DNA from: a virus
IMG/VR virus record: IMGVR_UViG_3300046512_000126
Span: 1 to 50,962 of that record
Strand: one strand, 5' to 3'
DNA length: 50,962 bases
The notes beneath the pieces were generated by a model. The model made no database searches, was not told where the DNA came from, and saw only the letters and a list, made by a program, of their open reading frames with translations. Positions 1-50,962 of this stretch are shown here, one piece after another (position 1 is the first letter of the stretch; each line of letters begins with the position of its first letter). The position numbers and the translations under genes were made by a program.

Positions 1-35
1 GGATGATTCCCCGCAAAAGTCGCTAAGCATGAAAA

Positions 36-59
36 AGCCCAACCTGAAAAGATTGGGCT
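36..59 (-). terminator. Original tRNA-Pro terminator, left host flank
   Basis: A perfect 7-bp stem (AGCCCAA / TTGGGCT) with a 10-base loop is followed, reading the minus strand, by a T-run (A-run at 32-36 on the plus strand). It lies just past the duplicated tRNA 3' end at attL. In the uninfected chromosome it would directly follow tRNA-Pro; the prophage now separates the two by about 50 kb. Bases 1-72 hold nothing else that can be recognised. Confidence 0.75.
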
Positions 60-72
60 AAGTCATTGGATT

Positions 73-123
73 ATATGGTCGGGACGGAGTGATTCGAACA
101 CTCGACCCCTAGCACCCCATGCT
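73..123. other. attL: attL: 51-bp core, duplicated 3' end of tRNA-Pro
   Basis: Bases 73-123 are identical to 50647-50697, and the match breaks on both sides. The core covers the last 48 nt of the tRNA (minus strand, including the encoded CCA) and stops in the anticodon loop/stem region. The 5' half of the tRNA is absent here, so this copy is a non-functional tRNA remnant. The identical intact copy is at attR. Confidence 0.93.
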
Positions 124-238
124 GGGGCCTGTAGACACGCAACCATTTGATTCATATAGAAAACAGCCCATAGCGAGTCCTGCAAAATACGGCGTTTCCT
201 GTGATTTTGCAAACGAAAACACGCGGCCTCCAGCGGAG

Positions 239-248
239 GTTTTGCGCC
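239..248 (+). promoter_or_regulatory. Candidate integrase arm-type site, attL side
   Basis: GTTTTGCGCC occurs once here, 115 bp inside the attL core. The same 10-mer is found in a three-copy array beside the attR core (50561-50592). Lambda-type integrases bind short arm sites on both sides of the core, so a shared decamer on both phage arms is a plausible set. Bases 124-378 otherwise show no convincing gene. Confidence 0.5.
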
Positions 249-378
249 AGCGCGAGCTGCACCCGCTCAGGCCGACCGCCACAGGTCAGTCAAATTTGAA
301 CGGCTATTCGGCAATTTGAAAATAGTCCGCGACCGGGAGATTAGTTCTTCCGCAGGCAGCCTTTGGCACACCGGCACC

Positions 379-573
379 TCACTTTTTCGGTCCTGGAGCC
401 GGGCCTCTAGGCAGCCAAGGATCGGGTAGAGGTTCGTCTGGACCGCCGCCGCCTCCATCAGGATTGGGAGTCGGCGTATACGGACCTCCGGATTTACCTT
501 GGATATTATTCCTAGGTGATGGCTTCAGAGGATCAACAGAAATGGGTGGTTTCAGGGGGGGTAACTTTGGCAT
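379..573 (-). CDS. Small proline/glycine-rich hypothetical protein
   Basis: This 64-residue protein starts at an ATG preceded by AGGTGAG. An ATG nine codons upstream lacks a good ribosome site. The composition is strongly biased: PPLKPP near the N-terminus, a run of five glycines near the middle, and a PRGPAPGPKK tail. No fold, signal peptide or membrane segment is evident. It is the last leftward gene before attL, downstream of umuC. The function is unknown. The biased composition means chance openness cannot be excluded. Confidence 0.45.
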   Translation of the reverse strand: MPKLPPLKPPISVDPLKPSPRNNIQGKSGGPYTPTPNPDGGGGGPDEPLPDPWLPRGPAPGPKK

Positions 574-698
574 TTTCTCACCTGCTCGATGTAGGTGCAT
601 CCTGTCGGGCCGATTAGGACGTCTCTGCCAGACTTTATGAGCAAATCAGCAGAACAAACTTCGGTGGCGCTTCAAATTAAGCTTAGACGTTCCAATCG

Positions 699-881
699 CT
701 ACAGGTTGTCGCCACTGATCACTTTCGTTATTCCTCCCCTTCTTGAGATATTGAGAGGATTGAATTGCAGCCACTCACGGGTCAGCAACTCTTCGGCAAC
801 ATGGCTGTAGGCTGCGTCGGCAAGCTCCAGCATTTCCCGAAACTCTTCCTCGTGGATGATCCTCGGCCTGCCCCGCGCCAT
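699..881 (-). CDS. Hypothetical protein, possibly part of a frameshifted gene
   Basis: This 60-residue ORF begins ARGRPRIIHEEEFREML and reads like real protein, with an AT-hook-like GRPR near the start and a helical acidic middle. The same frame stays open upstream without a start (residues reading GGELARHAM). A second frame, 775-1008, starts at an ATG that overlaps the umuC stop and gives a sensible N-terminus (MQLRCSDVDVKERKLKIW) before turning into an Arg/Gly-rich tail. The two may be the halves of one gene broken by a frameshift. I do not recognise the family. Confidence 0.38.
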   Translation of the reverse strand: MARGRPRIIHEEEFREMLELADAAYSHVAEELLTREWLQFNPLNISRRGGITKVISGDNL

Positions 882-998
882 CGCGTGCCTGGCCAGTTCC
901 CCGCCAGTGTTCGATCGTGCATTCTCGCCGCGTATCGTGCTCGAGCAGGTCGTTCCAGATCTTCAATTTTCGCTCTTTGACGTCCACATCGCTGCACC

Positions 999-2279
999 TC
1001 AGTTGCATTTTACCGTCCACAGTTGCTCCATCTTCGTCGTGAAGCTCTGACTCATCAGGTCCCGCCGCATCGCCCATCCAGGAGCGGCAGGAACACTTGC
1101 CGCGCGCAAAGTCCCCCGCCCCCACTTTGCATTTATCTCATCGAGGACGTTCATCACCTTCTCCGCTTCTACCGGTTGCGAGTGTGCGAACAGGTCGTCG
1201 GTGAATTCGCCAGGCTGCCGCAAATCCATTAAAAGAACCTCGGCTTTGCTGTATTTGAAGCCTGGCCTGAAAAGGCGGTTGACTGCTTCTGTAGCGGCCT
1301 TGGTCATCAGCCTGACGTCATTTGTCGGATACGGCAGTTCCACCAACGCACCGTTGGCATACTTCGCCTCCTCCGGATTGAACATGCCTGTGCGGATGCT
1401 CACCCGGATCTTTTTGCACAGCGAGTTCTGAGCTCTGAGCTTCTCTGCCGCGCGCTGCGTGTAAGTGGCCACCGCCTCTTTGATCGGCTCAATCGTGGTC
1501 AGGCGATTGCCGAACATCCGACTGCAGCAGATCTCCTGCTTCGGCGGATCAGCTTCGCCGAGCTCAAGACAGGGCGTGCCGGCGAGCTCGCGCGCCGTCT
1601 TCTCAATGACGACGCTGAACTTCTGCCGCAACGTCCAGGGATCGGCCTTGGCCAGGTCCATCGCGCTCTTGATCCCCATTGCCTCCAGATGAGCCTTCAT
1701 CCGCTTGCCAACGCCCCACACCTCCCCCACATCAGTGTTACGCAAGGTCCAGTCTCGGTTGAACGGATCACAGATGTCGACTACGCCGCCGGTCTTGGCC
1801 AGCAGCCGCTTGGCGGTGTGATTTGCCAACTTCGCCAGCGTCTTCGTGCGGGCGATGCCCACACCGACCGGGATCCCGGTACGCTTGTAGATAGCGGAAC
1901 GGATCTGGCGACCAAAGGCAGTCAGGTCACCTGGAATGCCCGTCAGGTCTGCGAAGGCCTCGTCGATGCTGTAAACCTCGAGCGCAGGCACCATCGATTC
2001 GATGATGGTCATGACTCGCTCGCTCATGTCGCCATACAGCGCGTAATTGCTGCTGAAGGCCACCACACCGTTCCGGCGCAGGTGGTCTTTGATCTGGAAA
2101 TAAGGCGCGCCCATCTTCACGAATGGCTTTGCGTCATAGCTTCGGGCGATGACACAGCCGTCGTTGTTAGACAGCACCACGATGGGAGTTTTGGCGAGGT
2201 CAGGCCGGAAGACGCGCTCGCAACTGGCGTAAAAGCTGTTGCAGTCGATCAGCGCGAAAACAGGCTCAGGCTTTGTCAT
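999..2279 (-). CDS. umuC: UmuC-like Y-family DNA polymerase
   Basis: This 426-residue protein is close to the usual length of UmuC, the catalytic subunit of DNA polymerase V. The N-terminus has the Y-family motif FALIDCNSFYASCE, with the metal-binding Asp near residue 12, and YSIDEAFADL carries the second acidic pair. A helix-hairpin-helix region (VWGVGKRMKAHLEAMGI) and a C-terminal little-finger region follow. The start overlaps the end of umuD by 14 bases, so the two are translationally coupled. The pair is probably SOS-induced through the LexA box at 2721. It would perform mutagenic translesion synthesis. Phage- and plasmid-borne umuDC/rulAB copies are common in Pseudomonas. Confidence 0.93.
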   Translation of the reverse strand: MTKPEPVFALIDCNSFYASCERVFRPDLAKTPIVVLSNNDGCVIARSYDAKPFVKMGAPYFQIKDHLRRNGVVAFSSNYALYGDMSERVMTIIESMVPALEVYSIDEAFADLTGIPGDLTAFGRQIRSAIYKRTGIPVGVGIARTKTLAKLANHTAKRLLAKTGGVVDICDPFNRDWTLRNTDVGEVWGVGKRMKAHLEAMGIKSAMDLAKADPWTLRQKFSVVIEKTARELAGTPCLELGEADPPKQEICCSRMFGNRLTTIEPIKEAVATYTQRAAEKLRAQNSLCKKIRVSIRTGMFNPEEAKYANGALVELPYPTNDVRLMTKAATEAVNRLFRPGFKYSKAEVLLMDLRQPGEFTDDLFAHSQPVEAEKVMNVLDEINAKWGRGTLRAASVPAAPGWAMRRDLMSQSFTTKMEQLWTVKCN

Positions 2280-2697
2280 GATCGCGGACGCTGTATTTCA
2301 CCACGCCCCAGATCACCAGTTCGTCCCCCTCCATCACGTGGCGGGACGGGTACTTCGGATTCTCTGACTTCAGGATGACCTCGTTCCCGCGCATGTGGAG
2401 ACGTTTGCAAACGGGCTCTGAATTCAGGGCGGCAATCACAATGTCGCCGTGCTCGGCGTAAAGGCTGCGATCTACAATCACCAGGTCACCGCAGTAGATC
2501 CCTGCGCCCTGCATGCTGTCGCCCTCGATCTTCACCAAATACACGTGCGGCGCGCGAATGTCGAAGAGCTCATCCAATGAGATGTGCTTCTCGATGTGAT
2601 CGGCCGCCGGCGACGGGAAGCCAGCCGGGACGTGGAAGGAGTAAAGGGGCAGCTTTTCGCCGCCGGCCGACAGCGGGCCGAGGATCGTGACGCTCAT
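2266..2697 (-). CDS. umuD: UmuD-like S24 self-cleaving protein
   Basis: This 143-residue LexA/UmuD-type (S24) protease-fold protein matches the usual UmuD length. A probable Ala25-Gly26 cleavage site lies in VPAGFPSPAADHIE. The catalytic Ser61 is in EGDSMQGAGI and the Lys at about 98 is in NSEPVCKRL. RecA filament would promote self-cleavage to the active UmuD' form, which partners UmuC. It is the first gene of the leftward umuDC pair and starts 24 bases downstream of a LexA box. Confidence 0.93.
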   Translation of the reverse strand: MSVTILGPLSAGGEKLPLYSFHVPAGFPSPAADHIEKHISLDELFDIRAPHVYLVKIEGDSMQGAGIYCGDLVIVDRSLYAEHGDIVIAALNSEPVCKRLHMRGNEVILKSENPKYPSRHVMEGDELVIWGVVKYSVRDHDKA

Positions 2698-2720
2698 GAT
2701 GCAAGCCTTGTTTTGAGTAA

Positions 2721-2736
2721 CTGTATGTATATACAG
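2721..2736. promoter_or_regulatory. LexA (SOS) box between umuD and the SRAP gene
   Basis: CTGTATGTATATACAG fits the CTG-N10-CAG LexA box exactly. It lies in the 99-bp divergent region between umuD and the SRAP gene. For the SRAP gene, TTGTTT (2708-2713) and TATACA (2730-2735) form a possible promoter with a 16-bp spacer, so LexA would cover its -10 box. Both directions are therefore likely SOS-controlled. Confidence 0.9.
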
Positions 2737-2796
2737 TTAACGTTCTTGTCCGCTTGCGGTCAATCTCATGTGTAGGAAATTTCGACGGGTGACACC

Positions 2797-3513
2797 ATGT
2801 GCGGACGCTACTCGATCTACGAATCGATGGACCATTACCTCAAGGAGCTCGCGCCAAAGCAGTTGGTGATCAATGGCTACGACCTATGGCCGATTGAGCG
2901 CTACAACGTCGCGCCGTCGACTCGCGTGGAGATCATCCGGCCGACCGAGGAAGGCTTGAGCGTCGACAAAGTGAAATGGGGATGGTCGCCGTTCTGGGCG
3001 AAGAAGGATGCGAAGCGCCCCGCTCCCATAAACGCTAGAGTCGAGACAGTGATGACGGGGAAGTACTTCAAACAGCTGTGGCCGAACGGCCGCGCACTGG
3101 CGCCGGCGAATGGTTGGTTTGAATGGGTAAAGGATCCCGATGATCCGAAGAAGAAGCAGCCGTATTTCATCAGGCTTAAGGAGGAAGGCCCGATGTTCTT
3201 CGCCGCGCTGGCGGAGGTGCATCAGGGCCTGGAGCCGGACCCGCAGGATGGCTTTGTGATCATCACTGCGGATTCAGATCAGGGGATGGTGGACATTCAC
3301 GATCGGCGACCAGTAGTACTGAGCCCGGTGCACGCTCGCGAATGGGTCGATCCGGAAACAACGCCGGAGCGCGCCGCCGAGATCGCCAAAGAGTGCTGCC
3401 GGCCAACGGAGGAATTTACCTGGTTTGAGGTGAGCAAGGATGTGGGGAATGTGCGTAATAAGGGTGAGAACCTGATTATTCCATTAAACTCAGAGCCTGA
3501 CCTACCAAACTAA
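2797..3513 (+). CDS. SRAP (YedK/HMCES) abasic-site shielding protein
   Basis: This 238-residue protein belongs to the SOS-response-associated peptidase family. It begins MCGRYSIY, so Cys2 becomes the catalytic N-terminal residue after Met removal. Other family signatures are INARVET, NGWFEW (active-site Glu) and IHDRRPVVL (active-site His). SRAP proteins form a thiazolidine crosslink to abasic sites in single-stranded DNA and protect them. The gene is divergent from umuDC and shares the LexA-boxed region, which suits a damage-response role. Confidence 0.93.
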   Translation: MCGRYSIYESMDHYLKELAPKQLVINGYDLWPIERYNVAPSTRVEIIRPTEEGLSVDKVKWGWSPFWAKKDAKRPAPINARVETVMTGKYFKQLWPNGRALAPANGWFEWVKDPDDPKKKQPYFIRLKEEGPMFFAALAEVHQGLEPDPQDGFVIITADSDQGMVDIHDRRPVVLSPVHAREWVDPETTPERAAEIAKECCRPTEEFTWFEVSKDVGNVRNKGENLIIPLNSEPDLPN

Positions 3514-3535
3514 CTAAGCCAGATGGAACTCCAGA

Positions 3536-4108
3536 ATGAATGCGAAGGCGTTTGCCTCACAGCTTATGGAAACTGTGAAGGAGATTAAGGGCAATAAAAA
3601 CGACTCCATCCAGTGCGACAACCTCATCCAGTATCTCGATAACTTTGTGCAAACAGGTCCGTCTGAGATAAGTCAGGACCAGATAGAGCACCTAAAAGCG
3701 CAGCTCCAAATCATGGTTGAGCGAGAGAAAAGCAATCACGCCTCTGATCTCGAGATGTTCCGCTCCGTGATCCAATCTGGCCAGAACGCGCTCAAGACAG
3801 CGCTGCTCATGAACGGCGGCGCCTCAGTGGCTTTACTCGCATTCATTGGAAAGCTTACCGAAGAAAGGCAGGCTCACATACCTGCCTTCACGAACGCGCT
3901 CACGGTTTTCGTACTTGGTGTGTTCTGTATCGTTGTGGCGTCGGGGTCGACTTACTTGAGTCAATGGCTATACGCGGCAGAGTCTGGATGGAAAGAGCGC
4001 GCGGGGTTTGGGTTCAATTTGCTCTCCATAATTCTAGGACTGGCTTCCTATGGACTTTTTATCTGGGCAATGACAAAGGCCCATGGTGCCTTCTTGGCAT
4101 TTGGATAA
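3536..4108 (+). CDS. Membrane protein with three predicted helices, unknown
   Basis: This 190-residue protein has a soluble, charged N-terminal half (about residues 1-90). Three hydrophobic segments follow: near ASVALLAFIG, ALTVFVLGVFCIVVASGS, and FNLLSIILGLASYGLFIW. There is no signal peptide. It lies 23 bases after the SRAP gene and may share its transcript. It faces the late operon, converging with the Rz gene. I do not recognise the family. The position in the accessory left end suggests a lysogenically expressed moron, for example superinfection exclusion, but this is inference only. Confidence 0.75.
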   Translation: MNAKAFASQLMETVKEIKGNKNDSIQCDNLIQYLDNFVQTGPSEISQDQIEHLKAQLQIMVEREKSNHASDLEMFRSVIQSGQNALKTALLMNGGASVALLAFIGKLTEERQAHIPAFTNALTVFVLGVFCIVVASGSTYLSQWLYAAESGWKERAGFGFNLLSIILGLASYGLFIWAMTKAHGAFLAFG

Positions 4109-4131
4109 CAGCATTGCGCAGGGCGTATTTG

Positions 4132-4644
4132 TCACTTACAAACATCCTTGATGTACGCCTGAGCCGCTTTTAACGCGGTCTGGTCGGCGATGATGCTGGC
4201 TCTGAGATCAAGAACAGCGCGTCCAGTTGCTGCAGAGAGTTCGACGGAGCCTGCATCACCCACGCTGGAGGTGCCGGTGGCTTGGGACACATGCCCGCCA
4301 CCGGCACTACAACTCCCCGCGATACGCAGCCGGCGAGTGCCGTCAGCAACAGCGCGGCGCAAATTTTCGTTTTCAGCATTAGCCTTGTCCTTCTGTTCAG
4401 TGGCGTGTTTGTCCAAGGCGGCGAGCTTCTGTTCGGCGTCCTGCTGCTTGGCCAGCGCCTGCCGGGCCTGCTCTGCACCCGCATTGGCGATGGCGGTCAA
4501 ATCCGCCTGGTGGTTGGCCTCGTTCATCGCGATGACCTTGCCGTAGGCATTGGCCTGCCAGAACCAGGCGGCTGCGAAACCAGCGCCGACCAGCGCTATA
4601 ACCGCCAGCGCATAGGCCAGCAGCTTGACGCGGATGTCGGTCAC
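4132..4644 (-). CDS. Rz: Rz-like inner-membrane spanin
   Basis: This 170-residue i-spanin candidate has an N-terminal membrane segment (LLAYALAVIALVGAGFAAAWFW) followed by a long Ala/Gln/Lys-rich coiled coil (residues about 40-110) and a periplasmic tail. It starts with GTG in a GTGA overlap with the endolysin stop. A separate lipoprotein frame (Rz1) is nested inside it, the hallmark arrangement of lambda Rz/Rz1. The complex would fuse inner and outer membranes in the last step of lysis. Confidence 0.87.
   Translation of the reverse strand: MTDIRVKLLAYALAVIALVGAGFAAAWFWQANAYGKVIAMNEANHQADLTAIANAGAEQARQALAKQQDAEQKLAALDKHATEQKDKANAENENLRRAVADGTRRLRIAGSCSAGGGHVSQATGTSSVGDAGSVELSAATGRAVLDLRASIIADQTALKAAQAYIKDVCK
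4170..4379 (-). CDS. Rz1: Rz1-like outer-membrane spanin lipoprotein, nested in Rz
   Basis: This 69-residue protein lies wholly inside the Rz gene in another frame. The start MLKTKICAALLLTALAGC gives a short signal peptide ending in the lipobox LAGC. A Pro-rich segment (CPKPPAPPAW) follows, as in other Rz1 proteins. It is expected to be an outer-membrane lipoprotein that contacts the periplasmic tail of Rz. The longer upstream frame is only Rz shadow. Confidence 0.85.
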   Translation of the reverse strand: MLKTKICAALLLTALAGCVSRGVVVPVAGMCPKPPAPPAWVMQAPSNSLQQLDALFLISEPASSPTRPR

Positions 4645-5150
4645 GCCAGCACCCCGCCGGCCGCAAGGTAAACGGCCAGCAAATCCTCAAGCTTGTGCTC
4701 GCGCTGCCCGTATCCCGCGCCCGGTAGGCTTGCCCAGATGTTCCGGCACTTCTGGATGGCGCTTTCAATGCGACCCGCCTTGATGTCGTCCAGCGCCTTG
4801 CGCTCTTTGATCAACTGGATTGCCCACCGGTCCTGGCTAACCGGCCCAAAATCCGGCAGCTTCAACTGGTCGCGGTAGTGCGCGTAGTCCTTGAGCATGA
4901 ACTGATAGCGGCCCGAGGCGTTGGACGTCTGCCCGGATTTGCTGAACACCTTCGACTTACGCCCTCCCGCGAACGGATGAACGCTGTAATCAGTGAACAG
5001 TTCGAGCTTGCCGTCGACTCCCGTCACGATCACGTTGTATCCATCGTCGGACCGCTTGAGGTAATCGCTACCCAGTTCCGACCAGGCCAGCAGATCGAGG
5101 AACGCGAGCACGTTGCGCCCGCCAGCGGCCGCTTCTGAAATTTTTGCCAT
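4641..5150 (-). CDS. R: Lambda R-like endolysin (lytic transglycosylase, GH104 type)
   Basis: This 169-residue protein matches the lambda R layout: AFLDLLAWSELGSD (catalytic-type Glu25), GYNVIV, ELFTDYSVHPF, SGRYQF and a near-lambda stretch NIWASLPGAGYGQ. It would cut peptidoglycan by transglycosylation. No signal peptide is present, so a holin is needed for export. No holin lies beside it; holin-like genes are about 24 kb upstream in the same late operon. It overlaps Rz by four bases. Confidence 0.92.
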   Translation of the reverse strand: MAKISEAAAGGRNVLAFLDLLAWSELGSDYLKRSDDGYNVIVTGVDGKLELFTDYSVHPFAGGRKSKVFSKSGQTSNASGRYQFMLKDYAHYRDQLKLPDFGPVSQDRWAIQLIKERKALDDIKAGRIESAIQKCRNIWASLPGAGYGQREHKLEDLLAVYLAAGGVLA

Positions 5151-5323
5151 TCACTTTTCTCCAAGCGAAGAGAACCAGCGCTTGTCTGGTCATGGTTGTT
5201 GAGGCGGTGACTGTCTGGGCTTTGGCTCATTGGCGATAAAGTGCCTATTGCTGCTGGATAACGGCAATGAGATCAGATAAAAGGAGTTATCAAATTCCGA
5301 AACGAGAATCTTGGAGCGAGCCA

Positions 5324-6136
5324 ATGACAGCAAAAATGATATTTCTTTCTCACATACACGAAGAGTCGGAATTAGCAATCCTGATAAAATCAGCAATCGA
5401 GGATGAATTTAGCGGATTTGTCGAAGTATTCGTTTCATCCGACGGGACAAGTATTGCGAGCGGCGCAAATTTTTTGAAAAAGATTGAGTCAGCGCTCGTA
5501 AGTTGCACAGCGGCAATATATTTGATAAGCCCAATTTCAGTGAAGCGGAGCTGGGTTAACTTTGAACTAGGAGCGATTTGGATAAGAAGTGCAATACAAG
5601 AGCGCTCAGGGCAGCCGGAAATACCTTTGATTCCGGTTTGTCATTCGGGAATGTCTCCAAGTGAACTTCCTTCTCCAATTAATAATTTAAACGCGATATC
5701 AGGTACTGATGCAGCTAGCTTGGAGCGCGCTTTCAAATCAATCCAAGCCGCTATGGGTGGGAAAGGGAGACTCAAGACAGATTTTGACGAGCTGTCATCC
5801 AAGATAGGTGCTATCCAAGAACGATATACAATGGGAGATAACTTAAGATCGTTTTTTGAGCTGCTAATGGGGGAAAACGTAAAGCCAATGATAAAGCACT
5901 TTAAAGGAGTTTATGGGCCAGACAAAATAAAGATAGACATCGACGGAGTTGATACAGACAACTTTAAGAAAGCTCAAAGTATCTTGCAGAAGATTCAGCA
6001 CCTAGGTATCACTCTGACAAGCGAAAGTCTTTCCCTGGTGGTAGGCAAGACAGGATCTAACTGGGTTGACAAAGCGCACATAGAAATGCTCAAAAGCACA
6101 CTATTAAAGTTTGAGACTGACTTAATAGGCAAGTAG
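5324..6136 (+). CDS. TIR-domain protein, candidate defence moron
   Basis: The N-terminal half (residues 1-150) of this 270-residue protein is a bacterial TIR domain: MIFLSHIHEESELA, VFVSSDGTSIASGANFL, then AAIYLISPISVKRSWVNFELGA. Glu81 in NFELG is at the place of the catalytic NADase Glu. The C-terminal 110 residues are a second, unrecognised region with IKIDIDGVD and NWVDKAHIEML. The ATG at 5324 is preceded by GGAG. An upstream in-frame start at 5267 is less likely. The gene is transcribed against the late operon, between the endolysin and acetyltransferase genes, and looks more A/T-rich than its neighbours. TIR proteins act as NAD-depleting abortive-infection effectors or signal producers. 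No partner such as ThsA or an STING/SAVED protein is visible nearby. Confidence 0.82.
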   Translation: MTAKMIFLSHIHEESELAILIKSAIEDEFSGFVEVFVSSDGTSIASGANFLKKIESALVSCTAAIYLISPISVKRSWVNFELGAIWIRSAIQERSGQPEIPLIPVCHSGMSPSELPSPINNLNAISGTDAASLERAFKSIQAAMGGKGRLKTDFDELSSKIGAIQERYTMGDNLRSFFELLMGENVKPMIKHFKGVYGPDKIKIDIDGVDTDNFKKAQSILQKIQHLGITLTSESLSLVVGKTGSNWVDKAHIEMLKSTLLKFETDLIGK

Positions 6137-6166
6137 ATTTGACTAAGCTGACGATCTGAATTCGAT

Positions 6167-6212
6167 GGTAGGGATAATGCCAAGGAGCAGTATTGATGGC
6201 AATTTCCCTACC
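6167..6212. terminator. Hairpin between convergent TIR and acetyltransferase genes
   Basis: GGTAGGGA pairs with TCCCTACC, and an inner TGCC/GGCA pairing extends the stem around an A/G-rich loop. It lies 30 bases after the TIR stop and 16 before the acetyltransferase stop, so it could end transcripts from both sides. It lacks a strong T-run in either direction. Confidence 0.5.
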
Positions 6213-6227
6213 TTAAGATTCTGTATG

Positions 6228-6866
6228 TCAGTCACCTAAGCGATCAATGACTTCCTTCAAAGGGATGGATGTCGAGCTTGAGCCAAGTTTTTGCCACAAC
6301 TGCTCAGGTGTCATCTTCCACCACTCAGATGCGAGCAATCGGCTAATCGTTTCCTCATCGAATCGATACTTGATGAGCTTGGCTGGGACGCCTCCGTAGA
6401 TCGCATATGGTGGGACGTCACCAGTTACGACGGCGCCAGTGGCAATCACAGCGCCGTGGCCGATGGTTACACCTGCCATGATTGTAACTTGCGCGCCGAT
6501 CCAGACATCGCTGCCAATGATCACGTCGAGGTTGCCATCGTTGTAGGTCGAGTGCGAGAGCCCTGCATCTTCGCCAATGCAGTCAGGCCCCTTGTTCTGT
6601 AGCTGCGAGAACAGCATAACCAGAGGGTAAGTGCTCAAGGTGTCCAGTGGGTGCCTTCCTTGTCGCCCAACGAAGATTGTGGTTTCAAATGCTATCGAGC
6701 AGTACTCCCCAATATGCAGTCGACGCGGCAAGTCGTCGCGACCTATCTCCAGCCGCGGCAGGCCGTAGGTGTAGTCTCCACAAACGAAATCCAGATACGC
6801 TCGGGGATATTTTTCACTGATGTGCTTCTTCGTTGAGGCTGGTCCTGGAAACATCTGATACTCCAT
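6228..6866 (-). CDS. CatB/XAT-like hexapeptide acetyltransferase
   Basis: This protein of about 212 residues has the left-handed beta-helix repeats of the xenobiotic acetyltransferase group: [47 protein letters not shown]. The candidate catalytic His is in the Ser/His-containing loop [10 protein letters not shown] or in RHPLDTLST. The start is uncertain: the ATG at 6866, one at 6854 with GGAG upstream, or a TTG at 6977 overlapping the tailspike. It directly follows the tailspike gene. It could acetylate lipopolysaccharide or another surface glycan in lysogens, changing the receptor; this role is inferred only from position. Confidence 0.8.
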
Positions 6867-6939
6867 GAAATCGGCTGGTCCTGCCTTAGGGCATTTCGGC
6901 GCCCAGTATAGCGACAAGCGGAAGCCGATCCAGGCCGCA

Positions 6940-9321
6940 TTAAAACGTTTTCGTTTCCATGACCGCCCATTTTTCAAGAGATTTTATGTACGTGAGCCTG
7001 ATCGGCCGCCAGTTAGCAACTGGAGATACACCGGTCAGAATATTGCCCGACGTTAGGATTGAGGGGGTGGAGCTGTTGAAAATAAGGGTGATCGAGCGGC
7101 CGGCGTAGAGATTTCCAGATGTAATAGTGGCCACACTCACCGTTCCCGTTAAGAATACGATCTCCTGAGCATCTGGGATGGTGACTGTTGCGGCCGTTGG
7201 GATCGTGATCTGCGAAGCGGCGCCCATGTGGCTCGCATGACTTGCACCGGCAGTCACAATGTTGAGTGCGGAGATGCAGCGAATATCCTGGACCGCTCCG
7301 GAATTCGTCGTTGTGTTACCACCGACGAAGTTTTCGGACGTATCCGCGCTCAGGTAAATCCCAAAGTCCTGGTTCGGACCTGGTCCTACGAAGTTTCCGG
7401 TAACAGAAATTCCGGAGGTTGGGCCGACGAAAGGATAGCCACCGCTTCCGATGTAGAGCGCAATACCAGCCTTCACACTGTTGAGGTGAATATTGTTGCC
7501 GTTGACCGTGTTGCCGCAGACCGTGCCTCTCAGGCAAGAGTTTATCTCGATTCCGATATCTTGGTTGGCGAACACCGAGTTTCCAGTGCAGGTGATATCC
7601 TCGCAGTCACCGAAGTCTATGCCAACGCTGCCGTTGAAATTGGTGGTGCACGTGCTCACGCTGCAGCGCTGCCCGTTTACCATTATGCCTTGCAAACCGT
7701 TGTTATTCGCAGTGCAGCCGGTCGCGCTCTTCTCTTTGCCTTGTAGGGTAATACCGTTGTAGTTAGACCCGTTGAAGCATGCACTAACGCCAATAACTTG
7801 CGCTTTTCCGCAGCGTCCCTTCAATCCCGTATAATTGAAATAGGGGAAATTGACTCCTGTATAACCATTGTAGTCGTAGTTACCACCGGAAATGATGATG
7901 TCACTACCCGCCTCTTCGATCGAGCTGTTATAGCTGAAGCCATAGCCCGCGTTGTCACACGAAGAGCAATTTACTAGGCTAATGCGAGACGCATCATATA
8001 GCTCAATCCCGCAGTAGCTGGCTCTGGTGCTTTCGACGTTGCGAAGATAAGAGCGGCTCGGATGAACATCTGTGTTCCCCTCTACTCGAATTCCGTTATA
8101 GCTCGAGCCGTCGATAGCAACGTCGGTGACCTTGAAGTTTGAGCAACCGCTAATTACAATCGTGTTGCTTTGCACAAGTTGGTTGTTCTTGTTCCCATCA
8201 ATGCCCAACCCACGCAGCTTGAAACCAGAAACTCCGAGATATGTGATCAGCGGCACAGACGTGGCTGGCTTTTGTTTAAGCGCGCCGTCTTGCGAAACGA
8301 TATGGACCTTTTTATTGATTACAAGGCCAGCGGCAACACCACCGCCCAAGGTTGCCGGTATTTCGATGGTGGAGCCAGCAGGAGAGCCATTGATCGCGGC
8401 CTGAATGGTTGCTGAGTCGTCAGTCACGCCATCCAGCTTTGCGCCAAACCAACGGACATTGATATTCCCAGACACAACACGGAAAAAGGCAGATAGCCCA
8501 TCATTCGACAGAATGAGCGTCCCACCGTTATCTACATCTCCTGAGACTGCCGCACGTTTCTTAAAGACCCCTTGCAATCCTTCGGCCATTACTTCTAGTC
8601 GCGTGGCAAGGCCGCTGTATTCGCGCAGAGCTGCGTAATCGCTAACCTTCCGGGAAAGGTCAAGCTGAACGTTGATAGTCTCGCCGTCCCATCCAATTTG
8701 GGAGGCGCCCTTGCTTGGGTCAGAGCTGTTCAGCAGGCCGGCAATAGCCTCAAGACTATCGTTAGCGGCCCAGGCCCCAGTCTTGTACAGGTATTCGGTT
8801 TGATCCTCGGTGTTGAAATACCGGTCACCTTCCTGCAGCGGAAGACCATCATCACGAACGACTGGCGCCACTGCGGCTGGCTGCAAAAAGCCTGCGGTAC
8901 GTGCAGTCGCAACATCAGCCGCGTCTTCTGCCGCCTGTGCAGCCTCGTTTGAGGCTGTCAGCGCATCTTGAATTGCCTGGGATGACATCGCGGTCTTGCC
9001 GGTATTTACGGCGGCGCCTGCTTGATTCTTCCAGACGGTGTAGATGGTGTCGGCTTCAGAAGACTGAACAAGAAAAATACCGCCATCAGCGGATGCGGCC
9101 AGGCCTGCCGCGGCGGTCTGATAGATGGTTGTGGCAATGCTGATTTTCTCTGCGCCATCTTCCTGAATCTCGGCGATCACCTGTTTCAGGTTCTGGATGC
9201 TTCCCGAATCAGTGGGGATGCCGCCTTCATTTGCAGCATCGTTGGCAAACCGGTACACGATGTTGCTGCCCACTTCCGCACGGACAGTCGCGATTTCGAG
9301 ACGCTGAGTCTGGTCAGCCAT
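6940..9321 (-). CDS. Tailspike with parallel beta-helix, candidate depolymerase
   Basis: This 793-residue protein has a short N-terminal attachment region and an Ala-rich linker (residues about 100-150). [21 protein letters not shown] segment then marks the start of a pectate-lyase-like beta-helix. Repeated Asn/Gly/Cys-rich turns ([35 protein letters not shown]) fill about residues 330-680. The C-terminal 100 residues ([17 protein letters not shown] onwards) resemble a trimerisation or capping domain. It probably binds and perhaps cleaves a surface polysaccharide. The active site cannot be assigned by eye. Confidence 0.87.
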
Positions 9322-9386
9322 GTGATTTCCTTGGGGCGAATTAGGTGAGCGCGACCGGGTTCGGTCAGCGTTGAATACAGGGTGGT

Positions 9387-10997
9387 TTACAGCCAGTTGC
9401 TGGAGAAGAAGTCGCCGCCGCCCGCGATGAGCATGTCGGCTACCGCGTCGAAGATCGTGTCGATCTGGTCGTCGTGGTCGTGAGTGTCATCAGCCGTGAA
9501 TGCCGCCGCTTCGGTGAGAAACGTCGGTACCCAGTCGGTGGGCGCTATTGCAACGCCCCGATGGTCCTTCACCTGGTCGATCTTGTTGCCGTGCTCGTCG
9601 TAGATGGCAGGCACGAAGACCCGGCCAGACTTGAACCACGGCACGGAATCCATGCAGCGCACGACTTTGTTGCTGGCGGGGCCGCGCGGCTGAGGCTGGA
9701 TCTGGATTGAGCCCTTTTTGCTGATGGTCTGGATCAGGCCGGTACCGGAGGACTTGTCCTCGACACGCATGTAGCGAAGGATTGCCGGCCGAAAATTGTC
9801 CCAAGGCTGCCAGCGTTGCCAGACCTTGAGAGCTTCTGCCTCCAAATCGCCGGCATCCCATTTGCCCCGAACAATCTCGATGATGTACAAGTTGCCGTCT
9901 ATGCCCAGACCGCAGTGACTGAACACCGAGAAGTCGTGCTGCTCGTCGGTCTTTTGGGCGGTGTCGACATACACGCCGCGCCAAACGAGAAAAGGCAGCT
10001 GCTCGTAGGTTGGGAACCAGTCGGCATCAATCATGCCGCCGGTCAGGGCGATAGGTGATTGCTGATACTGGCTGACCAGCGTGTAGGCATCCCGGTCCCA
10101 CAGCGCCATCAGGTCAAATACTGACTCCTTGGCAGGCCAATAAGACCAGTATTCAACGCCGCCGCGCACCACCGAAGGTCCGCTGAACACGTCGCGCTCG
10201 GCGTGCTCACGGATCTCGCGCGGTAGGCTTTCGATGTATTCACGCGTCACCAGGGCTGGAACCTTGATGTGCGAAAACTCAAGGCCCATGCCGCCGGCGA
10301 GAAGGAAGCCTGAGACGTCATCAGTGTGCAGGCGCTGCTGAGTGCAGATCACCGGGGTGTCAGGTGATGCCCTCCGACTGCGTAGCGTGTTGACTACGAT
10401 CCGCTGGGCTTTGGCGCGCATTGTCGCGCTGAATGCACTGTCAGCCTTTTCAGGGTCATCGAGGTTGATGAACCCGCTGAAGCCTTCAGAGATGTACCCG
10501 CCGCGGACACCGGTGATCTGACCGCCAGTAGAACGGCTGAATATCTGGTGCTTGTTACGCCCGCTGTCGTCGGTGACGATCCAGTTCGCAACGTCAGCTT
10601 TTTCCAGAGAGCAGGGCCAGAGCTCCTGATATTCCGCGCTGGTGATGATCGACTTGATGCGGTTTGAGTTTTCTTCGACCAGCGATTTCGAGTAGGAAAC
10701 GCTCAGGTTGCGCGTCCGGTCGAACTTGGTCATCACGTAAGCTGGGAGGTGGATAGACCAGTATTCGGTCTTAGTACCACCTGGCGGCATGTTGAAAACG
10801 ACGTTCTTGAGCTTGCCCTGCAGAACTTGCTGGGCGGTGTGGTCCATGTAGCGGTGGTGCCAATTGCACAGGAACTTCATCCCCTGGTTGATCTGGAAAA
10901 AGACGCGCATGAAAGCGAGCGGGGAATGCTCGCTTATCAGTTTTGAGGCTTCTTTTTCTTCCCGACTCATGGTTTCCCAGTCGAGAAGATCGTTCAT
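9387..10997 (-). CDS. terL: Terminase large subunit
   Basis: This 536-residue packaging motor has a variant Walker A in VVFNMPPGGTKTEYW, acidic Walker B residues in FINLDDPEKAD, and a coupling segment near VICTQQRLHTDD. The C-terminal RNase-H-like nuclease domain has VYVDTAQKTD, with acidic residues in the final HDDQIDTIFDAVADM. It overlaps terS by four bases. Its location after the tail-fibre gene rather than before the portal is unusual. Confidence 0.92.
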   Translation of the reverse strand: MNDLLDWETMSREEKEASKLISEHSPLAFMRVFFQINQGMKFLCNWHHRYMDHTAQQVLQGKLKNVVFNMPPGGTKTEYWSIHLPAYVMTKFDRTRNLSVSYSKSLVEENSNRIKSIITSAEYQELWPCSLEKADVANWIVTDDSGRNKHQIFSRSTGGQITGVRGGYISEGFSGFINLDDPEKADSAFSATMRAKAQRIVVNTLRSRRASPDTPVICTQQRLHTDDVSGFLLAGGMGLEFSHIKVPALVTREYIESLPREIREHAERDVFSGPSVVRGGVEYWSYWPAKESVFDLMALWDRDAYTLVSQYQQSPIALTGGMIDADWFPTYEQLPFLVWRGVYVDTAQKTDEQHDFSVFSHCGLGIDGNLYIIEIVRGKWDAGDLEAEALKVWQRWQPWDNFRPAILRYMRVEDKSSGTGLIQTISKKGSIQIQPQPRGPASNKVVRCMDSVPWFKSGRVFVPAIYDEHGNKIDQVKDHRGVAIAPTDWVPTFLTEAAAFTADDTHDHDDQIDTIFDAVADMLIAGGGDFFSSNWL

Positions 10998-11443
10998 AGG
11001 CGATCCAGCACAGACTCAAGCGTTCGTTTATCGACGGTGACTTGGGACTTCGTCTCGATCGGCGCTCCATTCTTGCCGGTGAGCTCGACGATCTTCTTGT
11101 CCAGGCCCAGCAGCTTGGCTTTGCCCATGGTTGCGCCGACAGCGGCGGCAGCCTGTGGCGTATCCGCCTCAAGTGCAGCACGACGCGCTTCCTCAAGCTC
11201 GCCAAGCAACGTGTCGACAGTGATCTCGTTACGCTCCATAACGGCTTCACGCAACTCAGCGATGCGCTCTTGAATCTGCGGTTTTTGAAGAAGGTTCCAT
11301 CCCTCGCGCTGCACGGTCTTCTCGGCCATGCTGCCGACGTCGTAGCAGCGACGGTAGGCTTCGGAGGCATTGCAGGTCTCAATATAGGCCAGGCAAAAAT
11401 GCTCCATCTTCAAACTGAAGCGGGCTTTGCGCTTCTTTTCCAT
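10994..11443 (-). CDS. terS: Terminase small subunit
   Basis: This 149-residue protein begins with a basic stretch and an N-terminal helix-turn-helix region (FCLAYIETCNASEAYRRC, then a KTVQREGWNLLQKPQIQERI helix) typical of the TerS family (Terminase_2). Such proteins read MARGxx-like 'cutting, finding and joining' DNA sites and load TerL. It starts one base after the preceding gene ends and overlaps terL by four bases. Confidence 0.88.
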   Translation of the reverse strand: MEKKRKARFSLKMEHFCLAYIETCNASEAYRRCYDVGSMAEKTVQREGWNLLQKPQIQERIAELREAVMERNEITVDTLLGELEEARRAALEADTPQAAAAVGATMGKAKLLGLDKKIVELTGKNGAPIETKSQVTVDKRTLESVLDRL

Positions 11444-11444
11444 A

Positions 11445-11642
11445 TCACACCTGCGGGCTTACCAGTTTCCACTTGTACCCGACCCACTTCGGAATCTTGT
11501 TCGCTGTGAAAATTGGAGGTTTGGTTTCGGTCGTTCCGGCTGGCAGCAGCCAATTGCCGTGGACCATTGGATCAGCGTCAGCCAGCGTCTCGCCCATGTA
11601 CCAGCCTTCAGCGTCGTATTGATAAACCGTCTTCTGGCTCAT
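11445..11642 (-). CDS. Small tail-fibre-associated protein (possible fibre assembly)
   Basis: This 65-residue protein starts at the ATG that overlaps the tail-fibre stop (ATGA). It contains TVYQYDAEGWYMGET and PPIFTANKIPKW, resembling the N-terminal part of tail-fibre assembly/chaperone proteins. The coupling to the fibre gene supports a chaperone role, but the family's C-terminal part is missing or never present. It separates the fibre gene from terS. Confidence 0.7.
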   Translation of the reverse strand: MSQKTVYQYDAEGWYMGETLADADPMVHGNWLLPAGTTETKPPIFTANKIPKWVGYKWKLVSPQV

Positions 11643-12517
11643 AGGTATCGAATCCATCGCACTTGAACGAGGTTGACCGAGCGAGCTTCAGAGCCCCCAT
11701 TGCTGCCAATGCTAACCACGTGCGTGTGGTTGCCAGCAGCTGTGGTGGCAATCGTCTGAGTGCCATCTGTGGAGAGGTCGCCAAGCACGGCGTTACCACC
11801 GACAGTGGTGGAGTCGGCCAGAATCTTCTCGCGCAGAAAGGTCGTTGAGTGCTGGTGCAATCCAGCATCAGACGTAGAGGCTGAGTGTCCGTGCTGCAGG
11901 TTCTGGCTCGGCTGCGGGGTGTTGCCAAGCACTCGACCGGTATCAACTCCGCGACCATCATCAAGCATCCGAGGAAACATGCCGCGCCAGTCGGGAAGCC
12001 TGAACTGTGTGCTCAGCTCGCCTCCGGTGTTGTAGTCCGTGCTGATGCGCGAGAAAAGTTTCGGGTAGGCAGTGCGGAGAAGCACAGCCCCATTGCACTT
12101 CAACCATCCCGAATCAGGCGACCCGTTGTGCGCGACGTCCTTGTATTCGCCAACGCTGAAGCTGGAATAGAGGCTTGCCCCGATCAGGCGCCACGCTGAA
12201 CTGCTCGGCGGGCTGTTGCCAACGTTGCCATCAGCGACAGATTCGTAATACAGCCCGTCTTCGGCAAAGCACGGCGCTCCGATCGGGTAAATCGCTTGCG
12301 CGTGCCAGGTCATCACGCCGCGACGTTCAATGTCCTGCAGTGCGCTATCCACCCGGTTGTGCCACCAGTTTTCCTGGCCGGCCGGAGGGGCGTCCTTGTC
12401 TTGCCCGCCTTCCCAGCCGGCGGTGAGGCGGATGTCGCCCGGTGCCTGGAAAACTGTAGAGCTGTCCTGGGACTCAACGCCCTCGGCCCAGCGCGTATTG
12501 AAAGGCTGTCTTGCCAT
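11639..12517 (-). CDS. Tail fibre with collar domain
   Basis: This 292-residue fibre protein has an N-terminal attachment region ending around WWHNRVDSALQDIERRG and a phage-tail-collar segment (GWLKCNGAVLLRTAYPKLFSRI, then FRLPDWRGMFPRMLDDG). The C-terminus is His/Gly/Thr-rich (LQHGHSASTSDAGLHQHS and NHTHVV), which suggests metal-coordinating turns as in short fibres of T4-like phages. It overlaps its chaperone-like neighbour and abuts the DUF2612 gene. Confidence 0.88.
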   Translation of the reverse strand: MARQPFNTRWAEGVESQDSSTVFQAPGDIRLTAGWEGGQDKDAPPAGQENWWHNRVDSALQDIERRGVMTWHAQAIYPIGAPCFAEDGLYYESVADGNVGNSPPSSSAWRLIGASLYSSFSVGEYKDVAHNGSPDSGWLKCNGAVLLRTAYPKLFSRISTDYNTGGELSTQFRLPDWRGMFPRMLDDGRGVDTGRVLGNTPQPSQNLQHGHSASTSDAGLHQHSTTFLREKILADSTTVGGNAVLGDLSTDGTQTIATTAAGNHTHVVSIGSNGGSEARSVNLVQVRWIRYL

Positions 12518-13176
12518 CAGGACAGGTCTCCGGGAAGGGTGAAGTTCGAAAACTGATAGATCCGATTTGACGCCTGCTCGATGGCCGCGATATTCGTCGG
12601 GAGTATGAATATCTGGCCTATCCGGGTGCCTTGCGGTCTTGGGATCAGGTCGAAGTTGTCGAGCAGGTATTGAGTTGTGTTGTCGAGCTCCGACGCGATG
12701 CCGATGTCGAAAGACTTGTCGCCATTGCTGGTCAGGGCAGTGACCTTTACGCCGATCACGATTTCCAGCAGTTGAATGATGCTGTCGCTGGTTCCGTCGC
12801 TGACGTTTCTGGCGATTTTTGCCTTGATCAGCTTCCGGTACAGGTCGTTGTTCAGCGGGGCGTCAACCTCCGCACCGGCGCCGATGTAGGGGGCGACGTT
12901 GTAATTCGTGTAGTTATCGTTCCCGGCGTAGCCGAACACGTCGTAGGCGGCGCCGCGCAGGATGGGCCGGGGGATGCCGACAATCCGGCCGATGACATCC
13001 AGCAGCTCGCCCTTGACTGAGTCAACGTCGTAGCTGCCGTAAACCTGATCAATCGCCGGTTCGAGCTTTTCGTTTGCGACCTGAGGAAGCAGAGTGAGCC
13101 ACTTCACCATCCTTGGCTTGTCGCGGTACTCATTGATGATTCGCTGTTTGGCGCGCTCAACGTGGTCCATGTTCAT
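12517..13176 (-). CDS. DUF2612 baseplate/tail protein
   Basis: This 219-residue protein resembles the DUF2612 family, found between baseplate J and fibre genes in simple contractile phages. Recognisable parts are WLTLLPQVANEKLEPAIDQV, GELLDVIGRIVGIPRP and LYRKLIKAKIARNVSDGTS. It occupies the slot of P2 gpI, which joins the baseplate wedge to fibres. Its start overlaps the baseplate J stop by four bases. Confidence 0.8.
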   Translation of the reverse strand: MNMDHVERAKQRIINEYRDKPRMVKWLTLLPQVANEKLEPAIDQVYGSYDVDSVKGELLDVIGRIVGIPRPILRGAAYDVFGYAGNDNYTNYNVAPYIGAGAEVDAPLNNDLYRKLIKAKIARNVSDGTSDSIIQLLEIVIGVKVTALTSNGDKSFDIGIASELDNTTQYLLDNFDLIPRPQGTRIGQIFILPTNIAAIEQASNRIYQFSNFTLPGDLS

Positions 13177-14432
13177 AGGGTCACCGTCACAACGATGTTA
13201 TCCGCGTCAAAGGTCGCCATCTGCGCGATGCCTGGCTGAATCGGGGTCACGCCCTGACTTCCAGCGGTCAAGCCGATCGTCAGGCTGATGATGTAGCTGT
13301 CGCCGTATTGGCCGAGGACCTTGTTCACCGGGGTGTACAGCCGACCGACCGGCACAAGTTCACCGATGTCATAGCCGCCCTGGTTGAATCCTGAAACGGA
13401 CTCTCCAGAGAAGAGCGTCTTCGTGGAGTCCTTGATGATCGCCTGCTGTAACCGTTCCTCGATGTCGCTCGGGAGGTTTCCAACCTTTTTAACGTTCAGC
13501 GCAACGTGGATTGGCAACCCGACTGCGCGCTGAAAGGTCATCGTTTCAACGTTTCCAGTGGCAGCCGACGTCACCTCAACCTTGACGCCAGTGGCGCCGG
13601 GGTCATCTACCCAGGTATCCGTTTTGGTGCTGTAACGCGGGTACATCGGGGTCCCGGGGTTGTACTTCGCATACATGGCTGCACCGATTTCGGAATCGGT
13701 GCCGCCGTTCACGATGACAGCGATCGCGGTGTATGGGATGCCATCCGGATCGACCGGGGAGTCGCTGTTGTTCTCGAGTATTTTCACGTCGGTAACGCCA
13801 GACACGTTGGCGATGCTGGCCAGCATGTTGTCTTTCATATTGCTGCCGGCCAGGGCTACCGAGTTGTTTCGGCGCGCCCTGAACTCGACGTCAGATTCTG
13901 CATCCTCACCCGGAGTAGCCTCGCCGTTCGTAACAGACGACCATCCTGGGTATGGGGTGCCGATGATCGTGAGTTCGCCGGCGGCGGCCAGAACCCGCCC
14001 CGAGGTTGCGCAGGTCGCGAACCCGGTGGCGCTCTGACTGATGCCAATCACTATGACGGAAGTGGTCAACCACACCGTGTTGTCGACTTTGCTCCGGATC
14101 TGTGAGCCCGCAGGAAGCGCCGTTCCGGCGGGGCCGGTGATGGTGATCGGCGCTACGGAGTAGGTGGCCGGCTTGATCTGCACCCCGGATATCTTGCCAA
14201 TATCGCGCAGGGCCTCCCCTGTCGCGCTGTCAGGGTCTTTGCTGCGATAGGCCGCGACCAGCCCCTCGTCCAGGTTTGCCAGCAGTTCCGCTTCGATGCC
14301 GATCACCTGTCCATCGGGCGAGTCCGGATCAATGTTCCAGTCGGGATCGATGGCCAGCGTTTTCTGTTTGATGTCGGCCAGGTAGTCGTTGAGAGAACTC
14401 CCTGTGATGCCTTGGTCTGTAATCTCAGCCAT
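13173..14432 (-). CDS. Baseplate wedge protein, gpJ-like
   Basis: This 419-residue protein has the layout of the baseplate J family: an N-terminal helix (LNDYLADIKQKTLAIDPDWN), an early SPDGQVIGIEAELLANL segment, and a central beta-rich region with ITGPAGTALPAGSQIRS and EDAESDVEFRARR. The ATG at 14432 overlaps the preceding stop by one base. A longer frame upstream is gp25 shadow. It should form the wedge of the contractile tail baseplate. Confidence 0.9.
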   Translation of the reverse strand: MAEITDQGITGSSLNDYLADIKQKTLAIDPDWNIDPDSPDGQVIGIEAELLANLDEGLVAAYRSKDPDSATGEALRDIGKISGVQIKPATYSVAPITITGPAGTALPAGSQIRSKVDNTVWLTTSVIVIGISQSATGFATCATSGRVLAAAGELTIIGTPYPGWSSVTNGEATPGEDAESDVEFRARRNNSVALAGSNMKDNMLASIANVSGVTDVKILENNSDSPVDPDGIPYTAIAVIVNGGTDSEIGAAMYAKYNPGTPMYPRYSTKTDTWVDDPGATGVKVEVTSAATGNVETMTFQRAVGLPIHVALNVKKVGNLPSDIEERLQQAIIKDSTKTLFSGESVSGFNQGGYDIGELVPVGRLYTPVNKVLGQYGDSYIISLTIGLTAGSQGVTPIQPGIAQMATFDADNIVVTVTL

Positions 14433-14797
14433 TACACGATCGCCTGCACGTAGTTGATTTCTGCGCTGTCGCCGTTCGAGCTGACGATGGTTGCGCTGAC
14501 CGTAAGCTCGCGGGTGGCCACGTCTGATGTAACGCTGAACGAGGTCATTCCCGCACACCCGGGCGCGAGCAGGATCCGGCTGCGTATAACTGACTCACGA
14601 GATGCGAGCCTTGACCCCTTACCCAGGACGCTGCCAAACCAGTCCGTGCCGTCTGCGGTGTTGAGAAACCATTCGCCGAGGAAGAACTTCAAGCGGGTGC
14701 GTACGTTTTGCGCGACTTCTTCAGCGGTGTAGCCAGTCAACAGCTTGTTTTGGCCCATGGCCAAGTCGCCGTCGGCGTCTAGTTTTCTGACTGTCAT
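14432..14797 (-). CDS. gp25/gpW-like baseplate wedge protein
   Basis: This 121-residue protein matches the small lysozyme-like-fold baseplate wedge family (T4 gp25, P2 gpW). The core is AEEVAQNVRTRLKFFLGEWFLN followed by GTDWFGSVLGKG. It is placed between the spike and baseplate J genes, the usual order, with four- and one-base overlaps on its two sides. Confidence 0.87.
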   Translation of the reverse strand: MTVRKLDADGDLAMGQNKLLTGYTAEEVAQNVRTRLKFFLGEWFLNTADGTDWFGSVLGKGSRLASRESVIRSRILLAPGCAGMTSFSVTSDVATRELTVSATIVSSNGDSAEINYVQAIV

Positions 14798-15468
14798 GGG
14801 TTGACTGGCCCTGATGTGCCGTTGCCGGACTGCACGCCGATATGGGTGTGCTCAAAACCGATGCTCACGTCGTGGTTGGTGATCGTGTCTTCGGTGGTGA
14901 CCGCCTGTTCGAAGTTCACAGGCTTCTCGAAATTGGTCGTGCACTTCACGTTGAGAGATACGCCGTCGACCTCAAGCGTCTTGTCGTCGTGAATCCAGAA
15001 ATAGGCCGATCCATCGAGGCTGCGCAGGCGTATGCCGTCGTTCGCAAAGGCCGTGATCGCGTTCGGCTTGGAGCGAATGCCGGGCATGAAGTAGGCGTCA
15101 TTGATGGAGAACCTGCGGGGCTCTGACTTGACAGCCACGCCGCCCTGGTCGACCCATGAATCGATGCACTCCTGTGAGAAGAAGAGCGCGCCCTCGGTTC
15201 CAGCCGCCACTCGGCATTCCAGCGTTCCGCCGGCGGCGCCCCAGAACTGCACCGGGACATGGATTACCGGGCGGCGCTGCGCCTGCGCACCCTGGCGGTC
15301 TTCAAGCATCAGGCCTATCTGCACCTCGGCGAGCTGGCTTTCAGGATCAAAGCTCAGGACGTGCCCGGGGACACTGGTGCGCATGTTGTCTTTCAGATAC
15401 TCGCCAAATATCTCGCGCAGCATCTTTGAGAATTGCGCCTGCGTGCGCGAAGCAAGCGGATCGTTCAT
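14794..15468 (-). CDS. Gp138-type membrane-puncturing spike
   Basis: This 224-residue protein is consistent with the short central spike (gpV/Gp138 type). The N-terminal half is an OB-like fold with VPGHVLSFDPESQLAEVQIG. The second half is repetitive and beta-rich (DKTLEVDGVSLNVKCTTNF). It ends in a His-containing tip (FEHTHIGVQ) that could bind iron as in gpV. It overlaps the hub gene by four bases. Confidence 0.85.
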   Translation of the reverse strand: MNDPLASRTQAQFSKMLREIFGEYLKDNMRTSVPGHVLSFDPESQLAEVQIGLMLEDRQGAQAQRRPVIHVPVQFWGAAGGTLECRVAAGTEGALFFSQECIDSWVDQGGVAVKSEPRRFSINDAYFMPGIRSKPNAITAFANDGIRLRSLDGSAYFWIHDDKTLEVDGVSLNVKCTTNFEKPVNFEQAVTTEDTITNHDVSIGFEHTHIGVQSGNGTSGPVNP

Positions 15469-16400
15469 CGAGTGGCCCTATCGGATATCCCAGACTGAGC
15501 GGCTGCACTGAGGCGCAGGCAGCTGATGTGTGTTTCCCATGGGTCGCCGTGCGAGTCCCCCAAATGGGCCAAGGAGTAGACCTTGTAAAACCCCTCACCG
15601 ATGGTGCGCGGTACCTCGTAGAAGTAAGCCCCGGAGAATTCGAACTGAGGGGCCATCGACTCAAGCTTGATTGTGCTGCCCAGCTTCAGGGCAGGGTTGA
15701 GCACAGAGCGAATACCGATCTCTGTGTCAGTAACGACCGGCGATCCGATCATTCCAGTGGCCGAACTGATCGTGTAGACCTGGTTGGGCATGGCGAAACC
15801 GCGCTTGATGATCTTGATTGCACCATTCTCGACCATCCAGTCGAACTGGAATGTCTCTGCCAGTTCGTTCATGCATGCAGTGGGGCTGCCTTGGAGCACC
15901 GTGCCGCGCGATCGCCGCTTGAGTTCGGAGAAGTCACCGTAGAACCTGATCTCGGCGTTGAAAGGCTCGGCACACGCCTCGATGATCTGGACCGGATCGT
16001 TCTCAGCCGAAAGCGTCAGGTTGATGATGTTCTGGTCCCGCTCTTTGGCGGAGGATTTGCAGAAGAGCCGGACGCCGCGGGTTGAGCCGCCATCTTCCAG
16101 GACGCGCTGGGCGTTGGTGATCTGCCCCGTGAAGATGTTGCCAAACATGCCTTCGTAACCCGCGTCGAACGAGATGAACTCGTATTTCTTGGCTATTCCG
16201 TCGCCGAGCATCTGCCGGGTGGTGTACGCAGAGACGTTGTAGATCGTGATTTCAGCAACGCTGAAGGCGCCGCCGGCGAAGTGGATAACCTGAAACGTGA
16301 CCCGAAGGCCGTCACCGTCGACGCCCATTTCGTAAGTCAGGGATCCGGTTTCCCGCCCAACCTTCAGGCGGTACCGGCGCATGTAGATTTCGTCAGCCAT
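15465..16400 (-). CDS. Baseplate hub protein
   Basis: This 311-residue protein lies between the plug and spike genes. It begins MRRYRLKVGRETGSLTYEMGVD and has GMFGNIFTGQITNAQRV and IEACAEPFNAEIRFYGD. The repeated gp27/gpD-like beta-barrel pattern and the gene order of Pam3-type simple contractile tails support a hub role, attaching spike to tube. The family is assigned mainly from order and general pattern. Confidence 0.75.
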   Translation of the reverse strand: MADEIYMRRYRLKVGRETGSLTYEMGVDGDGLRVTFQVIHFAGGAFSVAEITIYNVSAYTTRQMLGDGIAKKYEFISFDAGYEGMFGNIFTGQITNAQRVLEDGGSTRGVRLFCKSSAKERDQNIINLTLSAENDPVQIIEACAEPFNAEIRFYGDFSELKRRSRGTVLQGSPTACMNELAETFQFDWMVENGAIKIIKRGFAMPNQVYTISSATGMIGSPVVTDTEIGIRSVLNPALKLGSTIKLESMAPQFEFSGAYFYEVPRTIGEGFYKVYSLAHLGDSHGDPWETHISCLRLSAAAQSGISDRATR

Positions 16401-16695
16401 CAGACCACACCAGCATGTTTGTTATGCCAAGGTTGGCGGGCGTCGGCTGATCGCCCTCAAGCACCAGCGACCCATAGTCGGTATCGGATGGCGGGTACAG
16501 CCCGGCGAGCAGGTCGACGTTTGGGAGCAGGTAGCGCCCTGCAGTGAGGGTCACGCCCAGCGGCGTCAGGATGTTCACGTGGAACACGTTGAGCCTGACA
16601 ATCCACTGAATCTCAATGGTGAGCGTGTTATCGCCCAGAGGTGCACTGAAGGTTTGCGCAGGCAGCGCCTGGACCTCGACCCTGAATCGACTCAT
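16393..16695 (-). CDS. Baseplate plug protein
   Basis: This 100-residue beta-rich protein has TLTIEIQWIVRLNVFHVNIL and YPPSDTDYGSLVLEGD. It resembles the small plug protein (gp18) of the cyanophage Pam3 baseplate family. It sits between the Dit-like and hub genes, overlapping both. The protein would close the tail tube before spike release. Confidence 0.72.
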   Translation of the reverse strand: MSRFRVEVQALPAQTFSAPLGDNTLTIEIQWIVRLNVFHVNILTPLGVTLTAGRYLLPNVDLLAGLYPPSDTDYGSLVLEGDQPTPANLGITNMLVWSDG

Positions 16696-17324
16696 GCGAT
16701 GACCTCCACCGACGCCGAACCGGTACTGACCATTGGCGCGCCCTGAGTAGCGATAGGATCGTTCTGCGCCAGTTGATCGGCGGAGGTGACGCCCTGGCCA
16801 ACCTGAGAACTAACGCGCCGGATCTCTTGCAGTTCGGCAATAAAGATCAGCCCGTCCTCATCCTCTGGCCGGGTGCGCTGGTCAAGGCGGATGATGACCA
16901 TCTCGGGCATCGTCTCGTACTCAGTCACCAGCTCGATGGGCGCCCGCGACTTGAGCAGAGCGGACAGCGCGCGCCAGGTGGTGGCTGCGCGGGTTTCATC
17001 GCTCCCGGCGAGCAGGTAGGCCGACACTGCGCTGATTGCCGCGCCGCCGATCCCGCCGACCACCGAGGCAACTGCACCCGCGCCCATCATCCCGATGTCG
17101 TCCAGGCCAATACCCAGCGGGGTGTTGGACACGGCGCCGGTCAGTAGGTAGCGATCAGGAAGCAGAATCGCGTGATCGTTGACGTTCGCCCCGAACTCGA
17201 CTGGGAACTGTGTCAGCTGAATCGCCTTGCTGGTCACGCCTTCCAGTTTGGCGTCGAACTCGATCAGGCCCAGCGCAGGAAGCGTTTTCGAAAAGATGCT
17301 CATGACGCCGCTCATGATGCTCAT
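16692..17324 (-). CDS. Dit-like baseplate protein
   Basis: This 210-residue protein follows the tape measure gene with a four-base overlap. The first third (LIEFDAKLEGVTSKAIQLTQFPVEFGANVNDHAILLPDRYLL) resembles the N-terminal domain of baseplate Dit-type proteins. A Gly/Ala-rich hydrophobic linker (MMGAGAVASVVGGIGGAAIS) separates it from a second beta-rich part with IELVTEYETMPEMVIIRL. It should join tube and baseplate. Confidence 0.75.
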   Translation of the reverse strand: MSIMSGVMSIFSKTLPALGLIEFDAKLEGVTSKAIQLTQFPVEFGANVNDHAILLPDRYLLTGAVSNTPLGIGLDDIGMMGAGAVASVVGGIGGAAISAVSAYLLAGSDETRAATTWRALSALLKSRAPIELVTEYETMPEMVIIRLDQRTRPEDEDGLIFIAELQEIRRVSSQVGQGVTSADQLAQNDPIATQGAPMVSTGSASVEVIA

Positions 17325-19120
17325 CGTTCGGGGCTCCTGAAGTCTTCCATCGTCGACTCAGTCAGGCCGCTCAACTGCTCGTTGTAGAGCTGTTTCACTT
17401 TTTCCGTGTCGGCGCCATGGATATGGAATTGGCGGTTGTCGTTGTAGGAAGGGCTCGCAGGCGCTGGAGATGCAGAAGACTCCGACGGCGATGCCCCGGC
17501 AGGGGCAGGTTGAACCACGCTGCCCACGCCGTAGTCGCCATGGGGCTTGCGGTAGGAATCGAGCCAGGTCTTCGTCTTGTCCGCAAAGCTCTCCTCAGGC
17601 TGGGTAGGTCGCCCATAGCCAGCGCGCAGTCGCGTCAGCTCCTCATCAGTCACTTCCGGCGCCGCGGAACGAGCAGTGCCCGAACCGGCGTAGGACTGGG
17701 CGAGTTCACCACGGCGCTGGGCCTCCCCAACACGGTCGGCTGGCCTTTCGTACTCAGACGAGACGATCCCTGCCGCCTCCTGCGCGGTGGATGCCATGCG
17801 CAGCTTGTCGCCAGCAGCCTTTTCACGGCCCCTGGTCAGTTCGTGGTTGATGAATTCCAGCTGCTCAGCAGCGGAGGCCTTGCGGATGTCCTTGCCCGAG
17901 AACTTCGCGAAGTTGTCCTGGCGGTCCTTGTGCCACTGCGCCAAGCCGTAAGCCTGGCCGCCATCGCCTTCAGCATTGGCCCGGAATCCGCTTTCCTGCT
18001 CGATGTTGGCCGCGATGCCCATGGCCTGCTCTTCGGTCCAGCCTTTCTGCCGGAAGAAGTCGATGGTTGCGCCCGCGGCATCTGCGCCGCCCTTTTTCAG
18101 GCGGTTGCTGAGCAGCTCCCCGTCCTCACCTTCATTGAGCTTGCCGGAATAGAGCAGCGCCGCCGCGCTCCCGCCTGCAACTGCAAGCATGGACGCGCCG
18201 CCGGCAGCCCCGGCAGCTGCTGCGCCAGATCCTGCAGCAGCGCCTGCGCCGGCCGCGCCCAGGCCAACAAGCGCCCGAAGCGCAGCCAGACCTTTCAGCG
18301 CACTGGCGCCACCCATGAGGGCGACCGCTACCGAGACGAGCTCGATGTTTTTCGCCAGACCGCCGAAGAACTCCTGCAGGCCTGAATCGACCAGCTCCTT
18401 GTTGTCTCGGTAGAAGGCGACGAAGTCTTCGGCCATTTCGGCGAAGGCCGGGGCCAATTCACCCGCGATGGTGTTGCCGATATCGGTGAACACCTGATCA
18501 AGTTCGCTGGAAGCCTTGGTCAGCCGGGCCGAGTCGTCTATTTGCTTCTGCGTCATCACGGCCAGCTTGCCGCGCACGTCCAGTTGCCGTTCGACTTCGG
18601 CGCGCCCGCGCATCAGCAGGCGAACAGTGGAGTCGTCAAACCCCAGCGCATTACCCGCCAGACGCTGATTGAGCGGCGTCATGTGCTCAAACTCGCCCGC
18701 GATGTTGGCCAGGGCCTCAGCAGTGTCCTGAGCCTTGATGATGACGTCGGGATTCAGGCCGAGCTTTGCCACATCACCGAACCAGCCGGTATTGCCCGTG
18801 ATGGGGGATGCCATCAGGTCCTGAATCTTTTTCATGGCCGAGAAGGCGTCAGCAGCGTTCCCGCCCTGTGCCGCCAAGGCTTGACCGAGAGCTTGCACGT
18901 TCTGCGTGCTCAGCCCGGTCAGCTTGTTGAAGTTGTTCAGCTCGGTGCCAGCGTTCTTGAAATCCCCAACCACCTTATCGATGGCCAGCTTGCTCGCCAG
19001 CACGGCGCCGAATTGCAACGCGGACCTGGTCAGGCCGCTGAACGCCGCGTCAGCCTTCTGAAACGACTTCTCATCGACCTTGATGCCGAGAGCAATAAGA
19101 AACGATTCCAGCACCTTCAC
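17321..19120 (-). CDS. Tape measure protein with tail lysozyme domain
   Basis: This 599-residue protein sets tail length. It has a helical N-terminal half, a hydrophobic Ala/Gly-rich stretch (about residues 255-320), and a phage tail lysozyme domain at about 350-440 (GWTEEQAMGIAANIEQESG, then AYGLAQWHKDRQ, with Glu in QESG as the likely catalytic residue). The C-terminus is Pro/Ser-rich. The start is a GTG preceded by GGAG. The lysozyme part would open peptidoglycan during DNA entry. Confidence 0.9.
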   Translation of the reverse strand: MKVLESFLIALGIKVDEKSFQKADAAFSGLTRSALQFGAVLASKLAIDKVVGDFKNAGTELNNFNKLTGLSTQNVQALGQALAAQGGNAADAFSAMKKIQDLMASPITGNTGWFGDVAKLGLNPDVIIKAQDTAEALANIAGEFEHMTPLNQRLAGNALGFDDSTVRLLMRGRAEVERQLDVRGKLAVMTQKQIDDSARLTKASSELDQVFTDIGNTIAGELAPAFAEMAEDFVAFYRDNKELVDSGLQEFFGGLAKNIELVSVAVALMGGASALKGLAALRALVGLGAAGAGAAAGSGAAAAGAAGGASMLAVAGGSAAALLYSGKLNEGEDGELLSNRLKKGGADAAGATIDFFRQKGWTEEQAMGIAANIEQESGFRANAEGDGGQAYGLAQWHKDRQDNFAKFSGKDIRKASAAEQLEFINHELTRGREKAAGDKLRMASTAQEAAGIVSSEYERPADRVGEAQRRGELAQSYAGSGTARSAAPEVTDEELTRLRAGYGRPTQPEESFADKTKTWLDSYRKPHGDYGVGSVVQPAPAGASPSESSASPAPASPSYNDNRQFHIHGADTEKVKQLYNEQLSGLTESTMEDFRSPER

Positions 19121-19135
19121 GGGCAGATCTCCTGG

Positions 19136-19281
19136 CTATTTTGGTCGATTGGCTTCAGCCAGGTGGCGGGCGTACAGCATTTCATCCATGGCGAGATTTG
19201 CGCGACGCACCCACCCGAGAGAGTAGGTGCCGTCCTGCAAGTCCCTGTAGGTGCACAGCGGCGGGCAGAGTCCGGGAATCC
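19136..19281 (-). other. -1 frame extension of the tail assembly chaperone (DUF6889-like)
   Basis: Past the chaperone stop, the -1 frame stays open to a TAG at 19136-19138. It encodes AIDWELWRPCIGIPGL, then TYRDLQDGTYSL and LAMDEMLYARHLAEANRPK. The DWELWRP start and the 'Y-x-x-L-x-DGT-x-x-L' pattern match the DUF6889 extension of tail chaperones, made by programmed -1 frameshifting. The frame has no start codon of its own and is open well into the chaperone gene. I could not identify a canonical slippery heptamer. Confidence 0.72.
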
Positions 19282-19767
19282 CTATGCAGGGGCGCCAGAG
19301 CTCCCAGTCGATGGCTGGATTGAGGCGCTCTCCTGACTCTGATCCACCGCCTCGGTTGAATCGGTAGATTTCTGGAAGAGGGTCAGGAGTCCGGTAAAAT
19401 CCTCGAACGCATTCCCCAGAGCCAGAACGACCAGGGTGAAGTAGGTCTTCAGTCGGCCTGAGAAGTCATTCAGCGTCAGCGGCACGGTCTCTCCTTCCTT
19501 GAAGAGCTTGCCCAGCATGCTGTCGCAGATGAAGTTGAAGTCATCCTCCGGGACGCGCGCGAGCATGGTGCCCACGATGCCGCCGGCGACGGCGATCGAG
19601 GAGGACCCGCCAACCTCGGCCAATGCCAGGCCGCGAATCATCGGCTCGACGCCGTACTTGCCCAGGCGGAACAGCACTGCACGCTGCTTTTCGGCGCTGG
19701 GCATGGCGAACCGGTAAGTCACGCCTTCGAACTCGATGGTTCGAATCATGGACTCGGCGGCATTCAT
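19282..19767 (-). CDS. Tail assembly chaperone (zero-frame product)
   Basis: This 161-residue protein lies between the tube and tape measure genes, the standard position of tail assembly chaperones. It begins with a beta segment (IRTIEFEGVTYRFAMPSAEKQ) followed by helices (FNFICDSMLGKLF and LKTYFTLVVLALGNAFEDF). A second, longer product by -1 frameshift is expected, as in lambda gpG/gpGT. The Ser/Gln-rich zero-frame tail is typical of the short product. The start overlaps the tube stop by four bases. Confidence 0.85.
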   Translation of the reverse strand: MNAAESMIRTIEFEGVTYRFAMPSAEKQRAVLFRLGKYGVEPMIRGLALAEVGGSSSIAVAGGIVGTMLARVPEDDFNFICDSMLGKLFKEGETVPLTLNDFSGRLKTYFTLVVLALGNAFEDFTGLLTLFQKSTDSTEAVDQSQESASIQPSTGSSGAPA

Positions 19768-20168
19768 ACGATCACACCTTTGTTGAATTCCATGACGAAG
19801 GTGGCGTCGTTCATGCCTGGGCCGCCGCGAGCCATCGACTTGCCGCGCGTGACAACGCCCTCTGAAAATACGCCGCCTTCAAGGCCGGCAATAGATGCGT
19901 AAGATCCCGACACCTCGGCCTTCGCCGTCACCTGAGCTTGCATCGCTAAAGCTTGAGGACTGCCCGGCATGAAGTTGACAGTCAATCTAAGTCCTGGGTT
20001 TTTGCGGTGGAAGCGCACTGCGTTTCCGCCCAGTCCGCGGGAAAGGATCGCATTGTCATCGATCCATTCAAGGGTAAATGGCGGGTCAGTGCGGCCCCAG
20101 TCGTCCAGCACGCCGACACCAGTGATGACCACAATCGTGTTTTCTACTGAGAGATCGCTCAAGGCCAT
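19764..20168 (-). CDS. Tail tube protein (DUF3277-like)
   Basis: This 134-residue protein follows the sheath gene. It reads like DUF3277 tube-type proteins: SVENTIVVITGVGVLDDWG, then FHRKNPGLRLTVNFMPGSPQ and GPGMNDATFVMEFNKG. The beta-rich pattern and order (sheath, tube, chaperone, tape measure) fit the inner tube of a contractile tail. Confidence 0.83.
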   Translation of the reverse strand: MALSDLSVENTIVVITGVGVLDDWGRTDPPFTLEWIDDNAILSRGLGGNAVRFHRKNPGLRLTVNFMPGSPQALAMQAQVTAKAEVSGSYASIAGLEGGVFSEGVVTRGKSMARGGPGMNDATFVMEFNKGVIV

Positions 20169-20181
20169 GCTCTATTGCTCC

Positions 20182-21312
20182 TTAATCAACTTGAACCGTG
20201 ACATCGACGGTATGGATGGCACCGGCCCGGAACAGGCGCATGGTGATCGGGGCGGCGGCTCGCTCGGCTCGCTCGGCATCGGTGATGTCGAGGATGTCGT
20301 TCGCCACCGTCAGGATCTCGTAGCCACGGCTCAGCACCTCTTCGCCAGTCTCGTCGCTGGTGTAGGTGCGCGCGCCGAGGTAGCCGTTGTCGATGAACTT
20401 CTCGCCGATTTGGGCGGCGGCATCGATCAGGATCTGCTGGCCCTCTGGGGTCTGCTTGGCCTTGGTCGGGATCTTGGCCAGCGCGTTGTACAGGCCGACG
20501 GTGAGGAAGTTGACGAAGGCGTCCAGGTTGAAGACGTCGTCGATGTATTCGCCGAAGGTCGAGGTCGTTTTCGAGTTGATGATGCGGCCGTTGTCGACCT
20601 CGCCACCGGTTTCCACCTTGGTGTAGAACACGGCGCCTTTCTGCTTCATGGCCGCATAGGCGGTTTTGGTCAGGTCCTCGGCGTCGATACCGGGCAACTT
20701 CTTGAACTCGCCGGTGATCGTGGTGTTCGCTGCGTTGAAGTTCACGCGGCTGAAAACTGCTGCTGCCTCGAATCCAGCGTACGGGGCCGTGGCGTGACTC
20801 AGCAGGAACAGGCGTCGGGAGCCTTGGGTTACCGCCTTGCTGACGATGTCGGTAGACAGGGACGGATCACGCACCGAAGCCTGGCTGGTGGTGTAGGCGT
20901 AGAACTTGCCTGCGGCATCGCCAGCGCTTGCCAGAGACAGCACATCGGCGTCATTCGCGCGGATCGCTGTCTCGAACTCAAACCAGTAGAACCAGATGCC
21001 CTTGTTGATGGCGTCGTTCATCGATTCAACAGGGGTGTCGTCCTCAATGCGCAGATAAATGCGCAACGACTTTGGCTTCGGAATGGCCGAGAACCAGGCC
21101 AGCGCCGCCTTGTAGGGGTCGGACGCGATGTCGAAGTGAGCCGCCACTGCGGACGGGCTGCCGTAGTCGCGGTAGCTGCCCTCCAGAAACGTCGCATCGC
21201 TGGACGAGTCGAAATCAGCGAACACCATGCCAGCGCCGAAGTTGGCTGTGCTGAGCCCGGCTGAACTGATCAGCGTGTTGATGTTGATGATGTCTTCAGC
21301 CGGATAAGCCAT
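20182..21312 (-). CDS. Tail sheath protein (DUF3383-like)
   Basis: This 376-residue protein matches the DUF3383 contractile sheath family. It contains DIASDPYKAALAWFSAIPKPKSL and TSTFGEYIDDVFNLDAFVNF, plus a C-terminal EVLSRGYEILTVANDI segment. It is the clearest evidence that the phage is a myovirus. It starts with MAYPAEDI at an ATG overlapping the tail-terminator gene. Confidence 0.88.
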   Translation of the reverse strand: MAYPAEDIININTLISSAGLSTANFGAGMVFADFDSSSDATFLEGSYRDYGSPSAVAAHFDIASDPYKAALAWFSAIPKPKSLRIYLRIEDDTPVESMNDAINKGIWFYWFEFETAIRANDADVLSLASAGDAAGKFYAYTTSQASVRDPSLSTDIVSKAVTQGSRRLFLLSHATAPYAGFEAAAVFSRVNFNAANTTITGEFKKLPGIDAEDLTKTAYAAMKQKGAVFYTKVETGGEVDNGRIINSKTTSTFGEYIDDVFNLDAFVNFLTVGLYNALAKIPTKAKQTPEGQQILIDAAAQIGEKFIDNGYLGARTYTSDETGEEVLSRGYEILTVANDILDITDAERAERAAAPITMRLFRAGAIHTVDVTVQVD

Positions 21313-21853
21313 TTACTTCCCCTTGCGCGATCGCGCCAGATGGTTCGGTTTGCACGTTGAAACCGACGCGATAGATCCGCTGCACGCGGTCTTCTGCGAT
21401 GGATTCGCCGTAGAGGTAGAGGGTGAGCTGGGCTCGTTCTTCCATGGCGGCCTGATACAGGCCGGTCAGGTTGTTCACCGCAGACACGCGCGACCATCCG
21501 AGCTTGTCGCGGCGCATGATGTTTTTGATCGGTTCGCGCTTGTTTGCCTCGCTGATCGACGCGGCATAGGCCATGGCGCCGACGCGGTAGAAGTTCAGGC
21601 TGAAGCCCAGGGTGAAACTGGTTGTAACCCTGACGATGACGTCCTCGTACTGCGGGTCGTCGAGCGCGGGCACGTTGCGCTGAGTGACGTTGGCCTGGCC
21701 GAACTGAGCAGGGTCCTGGAGTCGAACCGCACAATACGGCCCTGCCGGAGAGGGGCCGCCCGGATCGCCGATGATGACGTGATCAGCCGGCAGGCCAGTG
21801 GCGGCGACGACAATCCGGCAGACCGTCTTGCACAGCGCTTTGGTATCAAGCAT
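21296..21853 (-). CDS. Tail/neck terminator protein (LIC_12616-like)
   Basis: This 185-residue protein lies immediately before the sheath gene. It contains ALCKTVCRIVVAATGLPADHVI, then a beta-rich middle and EERAQLTLYLYGESI. This fits the neck or tail terminator family often annotated LIC_12616. The ATG at 21853 (MLDTKALC) lies inside the end of the preceding gene. The longer frame upstream lacks support. Confidence 0.68.
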   Translation of the reverse strand: MLDTKALCKTVCRIVVAATGLPADHVIIGDPGGPSPAGPYCAVRLQDPAQFGQANVTQRNVPALDDPQYEDVIVRVTTSFTLGFSLNFYRVGAMAYAASISEANKREPIKNIMRRDKLGWSRVSAVNNLTGLYQAAMEERAQLTLYLYGESIAEDRVQRIYRVGFNVQTEPSGAIAQGEVNGLSG

Positions 21854-22265
21854 TGGCCTGACCCTCCAGCTTTGCGATCTCATCCGGGTCCAGCTTGGCG
21901 ATCACCGCGCGGCAGAAGTTGTGCCACGGGCGGTAATCGGTCGCGATTGATTTCCACCAGGTGGCTGGCTTGTCCGGCGTCTCGGCGAATACAAGGATGT
22001 CGGCCAGCTTGCCCGCCGTTGAGGGCTCTATGCCTTTGCCGTCGTTGCGGTGAATGACGCGAAAGTCATTGATCCGCTCGGCGCCGATCTGGAGGAATTC
22101 GATCTCCTTGTCGCTGACCGGCTGCACGTTCGCGTCGAATGTGTCGAAGTAGACCAGGGTCAGCTTCTGCTCGAAGTCAACCACCGCGCTGGCGTAGCGG
22201 TTGAGCTGCACGCCGCGATGACTGATGAAGGGGCCGCTGACGTGGCCGCGCATGTTCAGGCCCAT
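21846..22265 (-). CDS. Head-tail region protein, unknown
   Basis: This 139-residue protein is placed between the gp10-like and terminator genes. It begins MGLNMRGHVSGPFISHRGVQ and is beta-rich to about residue 70, with helices at the C-terminus (WHNFCRAVIAKLDPDEIAKL). The start is the ATG just after an overlapping GTG. The order suggests a connector or neck protein, but no family is recognised. Confidence 0.72.
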   Translation of the reverse strand: MGLNMRGHVSGPFISHRGVQLNRYASAVVDFEQKLTLVYFDTFDANVQPVSDKEIEFLQIGAERINDFRVIHRNDGKGIEPSTAGKLADILVFAETPDKPATWWKSIATDYRPWHNFCRAVIAKLDPDEIAKLEGQANA

Positions 22266-22762
22266 CACAGTCCCTCTTCGATTGCTTCGGTGCCGTCGTC
22301 GATGACGTAGCGGATGGACTGGCGGAACGCGCCGGTATCGATTAGCGGGTTGTCCGATCCCTTTTTGGCGATAGTTGATTCGGCATTCGGCGGATCGCGC
22401 AGGTCGGTGATCTCTTGCTTGATGTGCCCCTCAGCAAGCTGGCCCATCTGCTCGAGCAGGATGCGCATCGACATCTCGCCGGTGAGAACCTTGGGGATCA
22501 TCAGTTCGGCAAGACGCTGGTACTGCGGCGCACCTTTCTCGATCGCGGGCTGCAACACTGGGCGCGGCGGGATCTTTCCGTCTGCCGAGCCGAAGTTGTT
22601 CACGGCAGCGACCGTGGCCAGAGTCAGACCATCCTCGTAGACGCCAGCGCCCTTGGGGACGCCAGCCAGTACTCTGGTATCGCTCTTGAGCCTTTCGGCA
22701 AGCTGCTTCATGGCCTGCTGAACCTGCTGAGTGCCCAGCAGGCTGACTTCGGGCCTGATCAT
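22265..22762 (-). CDS. HK97 gp10-like neck/tail completion protein
   Basis: This 165-residue protein resembles the HK97 gp10-type group. It has an N-terminal helix (QVQQAMKQLAERLKSDTRV), VAAVNNFGSADGKIPPRPVL, and a final SDNPLIDTGAFRQSIRYVI. The 'N-x-G-....-P-x-R-P' and 'L-x-DTG-x-x-x-x-S' elements are characteristic of this tail-joining family. It overlaps both neighbours. Confidence 0.8.
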   Translation of the reverse strand: MIRPEVSLLGTQQVQQAMKQLAERLKSDTRVLAGVPKGAGVYEDGLTLATVAAVNNFGSADGKIPPRPVLQPAIEKGAPQYQRLAELMIPKVLTGEMSMRILLEQMGQLAEGHIKQEITDLRDPPNAESTIAKKGSDNPLIDTGAFRQSIRYVIDDGTEAIEEGL

Positions 22763-23202
22763 ACGCAGACGGCCCCCATCCCAGCCCTATCACGCAAGTG
22801 CAGGTACTCAAGACCGTACGGCGTTAGCGCCAGTGCTGCCTCCCACGCTGTCAGCGAAGCGTTCGCAGCCGGGACGGCGTACGACACCGATTCATCGCGC
22901 ACGCTCTTGCTGGCCACTGCGTAGGGTGTGGATGCACTGCCATCTGCCGATGTGGCCGAGGTAGTTGCGGCATTCCATGTCAGGTAGTGGGCCGCCAGAG
23001 CGAACCAGCCGCGCTGCAGGAAGGAGTACGGCTCGTACAGCCCCCAGCGGCAGGCGCCGAGCTCACCCTTGGTGATGTTCAGCGCCTTGGTGATGTTTGC
23101 ATCAGACCATTTGGCCGGATCAGCGAACTCTTCGTAGAACTCGCGGAAGTCCGCGACGATCTGCGGCGTCACTTCAACATTGATCTCTGCCACGTCGCGC
23201 AC
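22759..23202 (-). CDS. DUF4054-like head-tail connector
   Basis: This 147-residue protein resembles DUF4054 adaptor proteins. It has a helix-rich N-terminus (FREFYEEFADPAKWSDANI), a central YSFLQRGWFALAAHYLTW, and a terminal GLEYLHLRDRAGMG. It follows the capsid genes and would bind the portal. The start may instead be the GTG at 23193, which has AGAGG upstream at better spacing. Confidence 0.8.
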   Translation of the reverse strand: MRDVAEINVEVTPQIVADFREFYEEFADPAKWSDANITKALNITKGELGACRWGLYEPYSFLQRGWFALAAHYLTWNAATTSATSADGSASTPYAVASKSVRDESVSYAVPAANASLTAWEAALALTPYGLEYLHLRDRAGMGAVCV

Positions 23203-23214
23203 CTCTGAAATGAG

Positions 23215-23240
23215 AAAGCCCCGGGGTTAGCGGGGCTTTT
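23215..23240. terminator. Hairpin inside the late operon, between head and tail genes
   Basis: AAAGCCCCG pairs perfectly with CGGGGCTTT around a 7-base loop. It lies 18 bases before the coiled-coil gene's stop and upstream of the DUF4054 gene, in the middle of the leftward late operon. The T-run is short on the minus strand. It may attenuate tail gene transcription or be read through by an antiterminated polymerase. Confidence 0.6.
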
Positions 23241-23257
23241 GGTGTTGCTGGGTGGCC

Positions 23258-23638
23258 TTACTTCTTGGCCAGTGCAGCCTTCAGGTCCGTCTCCAGCTTG
23301 GTGGAGCGGGCCTGCTCTTCGGTCAGCTTGTCCTGCGCGGCCTTGAGCTGGTCGGGCAGATCCTTCAGGTCCGTCTCCAGCTTGGTGCGCTTGGCTGTCT
23401 CGTCGAACAGGTCCTGCTTGAGCTGGGCGTTCTCCGTGCGCAACTCGTCCAGCTGGGCATTGGTTTCCGGGGCCACATCCGGCTCACCAGGAACCAGCAG
23501 GCCGTGCTCAGCCCAGAGCGAGCCTTTGGCAAGCTCGTACTGGTCATCGGTGGTCTGCTCGCCCGGTTGAACCGAGCTGCCGTCCGACAGCACGACAGGG
23601 TTCGCGCTGATGTTGGTGTAAACCTTCTTCGAAGTCAT
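23258..23638 (-). CDS. Coiled-coil head-region protein
   Basis: This 126-residue protein has a small beta-rich N-terminus (KVYTNISANPVVLSDGSSVQPGE) and then a long heptad coiled coil from about residue 60 (LRTENAQLKQDLFDETAKR onward). A 13-residue motif (TKLETDLKDL / TKLETDLKAA) is repeated. It lies just after the major capsid gene. The role is unknown; a head-to-tail or decoration protein is possible. Confidence 0.75.
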   Translation of the reverse strand: MTSKKVYTNISANPVVLSDGSSVQPGEQTTDDQYELAKGSLWAEHGLLVPGEPDVAPETNAQLDELRTENAQLKQDLFDETAKRTKLETDLKDLPDQLKAAQDKLTEEQARSTKLETDLKAALAKK

Positions 23639-23647
23639 GTGACCCCC

Positions 23648-24625
23648 TTAGATGCCGTCGACGTAGGCGTGGGACATCGGAACGCGCAGCTCTGTACCAG
23701 CAGTGCGCACCACACCGGCAGCCTCGAAGCGCAGGCCGCCGTGAGACGGGATCGGCGCATTCAGGGTGTACGGCATCGGCAGGTGGAACTTCGCGAACTG
23801 GGCGTTTTTGGTGTATGCCATCATCCGGTCAGTACCGCCAACACCGGCGCCTGCCAGCTGAAGGATCGGCTCGAAGGTGATCTTCAGCACGTGTTCCAGG
23901 TAGCTGATCAACGTTTCCGAGGTGTTCGGGATTCGGAAAGTGGTCAGCTGGCCGTATTGCTTGAGCGGGAGAAGAATGTGCGTCGGACGGAAGATGCTGT
24001 TGGTCTGAACCGAGTACACCTGCAGGATCAGGTTGTTCAGCAGGGTCAGCATGTCGCTTGCGGCAGCATCAGGGGTTTCAGCCAGGATCTGCGCAAATGT
24101 TTTGTTCGCGCCGCCCAGCAGGGTGCCGGTAGCGAGTACAGGAACACCCGGATACTTGATCAGGCCGCCAGTTGCCAGTGAGGGCCAGCGTGCATCACCA
24201 ACCATCGCAACGCGGTCAAGCCATTGCTCGGTCAGGGTGCGGGTGGCAATCGGCTTCTCGGCCAGGTAGTTGATCGCACCGCCGAAGCCCTGCGCGTTCG
24301 CCATTTCCATGGCCTTGCCGACTTCGATCTGGGTGTAGGTGTAGCCCAGACCAGCCTGAACCACGTCTACGCCGCCGATCTTCGATGCGATCTCAGCCAG
24401 CGGGAAGTCGTGGGACAGGTCGCCGATTGGGGCAGGCTCACCCTTGTAGTCGAGGACCTTGAAGCCGATCGACTCAATGTAGTCCGGTGCGGAGGTGTCG
24501 ACATTCAGCACGCGGGGATATTTGATCTCCGCGTACGGCTGACGCAGCACCTCCTGCTCGATGTACGTCAGGTTGCCGATCAGAAAGCCCAGTTGCGCCT
24601 GGGCCTGTGCGTCCATTGTTCTCAT
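23648..24625 (-). CDS. Major capsid protein (DUF2184-like)
   Basis: This 325-residue protein fits the DUF2184 capsid family. It begins with IGNLTYIEQEVLRQPYAEIKYP, has GYTYTQIEVGKAMEMANAQG, LTEQWLDRVAMVGDA and PTHILLPLKQYGQL, and ends with GTELRVPMSHAYVDGI. The ATG is preceded by GGAGCG. Order (protease/scaffold, cement, capsid) supports the call. Confidence 0.87.
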   Translation of the reverse strand: MRTMDAQAQAQLGFLIGNLTYIEQEVLRQPYAEIKYPRVLNVDTSAPDYIESIGFKVLDYKGEPAPIGDLSHDFPLAEIASKIGGVDVVQAGLGYTYTQIEVGKAMEMANAQGFGGAINYLAEKPIATRTLTEQWLDRVAMVGDARWPSLATGGLIKYPGVPVLATGTLLGGANKTFAQILAETPDAAASDMLTLLNNLILQVYSVQTNSIFRPTHILLPLKQYGQLTTFRIPNTSETLISYLEHVLKITFEPILQLAGAGVGGTDRMMAYTKNAQFAKFHLPMPYTLNAPIPSHGGLRFEAAGVVRTAGTELRVPMSHAYVDGI

Positions 24626-24636
24626 GTGAGCGCTCC

Positions 24637-25146
24637 TTAGGCGGCAATGGTGGTTGCGTTGAGGGCTTTGACTTGCATCAAGGCCAGCTCACCGGCCGCA
24701 GCAGCGGTCAGGAAGGTGCAGCCTGGAAGCAGGTGGTTGCCGGCGGTTGCAGCGTTGGTCAGCTCACCGGTGGTCGGCAAGGCGTACACCTGCTGGCCGA
24801 TGGTGGCGCCGGCCAGGGTCTTGACCCAGACGCGGCCATGGCTGACGCGGCTGACTTCCTCACCGATGCGATAGCCACCAGTGACGTTGGCACTGCCTTG
24901 GCCCTGGCCGGTGATGTAGCTGGAGCTGACGCCGACGGTTTTACGGACCGAAATGCCCTTGAAGAAGGCAGCACCTGCGCCAGGCAGGGCATCGCGCTTA
25001 TCACCGGAGCCCTGAACTACCGCGCGTGCGAAGGGAATCGCGACGTCGGCAACGCCAGAGGTGACATCGGCCATCGACAGGTCATTGATCTGACCCTCGA
25101 AGGCCTTGCCAGCGTACTGGCCAAAGGTATCAATTGCGGTGGCCAT
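24637..25146 (-). CDS. Capsid cement/decoration protein (gp24-like)
   Basis: This 169-residue beta-rich protein resembles the family annotated 'structural cement protein Gp24'. It contains FGQYAGKAFEGQINDLSMAD, then GSANVTGGYRIGEEVSRVSHG and AGNHLLPGCTFLTAAAAGELA. It sits between the scaffold and capsid genes, and its start overlaps the DUF2213 stop by one base. It likely stabilises the expanded head. Confidence 0.8.
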   Translation of the reverse strand: MATAIDTFGQYAGKAFEGQINDLSMADVTSGVADVAIPFARAVVQGSGDKRDALPGAGAAFFKGISVRKTVGVSSSYITGQGQGSANVTGGYRIGEEVSRVSHGRVWVKTLAGATIGQQVYALPTTGELTNAATAGNHLLPGCTFLTAAAAGELALMQVKALNATTIAA

Positions 25147-26258
25147 TACTTTTCACCTCGCAGGAACTTGGAATAGGCGTCGGAGCCATCGGTGGTCAGC
25201 TTCGGTGCCTTGGTGGCGTCCTTGGCGAACTGGCGCAGGCTGTCGTTGGTTTTGGTGCCGTCGTCGTCATCGTCGTCTTCGGTCTTTTTCTCGTCCGCTT
25301 CATCAGCGGCAGCGTCGAACGCAGCGACAACGTAGGCCTCGGACTTGGTTGCCCAGTCACGGGTCGGCTTCAGCTGCGCCATGGCGGCGCGCTTGATTTC
25401 CAGCGGGGAGACCAGGCCTTTGGCGTCGAAGGACTTCACGACTTTCGAGGCCAGGGCGATGGTGTCGAGGGTGGCTTTGACGCGCAGGCCGATAGCGGCG
25501 TCAGAAGTTTCCTTCTTGGCCTCTTCCAGCTTCTCCTCGGCTTCGTCCTTGGTGGCTTCAGCCTTGTCTGCGCGATCGCTCGCTTCGTCGAGGGCCTTCA
25601 TGAGCCGGGCAATGCCGTCCTCGACGATCACTGCATGCTCTTCGTCCAGCACGACGGAGAGGGTTTTCTTGGAGTCCAGAAAGAGCTTCCGGGTCGCCAT
25701 AGTGGGGGTACCTTTCGGTTTGTGGTCAAAAATACGGGCGACCTTTCCGGCCCGTGCTGCTTGTACAACCGCGTTGTGGTTGATCTGGATGTCACGCTGT
25801 TCGTATTCGTAGGGGGTTCCGTCAGGGGCCACGCCGGGCGCCTTGACGTACTCGGCCAGGTAGCCGGGGGATAGCTCGGCCTTGCCCGACTGGATGTCGT
25901 CGATGGCCGACTGATCCTTGATGATCATGTCCACGACGAGGTTGTCGCCGTCGCGCTCGACACCGCGCACATGGCCCACCGAGACCTCTTTGAAGGTCTT
26001 GGAGTCAACCAGGTCTGATGGGTGATCGTTGGTCACATCCTTGTCGAGGTAGGTGGCCATCGAGACCGGGTCGAAGACTTCTTCGGGTGACCGATAGACG
26101 TTGACGATCCGCTCCGGCCCATCAAGATCAAGCTCGCTCGACAGGTACTGATAAACGCCAGTGCGCGCGGCGATGCCCTTCACACACAGGAAACCTTCAG
26201 GCGTGACGGTGCGAGACGTAGGCGCGAACGTCTCGTCGATGGTCATTCGTTTCATCAT
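25146..26258 (-). CDS. DUF2213 prohead protease/scaffold fusion
   Basis: This 370-residue protein has an N-terminal DUF2213 region (RTVTPEGFLCVKGIAARTGVY, VTNDHPSDLVDSKTF, VGHVRGVERDGDNLVVDM, residues 15-210). A strongly charged coiled coil (about 240-300) and an acidic run with six Asp near 345 follow. The first part resembles a prohead protease; the coiled-coil part is scaffold-like. The ATG at 26258 overlaps the MuF stop. Confidence 0.83.
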   Translation of the reverse strand: MMKRMTIDETFAPTSRTVTPEGFLCVKGIAARTGVYQYLSSELDLDGPERIVNVYRSPEEVFDPVSMATYLDKDVTNDHPSDLVDSKTFKEVSVGHVRGVERDGDNLVVDMIIKDQSAIDDIQSGKAELSPGYLAEYVKAPGVAPDGTPYEYEQRDIQINHNAVVQAARAGKVARIFDHKPKGTPTMATRKLFLDSKKTLSVVLDEEHAVIVEDGIARLMKALDEASDRADKAEATKDEAEEKLEEAKKETSDAAIGLRVKATLDTIALASKVVKSFDAKGLVSPLEIKRAAMAQLKPTRDWATKSEAYVVAAFDAAADEADEKKTEDDDDDDGTKTNDSLRQFAKDATKAPKLTTDGSDAYSKFLRGEK

Positions 26259-27172
26259 TTGCCCTTGTCGGGGAAGTAGTTCACGCCAGGGATCATGGCT
26301 ATGGCGACGCAGCGGCAGAGAGGGTGATGCTTGCCTGGGTGAAGGCCAGTCTTGCCGCCCCATTCGGCGCCGTCAGCGAGCGAGTACACGCCGATGCCGT
26401 AGCCGATGTCCTTGCGCGCAATGCCCCAGCAGCTGATCTTGGCGTTTGGGTATTTCCCCGCAGGGTTGCCCGACACACGCTGGTCGTTCGCGTCAACCGA
26501 CTTGTAGAAGGTGATCCCCGCTGCCACCTGACGCTGGCGGGTCAGGTCCGAGTTGAGCTGCGAGACCTGATCACGCGCGATGAGCTTGGCCCGGCGAGCG
26601 GTGACGCCTGTTTCAACCTGAATCTGCTTGGCGATGGCGGTCGGCGCGAGGCCGTCCTTCATCCCGCCCAGAACGATCGTCTCGACCTTGCGGAAGTAGT
26701 CAGCCGGAATCGACTTGATCAGGTTGACGTTCTCGGCAGTGGAGGCTTCGAGGTAGTCGCTCATGCCCTTGGGGCGGGTGATCAGATCGAAGTCCACACC
26801 GACTGCACGATTGATCGAATCGCGGAAGTCCTCGGCATTGTCGGCCTCGGCGCGGCTGATCGTGCCTGCGACTACCCGCTGAGCCTGAGCCTCAAACAGT
26901 GGCGTGACGAACCGCTGTGACACGCTACGGATGGCCTTGAGGATCTCTTCAGTCCAACTGCCATCCAGCGTCCTGAGGCTGTCTGCGATGTAGTCGGGCT
27001 TCAACCGCTTTAGCTCAGGCTCAAGCACGTCAACCAGCGATCCAGCCATCAGCCGAACCAAGCCCCGCAACTGGCCGCGATAGAACTCCTCGGCGTCCTT
27101 GCTGGGCATCACGGCCTTAGGGGCTTGGGGTTTCTTTTTCCGTTTTTCCAGCAGGGCCTTGTTTGTCGCCAT
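26255..27172 (-). CDS. MuF-like head morphogenesis protein
   Basis: This protein of about 305 residues has a helical N-terminus and the MuF core at about 195-290: VETGVTARRAKLIARDQVSQLNSD, then an RVSGNPAGKYPNAKISCWG segment and a closing LHPGKHHPLCRCVA. These Cys/His residues typify the minor capsid SPP1 gp7/Mu gpF family. The start is uncertain. The ATG at 27172 lies inside the portal gene's 3' end and has a weak ribosome site. Confidence 0.83.
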   Translation of the reverse strand: MATNKALLEKRKKKPQAPKAVMPSKDAEEFYRGQLRGLVRLMAGSLVDVLEPELKRLKPDYIADSLRTLDGSWTEEILKAIRSVSQRFVTPLFEAQAQRVVAGTISRAEADNAEDFRDSINRAVGVDFDLITRPKGMSDYLEASTAENVNLIKSIPADYFRKVETIVLGGMKDGLAPTAIAKQIQVETGVTARRAKLIARDQVSQLNSDLTRQRQVAAGITFYKSVDANDQRVSGNPAGKYPNAKISCWGIARKDIGYGIGVYSLADGAEWGGKTGLHPGKHHPLCRCVAIAMIPGVNYFPDKGK

Positions 27173-28523
27173 CAGGCTTGCCAAGGGAGAAGCCCGGGAG
27201 GCCTTCGCCATCGTCGAAATTGCCATCGGCCTGATCCTTCTCCAACTGCTCTTGCGCAGCGATCTGCTCGTCGGTGATGGCGTAGGTGCCTTTGGCCTGA
27301 GCCTTGCGCATCGCATGGCTTGGCTTGATCACACCGTTTTCGAGATATAGGGCATCAGCCTGAGCTTCAGCCAAGTCTTCCTGCGCCTGCTCGACGCCAG
27401 AGGTCTGGGCCAGCGGGTTCCATTCGAACTCGATGTTGTCCGGGTAGGTGCCCAGCGCCGAACGGATCAGCACCTGGTCAAGCAATTCGAGGTCCAGACG
27501 CATCTGGCCGTCTTGCTTGCCCTTGATCGTGCCGTGGTAGGTCTTGAGGTCGCCTTCACCGTTGGCGCTGAGGCCTGAGGCTGATTGCCCCCAGAGCTCA
27601 GTCACCGGCATCTCGGCAGCGCCTGCCGTCCACACCATGAACTGCTCCATGATCTGGCTCAGGCCCGAGAACGAAATGCTCTTGCGGTCGTATTCCTCGC
27701 TGCCTTTCTCAAGAAGGCCCAGGTTTACGATTGACTTGAGCATCCCGAACATCCGATATCGCTCGGTGACCTGTTCCTTCTGGGGGCTAGCCAAAGCCGC
27801 TTTCAGGCCGTCCACGCTGATGATGTCGACGTTTGCTTCCAACACCAGTGAAGCAATACCGCCCTTGGTGGCCACCACGTCGCGCAGGTCGGACATGCAG
27901 CGACGCAGGCGACTATCACCCCAGCCCTGCTCGAACTGACGCATGCGGCGCGGCAGGCGAGCACCAGTGCGGCGAATGACGTGGGTGTAGTGAATCTTCT
28001 GCTGCCCGTTCACCATCATGTAGAACTCGGGGAGCATCCAGTTAGGTGCGAGCGGGTTGGTGAAGTTGAAGTCCATCGGCTGGATATCCCAGCGGTCGAA
28101 CACCACCAGGTTCTTCAGCCCGCCCTTTTTGATCTTGTCGAGGTTGAGCGGCTGGCTCAGGTCCTGGCCGGTGATCATGAGGATCGCAGCACCACCGTAC
28201 AGGTCAGCCCAGCAGCAGGTATCCAGATAGGCCTGCTGAACACCAAGGCGGCGTTCTTCGTTGGCGATCTGCTTGGCCTGCTTCCCGCTGAATGCACGCC
28301 ACTCGCGCAGCGCATCTTCGTTGGGCTTGTCGACGATCCGGCGAGCGAGCCAGTTCGACTGATACGCGGCTTCCAACTCATACGGCGTGACGAACTCGAA
28401 GCCGAATTGGCTGTGTGAGCGCTTGTCTCGATTGGTGCCGATGTTGGCCACCATGTTCGAGAGACTGTCCATTGTGACCGTCTGGCCTGATGTCACAGGA
28501 ATTCGCGGTTTTGTAGTGGTCAT
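27117..28523 (-). CDS. Portal protein (DUF1073-like)
   Basis: This 468-residue protein matches the DUF1073 portal family. It has YELEAAYQSNWLARRIVDKPNEDALREWR near the N-terminus (allowing for its helices), DLYGGAAILMITGQDL, VFDRWDIQPMDFNF, then a GLSANGEGDLKTYHGTI wing-stem region. The C-terminal 70 residues are charged and low-complexity. The DUF1073 label is sometimes shared with Acb1 anti-CBASS annotations because of fused forms; no separate Acb1 domain is obvious here. Confidence 0.88.
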   Translation of the reverse strand: MTTTKPRIPVTSGQTVTMDSLSNMVANIGTNRDKRSHSQFGFEFVTPYELEAAYQSNWLARRIVDKPNEDALREWRAFSGKQAKQIANEERRLGVQQAYLDTCCWADLYGGAAILMITGQDLSQPLNLDKIKKGGLKNLVVFDRWDIQPMDFNFTNPLAPNWMLPEFYMMVNGQQKIHYTHVIRRTGARLPRRMRQFEQGWGDSRLRRCMSDLRDVVATKGGIASLVLEANVDIISVDGLKAALASPQKEQVTERYRMFGMLKSIVNLGLLEKGSEEYDRKSISFSGLSQIMEQFMVWTAGAAEMPVTELWGQSASGLSANGEGDLKTYHGTIKGKQDGQMRLDLELLDQVLIRSALGTYPDNIEFEWNPLAQTSGVEQAQEDLAEAQADALYLENGVIKPSHAMRKAQAKGTYAITDEQIAAQEQLEKDQADGNFDDGEGLPGFSLGKPDGDKQGPAGKTEKETPSP

Positions 28524-28687
28524 CGCTCATCAACCGCCTTGATCTTCAAACCACGCAAAGCGGTGGCAACTACCCGGTCATAGTCAGGCTCAAGTCCAAT
28601 GAATTGACTGAACAGGTCTACGGCGCTGAGGTATGGGATCACCCACCATGAGTAGCTGACGGTGAGGGTTATAGTGATCCTGGCCAT
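28520..28687 (-). CDS. Small hypothetical protein upstream of portal
   Basis: This 55-residue protein starts at an ATG with GAGGTAAG upstream. It overlaps the portal start by four bases (ATGA). The N-terminal half (ITITLTVSYSWWVIPYLSAV) is hydrophobic and may be a membrane segment. The C-terminal half is basic. The function is unknown. Confidence 0.65.
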   Translation of the reverse strand: MARITITLTVSYSWWVIPYLSAVDLFSQFIGLEPDYDRVVATALRGLKIKAVDER

Positions 28688-28734
28688 TTGCTTACCTCGC
28701 GCCACGAAACGGACGCATCTGAATTTGTGGCGCG

Positions 28735-28980
28735 CTACTGGTCTCCCTGGACGATCACGTCACTGCCATCAACAGTGAAGGTTACGACCAGCCTTGGCGG
28801 GGCTCCCGCTTCGTTGTGCAGGACGGCACTTACCTGTCGAGGCAGCATCTCGCCATCCTCGGTGTGCAGCGCCATTGGGCGGTCATCGATTCCCTTTCGC
28901 ACCTCGGTGATCGCACCACCATCTCCAAAAACTTGGTCGGCCCGGATGTTCAGGCCGGCGCGCTTCAGGATGAGCTTCAT
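28735..28980 (-). CDS. Small conserved-looking phage protein, unknown
   Basis: This 81-residue, beta-rich protein begins MKLILKRAGLNIRADQVFGD and ends with VTFTVDGSDVIVQGD. The ATG is preceded by GGAGACCC and overlaps the holin stop by four bases. It shows no membrane segment. Its place between lysis and portal genes gives no firm function. Confidence 0.72.
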   Translation of the reverse strand: MKLILKRAGLNIRADQVFGDGGAITEVRKGIDDRPMALHTEDGEMLPRQVSAVLHNEAGAPPRLVVTFTVDGSDVIVQGDQ

Positions 28981-29210
28981 TGTGGGTCTCCGTGTTCCTG
29001 ATCCGAATCGCGCAGCTTCGACTGCTGGATAACCCGGGCAACCGCCACCGCAACGCTGAGCATCATGTTCACGGTCGCAAAAACCAATGGATTCACCGCG
29101 CCCTGGAACACCGACCACGCCACCGCAGCGGCATTGACTGCGGCAATCAGCGCGGCGAGCTGCACACTGGTCATTCGCCAGGCCTTACGCCATTCAGGGA
29201 TGAGTGCCAT
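28977..29210 (-). CDS. Holin-like membrane protein
   Basis: This 77-residue protein has two hydrophobic segments (SVQLAALIAAVNAAAVAWSVF and FATVNMMLSVAVAVARVI) separated by a short turn. A charged C-terminus (SKLRDSDQEHGDP) follows. Size and two-helix layout fit a class II-type phage holin. It lies between the lipoprotein gene and the portal group, about 24 kb from the endolysin but in the same leftward operon. Confidence 0.75.
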   Translation of the reverse strand: MALIPEWRKAWRMTSVQLAALIAAVNAAAVAWSVFQGAVNPLVFATVNMMLSVAVAVARVIQQSKLRDSDQEHGDPQ

Positions 29211-29445
29211 GGTTCGTATCCGGGGGCAGCAGGGTTTCGAGGTAGTCGGCGTAGCGCTTCCAGTCGTCACGGCTTTTCGTCACGCGGCGCAGTTCGACGT
29301 CATTGGTTGCCACAGGCTTCGGGCACTCTGTCGGCGCAGAGGTGAACCGATAGACCGTCGCGTGCTGCGCCGGGCGCTGGACGTGAATCACTTCTCTCGG
29401 CGCGCAACCGGTAAGCAACAGCACCACTACCAGCGCGCACCTCAC
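29194..29445 (-). CDS. Small lipoprotein, o-spanin-like
   Basis: This 83-residue protein begins with a short signal peptide and lipobox (LVVVLLLTGC), then a polar region with ECPKPVA and a helical stretch ending at LLPPD. It starts at GTG in a GTGA overlap with the upstream gene. Layout resembles an outer-membrane spanin subunit. A bona fide Rz1 is nested in Rz at 4.2 kb, so this would be a second such lipoprotein. Confidence 0.7.
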   Translation of the reverse strand: MRCALVVVLLLTGCAPREVIHVQRPAQHATVYRFTSAPTECPKPVATNDVELRRVTKSRDDWKRYADYLETLLPPDTNHGTHP

Positions 29446-29750
29446 TTTGGCCGCCCGATCGTCTTCAGGATCTCCGTGATCGAATTGATCTGGAAGTCCT
29501 GTCTCTGATCAGAGGTGCGCAGGGTGTCGATGAATTTGTCGCTGGACTCGCGGGATCGCTCCAGGGAGTCAACACGCGCGGCAAGCAGTGCTTGGCTGGT
29601 CTGGTAGCTGTTCAGTGTGGTCTGCAGCGTCGAGAGCGAACCCACGACGTACACGAACGCGCCAATCGCAGCAGCAGACAGGATGGTCTGCAAGACGGGC
29701 ACGACGATTTTGAACACCGTGCTGTCAGCGATGCGGGATACGTCTGTCAT
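29442..29750 (-). CDS. Membrane protein with coiled coil, holin/antiholin or i-spanin candidate
   Basis: This 102-residue protein has one membrane segment (VFKIVVPVLQTILSAAAIGAFVYVV) followed by a coiled coil to the end (LQTTLNSYQTSQALLAARVDSLE). The ATG at 29750 is chosen over an upstream in-frame start that lies in the terminator region. With its lipoprotein neighbour it mimics an i-spanin/o-spanin pair; a hemolysin XhlA-like accessory holin is the alternative. It is the first late gene after the hairpin-rich leader. Confidence 0.68.
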   Translation of the reverse strand: MTDVSRIADSTVFKIVVPVLQTILSAAAIGAFVYVVGSLSTLQTTLNSYQTSQALLAARVDSLERSRESSDKFIDTLRTSDQRQDFQINSITEILKTIGRPK

Positions 29751-29760
29751 GGGCAATCCG

Positions 29761-29879
29761 AATAAAAGGCCCGAGGCATCCGGGCAAAGGAGCGCTGAGG
29801 AGGAGCAGCACGATGGAATCATGAGGGCCTGAATAGGCCCACCAGAAACGACAAAGCCCAGCACGATGGCTGGGCTTTT
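29761..29879 (-). terminator. Hairpin-rich late leader with two terminators, tR'-like
   Basis: Reading leftwards, AAAGCCCAGC/GCTGGGCTTT (29853-29879) forms a strong stem, GGGCCT/AGGCCC (29825-29840) a second, and GCCCG/CGGGC (29769-29785) followed by CTTTTATT a third. All lie in the 200-base gap between the gene at the lambda-Q position and the first late gene. In lambda this gap holds pR' and tR', which Q overrides. No late promoter could be picked by eye. Confidence 0.6.
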
Positions 29880-29953
29880 GAAGTGGGTTTGCGCTGGGGG
29901 TGATTTGCGCACCGTGGGAAAATTACCCTAAAACTCCCACCATGGCAAATAGT

Positions 29954-30631
29954 TTATGCAGCATGTTCAGCATTCTCTGCATGAATGACCTGCCATACTG
30001 GTTGCTGGGCTTCAATGTCGACATCGTGGATGGCTTGCCGAAGGAAGTCCCAAATCTCAATCCAGTCGCGATTCCAGTGCTTTGGCTCGATGGTGATGCC
30101 GTAAAGCTTCTGCATCCCCTCCGCTACCCGTGCCGGCCCCCACGGTGGCCCACCATGAACCTCGGCTTTGTACGACTGCAGCGCGACGGTGATCATGCAG
30201 TGGACCTTTGCCGCCTTGGCATCGGTGAGCGCCGAAAAATCCACCTCGTTCCAGATCAGCTTCTCGGCGTTGAGCATGTGCACAGCAGTCATGCATGGGT
30301 GGTACAGGTAGTGCCCGAACTGCTGCACCTGGAACGGCAAAGTATCGATTGCGCGCAGCACCTTGCCGATGGTGGCCAGGTGAGCGGCGCGCGCGGTTGA
30401 GCGACCGATGGGCGTCCGGCGCGTCTCCGAGATACTGATGCGCTGGCGAACAACCTGAATCCGCTCCTCCTTGTCCTCTCCTACCGCAGCGAATACCGCC
30501 TCACGGCGTTTCACCCGCTCTGTCTTGATCTTGGTCGCGGTTTCCGCCTTCTCAGCCGCTACTGCGCTGATGGAAGCATTTGATTCGTGCTGTGCGTCTG
30601 ACCACGCCTGACGCGCTCCGATAAGTCTCAT
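29954..30631 (-). CDS. Unrecognised protein at the lambda Q position
   Basis: This 225-residue protein follows NinG with a four-base overlap and precedes the hairpin-rich late leader, exactly where lambda has the antiterminator Q. The N-terminal third is a charged helix (AEKAETATKIKTERVKRREA). The rest contains HYLYHPCMTAVHML and VHGGPPWGPARVAEGMQKLYGI, with helices near EIWDFLRQAIHD. I do not recognise the family. A late-gene activator role is inferred only from position. Confidence 0.75.
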   Translation of the reverse strand: MRLIGARQAWSDAQHESNASISAVAAEKAETATKIKTERVKRREAVFAAVGEDKEERIQVVRQRISISETRRTPIGRSTARAAHLATIGKVLRAIDTLPFQVQQFGHYLYHPCMTAVHMLNAEKLIWNEVDFSALTDAKAAKVHCMITVALQSYKAEVHGGPPWGPARVAEGMQKLYGITIEPKHWNRDWIEIWDFLRQAIHDVDIEAQQPVWQVIHAENAEHAA

Positions 30632-31227
30632 GCTGCTCTCCCCTTCAGCTCTCTTGTCTTTGCCCGGTACAGGGCCTTGATCTCTTTCAGGTCTTCCACG
30701 GTGTATTTCTTCACCGATTGATCCGCCTCCAACTCGTCAACTGCCGCCTGACCGATCCGGGCTATCAGCCCGATCCGATAATCCACGGCGTTGCCTGACA
30801 AGAACCGGTTGTCCTGCTTGCTCTGTGCGTGACAGTTGCGCTCGTCGAAGCGCAGATGCGGGGCAGAACCAACGCTGCGGTAGTGCCCGGCATCTACGGC
30901 ATTACCACCCCAGTCCAATTGCTTGCCGCTTGAGATACACAGGTGGCCCGCCAGCTGATCCCGCCAGCGGATGAATTCGTTGAAAGCCTGTTGAGCCTCA
31001 CGCAGATGATCGCCGCAGCTCTTCAGCTTCTCCTTCCGAACCTTGATCTCGCGGCGCTCGCGCTGGGCAAACGATTTACGCTGCTTCTCTTTCAACTGAC
31101 GGGCTACCACCACAGCGCAGTCCGGCGAGCACCAGCTCTGGAAGTCGCGAGTCGGGACGAATGATGCTCTGCAGCTCGCCACGCGACATTTCTTCGCGCG
31201 ACGAGTTTTCTCGGATCGAGGAATCAC
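30628..31227 (-). CDS. ninG: NinG (Rap) recombination nuclease
   Basis: This 199-residue protein matches NinG/Rap, which cuts recombination intermediates. Paired cysteines near the N-terminus (CRVASC, then WCSPDC) suggest zinc binding. A basic helix precedes the HNH-like core NAVDAGHYRSVGSAPHLRF and HAQSKQDNRFLSGNAVDYR. The GTG start overlaps a 32-residue ORF between it and ninB. Confidence 0.9.
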   Translation of the reverse strand: MIPRSEKTRRAKKCRVASCRASFVPTRDFQSWCSPDCAVVVARQLKEKQRKSFAQRERREIKVRKEKLKSCGDHLREAQQAFNEFIRWRDQLAGHLCISSGKQLDWGGNAVDAGHYRSVGSAPHLRFDERNCHAQSKQDNRFLSGNAVDYRIGLIARIGQAAVDELEADQSVKKYTVEDLKEIKALYRAKTRELKGRAA

Positions 31228-31322
31228 AGTTCACCCCCGAACTGATGCGCGCATGGGTTGGAGTGGTAGCTGTGCTCGAGCATTGTCGCCGCGGCACTGA
31301 TGAGGGCCTTCAAAGTCTTCAC
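31224..31322 (-). CDS. 32-residue coupled ORF between ninB and ninG
   Basis: A GTG at 31322 overlaps the ninB stop and its TGA overlaps the ninG GTG, so the 32-codon frame exactly bridges the two genes. The peptide begins MKTLKALISAAATMLEHSYH and ends with FGGEL. No domain can be assigned to so short a peptide. The exact overlap at both ends is the main evidence; it may only maintain translational coupling. Confidence 0.45.
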   Translation of the reverse strand: MKTLKALISAAATMLEHSYHSNPCAHQFGGEL

Positions 31323-31789
31323 GCGGCCTCCTCCCCAATCAGATCGCTGAACACAACACCCTTGGCACTAAACTCGGCCACGATGCGATCGGTGTAGGCG
31401 ATGCCCTGGGCGCGGTTGAACAGGCGTGTAACCGGGAAGCCGTCAGGGCCGAACAGCGTGCAGGCGCCCATCAGATCCAGCTTGTCGGCGTAGGACAGGT
31501 GCCGCATGGTCTTGAACCAGCTTGCCTGGAAGTCTTCGTCGTCAGCAGTGAGGATCGCGACACCGAAGTGCAGCTTGCAGTAACGCCGCGCGTCCTCGGT
31601 GTCGCCGATCTGCGTCATCTCGGCGATACGCTTGTAGAACGCGAACCACAATGCGTTCTGATCCAGCGTACGGTCCTTGCCCGGGCGCAGCGAGACTACG
31701 ACAAACTTCTTGTCGCGGTACATCGCCGTCATGCGGGTGATGGCTTCGGTGAGCTTGGACTGGCAGTTGATGCTGATTTTGTCAGTCAC
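31319..31789 (-). CDS. ninB: NinB recombination protein
   Basis: This 156-residue protein matches NinB (lambda Orf), which helps load strand-annealing protein on SSB-coated DNA. Recognisable stretches are KKFVVVSLRPGKDRTLDQNAL, cut here to its core pattern 'R-P-x-K-x-R-T-x-x-QN', WFAFYKRIAEMTQIGD, and YCKLHFGVAIL. The GTG start overlaps the small upstream membrane ORF (GTGA). Confidence 0.9.
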   Translation of the reverse strand: MTDKISINCQSKLTEAITRMTAMYRDKKFVVVSLRPGKDRTLDQNALWFAFYKRIAEMTQIGDTEDARRYCKLHFGVAILTADDEDFQASWFKTMRHLSYADKLDLMGACTLFGPDGFPVTRLFNRAQGIAYTDRIVAEFSAKGVVFSDLIGEEAA

Positions 31790-31899
31790 TTGAACAGCAC
31801 TCCCGAAGGCTTTGGAGCAACGCGCTCAACTTTGTGATGCAGGCCATAACCGGCTACCACGACGATGATGGTCAGGACGATCCAGATCCGGTTGGTCAT
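31786..31899 (-). CDS. 37-residue single-span membrane protein
   Basis: The ATG at 31899 overlaps the replication gene P stop, and the TGA overlaps the ninB GTG, giving a perfectly coupled 37-codon gene. The peptide MTNRIWIVLTIIVVVAGYG is one clear membrane segment, followed by a short basic tail (VERVAPKPSG). The function is unknown. Confidence 0.65.
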   Translation of the reverse strand: MTNRIWIVLTIIVVVAGYGLHHKVERVAPKPSGVLFK

Positions 31900-32600
31900 T
31901 GCGCTGCCCTCTTCCCGTATTTCGCCATCAGCAGAGCGCGGGCAGACTTTCCGTCAACCGGGATGCCTTGCTTAAGGATTCGTTCTTGTGTTTTTTGGTC
32001 GGCCAGTTCGCTGGCCAGCTCGTAAGCGGTCTTCTGGCTGTCGTGCCCGATACCGGCGAGTATCTTTCCGTCAAGCGGCTGACCATCCAGAGCGCGGCGA
32101 ACGACGATTGCGTATGCCCGGTCGAAGCGAGCACGCAGCGATTTGTCTTCCTGCTTGGCGCAGCGCAGATCGAAGATTCCAGTTTCGTTGGCAGCGATTC
32201 GTACGCCGTCGTGGCTGTAGGAGCCCATCAGCGCCTCAAGCCAGGCGTCAGCACTCGAAGGCATACCGAAATCTTCGGCGGTCGGCGTGCACATCGCGAT
32301 GAACTCACCAACACTCGGGGCGAATGGTTTTTTCATCTTTCTGCACTTCTGAACGCCGAACTCAATCTGCTCCAGGGTGCGAATTCCGACTGCGGCAAAC
32401 TCCTTGATCCATTCAGCCTTCGCGGCATCAAGCGCTTCGGTGGATGGCCAGGCCTGACGCCACGCAGGGAAGATTCCACGCAGCCGGCGGAACAGATCGT
32501 TCACCACTTCAGCGGTTTCGACGGTGATTGCAACGGGCTCGGCAATCGCCGCCGGCGGAAGGTTGCCCATGGTAGACATGACCTGCGAAGCGGGCTTCAT
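31896..32600 (-). CDS. P: Lambda P-like helicase loader
   Basis: This 234-residue protein resembles the lambda P family, which recruits host DnaB to the origin. It has NDLFRRLRGIFPAWRQAWPS near the N-terminus and QIEFGVQKCRKMKKPFAPSVG, cut in lambda P to 'P-S-V/P-x-x-F', followed by helices. The ATG at 32600 overlaps the O-like gene stop (ATGA), as in lambda O-P. Confidence 0.83.
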   Translation of the reverse strand: MKPASQVMSTMGNLPPAAIAEPVAITVETAEVVNDLFRRLRGIFPAWRQAWPSTEALDAAKAEWIKEFAAVGIRTLEQIEFGVQKCRKMKKPFAPSVGEFIAMCTPTAEDFGMPSSADAWLEALMGSYSHDGVRIAANETGIFDLRCAKQEDKSLRARFDRAYAIVVRRALDGQPLDGKILAGIGHDSQKTAYELASELADQKTQERILKQGIPVDGKSARALLMAKYGKRAAQ

Positions 32601-33382
32601 TGCGGCACCATGAGGTTTGCAGCCCATGCTGTGCTGTCGAAGTCAGGCTCAACACTTGGGCGACGGGCTGGAAACTGGCGAACGTTGCTGGCCGATGCTT
32701 CGTCACGCTTGACCCACTTCACCAAAAGGCTCACCCATGACGCCTGTGTTTCACAGCGCCCAGATGCCGAGTAGTGACAGACGAATGATGCGGTTGCCTC
32801 AGGGGTGAAGCGGTCAACAGGTATCGCCATGCGCAGCGCGTACGCTTTCAGAAGCTTCTGGTCAGGAACCCAGTCGAGGCTCATCTCGGTCGGAAGCTTT
32901 GGGTCGACAAAATTTTCCTGATCCGCGCCTTGAGTGTTGTGTTGATCTTCTCCATTCCCTTCCCCTTCCCTTCCGGGGGTGAGGACTCGACTACCATTCG
33001 ACGACTCCTCGTCGAGTACTCGACTACCACTCGGCGAGCTTTCGTCAGGGCCTCCGATAAAAGCAGGGTATTTGAACGTGCGCTTGTCGATTTTCTGGTG
33101 CCGCCAGCCGCGCACATGCAGGTAGGTTTTTCCCTCTACCGAGTACAGGGCAATCAGTTCGGATGACTGCAGCTCGCCCAGCAGGCCATCAACCGCATCA
33201 ACAGTAATGTCGTCGCCAGGGAACACGAGGGCCTTAATGGTACGAGGCGACAGTGGGTGATTACCGCCGTCGTCGCAGAAGTTCCAGATGCCGATGAACA
33301 GGAGGCGCGCCAGTGGCGAGCAGGACATCACCTGCTCGCTCGACCAGAACTCAGGCTTGACCGTACGTATGCGGGCCATCAT
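32597..33382 (-). CDS. O: O-like replication initiator
   Basis: This 261-residue protein has an N-terminal winged-helix initiator domain (MARIRTVKPEFWSSEQV, LARLLFIGIWNFCDDGG, IKALVFPGDD). A Ser/Arg-rich linker with a repeated SGSRVL-type peptide (about residues 115-135) follows, then a DnaT-like C-terminal domain (residues about 165-245; FTPEATASFVCHYSASG, SWVSLLVKWVKRD). The linker DNA carries repeats that may be the origin. Start and stop overlap rha and P, respectively. Confidence 0.85.
   Translation of the reverse strand: MMARIRTVKPEFWSSEQVMSCSPLARLLFIGIWNFCDDGGNHPLSPRTIKALVFPGDDITVDAVDGLLGELQSSELIALYSVEGKTYLHVRGWRHQKIDKRTFKYPAFIGGPDESSPSGSRVLDEESSNGSRVLTPGREGEGNGEDQHNTQGADQENFVDPKLPTEMSLDWVPDQKLLKAYALRMAIPVDRFTPEATASFVCHYSASGRCETQASWVSLLVKWVKRDEASASNVRQFPARRPSVEPDFDSTAWAANLMVPQ
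32985..33037. repeat. ori: Direct repeats in the O gene, candidate replication origin
   Basis: A 20-bp unit (ACTCGACTACCAYTCGRCGA) is present at 32985-33004 and 33018-33037, 33 bp apart. Between them, CTCGTCGAGT is an inverted partial copy, and CGACGA-N4-TCGTCG makes a palindrome. Lambda's origin consists of initiator-binding iterons inside the O gene, and the repeats fall in the same linker segment here. A pyrimidine-rich tract lies next to them at 32950-32975. Confidence 0.55.
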
Positions 33383-34191
33383 GGACGTCCTTTGCCGATA
33401 AGCTCGGCAAGCTCAAGGAAACGATCCACATACCAGTGAGGCTGCGTCTCGCGAGGGGATTGGGGGCTGGTGAGGTTCTTGCCGTAGGCGAGGCCCTTTT
33501 CAGTCACCGACCAGAACGGGACTGTTACCTGCTTGGAGTTCTTTCGAGTCATGGTCTTCAGGTAACCAGCAGCCTCAAGGCGCTGATTGAAAGCGATGAC
33601 AGAACCACCCAGGCCGAAGTCCTTCAGCAGTGCTGTTGCAGATTTGGTGGGCATGGAAGAGCCGCCAATGGCATCCGGCGCGGCGTCGATGGCATAGCCT
33701 GGGAGAAACTTCGGATCAAGGCCGTTGTTCTCGGCGATCTTCGTCAGCATGAGCATCTGGCTGGACGGCGCAGGCTTCAGCAGGCGGGTGAAGCACTCCA
33801 TGATGGCAATCTCGCCGATCACCTTGGTTCCATTCGCCGTGACGGCTTCGCGTGACGCGGCTTTCTCTTCAAGCTCACGCCAGCGACGAACGACCGCATA
33901 ACGCATGCGTGCGCTATATCCGGTCATGAGGGTGTCGGTCAGGTCGCGGTCAAGGTGAAATGCGGTTGTGTATCCGCGCGCGTCTTTCTCCTCAGAAAGA
34001 TGGCCCAAAATTGGACCATCTTTTTCGAGATCGGAAATCATGTCGCGGATGTCACGGATCACGTGCTTGTGAGCCTTACGGGTGACGCTGGCGATTTCCT
34101 TCGATGACATCGTGCGCGCCACGTTTTCGTGATTAGCAAAATGTGGCGCGGGCCGGTTCAGGGCCTGTACATCGTGATTCTGTGTGTGCAT
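33379..34191 (-). CDS. rha: Rha family phage regulator
   Basis: This 270-residue protein has an N-terminal Rha domain (MSSKEIASVTRKAHKHVIRDIRDM, abbreviated 'S-x-x-IA-x-x-T-x-K-x-H-x-x-V-x-R-D', and GYTTAFHLDRDLTDTLMTGY). A C-terminal winged-helix-like part (LLKDFGLGGSVIAFNQRLEAAGYL) resembles KilA-C/antirepressor-type tails. Rha proteins affect phage growth in IHF-deficient hosts. The ATG at 34191 is chosen over one eight codons upstream. Confidence 0.83.
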   Translation of the reverse strand: MHTQNHDVQALNRPAPHFANHENVARTMSSKEIASVTRKAHKHVIRDIRDMISDLEKDGPILGHLSEEKDARGYTTAFHLDRDLTDTLMTGYSARMRYAVVRRWRELEEKAASREAVTANGTKVIGEIAIMECFTRLLKPAPSSQMLMLTKIAENNGLDPKFLPGYAIDAAPDAIGGSSMPTKSATALLKDFGLGGSVIAFNQRLEAAGYLKTMTRKNSKQVTVPFWSVTEKGLAYGKNLTSPQSPRETQPHWYVDRFLELAELIGKGRP

Positions 34192-34225
34192 AATCAGCTC
34201 CAGTACGTTGTGCAAACAGCTGTAG

Positions 34226-34254
34226 AAAAAGCCACCCTTGCCCGGTGGCTTTTT
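34226..34254. terminator. Strong terminator in the early-right operon, tR1-like
   Basis: AAAAAGCCACC pairs perfectly with GGTGGCTTTTT around a 7-base loop, with T-runs in both directions. It lies between the small gene at 34273 and rha, downstream of cro. This is the position of lambda tR1, where transcription stops unless antiterminated. Confidence 0.88.
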
Positions 34255-34272
34255 TGTGCCTGCGATTTGGGT

Positions 34273-34512
34273 TCATTCACTTTTCAGGCCCTCATCAGGC
34301 CTGGGTTTTGATGGGGAGTACGGTCGCCGGAATGGCTGAACTGTCCCCGACATCGTCTTCGGCCTGGTGCGGGCGACGATGTGTTTCTCCACCATCTGTT
34401 TCGCGAGTTGCTCAACAGGTATTCCGAGCTCGGCGGCAGCCTCCTTCAGAAACTGGATGTCTTTCTCATCCGCGATCTGCTCCAAAAGCAGGTCGCTCTG
34501 GTTCTCAGGCAT
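34273..34512 (-). CDS. Small hypothetical protein in early-right operon
   Basis: This 79-residue protein has an acidic helical N-terminus (ENQSDLLLEQIADEKDIQFL) with GIPVEQLAKQMVEKH, then a basic Pro/Arg/Ser tail. An ATG with GGCTC-type weak site starts it 20 bases after the RHH gene. It ends just before the strong terminator. The position corresponds to lambda cII, but no resemblance to CII is visible. Confidence 0.68.
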   Translation of the reverse strand: MPENQSDLLLEQIADEKDIQFLKEAAAELGIPVEQLAKQMVEKHIVARTRPKTMSGTVQPFRRPYSPSKPRPDEGLKSE

Positions 34513-34532
34513 AGAGCCTCCATTGCGGGCCT

Positions 34533-34721
34533 TCAGGCCAAGTCTTGGATGCGGGTAAGCTCGTCCCTCATCTGCTGGATTGCGGCCTTCAAAATTTCAC
34601 GGGCCAACACGGCCTTCTGCGTGCCGTGGATCTTTGCCAGTGAGCGCAGGTACTCGTCGTACTCATCGCTCAGGCGGACTTTCGTTTCGTTGTGGTTCAG
34701 GTGCTTCGGGTCTTCGTACAT
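34533..34721 (-). CDS. Ribbon-helix-helix-like small protein
   Basis: This 62-residue protein fits an Arc/MetJ-type layout: a beta strand (NETKVRLSDE) followed by two helices (YDEYLRSLAKIHGT and KAVLAREILKAAIQQM). Such dimers bind operator DNA. It follows cro and has a ribosome site (GGAAAG) before the ATG. It may regulate early genes. Confidence 0.7.
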   Translation of the reverse strand: MYEDPKHLNHNETKVRLSDEYDEYLRSLAKIHGTQKAVLAREILKAAIQQMRDELTRIQDLA

Positions 34722-34784
34722 GCAGGCTTTCCTTAATGGCTGATGAACTGGCTTAAAACGGTTATGGGTGCCAAGGCGACATGA

Positions 34785-34961
34785 CTACGCGGCTTGAGTC
34801 TTCTGCTCAGCCTTCAGTGCGCCCTGGGTGATTCGCTCGATTTGGTACTGGCGGAGCTCAGGCACGACGTCCCATTGGCGGACTGCCTCATAGGTCACGC
34901 TGATTGCCTTTGCGAGCGCCGAAACGGAGCCGAAATGTTGGATCGCTTGTGTTTTGGTCAT
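34785..34961 (-). CDS. cro: Cro-like repressor
   Basis: This 58-residue protein has a helix-turn-helix (TQAIQHFGSVSALAKAISVT, then YEAVRQWDVVPELRQYQIERI) of the short Cro/YdaS type. The ATG is preceded by a near-perfect AAAGGAGGT. An upstream in-frame start lies inside the operator and is not used. It is the first gene from pR, divergent from the repressor, and would shut off repressor transcription in lytic growth. Confidence 0.88.
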   Translation of the reverse strand: MTKTQAIQHFGSVSALAKAISVTYEAVRQWDVVPELRQYQIERITQGALKAEQKTQAA

Positions 34962-34980
34962 GCCGACCTCCTTTTGCTTA

Positions 34981-35036
34981 TTCATATTCAAGCATGCTTG
35001 TGTTTGCAAGGCAAGCATGCTTGACAAGCTTCCTTG
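34981..35036. promoter_or_regulatory. OR operators and PR promoter
   Basis: CAAGCATGCTTG, a perfect 12-bp palindrome, occurs at 34989-35000 and 35012-35023. A degenerate copy (CAAGCTTCCTTG) is at 35025-35036. On the minus strand, TTGCAA (35004-35009) and TATGAA (34981-34986) form a PR promoter with a 17-bp spacer that contains the first operator. The repressor gene starts at 35049 on the other side. Confidence 0.85.
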
Positions 35037-35048
35037 TAGATTGCTCGC

Positions 35049-35900
35049 ATGAAAATTACTGATCGAATTACGAAGCTCGTCCTTGCGCGAAAGCCCGAGA
35101 TAGGCGCGCGCGGGTTCAAGCGTGACATAGCGACCACATGCGGAGTCAGCTATGAGGCTGTGCGCCAGTGGTTTGCCGGTGATACCGGAAACATTAAGAA
35201 TGAGAATCTCAGCGCAATCGCCGAGGGATACGACACGACTGTAGATTGGCTGCTTTCAGGAAAGGGCGAGCCGCCGCGCCGATCAATCCCGGGCAAGGCA
35301 ACAGTAGAACCAACCAAATCTGCTGCCGACATGGTTCAGCAAATGCTGGCCAAGCACGGAAAGAATCTTTCAGATGATGCTCGTAGCAAGATCGCTGCGG
35401 CAGTTGAAGAAACTGCGACTGAGGTCAAATCGGGCAATGTGATCACTGCTGATTTTTCTGGCTCGCGCGTCAGGTCGGGAGAAATCTTGATTCCTCACTA
35501 CGATATTCGCGGCTCGCAAGGTCACGGCCAGGTGCCTCCTGAATACGCAGAGACGCTCAGGAATTTAATCGTGCGTGAGGATGTGCTGCTGGAAAAGGGA
35601 GTCACGTACACGTCGGGCAGCGCCCTATCTGTTATCACTGGATGGGGCCAGAGCATGGAGGGAACCATCAACGACAAGGATCCGGTGGTCGTTGACAGGG
35701 GTGTGAACGAGTTCGTCGGCGAAGGTATTTACGTCGTAACCTGGCATGAGCACCTCTACATCAAAAGACTCCAGGTCTTGGACGAAGATCACTTCTGGCT
35801 GATATCGGATAACCCGAAAAGCAAGGATCAGCAGGCCCGGATGGACGATGTGACCATCCATGCGAAGGTTCTGCTGGTTCTGAACGTGAAAAAGGTCTGA
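35049..35900 (+). CDS. cI: CI-like prophage repressor, XRE-S24
   Basis: This 283-residue protein has an N-terminal helix-turn-helix (FKRDIATTCGVSYEAVRQWF, residues 23-42) and a C-terminal S24/LexA-like domain with Ser202 in GWGQSMEG and Lys239 in LYIKRLQ. It should bind the CAAGCATGCTTG operators and keep lysogeny. There is no canonical Ala-Gly or Cys-Gly cleavage site in the linker (the region near DIRGSQGHGQ is the best candidate), so self-cleavage is not certain. Confidence 0.92.
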   Translation: MKITDRITKLVLARKPEIGARGFKRDIATTCGVSYEAVRQWFAGDTGNIKNENLSAIAEGYDTTVDWLLSGKGEPPRRSIPGKATVEPTKSAADMVQQMLAKHGKNLSDDARSKIAAAVEETATEVKSGNVITADFSGSRVRSGEILIPHYDIRGSQGHGQVPPEYAETLRNLIVREDVLLEKGVTYTSGSALSVITGWGQSMEGTINDKDPVVVDRGVNEFVGEGIYVVTWHEHLYIKRLQVLDEDHFWLISDNPKSKDQQARMDDVTIHAKVLLVLNVKKV

Positions 35901-35917
35901 CGCTGTTTTGTAAAATA

Positions 35918-35942
35918 GCCCGCCAACAGAGCGGGCTTTTTT
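35918..35942 (+). terminator. Terminator after cI
   Basis: GCCCGC pairs with GCGGGC around a 7-base loop and is followed by TTTTTT. It is 18 bases after the cI stop and 8 before the DUF1654 stop on the other strand, so it separates the two convergent genes. The minus-strand T-run is weak. Confidence 0.88.
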
Positions 35943-35949
35943 ATACCCC

Positions 35950-36267
35950 TCAGAACGGCGCTGGCTCGTCGACCGTGTCCATGTCTTCGGCACGAATCTC
36001 GCGATCATTGTCGCTAGCCGCCTCCCACTCCAGTGTTATCGAATCATCCTCGTCGTTGATCGTCATGTCGATCCCGTCCGTATCCGATAGCGCTGTCAGC
36101 AGCTCATCCCACTCCCTCTGCCCGTCCGTGTCCAACCGGTGAATCGTCACCCTCCGATCAAGCTGTGCGATCGGGTGATTGATCATGTTCGACACCCTAA
36201 TTGTTAGTCGCTCCATGCCACTCATTGGCTTCGGCCCTGCGTCCTTTTTTCTTTCCTGCTTTGCCAT
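35950..36267 (-). CDS. DUF1654-like protein under SOS control
   Basis: This 105-residue protein resembles Pseudomonas DUF1654 proteins: a basic start, MERLTIRVSNMINHPIAQLD, TIHRLDTDGQREWDELLTAL, and an acidic end (DGIDMTINDEDDSITLEWE). The ATG has AGGAGGT upstream, and a LexA box lies 21 bases farther. The gene faces cI and occupies the place of lambda rexAB between cI and OL. Its function is not known to me. Confidence 0.78.
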   Translation of the reverse strand: MAKQERKKDAGPKPMSGMERLTIRVSNMINHPIAQLDRRVTIHRLDTDGQREWDELLTALSDTDGIDMTINDEDDSITLEWEAASDNDREIRAEDMDTVDEPAPF

Positions 36268-36287
36268 AAATTACCTCCTGTTTGATA

Positions 36288-36303
36288 CTGTATATCCATA
36301 CAG
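36288..36303. promoter_or_regulatory. LexA (SOS) box upstream of the DUF1654 gene
   Basis: CTGTATATCCATACAG keeps the CTG-N10-CAG ends and most inner bases of a LexA box. It is 21 bases upstream of the DUF1654 start, overlapping a likely minus-strand promoter in A/T-rich DNA. It also lies only 16 bases from the first OL operator. Confidence 0.88.
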
Positions 36304-36318
36304 TACAAAAAATAAATA

Positions 36319-36373
36319 CAAGCTTGCTTGCATTCAATACGCAAGCATGCTTTTATTAATGCAAGCCGACTTG
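36319..36373. promoter_or_regulatory. OL operator cluster (PL region)
   Basis: Three relatives of the OR palindrome occur: CAAGCTTGCTTG (36319-36330), CAAGCATGCTTT (36342-36353) and CAAGCCGACTTG (36362-36373). The first two start 23 bp apart, the same spacing as in OR. The A/T-rich DNA around 36351-36360 (TTTTATTAAT) may be the -10 of a rightward PL promoter; the -35 is not clear. Confidence 0.78.
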
Positions 36374-36399
36374 CACAGAAACACAAGTGGAGTTGGCCA

Positions 36400-36426
36400 G
36401 GGCCTAATCAAGGCCCGCGCTCTTTA
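36400..36426 (+). promoter_or_regulatory. nut-like leader: hairpin and boxA
   Basis: GGGCCT/AGGCCC forms a 6-bp stem with a 5-base loop (36400-36416), and CGCTCTTTA (36418-36426) equals the boxA consensus bound by NusB/S10. Both lie in the untranslated leader of the pL operon, 30 bases past OL. In lambda boxA precedes boxB, whereas here the hairpin comes first; a weaker stem (CTTA/TAAG) follows near 36458. Bases 36304-36611 otherwise hold no clear gene. Confidence 0.52.
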
Positions 36427-36611
36427 CCACCGCCAAGATCCTCGCGACCGACTACCCCTTAACCGGTAAGTGCGAGCAACAAACAGTCGACCCATGCCAG
36501 CTCTGGAACTGGCCGTGCTCACCAGATGTGAGTACGCGAAGCCACGCAAGCCAGCCAGCGAAGAACACCGGTCATGAAATGTGTGACGCAGGCCAAGAGA
36601 GGACTCAGGCG

Positions 36612-36740
36612 ATGAGCGTGGTGGAGACGGCCGCAAGGCAGCCAAGGAAACCGTGGCAGGTAACGGAACCCAGCAAGACAGATTTCACTGGCTGGCCTTG
36701 GAGACAGGGCCAGACGGGAAATCAACCGGAGGGCGTGTGA
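36612..36740 (+). CDS. First small ORF of the early-left operon
   Basis: This 42-residue ORF begins MSVVETAARQPRKPW with AGAGGA upstream. Its TGA overlaps the ATG of the next gene by one base (TGATG), suggesting coupling. A GTG at 36528 would give 70 residues but has no good ribosome site. The peptide is basic and Trp/Pro-rich near its end. The function is unknown. Confidence 0.5.
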   Translation: MSVVETAARQPRKPWQVTEPSKTDFTGWPWRQGQTGNQPEGV

Positions 36741-37264
36741 TGGCCTACTACAAAACAAGCGCGCCGGAAGTTCTGGCTGCGTGGAAAGCATACAAAGAGC
36801 GCGTCGATCGTTTGCAGGAGCTGGGTGAAGCGTTCGCCCGGCGCTTCGAAGGTGCCACGGCTCTTTTCCAGTTCAGCATTCACAGCGGTCGCACCTTCTA
36901 CGGGTTGAAGTTCAGCCCGCCAATGCCTCAGCCGCTGTGGACCAAGCCTGATCCAAAGGCTGAAAGCTCCCAGTTCCCACGACAAAGCCTGCCACCTGGC
37001 ACCAAGGGTGATGAGCGAAAAGCCTTGAAGGCTGAGCTGGAACGACTGAAAGATGACTTCAAGGAGCATAAGCCGAAGGATAAAGCAGACCTCGAGCCAT
37101 TCCTTGCCTCTATGGGGTTGGGTGGCGGCAAGCTGTTCTTCGCCGGTTACCGACAGGTGGTGACGCCTGATTGCATCTACGTCAGCACCTCTGCAACGCC
37201 GTCAGAGGCTATGACTGAAATCCTCGGAAGCGAGTTCGAAGCGGCTGAAAAAGCGAATCCCTGA
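36740..37264 (+). CDS. Hypothetical early protein
   Basis: This 174-residue protein begins MAYYKTSAPEVLAAWKAY and is helical to about residue 40, then has FQFSIHSGRTFYGLKFSPP and a Lys-rich charged helix (AELERLKDDFKEHKPKDK). A final AGYRQVVTPDCIYVSTSA strand pair follows. No known domain is recognised. It is the first sizeable gene after PL, where lambda N lies, but shows no Arg-rich N-terminus. Confidence 0.78.
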   Translation: MAYYKTSAPEVLAAWKAYKERVDRLQELGEAFARRFEGATALFQFSIHSGRTFYGLKFSPPMPQPLWTKPDPKAESSQFPRQSLPPGTKGDERKALKAELERLKDDFKEHKPKDKADLEPFLASMGLGGGKLFFAGYRQVVTPDCIYVSTSATPSEAMTEILGSEFEAAEKANP

Positions 37265-37538
37265 ACCATCCTCCTGCCCATTCACAGAGTGGGCAGTGGG
37301 ATGCGGACGAAACTGCGGCCTATAACCGCCCACCTGCATCACCCCATACGAGCATCCCAGTAGGCGACGAAGGCGAAAGCTGGAGCCAAAAGCGTTGCGG
37401 TGGAGCTTCGGCTGTGAAGCTGGCGCGCTGCTCGTATCCCCTTCCCCTCCCGAACACACCCACATGCAACCCCTCCGCGGCCCCTTGGCCGTTCGCGTTC
37501 TTGTGGTTGCAGCTGAGTGTGTTTGGTTAATTCATCGA

Positions 37539-37609
37539 CCGCATCGACAGGTGCCCGCGTGCTTCACGGCACGGGCTTGGTCACCTGCGCGGGCATCTGA
37601 TCGATGCGG
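37539..37609. repeat. Structured inverted repeat in a 370-base non-coding gap
   Basis: CCGCATCGA (37539-37547) pairs with TCGATGCGG (37601-37609). Inside, CAGGTG pairs with CACCTG, and GCCC/GGGC and GTGC/GCAC extend it. A smaller hairpin (TGCCCA/TGGGCA, about 37276-37296) lies earlier in the same gap (37265-37634). There is no T-run. It could be an RNA processing site, protein-binding site or small RNA. No gene is convincing in the gap. Confidence 0.55.
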
Positions 37610-37634
37610 TTGTACAGCGCCTACGGAGGCGACC

Positions 37635-37868
37635 ATGAACGAGTTTCAGCGAAAGCGCTTCGACAACCTGCTGGCTCAGGCAATTGATCCCGAACGCGAC
37701 TGGATTGCTCGGGAACACATATCCCGTGCCTTCGGCTACATCGACGGCCTGTTTGAGGGCGACGTCATCAATGCCCTGCAGTACTCCGATCTGTTCCGCG
37801 AGATTGTCCAGGCCGAATCCGTGATCCGGGAAAGGGCGCAGCCGAAAATCGAGCTACTCGCATCATGA
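37635..37868 (+). CDS. Small hypothetical protein
   Basis: This 77-residue, mostly helical protein begins MNEFQRKRFDNLLAQAID with GGAGGCGACC upstream of the ATG. It contains GYIDGLFEGDVINALQYSDL. Its stop overlaps the next start (ATGA). No family is recognised. Confidence 0.75.
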   Translation: MNEFQRKRFDNLLAQAIDPERDWIAREHISRAFGYIDGLFEGDVINALQYSDLFREIVQAESVIRERAQPKIELLAS

Positions 37869-38092
37869 GCACCAGTTACGCGGATAGCGCCCAAGCGCGG
37901 CTGATGGACGAGCGAATGCTCGGATCGGCCGACGGCGGCGCCACTGATGACTGGTTCGACGAAAGCGCCGAAGAGTTCTTCGCCCAGTGCGCTGAGCGGG
38001 AGCGCAAACGACTCGCCGCCCTGCCCGGCCGCTTTCGGATCGCCATCGGCCAGATGGAAGCGGTACTCGCCAAGCAAGGAGGTTCGGTATGA
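37865..38092 (+). CDS. Small acidic hypothetical protein
   Basis: This 75-residue protein has an acidic centre (DDWFDESAEEFFAQCAER) and a C-terminal helix (FRIAIGQMEAVLAKQ). It is coupled on both sides by ATGA-type overlaps. No family is recognised. Confidence 0.72.
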   Translation: MSTSYADSAQARLMDERMLGSADGGATDDWFDESAEEFFAQCAERERKRLAALPGRFRIAIGQMEAVLAKQGGSV

Positions 38093-38262
38093 CGACTTCA
38101 CCGGTTAAATCGATCGTGGATGAGCAAGTTGAAGAGGCAGCAGCACGGGTTCGCGGCACGTTCAGCTTCCCGCCCGGAATGCGCGTTGCTGATCTGCCTT
38201 TCCCCATGAAGGCTGATTGGCTGAAGCGTCGCCCAATAGCGAGGCCGAAGCCATGCCAGTGA
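38089..38262 (+). CDS. 57-residue hypothetical protein
   Basis: The ATG at 38089 overlaps the preceding stop (ATGA) and has AGGAGGTTC upstream. The peptide begins MTTSPVKSIVDEQVEEAAAR and has a FSFPPGMRVADLPFPMKADW middle and basic end. Its 3' end overlaps the next start. No function can be assigned. Confidence 0.65.
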   Translation: MTTSPVKSIVDEQVEEAAARVRGTFSFPPGMRVADLPFPMKADWLKRRPIARPKPCQ

Positions 38263-38372
38263 CCCGCCAGCAGGCCCGTCGCGCGGCGTACTGGCGCGGA
38301 TCAGCCTTCACCCTGATCTTCTGCACCGCTCTTATGCTGCTCGGCGCATTGGCCGGGCAGATCACCCAGTAG
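38253..38372 (+). CDS. 39-residue single-span membrane protein
   Basis: The ATG at 38253 lies ten bases inside the previous gene. The peptide has a basic start (PVTRQQARRAAYWRG) and one membrane segment (AFTLIFCTALMLLGALAG), ending ITQ. Size and position resemble the small membrane peptides of lambda pL operons (for example Kil or similar), but no homology is claimed. Confidence 0.58.
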   Translation: MPVTRQQARRAAYWRGSAFTLIFCTALMLLGALAGQITQ

Positions 38373-38381
38373 GAACCCCTC

Positions 38382-38891
38382 ATGCCAATCGATCCTCGGG
38401 CTAACGCCCCCGAGCGTATTGCCGCGCCCGCACCGCTGCCTCATGTCAGCCGTCGAGCCCTCAAACGCGTAACCAATCCTCTCCCTGCGCCCAAAGATTG
38501 CCGCTACTGCGGTGACGACGTGCATCTGGTCCGTAACTCGGAAATCTACAACGGCCGAAGCTACGGTGACTGGCCGTTTGCGTACCTCTGTCACGGCTGC
38601 CGTGCGTACGTCGGCCTGCACCCTGATACCGACGTGCCGCTGGGCACGCTGGCTGACGACAAGCTGCGCGCCGCGCGGAACCGCAGCAAGTCAGTGTTCC
38701 ACGACCACATCAAGGCGTCCGGCTTGGGCAGGTCCGCAGCTTATAAGTGGCTCGCCGGTCAGATGGGTATCGACGTGGGCGTCTGCCACTTCGGCTGGTT
38801 CGAGGCAGAGGCCTGCACTCAAGCGGAAGTGATCGTCAAGAATGCCGCTCCACCGACCGCCATGGCTCAGGCATTCGCCAGAGCGCGGTAA
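38382..38891 (+). CDS. DUF3268 zinc-finger protein
   Basis: This 169-residue protein fits the DUF3268 family. Four cysteines (40, 43 in CRYC and 70, 73 in CHGC) form a zinc site. Family stretches include DDVHLVRNSEIYN and AYVGLHPDTDVPLGTLAD. The C-terminal third (HDHIKASGLGRSAAYKWLAGQ) is helical. The role is unknown; it is common among early phage genes of Pseudomonas. Confidence 0.85.
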   Translation: MPIDPRANAPERIAAPAPLPHVSRRALKRVTNPLPAPKDCRYCGDDVHLVRNSEIYNGRSYGDWPFAYLCHGCRAYVGLHPDTDVPLGTLADDKLRAARNRSKSVFHDHIKASGLGRSAAYKWLAGQMGIDVGVCHFGWFEAEACTQAEVIVKNAAPPTAMAQAFARAR

Positions 38892-38946
38892 CCCCTACCC
38901 CATTCAATCGCAGCGCCCCGGCAACGGCATGGCGCAAGGAGCAAAC

Positions 38947-40143
38947 ATGTCCGCAGAAAAAGAACTGATCGTTGCGCCGCCGCAAGAAACCGCCCTGGCC
39001 GTCTACAGCGTGCCGAACGGCCTGGACCCATGGCTGCAGCAGATTCGTGTTGAGGTTGATGCGTTCAACTCCACCCTGCCAGAGCTGACCACTCTTAAGG
39101 GTCGCAAGATGTACGCGTCGATGGCGCACAAGATCGCCCAGTCGAAGACCTTGCTCGAAAAGGTCGGCAAGGCGCTTTCAGCTGAGCAAAAGGAAGTGCC
39201 GAAGCGCATTGACGCCGAACGCAAGCGCGTCTGGGATCTTCTTGAATCCTGGCAAGCGGAGGTTCGCAAGCCTCTGGACGACTGGCAAGCGGCCGAGGAT
39301 AAGCGCATTGAAAGCCACATTGACCGACTGGAGTGGTTGCGAGGCTTACCACTGAATCTCGCCAACGAAACGTCAACTCATGTCCAAGGCCTGATTGACC
39401 AGGCTGAGGCTGTCGAGATCAGCGATGAGTGGGAGGAGTTCAAGATTGAAGCCGCCGGCGCTAAGGATCTCGCCATTAAGGCGCTTCGAGCGACCCACGC
39501 TGAGCTCCAGCGTTATGAGGCCGATCAGGCTGAGCTTGCCCGTCTCCGCGCCGAAGCAGAGGCCCAGGTTCAGCGCGACCGTGAGGCTGAGATTGCTCGT
39601 GCCGCTGCTGAGCGGGCTCGAATCGAAGCAGAACAGCGCGCCCAGGCCGAACGTGATGCCGTCATCAAGCGTGAGGCTGATGCCAAGGCCGCTGCAGATC
39701 GTCGCGAGCTGGAGCTGAAACTGGCGGCAGAGCAAGCCGAGCGAGCAGCCGCACAGGCAGAGCGCGAGAGGATCGAAGCCGAGCAGCGTGCCGCGCAGCA
39801 GAAGATCGACGACGAGCGCCGGCACCAGCAGGCGCTGATACAGGCGGAATCTGATCGCGTTGCCGCAGTGGAGCGTGCAGAGCGCGAGAAAGCGGAGTCA
39901 GAGCGCAAGCAGGCTGAGGCCGCCGAGCGCGCCCGCTTGGCTGAGGTTGCACGGCAAGAAGCAGCAACTCGCGAAGAACAGCGTTTGGCGGCTGCTCGCG
40001 AGGCCGACAAGGCTCACAAAGCCAAGATCAACGGCGCCGCCCTGCGCGCATTCATCGACGGCGGCATGCCTGAAGAATGCGCTCGCCAGGCCGTCGTCCT
40101 GATCGCCCAACGCAAGATCCCAAACATCGCCATCACCTACTGA
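38947..40143 (+). CDS. Long coiled-coil protein upstream of recombination genes
   Basis: This 398-residue protein starts at an ATG with AAGGAG upstream. The N-terminal third (EVDAFNSTLPELTTLKGRKMY as pattern 'L-K-G-R-K-x-Y') is globular and resembles DUF1351-type phage proteins. Residues about 190-370 are a continuous Ala/Glu/Arg coiled coil of the kind mis-labelled TolA. The C-terminus is short and helical (FIDGGMPEECARQAVVLIA). It probably works with the annealing protein and exonuclease that follow. Confidence 0.75.
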   Translation: MSAEKELIVAPPQETALAVYSVPNGLDPWLQQIRVEVDAFNSTLPELTTLKGRKMYASMAHKIAQSKTLLEKVGKALSAEQKEVPKRIDAERKRVWDLLESWQAEVRKPLDDWQAAEDKRIESHIDRLEWLRGLPLNLANETSTHVQGLIDQAEAVEISDEWEEFKIEAAGAKDLAIKALRATHAELQRYEADQAELARLRAEAEAQVQRDREAEIARAAAERARIEAEQRAQAERDAVIKREADAKAAADRRELELKLAAEQAERAAAQAERERIEAEQRAAQQKIDDERRHQQALIQAESDRVAAVERAEREKAESERKQAEAAERARLAEVARQEAATREEQRLAAAREADKAHKAKINGAALRAFIDGGMPEECARQAVVLIAQRKIPNIAITY

Positions 40144-40150
40144 GGCAGCC

Positions 40151-41068
40151 ATGAACGAACTCATTCAAATGCCGGTTCGCGAGAGCGCCGGCCTGACCGC
40201 AGCCGAGGTTCACCGCTTCTCGGCTGTCGAGATTCGCCAGCGTGTGAACCTGGTGCAGGAAGTGATGCAAGGCATCATGAAGCGCGAGACGCACTACGGC
40301 ACGATCCCGGGCACCCCGAAGCCAACCCTGTACAAGCCGGGCGCCGAAGTCCTGTGTGTCACCTTTCGGGTTGCGCAGGAATACCGTATCGAAGACCTGT
40401 CGAACGACAGCACTGCGCGCTACCGCGTGACTTGCGTCGGGCGTCACCAAACCACTGGCGTGGTGCTGGGCGAAGGTGTCGGCGAATGCTCATCCGGCGA
40501 GGAGAAATACAAGTGGCGCGGCGCTGCCTGCAAGGCCGAACTCGACGCCACTCCCGAAAACATGCGCCGGAAGAAGTTCTACAAAAACGGCAACTCGGTA
40601 GACCAGGTCCGTACCGAGCCCGCCGATCTGGCTAACACCATCCTGAAGATGGCTTGCAAGCGAGCCATGATCGCGATGACGCTCAACGTCACCGCCGCCT
40701 CAGACATCTTCACGCAGGACATCGAAGACCTGCCGGAGGAGCTTAGACCTCAGGAGCAGGCGCACCAGCCCGCCCAGGCACCGACCGACCCTGAACTGGC
40801 GAAAAAATGGGTTGATCAGGCACTGGCCGCTGCAACGCCGGAATCACTGACCGAGGTATGGAAGACCGGCGTGAAAGAGATTCAGGGCCTGAAAGACATG
40901 CAGGCCTATGACTCATTCAAGGCTGCTGTCGGGGCCCGCGGCGCCGAACTCAAGGCGGCAGCAGAAGCTAAGCCTGACCCGGAGCCTGAACCAGCCGCTG
41001 ATGACTTCGGCGCCCCACTTGAAACCCCATCCGACGACGAAGTCGAGTTTGAGGAGGTATCGGAATGA
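40151..41068 (+). CDS. Probable single-strand annealing protein, unrecognised family
   Basis: This 305-residue protein contains RETHYGTIPGTPKPTLYKPG, TARYRVTCVGRHQTTGVVLG, GEGVGECSSGEEKYKWRG and a central LANTILKMACKRAMIAM helix. The last 40 residues are acidic and Pro-rich, like tails that contact partner proteins. It overlaps the YqaJ exonuclease gene by four bases; such nucleases are nearly always paired with an annealing protein. It is not recognisably Red-beta, RecT or Erf. Confidence 0.7.
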   Translation: MNELIQMPVRESAGLTAAEVHRFSAVEIRQRVNLVQEVMQGIMKRETHYGTIPGTPKPTLYKPGAEVLCVTFRVAQEYRIEDLSNDSTARYRVTCVGRHQTTGVVLGEGVGECSSGEEKYKWRGAACKAELDATPENMRRKKFYKNGNSVDQVRTEPADLANTILKMACKRAMIAMTLNVTAASDIFTQDIEDLPEELRPQEQAHQPAQAPTDPELAKKWVDQALAAATPESLTEVWKTGVKEIQGLKDMQAYDSFKAAVGARGAELKAAAEAKPDPEPEPAADDFGAPLETPSDDEVEFEEVSE

Positions 41069-41709
41069 TCATCGTCAATTGCGCCCAGGGCTCAGCCGAA
41101 TGGCATGAGGCCCGAGCCGGTGTGATCACCGCCAGCATGTTCGGTGACGCCCGGGCGAAGCTGAAATCAGGCCCAAACAAGGGCGAGCCGACAGCCAAGG
41201 CGCTTGATTACGCTTTCAAACTCGCCGTTGAACGCATAAGCGGTAAGCCACTTGATGGCGGCTTCGAGACTTGGCAGATGAAGCGCGGCCATGAACTTGA
41301 GCCAGAAGCTCGAATGGAACACGAAATCCAGACTGGCCTGATCGTTACTCAGGTTGGCCTGGTGAAAACCGACGACGGCGCATTTGGCGCCAGCGCGGAC
41401 GGCTTCATCGGCGAGGATGGCGGAAGCGAGTACAAATGCTTCCTTGCCCCTGAAAAGCTTCGCTCCTTCCACATCGATAACGACGCCAGCGAGATCATGG
41501 ATCAGGTTCAGGGCTGCATGTGGATCACCGGCCGCAAGTGGTGGCATATCGGAATGTACTGCCCAGACCTTCGCCCAGCTGGCCGCCAGCTCTGGTGGCA
41601 GGAGTTCAACCGCGACGACAACTACATCGAAAAGCTCGAAGAAGACCTCTGGCAATTCAAGCTGCTGGTGGATGAGTACGAGCAGAAGCTGAGGAGCAAA
41701 GCGGCATGA
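41065..41709 (+). CDS. YqaJ/lambda-Exo-type exonuclease
   Basis: This 214-residue protein has the YqaJ viral recombinase layout: SAEWHEARAGVITASMFGD at the start, MKRGHELEPEARMEHE, and the catalytic FGASADGFIGEDGGSEYKC (Asp, then Glu-x-Lys). It should digest the 5' strand of double-stranded ends and pass the 3' strand to the annealing protein. It overlaps both neighbours by four bases. Confidence 0.92.
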   Translation: MIIVNCAQGSAEWHEARAGVITASMFGDARAKLKSGPNKGEPTAKALDYAFKLAVERISGKPLDGGFETWQMKRGHELEPEARMEHEIQTGLIVTQVGLVKTDDGAFGASADGFIGEDGGSEYKCFLAPEKLRSFHIDNDASEIMDQVQGCMWITGRKWWHIGMYCPDLRPAGRQLWWQEFNRDDNYIEKLEEDLWQFKLLVDEYEQKLRSKAA

Positions 41710-42395
41710 TCAGCCTCGAGCTCAGCATGGTCCAACACAATCAGGCCGAGTCGGCCCGGCTCGCAGCCGCAATGAACGACTACCTGGCGCGCGGCGGTGT
41801 CATTCAGCAGCTGGAAGTCACCCGCTTCGTGCCGCAGCAGTTCAACGAGGAGTCGATCGTTCCCAGCGCCAAGGTCAGCAAGGCAGTCCATATCCAGAAA
41901 TCGGAGAAGGCTGCCGAATTCGAGCGGTCCATCGCCGAAAAGCTGAGGGCCTATATCGACCTCGGCGTCGCGGCGGCTTCCAAGGATCTGCACCTGGGCA
42001 CGAAGCGCTTGAACTACATCGCCGCCAACTACGGGATCGTGTTCAGGAGCCATGGCCACACCAGCGCACTGGCGGCCAAGCGCGAGCGCGAAGCGTCCCT
42101 GGTGCCCGACGTGAAGAAAGCCTTCGCAGAGGGAGCCACGCAGCAGGACGTGATTCGCAAGTACAGCATCACCAAAGACCGGCTGCGCCGCATGGCAAAG
42201 ACCCATGGCATCAAGCTGCCGGGATTCGTTGATGAGGCCGAAGATCGCAAGCTGATCGAGCGCATCACAGCCATTCGCGATCTTGGCTTGCCCCGGCGAA
42301 CCTGCGCGAAGCACTTGGGAATCGCTGGAAAGAAAGTCGACCGCATCGTCGAACAGTACGGTATCGACTATCCGCTACAGCGTGGCGGCCGATGA
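41706..42395 (+). CDS. Protein with repeated helix-turn-helix-like units
   Basis: This 229-residue protein contains three similar units: AYIDLGVAAASKDLHLGTKRL, AFAEGATQQDVIRKYSITKDR and IRDLGLPRRTCAKHLGIAGKK (each given in part). Each has a 'G/L-x-x-x-x-x-x-x-L/Y-x-I/L-x-x-x-R/K' pattern followed by a YGI or HGI. This suggests tandem DNA-binding helices, as in some phage regulators. The start overlaps the exonuclease stop. No precise family is known to me. Confidence 0.75.
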   Translation: MISLELSMVQHNQAESARLAAAMNDYLARGGVIQQLEVTRFVPQQFNEESIVPSAKVSKAVHIQKSEKAAEFERSIAEKLRAYIDLGVAAASKDLHLGTKRLNYIAANYGIVFRSHGHTSALAAKREREASLVPDVKKAFAEGATQQDVIRKYSITKDRLRRMAKTHGIKLPGFVDEAEDRKLIERITAIRDLGLPRRTCAKHLGIAGKKVDRIVEQYGIDYPLQRGGR

Positions 42396-42470
42396 AGCGC
42401 ACCCTGCCCCAGCGCCGGAAGCGCGAAGCACAACACCACCTGCCGCCCAGCGGTTTGATAGGAGAGAGTC

Positions 42471-42812
42471 ATGGCAGCCAGCCAAGCCGACCGCAGCGCG
42501 AAGGCTGCGAACAAGCGAAAGGAGAAAGGATCGGAGGAGCTACGGATGCATGCCATGCTCGGCACGCGGACAGCGCTCGCTGAGCTGATGGAATGGCACG
42601 GCATCAAGGAGCAGGGCGAGGCCATGACGCTGATGATTCATCATCTGCATGCGCTTGGGCCGCAGGGCTCGGCGCCATTCCTAACCGCACCGCGCCACGT
42701 TTTCGTACTCAAACAAAACGTGGCGCGACTTTTTGATCAGAAAAGCATGCTGATGCTTCAGAAAGACCCGGGCGACGAAATTATCGCTCCGTTATCAATG
42801 GTCTCTCCCTAG
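42471..42812 (+). CDS. Small RHH-like protein
   Basis: This 113-residue protein has a basic N-terminus (SQADRSAKAANKRKEKG), then a strand-helix-helix pattern (LRMHAMLGTRTALAELMEWHG, with EAMTLMIHHLHALG). Such layout suits an RHH DNA-binding protein. The ATG has GGAGAGAG upstream. Its 3' end overlaps the convergent gene at 42781. Confidence 0.75.
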   Translation: MAASQADRSAKAANKRKEKGSEELRMHAMLGTRTALAELMEWHGIKEQGEAMTLMIHHLHALGPQGSAPFLTAPRHVFVLKQNVARLFDQKSMLMLQKDPGDEIIAPLSMVSP

Positions 42813-42996
42813 AGCAGAAGTTTGACCACTCTCCGGCCGCTGTTTGAGCCTCGTTTTCGAGCTCCCAATATCGGTCATAGGCGTCAGGGCCTTTTAGCTC
42901 AGGGTCGTTTTGCAAAAATGCTTTAACTGCATCCAGTTTTTCGCCGAATACATCGGATAACCGGCTTGCTTCGCGGAAATACTCGCTGCGCTTCAT
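42781..42996 (-). CDS. Small hypothetical protein, opposite strand
   Basis: This 71-residue protein starts at an ATG with GGAGTG upstream. It is helical and charged (SEYFREASRLSDVFGEKLDAV, then a YWELENEAQTAAGEW end). It is transcribed against the pL operon, overlapping the previous gene's 3' end by 32 bases. Function unknown. Confidence 0.68.
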   Translation of the reverse strand: MKRSEYFREASRLSDVFGEKLDAVKAFLQNDPELKGPDAYDRYWELENEAQTAAGEWSNFCSRERPLITER

Positions 42997-43050
42997 TTTC
43001 ACTCCTTGACCCGGCCCCATGCCGGTCACCACGTATAGCCCACCACCAAC

Positions 43051-43374
43051 CTATTCGCCATTGTCTGGTGAAATATTTAGGCCTGATCTAATCGGCTGAA
43101 TACTCCAGGTATCTTCACGACCGAGTACGGCGGTGTGAATCCGCTTATCGTGGTGACAAAGTTCTACCACGCGATCAGGCGTCAGATTCAACGCTCCGGC
43201 AATGGCACGCGTCGTCCTGCGGGTTTTCGCGCCCGGCTTCTTTGATTCGGAAACGAGCCAATCGTAAATCGACTTAGAGTCTCGATAATCGCTGTAAACC
43301 TGGCTGGCTTTTTGGACTACCAAAACAAGCCCACCGCCTACAACGCCAGACACTAACTCACTCCATTCAGACAT
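43051..43374 (-). CDS. Membrane-anchored hypothetical protein, opposite strand
   Basis: This 107-residue protein has an N-terminal hydrophobic segment (ELVSGVVGGGLVLVVQKASQV). A helical basic region resembling a helix-turn-helix (KTRRTTRAIAGALNLTPDRVV) follows. The ATG at 43374 has GGGAG upstream. It lies against the pL operon, divergent from the methyltransferase gene, and may be a lysogen-expressed moron. Confidence 0.65.
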   Translation of the reverse strand: MSEWSELVSGVVGGGLVLVVQKASQVYSDYRDSKSIYDWLVSESKKPGAKTRRTTRAIAGALNLTPDRVVELCHHDKRIHTAVLGREDTWSIQPIRSGLNISPDNGE

Positions 43375-43439
43375 ACGTACTTCTCCCTTCCTGTGGAGCG
43401 GTAAGCGTAGGCCAACTTCACTTCGCATGGAATCGACCC

Positions 43440-44558
43440 ATGAGCCAGCAGCACCAGATTCTGGTTGGCGACTGCATCGAGATGATGCGGACGCTTCCGA
43501 ATAAGTCAGTTCACACCTGTGTGACCAGCCCGCCCTACTTCGGCCTGCGCGACTACGGCGTCGAGGGTCAGATCGGCCTGGAGGAATCGCCGGCCGAGTT
43601 TCTTGCCCGCTTGGTCGCCGTGTTCCGCGAGGTGCGCCGAGTGCTGCGCGACGACGGTACGATCTGGGTAAACATGGGCGACAGCTACGCCGGCAGTTGG
43701 GGAGCGCAAGGCAGGCCTCAAGGCGATGGCCAAATGTCAGGGCGCAGCGTCACTTCGGCCCGGCAGATCAACGAGCACCCACGGTTCAAATCCGGTACCG
43801 GTGTGCGCGGCCGCGAGATGGGCATGAAGTCGAAAGACCTGATGGGCATGCCGTGGCGCCTTGCCTTCGCGCTACAGGATGACGGTTGGTATCTGCGGCA
43901 GGACATCATCTGGAACAAGCCGAACCCGATGCCTGAAAGCGTGCGGGATCGGTGCACGAAGTCGCATGAGTACATCTTTCTGCTGAGCAAATCGAAGAAG
44001 TACTACTTCGACCAGGCCGCCATTCTCGAACCCTGCTCGCCCAACACTCACGCCCGGCTGTCTCAGGACGTTCAGGCGCAGATCGGCAGCGAGCGCGCCA
44101 ACGGCGGGGCTAAGAGCAACGGCAATATGAAGGCAACGGCCAGGAAGTCGAACGGCGTCGGCTGGGGCCATGGCACTGACGCCGATGAACGCCAGCGCGG
44201 CAGGATCAAGGACAACGAGTCGATGAACTCAGCCCCCGCGATCATGCCAACCGAGCGAAACAAGCGCAGCGTTTGGACTGTGGCCACACACAGCTTTAAA
44301 GGCGCCCACTTCGCCACATTCCCGCCTGACCTGATCCGGCCTTGCATTCTGGCCGGCGCGCCGCGGGGCGGTGTGGTGCTCGACCCGTTCGGCGGTGCCG
44401 GTACCACTTCGCTGGTATCAATGCAGGAAGGCCGGCGGTCGATCCTGTGTGAGCTGAATCCGGAATATGCGGCAATGGCTCGGGCACGAATCGAAGCAGC
44501 CTGGCTGGACGGCGCGGCGCAGATGGATGTTTTCCACGACGCAAATCCGGCCGCTTGA
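43440..44558 (+). CDS. Amino-type DNA methyltransferase (N6A or N4C)
   Basis: This 372-residue protein has motif IV TSPPYFGLRDYG at residues 29-40 and the AdoMet-binding motif I (VVLDPFGGAGTT) near residue 320, an order seen in class beta enzymes. The central region (about 80-290) is the probable target-recognition part. The SPPY form is compatible with N4-cytosine or N6-adenine methylation. No restriction enzyme gene is adjacent, so it is an orphan enzyme, likely for anti-restriction or regulation. Confidence 0.92.
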   Translation: MSQQHQILVGDCIEMMRTLPNKSVHTCVTSPPYFGLRDYGVEGQIGLEESPAEFLARLVAVFREVRRVLRDDGTIWVNMGDSYAGSWGAQGRPQGDGQMSGRSVTSARQINEHPRFKSGTGVRGREMGMKSKDLMGMPWRLAFALQDDGWYLRQDIIWNKPNPMPESVRDRCTKSHEYIFLLSKSKKYYFDQAAILEPCSPNTHARLSQDVQAQIGSERANGGAKSNGNMKATARKSNGVGWGHGTDADERQRGRIKDNESMNSAPAIMPTERNKRSVWTVATHSFKGAHFATFPPDLIRPCILAGAPRGGVVLDPFGGAGTTSLVSMQEGRRSILCELNPEYAAMARARIEAAWLDGAAQMDVFHDANPAA

Positions 44559-44846
44559 TCAACCGCCGCTATCCATCCCGCCTCCTCCATATGTTGCAGT
44601 CAGTGGCACATCAGAAGTTTCAGGATCAAGGTAAATGTCTTGGATTCTTCCGTCCTCATTCAAAAAAACCGTGATTCTGCCAGGTTCGATATCCGCAGTT
44701 GTGGAATCTCCATACCGCACTAAGCGGCATTTTCTTCCGATCAAATCCTTGATGGTCATCGGTATCCCCGAAAGGGGGAATGGCACCGGCCGGTTGTCCT
44801 TCCATGGCCATACGTGTGAACCACCACCATCACCTCCTCCGCTCAT
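44559..44846 (-). CDS. Peptidase inhibitor I78-like protein
   Basis: This 95-residue protein has a Gly-rich start (MSGGGDGGGSH) and an I78-like core: LIGRKCRLVRYGDSTTADIE, then PGRITVFLNEDGRIQDIYLD. I78 inhibitors bind serine proteases; the members are small and often secreted, but no signal peptide is seen here. The ATG has GGAGGTTG upstream. Its stop touches the methyltransferase stop. A phage-borne copy is unusual. Confidence 0.72.
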   Translation of the reverse strand: MSGGGDGGGSHVWPWKDNRPVPFPLSGIPMTIKDLIGRKCRLVRYGDSTTADIEPGRITVFLNEDGRIQDIYLDPETSDVPLTATYGGGGMDSGG

Positions 44847-44928
44847 CGCAACCTCCAAAAAATGAATTGCCAGCGAGAGTAGAGAGCAAAGCCCACTTTC
44901 ACGAATCACGCCACTGGCGAGGATCAGC

Positions 44929-45111
44929 ATGAACACCTACAGGCACACCTTTGCGGCCGTCTGCCCTGCCGACGGCGACATGATTGTCTACCGGCTCGAA
45001 ATTAAGTCGTCAGCGATGATCCACGTCGAGCACATAAAGGCTGCGACGGCACTGATTGAAACTGGCTGGCATGAACAGCTCGCCGAGCTGGCAGCGAGAG
45101 ACACAGGTTGA
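44929..45111 (+). CDS. 60-residue hypothetical protein
   Basis: The ATG has GAGGATC upstream. The peptide reads RHTFAAVCPADGDMIVYRLE, then a helix (KAATALIETGWHEQLAELAA). This beta-then-helix pattern looks real. It lies in the pL direction between two opposite-strand genes. Function unknown. Confidence 0.65.
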   Translation: MNTYRHTFAAVCPADGDMIVYRLEIKSSAMIHVEHIKAATALIETGWHEQLAELAARDTG

Positions 45112-45160
45112 AATGGTGCTTGCCCGCCTTGCTCGCTCAGTTGAAATTAGAATGCGTAAA

Positions 45161-45748
45161 TTAATAATTGCAGGGATTCGCATCCTCACGCTGAAAAATA
45201 GACTTATTATCTACCTTCAACGAAAACTTTTGCGATGAAACAAAGCCCCCAGCAAAAAGCCCCGACTTTATACACGTCCCTGCAAACCATAACTGTACGC
45301 TGTGAACTTCACCGTATACATCGACTGACTTCACTATAGCTGCCACGTAGACCGGACGCGGCTTTTTACTCTTACCAGCCATTTCTACAACAGGCGTTTT
45401 TATTTCGACTAACTCCATTTCTCCTTTATCTAGAACAAATGGTGTGCTTTTCGCAGAGGTTGATCCATCAGTATAAGACATATAACCATCACCCCCCATA
45501 TCTTCACTCACCACCATCGTTATTTCACTTATCAAATATGGCAGGGTTCCTCCGTTCGCGAGTACCATTTTCACATTTAATTTTTTCAAATCACCTGACG
45601 GACCATCAAAATCAACAATCCTGACGGTAACAGCATCTGTTTCGTGAGCCGACAAATACAAACTACCAGCGGAAACTAACAAAGCTATGAAAGACAGCAG
45701 CATCGCTATGTCATCTTTTTTTGAACGTAACCAATTTAGAACGTTCAT
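45161..45748 (-). CDS. Membrane-anchored protein with periplasmic beta domain
   Basis: This 195-residue protein has one N-terminal membrane segment (IAMLLSFIALLVSAGSLYLS, residues about 14-33). The rest is beta-rich, with VRIVDFDGPSGDLKKLNVKM and VYVAAIVKSVDVYGEVHSV, resembling an Ig-like or C2-like sandwich. The ATG at 45748 has GGAG upstream; a GTG at 45763 is possible. It is A/T-richer than its neighbours and runs against the pL operon. It is a candidate moron of unknown function. Confidence 0.7.
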   Translation of the reverse strand: MNVLNWLRSKKDDIAMLLSFIALLVSAGSLYLSAHETDAVTVRIVDFDGPSGDLKKLNVKMVLANGGTLPYLISEITMVVSEDMGGDGYMSYTDGSTSAKSTPFVLDKGEMELVEIKTPVVEMAGKSKKPRPVYVAAIVKSVDVYGEVHSVQLWFAGTCIKSGLFAGGFVSSQKFSLKVDNKSIFQREDANPCNY

Positions 45749-45797
45749 CGACGTTTTCTCCACTTACCTTTTAAAACTATACAATGGTGACTAAATA

Positions 45798-46715
45798 ATG
45801 GCCACGGCTATAGATCTGTTTGCCGGCCTCGGTGGATGGTCCACCGGTGCCCGCGCAGCGGGTGTCGAAGTACTCTGGGCCGCCAACCACTGGCCGGTCG
45901 CGGTAGAGTGGCACAGCGCGAACCACCCGGACACTCAGCACATCTGCCAAGACCTGCACCAGGCGGACTGGACCAAGGTGCCGAGTCACGACATCTTGCT
46001 GGCCTCGCCCTGCTGCCAAGGCCACTCCAAGGCGCGCGGCAAGTCGTCCGGAAATCCGCAGCACGACTCAAGCCGGTCCACGGCCTGGGCAGTTGTCTCG
46101 GCGCTGGAGTTTCACAGACCCGAAGCGGCCATCGTCGAGAACGTTCCTGAGTTCGTGGACTGGGCGCTGTATCCGGCGTGGCTGTCGGCCATGCGCTCGC
46201 TGGGATATCAGGTCGCGCCACACATAGTCGATTGTGCAGATCTGGGCGTACCTCAGAACCGGGTCCGCATGTTCCTCGTCTGCACACGAAGCGCGGCGCC
46301 GCTGATGCTCGACCTCAGGCCAGAGCGTCACACCGCGGCGAATTCGTTCATCGATTTGGAAGCCGGCCGCTGGGCTGATATCGAACGCCCAGGGCGAGCC
46401 GCCGCAACGCTGGAACGGGTGAAGGCCGGTCGCGCAGCATATGGCGATCAGTTCCTGTTCAGCTACTACGGCAACACCCGCAGCGGCCGCGCCCTCACCC
46501 GCCCTATCGGCACCATCACTACGCGGGACCGCTGGGCAATCGTGAACGGCGACAAGATGCGGATGCTCACGGCCAACGAGAACTTGCTGGCCATGTCCTT
46601 CCCCGCCAACACCAAGCGTCCGGACAGCCATCGCCTGACGGTGCACATGGCTGGCAACGCGGTTCCCCCGCTCGCCGGCCAGCGCGTGATCGAAGCGCTG
46701 ATGGCCGCCGTTTAA
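45798..46715 (+). CDS. C5-cytosine DNA methyltransferase
   Basis: This 305-residue protein has the C5-methyltransferase motifs in order: I (IDLFAGLGG, residues 5-13), IV (SPCCQGHS with catalytic Cys72), VI (ENV, 114-116), VIII (QNRVRMF) and X (HMAGNAVPP). The region between VIII and X is short, so the target-recognition domain is small. No partner endonuclease is seen. With the amino methyltransferase it probably protects phage DNA against host restriction. Confidence 0.93.
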   Translation: MATAIDLFAGLGGWSTGARAAGVEVLWAANHWPVAVEWHSANHPDTQHICQDLHQADWTKVPSHDILLASPCCQGHSKARGKSSGNPQHDSSRSTAWAVVSALEFHRPEAAIVENVPEFVDWALYPAWLSAMRSLGYQVAPHIVDCADLGVPQNRVRMFLVCTRSAAPLMLDLRPERHTAANSFIDLEAGRWADIERPGRAAATLERVKAGRAAYGDQFLFSYYGNTRSGRALTRPIGTITTRDRWAIVNGDKMRMLTANENLLAMSFPANTKRPDSHRLTVHMAGNAVPPLAGQRVIEALMAAV

Positions 46716-46741
46716 GAAGCCAAGGGTATTATTCTCTGGCC

Positions 46742-47437
46742 CTACTTTCTTGATTCCATTTCAAGTTCGTCTAGCTCCTTCATCCAACGAACTAAAAGCT
46801 CGTGATTTGCGAAAGCCTTGCTTCGATAGCTTAACCAATCAGGTTGATGAACCGTTCTAGACTCAATGGCATTAGCTACAAATTCACCATAATTGGCAAC
46901 CTCCCTCAATCCAATGACGAAGAACACCATTTCATTAGAAATAGCAGTCACGGGGATTTCTCTAAGCATCGACGCTGCCTGTTTTAACTCGTGAAGCAAA
47001 GAATCCTCGCGCGCTCCGCTCAATGGCCCGCCGAATAAAGAATATGAAGGGCGAATGTAGACCTTCAGTCTCTTATATAAGCTTTCCATATGATGCATTA
47101 AGGCATAGGTAGCATTGCGACCATCGAGACGCTCTCGCAGTGCAGCTGCTCTGCTTTCAGTCTGTTGCTGGCGACTTTGAAAGTAAGGTAGCGCTATCGC
47201 AACGGCAATGGCTATGAACGCACCTATTGCTTGGACCCATCCAGCTGAGTCTGCTGGCAGCCAGCCATCACGAACCCAGTACGCAACTGATCCTACAAGC
47301 AGCCAAAGAATCGCCCCTATAGCCATAAGACCCCAAAGTAACCAAATGGAGTAGCGAGCGATTCGTTCTGAGAAATTTCCGTCCAACAACATCTCCTCCA
47401 TAAATTCTTTGCAAACACTACCATCCGACCACCTCAA
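46742..47437 (-). CDS. Two-helix membrane protein with cytoplasmic helical domain
   Basis: This 231-residue protein has two membrane segments (YSIWLLWGLMAIGAILWLLVG and WVQAIGAFIAIAVAIALPYF). A helical region with a coiled start (QSRQQQTESRAAALRERLDG) follows and fills the rest. The start chosen is a TTG with GGAGG at good spacing; internal ATGs at 47401 and 47392 are alternatives. The ribosome site lies inside a palindrome (47439-47456). The gene opposes the pL operon and is a moron candidate. Confidence 0.7.
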   Translation of the reverse strand: MRWSDGSVCKEFMEEMLLDGNFSERIARYSIWLLWGLMAIGAILWLLVGSVAYWVRDGWLPADSAGWVQAIGAFIAIAVAIALPYFQSRQQQTESRAAALRERLDGRNATYALMHHMESLYKRLKVYIRPSYSLFGGPLSGAREDSLLHELKQAASMLREIPVTAISNEMVFFVIGLREVANYGEFVANAIESRTVHQPDWLSYRSKAFANHELLVRWMKELDELEMESRK

Positions 47438-47438
47438 A

Positions 47439-47484
47439 GTAACCTCCAGAGGTTACATCTCGAAAAGTAACCTGATTGGGTTAC
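47439..47484. repeat. Two tandem 18-bp palindromes in a divergent promoter region
   Basis: GTAACCTCCAGAGGTTAC (47439-47456) and GTAACCTGATTGGGTTAC (47467-47484) share GTAACC-N6-GGTTAC, 28 bp apart. They occupy the gap between the membrane protein gene (46742-47437) and the DUF4406 gene. They look like paired operators. The first covers the Shine-Dalgarno sequence of the leftward gene and could also fold in RNA. Confidence 0.75.
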
Positions 47485-47496
47485 AGGGATATCGCC

Positions 47497-48405
47497 ATGC
47501 CAACAGAAACTCAAATTGATCTTCTAAAGCCGATGGCCTACGTCACCCGTGAAGACGCTCGCAACCTGGAAGCCGGGATCGCGGACTGCATACTGATGAT
47601 GCGGGAACAGACCGGGCGCTTCGAACGGCCAGTGTACGCCCGCCCAGAAAAAACAGGCTCCGCGGTAAAGGGCTTTGGATGTCCTGTACCAACTGCGGCA
47701 GAGCGTGCAGGCCGTATCTACGTGGCTGGACCAATGAGCGGAATTCCAGACTTCAACTTTCCAGTATTTAACGCAGCGGCTGCGATGCTTCGCGAGAACG
47801 GCTGGACGGTAGAAAATCCGGCCGAGCACTCATTGGCTGACAATCTGGAATGGTCCGACTACATGGCGTACGACCTGACTCGCCTCGGTTTGTGTGGGTC
47901 GATCTACCTGCTACCGGGCTGGAGCAAATCTAAGGGCGCCACTATCGAGAAGAACCTGGCTGAAGCGCTAGGGATGAAAATTCAGTTCGATCCTAACGCA
48001 GAGCAGGCCGCTGATGCCGCGCCTGTTCCACCTTCTGGCGGGGAGGTTCAGCTGCCTCGTCCAGTTATGAAGCTTGAAGCGGAAAAGCTTTTGGGTAGAG
48101 ATGGCGAATATGCAGTCAGTTTCGAGAGACCAGGCTGGCTGCAGCAGTGCAGGGAAAAAGGCGGGACTTACCCTCTGTACCCGGGCGACGAGGTACAGCA
48201 GATTTTTACGCGCCTTCAGGCCGAGAACGCCGCACTCCAGCAGCGCTTGAACGTCGCCGATCAGCGCGTCGACGATCTTGAATCCGACATCGCCACAGCG
48301 CGAGAACTCCTGAAGCACGGTAGCTCGCCAACCCCTGCGCATTGCGAATCGGTCTTGGATTTCCTCGCCGGCCAATCCGCGCCAACCGCTAAGCCCCACG
48401 AATAA
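47497..48405 (+). CDS. DUF4406-containing protein
   Basis: This 302-residue protein has a DUF4406 domain at about residues 70-165: RIYVAGPMSGIPDFNFPVFN, GWTVENPAEHS, YDLTRLGLCGSIYLLPGWSKS and KGATIEKNLAEALG. This is the fold of nucleoside 2-deoxyribosyltransferases. The C-terminal part has a coiled coil (LQAENAALQQRLNVADQRV). A role in nucleotide metabolism or DNA base change is possible. The ATG at 47497 is preferred over a TTG upstream. Confidence 0.82.
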   Translation: MPTETQIDLLKPMAYVTREDARNLEAGIADCILMMREQTGRFERPVYARPEKTGSAVKGFGCPVPTAAERAGRIYVAGPMSGIPDFNFPVFNAAAAMLRENGWTVENPAEHSLADNLEWSDYMAYDLTRLGLCGSIYLLPGWSKSKGATIEKNLAEALGMKIQFDPNAEQAADAAPVPPSGGEVQLPRPVMKLEAEKLLGRDGEYAVSFERPGWLQQCREKGGTYPLYPGDEVQQIFTRLQAENAALQQRLNVADQRVDDLESDIATARELLKHGSSPTPAHCESVLDFLAGQSAPTAKPHE

Positions 48406-48571
48406 CAGCGCCGCCCGTTCGGCCCCACCCTATCTCTACTGCCTGCTGCGCGGCTATCTGGCCGAACCCTGCAGCATTAAAGCTGGAGCGTCTACATGCC
48501 CGAGATGCAAATGAAGAGCCGCGAACGAAGCCTGCTGCACGATTACTGCGGACTTCCAGGCAGGACTTCCC

Positions 48572-48736
48572 ATGGAAGAGACCACCACCATCTTCATCAT
48601 GTTGATGGTCGACTCATCCAAGGCAAGCAGGAGCGAATGGGCTGTGAAACGGAAATCGTTTGCGGTCTGCATACGGAAAACCTACTTACTAAAAGCAATC
48701 GGTTATCGATTCCATCTATCTGTGAGTCGTGGTTGA
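48572..48736 (+). CDS. 54-residue basic protein, overlapped by an alternative ORF
   Basis: The ATG at 48572 has AGGA upstream with good spacing. The peptide is METT-like (MEETTTIFIMLMVDSSKASR) and then basic and aromatic (AVKRKSFAVCIRKTYLLKAI). A second frame from 48496 (82 residues, GGAG before its ATG, starting MPEMQMKSRERSLL) overlaps it entirely. The start of one and the body of the other look real, so a frameshift or two overlapping genes are both possible. Confidence 0.42.
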   Translation: MEETTTIFIMLMVDSSKASRSEWAVKRKSFAVCIRKTYLLKAIGYRFHLSVSRG

Positions 48737-48817
48737 TCAGCTAATTCAATTCAACCGGATCGACGGCTCATATTTCCAATTCCAATTGCCTGCTGCGTAT
48801 GCGGCGAGGACGAAGTC

Positions 48818-49240
48818 ATGCCTGAAGAAATCATTTTCGTGAACGACAATCCAGCACAGTGTGGCTGCACATCGCGCTTCAGCGACGGCGGCGGCCAGTA
48901 TTCGAATGTCTTTTACGTCACACCGTGTTCCATCCATTCGCCGAAGATTTTCGGGCCGGCCGAGGTTGTTCGCGATAAAGATGGTTGGTGGTGGCATCCA
49001 GATGTCCCGGACTTTGGGGAAGGCGAAGACCCAGCGCCATATCTCGCCTGGGTGGCTGAACAAAAGCTTGAGCTGAAAGGCTGGCATGCGGGTGACGAGA
49101 CCTATGATCTTCCCGAAGAAGATGCTGCGTGCACGGCCTGGAACCCTGCTTCACCCGGACCTGAATGGTTTCTGATGGGCATCTTCGATACCGAGGATGG
49201 ACCGTATGTCAGCTGGGCTCGACGGATGGTGACGCCATGA
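48818..49240 (+). CDS. Hypothetical protein upstream of xis
   Basis: This 140-residue acidic protein contains NDNPAQCGCTSRFSDGGG, DKDGWWWHPDVPDFGEGED and EWFLMGIFDTEDGPYVSWAR. It is Trp- and Asp-rich. The stop overlaps the xis start by four bases. It is one of the delayed early genes before integrase. Family unknown. Confidence 0.78.
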   Translation: MPEEIIFVNDNPAQCGCTSRFSDGGGQYSNVFYVTPCSIHSPKIFGPAEVVRDKDGWWWHPDVPDFGEGEDPAPYLAWVAEQKLELKGWHAGDETYDLPEEDAACTAWNPASPGPEWFLMGIFDTEDGPYVSWARRMVTP

Positions 49241-49449
49241 AGCGCGAACTGATCAAGATCAGCGAATTCCGCCGCCGGCGCTGGGGGGAGAACGGTACAC
49301 CACCCTGCTCCCAGGCGATCCGCAACTACATCCGAGACGGCAAGCTTCCGGGCGAGCAGATCGGGAAACTCTGGTATATCGATTGGGCGGCTTTCAACAA
49401 ATCCGCCGGCAACGAGCTCGTAGCGATGGTATTGAAAGGAGCTGCATGA
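49237..49449 (+). CDS. xis: Excisionase-like protein
   Basis: This 70-residue protein has a MerR-like winged-helix pattern: KISEFRRRRWGENGTPPCSQ, AIRNYIRDGKLPGEQIGKLW, then YIDWAAF. This fits the lambda/Mu-like excisionase layout (helix, 'I-x-x-G-x-L-x-x-x-x-x-G-x-x-W-x-I'). It lies directly upstream of and overlapping the integrase gene, the usual place for xis. Confidence 0.85.
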   Translation: MKRELIKISEFRRRRWGENGTPPCSQAIRNYIRDGKLPGEQIGKLWYIDWAAFNKSAGNELVAMVLKGAA

Positions 49450-50561
49450 TGGTCCCAAGGCCGCGCAATAAGTCGAACAGAGGCTTGCCGCCGAACCTCT
49501 ACCTGGATGATCGGCGCGGGACTTACCGGTACCGCAGGCCGACTGACGGCAAATGGTTTCCGTTCGGAGCAGATCGAGTGAAAGCGGTAGACGCGGCCAA
49601 ACAATTGAACCTCGCCTTCATGCAGGGCGCCGACCTGGTTGGCTCGGTGATGGGCGAATCTGCCGAGCTGTTCACCGCGTTCCTGACCCAGTACGAAGAA
49701 AAGGTGCTGCCTCCCCGTGAGCTTTCAGCGGGAACGCTCGGCCTATACGCCGTCCACTTCCGTCGCTTCCGCAAGGCGTTCGAGGGAAAAGCGATAGACC
49801 AGATCACGATTCGTATGATCGCCGAGCTGCTGGATTCCGTTACGCCGCGCACCGCGAACCAGTGCCGCGCACTGCTGATCGATATATTCAACCACGCCGC
49901 AGCGAAGGGGCTATGCCCCGACAACCCAGCAATTAGCACGATCAGCCGGATCGAAAAGAAGGCCCGCAAGCGCCACACCGTCGAAGGCCTGAAAGCCATC
50001 CGGGAGAAATCGCCCGCTTGGCTGCAGAACGCAATCGATCTGGCGCTGATCACCGCGCAGCGGCGCACCGACATTCTGTCCATGAAGTTCGAGGACGTGA
50101 AGGATGGATACCTCTACGTGGTCCAGCAAAAGACCGCGAAAGCGTCGGACATGGCATGGATCAGGTTCAGGGTTACACCTGAGCTTCAGCGGGTCATCAG
50201 CCACTGCCGAGACAACATCGTCTCGCCTTTTCTAATTCACCGGCGGCCGGAGCGAAAGAAACAGAAGCAGGCTGAAACGAAAGAGCACTGGACCAAAATT
50301 GAGGAACGGTATCTGACCAGGGCTTTCAAGGAAGCGCGGGAGGCAGCGGATTGTTACAAGGGATGGAAGGAAGAAGAGATGCCGGGCTTCCATGAAGTCA
50401 GAGCACTGTCGCTGCACCTGTACAAGAAAGCTGGGAAGGATGGGCAAAAGATTGCTGGTCATGCCAGCGAAGAGATGACCAAAAACTACCAGAAGGATCA
50501 CGCGGAAGTGGTCTGGTCAGAGGCGGTACCCGACCTGGATATCAGCGAAATCGCCGGATAG
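49446..50561 (+). CDS. int: Lambda-type tyrosine integrase
   Basis: This 371-residue protein has an N-terminal arm-binding domain (RRGTYRYRRPTDGKWFPFG, residues 23-41), a core-binding domain (about 70-165), and the catalytic domain with Arg207 (ITAQRRTDIL), Lys229, His316 and Arg319 (HEVRALSLHLY), His339 (AGHASEE) and Tyr348 (NYQ). It recombines the tRNA-Pro site. The stop codon overlaps the first arm-like repeat. The ATG at 49446 overlaps the xis stop; an adjacent ATG at 49449 has better spacing from AAAGGAG. Confidence 0.95.
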   Translation: MMVPRPRNKSNRGLPPNLYLDDRRGTYRYRRPTDGKWFPFGADRVKAVDAAKQLNLAFMQGADLVGSVMGESAELFTAFLTQYEEKVLPPRELSAGTLGLYAVHFRRFRKAFEGKAIDQITIRMIAELLDSVTPRTANQCRALLIDIFNHAAAKGLCPDNPAISTISRIEKKARKRHTVEGLKAIREKSPAWLQNAIDLALITAQRRTDILSMKFEDVKDGYLYVVQQKTAKASDMAWIRFRVTPELQRVISHCRDNIVSPFLIHRRPERKKQKQAETKEHWTKIEERYLTRAFKEAREAADCYKGWKEEEMPGFHEVRALSLHLYKKAGKDGQKIAGHASEEMTKNYQKDHAEVVWSEAVPDLDISEIAG

Positions 50562-50592
50562 TTTTGCGCCAGTTTTGCGCGGGTTTTGCGCC
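50561..50592 (+). repeat. Three GTTTTGCGC repeats, candidate integrase arm sites
   Basis: GTTTTGCGCC (50561-50570), GTTTTGCGCG (50572-50581) and GTTTTGCGCC (50583-50592) lie at exact 11-bp steps, about one helical turn. They begin at the last base of the int stop codon and end 54 bp from the attR core. A fourth copy lies in the attL arm (239-248). This fits lambda-type P and P' arm sites. Confidence 0.72.
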
Positions 50593-50605
50593 GTCCAGAA
50601 ATGAA

Positions 50606-50641
50606 AAAGGGAATCAAACCTGTAAGTGGCTGATTCCCTTT
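50606..50641 (-). terminator. Terminator next to attR, serving int and tRNA-Pro
   Basis: AAAGGGAATCA pairs with TGATTCCCTTT. On the minus strand it is followed by TTTTTC, the better T-run, so it suits the leftward tRNA transcript; on the plus strand it may end int. It would replace the tRNA's own terminator, displaced to position 36-59. Confidence 0.75.
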
Positions 50642-50646
50642 ACAAA

Positions 50647-50697
50647 ATATGGTCGGGACGGAGTGATTCGAACACTCGACCCCTAGCACCCCATGCT
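50647..50697. other. attR: attR: 51-bp core inside tRNA-Pro
   Basis: Identical to 73-123. The core covers the 3' end of the tRNA from the anticodon region to three bases beyond CCA. Because the phage copy is identical, the tRNA at this end remains intact after integration. Confidence 0.93.
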
Positions 50698-50726
50698 AGT
50701 GCGCTACCGGACTGCGCTACGCCCCG
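50650..50726 (-). tRNA. tRNA-Pro (anticodon GGG)
   Basis: The minus strand gives a 77-nt tRNA with acceptor stem CGGGGCG/CGTCCCG, anticodon stem CTAGC/GCTAG with loop ATGGGGT (anticodon GGG, reading CCC/CCU), TTCGAATC T-loop and encoded CCA. It resembles proL. It is the integration target of the prophage. Confidence 0.96.
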
Positions 50727-50768
50727 ACTAGGCGTGAATCTGTTGTCGCTCTTGCGAGGACGTCGAGG

Positions 50769-50774
50769 AATATA
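50769..50774 (-). promoter_or_regulatory. Likely -10 box of the tRNA-Pro promoter
   Basis: On the minus strand TATATT is followed by a GC-rich stretch (CCTCG) typical of stable RNA promoters, about 43 bases before the tRNA 5' end. A matching -35 box is not clear (TTCCAT is 17 bases upstream). Bases 50727-50816 hold only this. Confidence 0.45.
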
Positions 50775-50816
50775 CCCTAAGCTTTTGAATGATGGAAGTA
50801 TTTCGATCCAGTTGCG

Positions 50817-50962
50817 TTACTTGCGTAGCACGACAAGAACATCTTCCAGCTCAGCAATCATCTGCTTGATCAGCTGCTTGTACTGCAGGGAATCGTCCTT
50901 GACCTCATCGCTGGACATGCGCAGGCGTGCGCCACCGATGGTGAAGCCCTGGTCATAGAGCA
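50817..50962 (-). CDS. C-terminus of a MerR-family regulator (partial, host)
   Basis: Reading leftwards from the window edge, the last 47 codons encode [20 protein letters not shown] and end [20 protein letters not shown] plus RK. The 'GFTI-x-GAR' pattern and C-terminal coiled coil are typical of MerR-like regulators beside ihfA in Pseudomonas. The N-terminal DNA-binding part is outside the window. This gene is bacterial, not phage. Confidence 0.8.

Follow-up and report, generated by a model that had tools for sequence, protein, structure and literature searches.

Predicted cI and Cro operators at both ends of a lambda-type immunity region, with a LexA-type box inside OL

Copies of a 12-bp palindrome lie in two clusters on either side of a repressor gene in the 50,962-nucleotide stretch of viral DNA analysed here (the window), and the locus raises the question of which proteins read these sites and which promoters they would control. 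Taken as a whole, the sequence evidence points to a temperate phage with Pseudomonas-like hosts and to this locus as its lambda-type immunity region, in which the sites would be the operators of the repressor and Cro and the OL cluster would be joined to the SOS response; we assign this reading a probability of about 90%. The genes around the first cluster are as follows.

33379-34215, minus strand: Rha/Ant-type antirepressor-like gene (PF09669), downstream of cro
34785..34961, minus strand: cro, 58 aa, P22_Cro family (PF14549, E 1.7e-25), recognition helix TYEAVRQW
35049..35900, plus strand: cI repressor, XRE HTH (HTH_3) plus Peptidase_S24, helix SYEAVRQWF
35917..35944, plus strand: intrinsic terminator behind cI

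The original prediction had placed two exact copies of CAAGCATGCTTG and a degenerate third copy between cro and cI, with three relatives 1.3 kb away beyond cI, and had the first two sites of each cluster starting 23 bp apart. Coordinates and neighbouring genes were confirmed on re-examination, and the 23-bp interval is kept in relatives of the phage. The OR cluster lies between cro and cI and the OL cluster beyond cI.

34989-35000: OR1, CAAGCATGCTTG, exact, over the PR -10 and spacer
35012-35023: OR2, CAAGCATGCTTG, exact, over the PR -35, starting 23 bp from OR1
35025-35036: OR3, CAAGCTTCCTTG, abutting the cI -10, starting 13 bp from OR2
36319-36330: OL1, CAAGCTTGCTTG
36342-36353: OL2, CAAGCATGCTTT, starting 23 bp from OL1
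36362-36373: OL3, CAAGCCGACTTG, starting 20 bp from OL2 and covering the PL start

The pattern CAAGN4CTTG has five matches in the 51-kb window where 1.27 were expected, all five of them being OR or OL sites, and a count of five was reached in none of 100 shuffles of the window. A cI-based scan gave 80 viral-contig loci and 57 bacterial-genome loci, nearly all of them Pseudomonas. In loci with an HTH of the window type, OR reads CAAGCATGCTTG - 11 bp - CAAGCATGCTTG - 1 bp - CAAGCnnnCTTG - TAGATT - 6 to 8 nt - ATG, and the OL consensus is CAAGcgTGCTTG - 11 bp - CaAGCATGCTTT - 8 bp - CAAGycgaCTTG; the spacings (23/13 bp in OR and 23/20 bp in OL, start to start) are fixed in about 70 related loci. 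Column conservation in the distinct sequences (63 for OR, 76 for OL) reaches 2.00, 2.00 and 1.65 bits per base for OR1, OR2 and OR3, the first two values arising partly by construction since the OR set was chosen by an exact OR1-OR2 pair, and 1.76, 1.94 and 1.63 bits for OL1, OL2 and OL3, with variable flanks (0.32 bits per base in the 60 bases to the right of OL3). Loci selected by protein give the same picture of OR1 and OR2 as the pair-selected set. Ten variants of OR3 are present, nearly all of the form CAAGCnnnCTTG, with near-invariant half-sites and a variable centre. Origin of the cluster by chance repetition of words is favoured by the looser count, in which the 12-mer with at most two mismatches occurs 8 times in the window and 3.7 times in shuffles, only a mild enrichment, but the placement of all five strict matches at OR and OL, together with the sequence and spacing conserved in dozens of loci, rules this out for practical purposes.

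Which protein reads the sites can be judged from the helices and from natural exchanges of the DNA-binding domain. Within the window, YEAVRQW is confined to two places, 35151 (cI) and 34892 (Cro); SYEAVRQWF is present in 94/94 cIs of the window HTH type and in no cI with another HTH, and the Cro proteins beside window-type cIs carry YEAVRQW. In loci L078-L084 the C-terminal domain of cI is 75-76% identical to that of the window, the HTH is 24-25% identical, and CAAGCATGCTTG is absent, while in L045-L068, L070-L073, L075 and L077 the HTH is 83-97% identical, the sites are present and the C-terminal domain is, in most, only 41-50% identical. Across 140 loci, at least two exact sites were found in 87 of the 93 with the window HTH versus 0 of the 47 with another HTH (Fisher p 5e-31, for loci that are related and not independent). 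The six exceptions comprise four tandem-HTH cIs (L069, L074, L076 and L098), one locus with degenerate sites (L112) and one with a single exact site (L140). By these comparisons, the sites track the DNA-binding domain of cI and not its C-terminus.

The same association was recovered from the opposite direction, in a blind reverse scan that used the OR triple alone against 2.9 million viral contigs and gave 98 stretches, 80 of them listed; among these 80, a YEAVRQW cI stands directly behind the sites in all 80, and in 76 a YEAVRQW Cro flanks them opposite cI, many of the contigs being already among the first 80 loci. Counting the palindrome across whole genomes had been proposed as a check, with many unrelated copies as the outcome that would refute the reading. 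The count does not refute it: in nine of ten whole Pseudomonas genomes the 12-mer is present in exactly two copies, 23 bp apart at the prophage OR, the tenth having three. Perfect palindromes repeated near gene starts would also be expected of host-regulator sites or of a replication iteron, in place of sites for the phage repressor, but the 12-mer is absent elsewhere in those nine genomes, the sites change with the cI HTH, and they always stand directly before a YEAVRQW cI, which makes this explanation very improbable; a host regulator was rejected on the genome counts and the HTH tracking.

The HTH swaps, the common helix, the reverse scan and the genome counts together uphold the proposal of paired OR and OL clusters for the phage repressor and, probably, for Cro. 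The identical recognition helix and its covariation with the sites strongly support the view, drawn from sequence, that cI and probably also Cro read the same operator, CAAGN4CTTG. The window Cro scores 89 bits against PF14549, above the curated cut-off of 30.2, and P22 Cro, of the same family, aligns with it at about 44%; the helix of the window phage, YEAVRQW, sets it apart from P22, and a different operator is expected. No CAAGN4CTTG was found in the stretch examined of YA3, which has a related cI and Cro with the helices YPAVSQW and YAAVQQW. A sequence search returned no solved structural relative of cI, and the predicted cI model, being of low confidence (pLDDT 65), was set aside.

Loci with other HTHs have the same layout with other operator words at both OR and OL. 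These words include ACCATCGGT-type ones in L078-L084, TAAGN4CTTA in phi297 and L122, and TTTAGC / GCTAAA in L123, L125, L127, L128 and L136; they were read by eye, an automatic palindrome finder having given few candidates. This pattern suggests a joint exchange of the cI HTH, cro and the operators of both clusters, with the S24 domain and the neighbouring DUF1654 gene staying in place. In the four tandem-HTH loci a foreign XRE domain is fused before the YEAVRQWF HTH and the locus contains no CAAGCATGCTTG; their sites appear better described as TACAA-N7-TTGYA. Hybrid operators (CAAGC + AATTG) were considered for these cIs and rejected, as L124, which has the other HTH only, carries nearly the same site.

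Conservation was also used to locate the promoters, all of whose positions are placed from sequence and conserved columns; a generic promoter scan reported none of PR, PL and the leftward OL promoter. At OR the candidates are the following.

35014-35009 (-35 TTGCCT) and 34991-34986 (-10 TTGAAT), minus strand: conserved candidate for PR, 17-bp spacer, predicted +1 at about 34979
35037..35042, plus strand: candidate PRM -10, TAGATT, 6 nt before the cI ATG

The original prediction had PR with an operator in its 17-bp spacer. Such a pair does exist in the sequence (TTGCAA 35009-35004, 17 bp, TATGAA 34986-34981), but it falls in variable columns and was dropped, whereas TTGnyT-17-TTGAAT is the only conserved leftward pair at OR among the 63 distinct sequences. 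On the cI side, TA[GA]ATT is near-invariant; cI has no Shine-Dalgarno sequence and the PRM -10 stands immediately upstream of the start codon, so the cI mRNA is probably leaderless. The candidate PRM -35 region (35014-35019, AGCATG) falls inside OR2, and for this reason lambda-type activation of PRM from OR2 would not fit: the centre of OR2 lies near -42 of PRM in lambda and near -31 in the window phage.

Beyond cI, OL is accompanied by a second, leftward gene and by several predicted control elements.

35950..36267, minus strand: DUF1654 gene, 105 aa (PF07867, E 6.5e-19), convergent with cI
36288-36303: putative LexA-type SOS box, CTGTATATCCATACAG, over the start of the leftward OL promoter, from sequence and conservation
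36337-36332 (-35 TTGAAT) and 36314-36309 (-10 TATTTT), minus strand: candidate leftward OL promoter, with OL1 in its 17-bp spacer, pointing to DUF1654
36328-36333 (-35 TTGCAT) and 36351-36356 (-10 TTTTAT), plus strand: candidate PL, 17-bp spacer
36419..36426, plus strand: boxA-like element, GCTCTTTA, about 46 nt after OL3
36681..36723, plus strand: hairpin of 18 bp, GATTTCACTGGCTGGCCTTGGAGACAGGGCCAGACGGGAAATC, just before the Shine-Dalgarno sequence of the first PL gene

The columns of PL are mostly at 1.7-2.0 bits, and the ending of OL2 in CTTT may be a consequence of the PL -10. DUF1654 is the first leftward gene in 68/68 loci where OL was found. The LexA-type box stands 31 bp from the OL1 start in loci of the window HTH type with DUF1654, and loci with other HTHs nearly all have a LexA-like box before DUF1654 too, as does F116. 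Four loci (L112, L119, L120 and L141) have OL sites but neither DUF1654 nor a LexA-like box, and L141 keeps its OR sites as well; L140 and L141, in neither of which DUF1654 was found, encode cI-like proteins with the window HTH and no recognisable S24 domain. In L075 and L109, DUF1654 is followed by co-oriented umuD-like and umuC-like genes. We therefore describe OL, from sequence, as a putative joint cI/SOS node, and the LexA-type box and the DUF1654 promoter that appear to be built into it are an addition that the original prediction had missed. Near the start of the window, in the stretch 2266-2736, a further LexA-type box, CTGTATGTATATACAG, lies at 2721-2736 between a umuD-umuC-like pair on the minus strand, of which it is upstream, and an SRAP-like gene on the plus strand; the pair and the SRAP-like gene were assigned by eye from translations.

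In the PL leader, the boxA-like element is the sole copy in the window, with none found on the PR side in a scan of the window, and such an element is present in 67/75 related PL leaders, which suggests Nus-dependent antitermination of the PL transcript. The hairpin has mostly a GNRA-type loop, and 7 of its 18 pairs are changed on both sides, a covariation equalled in 0/500 shuffles. It occurs once in the window and is present in 55 related loci that span several HTH types; among named phage records it was found in 30, at a single place in each, and 29 of these are Pseudomonas phages. It has no match in Rfam.

From this arrangement a scheme of regulation can be proposed. cI and Cro would bind CAAGN4CTTG through the same helix, YEAVRQW. 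Repressor on OR1 and OR2 would cover PR, from which cro is transcribed, and the presumably weaker OR3, lying against the cI -10, would limit cI synthesis. Repressor on OL1-OL3 would cover the rightward PL and the leftward DUF1654 promoter at once, and the latter would also be covered at the LexA-type box, provided that LexA binds there. In the lysogen both clusters would be shut; after DNA damage LexA would leave the leftward promoter and loss of repressor would free PL and PR, presumably in that order.

S24 repressors are usually cleaved at an Ala-Gly pair. At this position the cI family has AMG (Met-Gly), which is family-wide, and the window SQG (Gln-Gly), while the catalytic Ser/Lys dyad of the S24 domain (S202/K239) is invariant; the YA3 repressor carries Ala-Gly. 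Five loci (L112, L119, L120, L140 and L141) have no DUF1654, and their S24 domain is different or absent. Together with the LexA-like box before DUF1654 in nearly every locus read, whatever its HTH, these observations would fit a scheme in which the SOS-made DUF1654 product is an antirepressor of a normally uncleavable S24 repressor and the LexA box is the induction switch. Its precedent is in the Gifsy phages of Salmonella, whose LexA-controlled genes have been shown to be antirepressors (PMC3121763). The two systems have in common a small phage gene under a LexA box, as predicted for the window phage, and a repressor without the usual cleavage pair. They differ in that antirepression has been demonstrated in Gifsy, where the LexA-controlled gene is found away from the immunity region (PMC3121763); the box of the window phage lies inside OL.

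Several points argue against this scheme. The Ser/Lys dyad is retained throughout the cI family, and F116 has a LexA box and DUF1654 beside an Ala-Gly repressor, which goes against its simple version. A rule by which Ala-Gly is absent only where DUF1654 is present was likewise rejected, F116 having both and AMG being family-wide. The DUF1654 protein is small and acidic with an EEPAPF-like C-terminus, of which the terminal PF is nearly invariant, and this tail resembles the C-terminal tip of SSB, MDFDDDIPF (PMC7913777), which would point to DNA-repair partners. A model of DUF1654 (pLDDT 75) gave no fold match in the PDB. In the open-access literature we found DUF1654 named in a phage-therapy study and no function for it, although a description may have been published. 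We regard the antirepressor scheme as unlikely. A broader synthesis, in which OL is an integrated lysogeny/SOS node whose LexA box and three operators at fixed spacing together control DUF1654, DUF1654 takes part in induction (by antirepression or, through its acidic PF tail, by SSB-dependent repair) beside a repressor without Ala-Gly, and immunity changes by joint replacement of the cI HTH, cro and the operators around a constant S24 domain, LexA box and DUF1654, we put forward only tentatively and hold to be doubtful as a whole.

Lambda CI loops OR and OL together over 2.3 kb (PMC3708714), and the original prediction allowed for looping here with a loop shorter than that of lambda. The OR2-OL1 distance of 1,307 bp in the window agrees with this, but among relatives the distance takes 61 distinct values from 1,131 to 5,337 bp, and the family as a whole does not share a shorter loop. 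As a possible sign of looping, the OR-OL distance was examined for helical phasing, and none is present (R 0.07, p about 0.75). OR and OL could instead both be cI/Cro operators that act independently, with no cI-mediated DNA loop, as would suit the freely varying and unphased distance, a self-sufficient OL covering both PL and the DUF1654 promoter, and the three loci (L119, L120 and L141) that lack DUF1654 and the LexA box, in which the OL1 centre is degenerate while OL2 and OL3 are kept. Kilobase loops, however, require no helical phasing, lambda CI does loop at 2.3 kb (PMC3708714), and the 23-bp pairing matched in both clusters would suit dimer pairs forming a higher-order complex; independent action is in our estimate close to an even bet, leaning slightly towards the negative. 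Between cI and DUF1654 the relatives have a slot for variable cargo that reaches about 4 kb, most of it transcribed together with cI; in the window the slot is empty. The genes found in it (for example in L045, L054, L072, L073 and L047) include RelA/SpoT-like, Beta_protein, IrrE-like M78 peptidase, DUF3800 and HATPase genes, and from its contents it looks like a slot for lysogenic conversion or defence.

With or without a loop, the region has the marks of the lambda-type immunity region that we favour: a divergent cI-like repressor and cro with operators between them, and, on the far side of cI, a second set of sites with that specificity at an early promoter, PL as placed by conservation and boxA. 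It further resembles lambda in having three operators each at OR and OL flanking cI, one repressor that would shut two lytic promoters, boxA in the PL leader, a probably leaderless cI mRNA and, in relatives of the window phage, cargo between cI and OL. It differs in having operators that start 23 and 13 bp apart in OR and 23 and 20 bp apart in OL, in the covering of the candidate PRM -35 by OR2, in the LexA-type box and the additional leftward promoter (for DUF1654) predicted within OL, and in an OR-OL distance of 1.1 to 5.3 kb across the family versus 2.3 kb in lambda (PMC3708714). Among named phages, the Pseudomonas phages D14O and YMC11/02/R656 have a cI that is 53% identical across 96% of its length; D14O shares the same OR and OL triples, a LexA-like box and DUF1654, and differs in having OR and OL 3.2 kb apart with extra genes. 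In the open-access literature we found no paper that names the operator in a phage, D14O and R656 included; the one paper retrieved concerns a human gene and has no bearing on it.

The lambda-like part of this region is of an ordinary kind; what is new is the predicted SOS site built into it. For an apparently unstudied family of Pseudomonas prophages the analysis provides a predicted operator code, with six sites per phage, that natural domain swaps make testable. Several immunity specificities are found on one common S24 domain, and each has matching operators in two places far apart; the family thus offers a direct way to study how a phage alters its immunity in both simultaneously. The constant position of the LexA-type box within OL suggests that in this family SOS input acts on OL itself, and not on the repressor alone.
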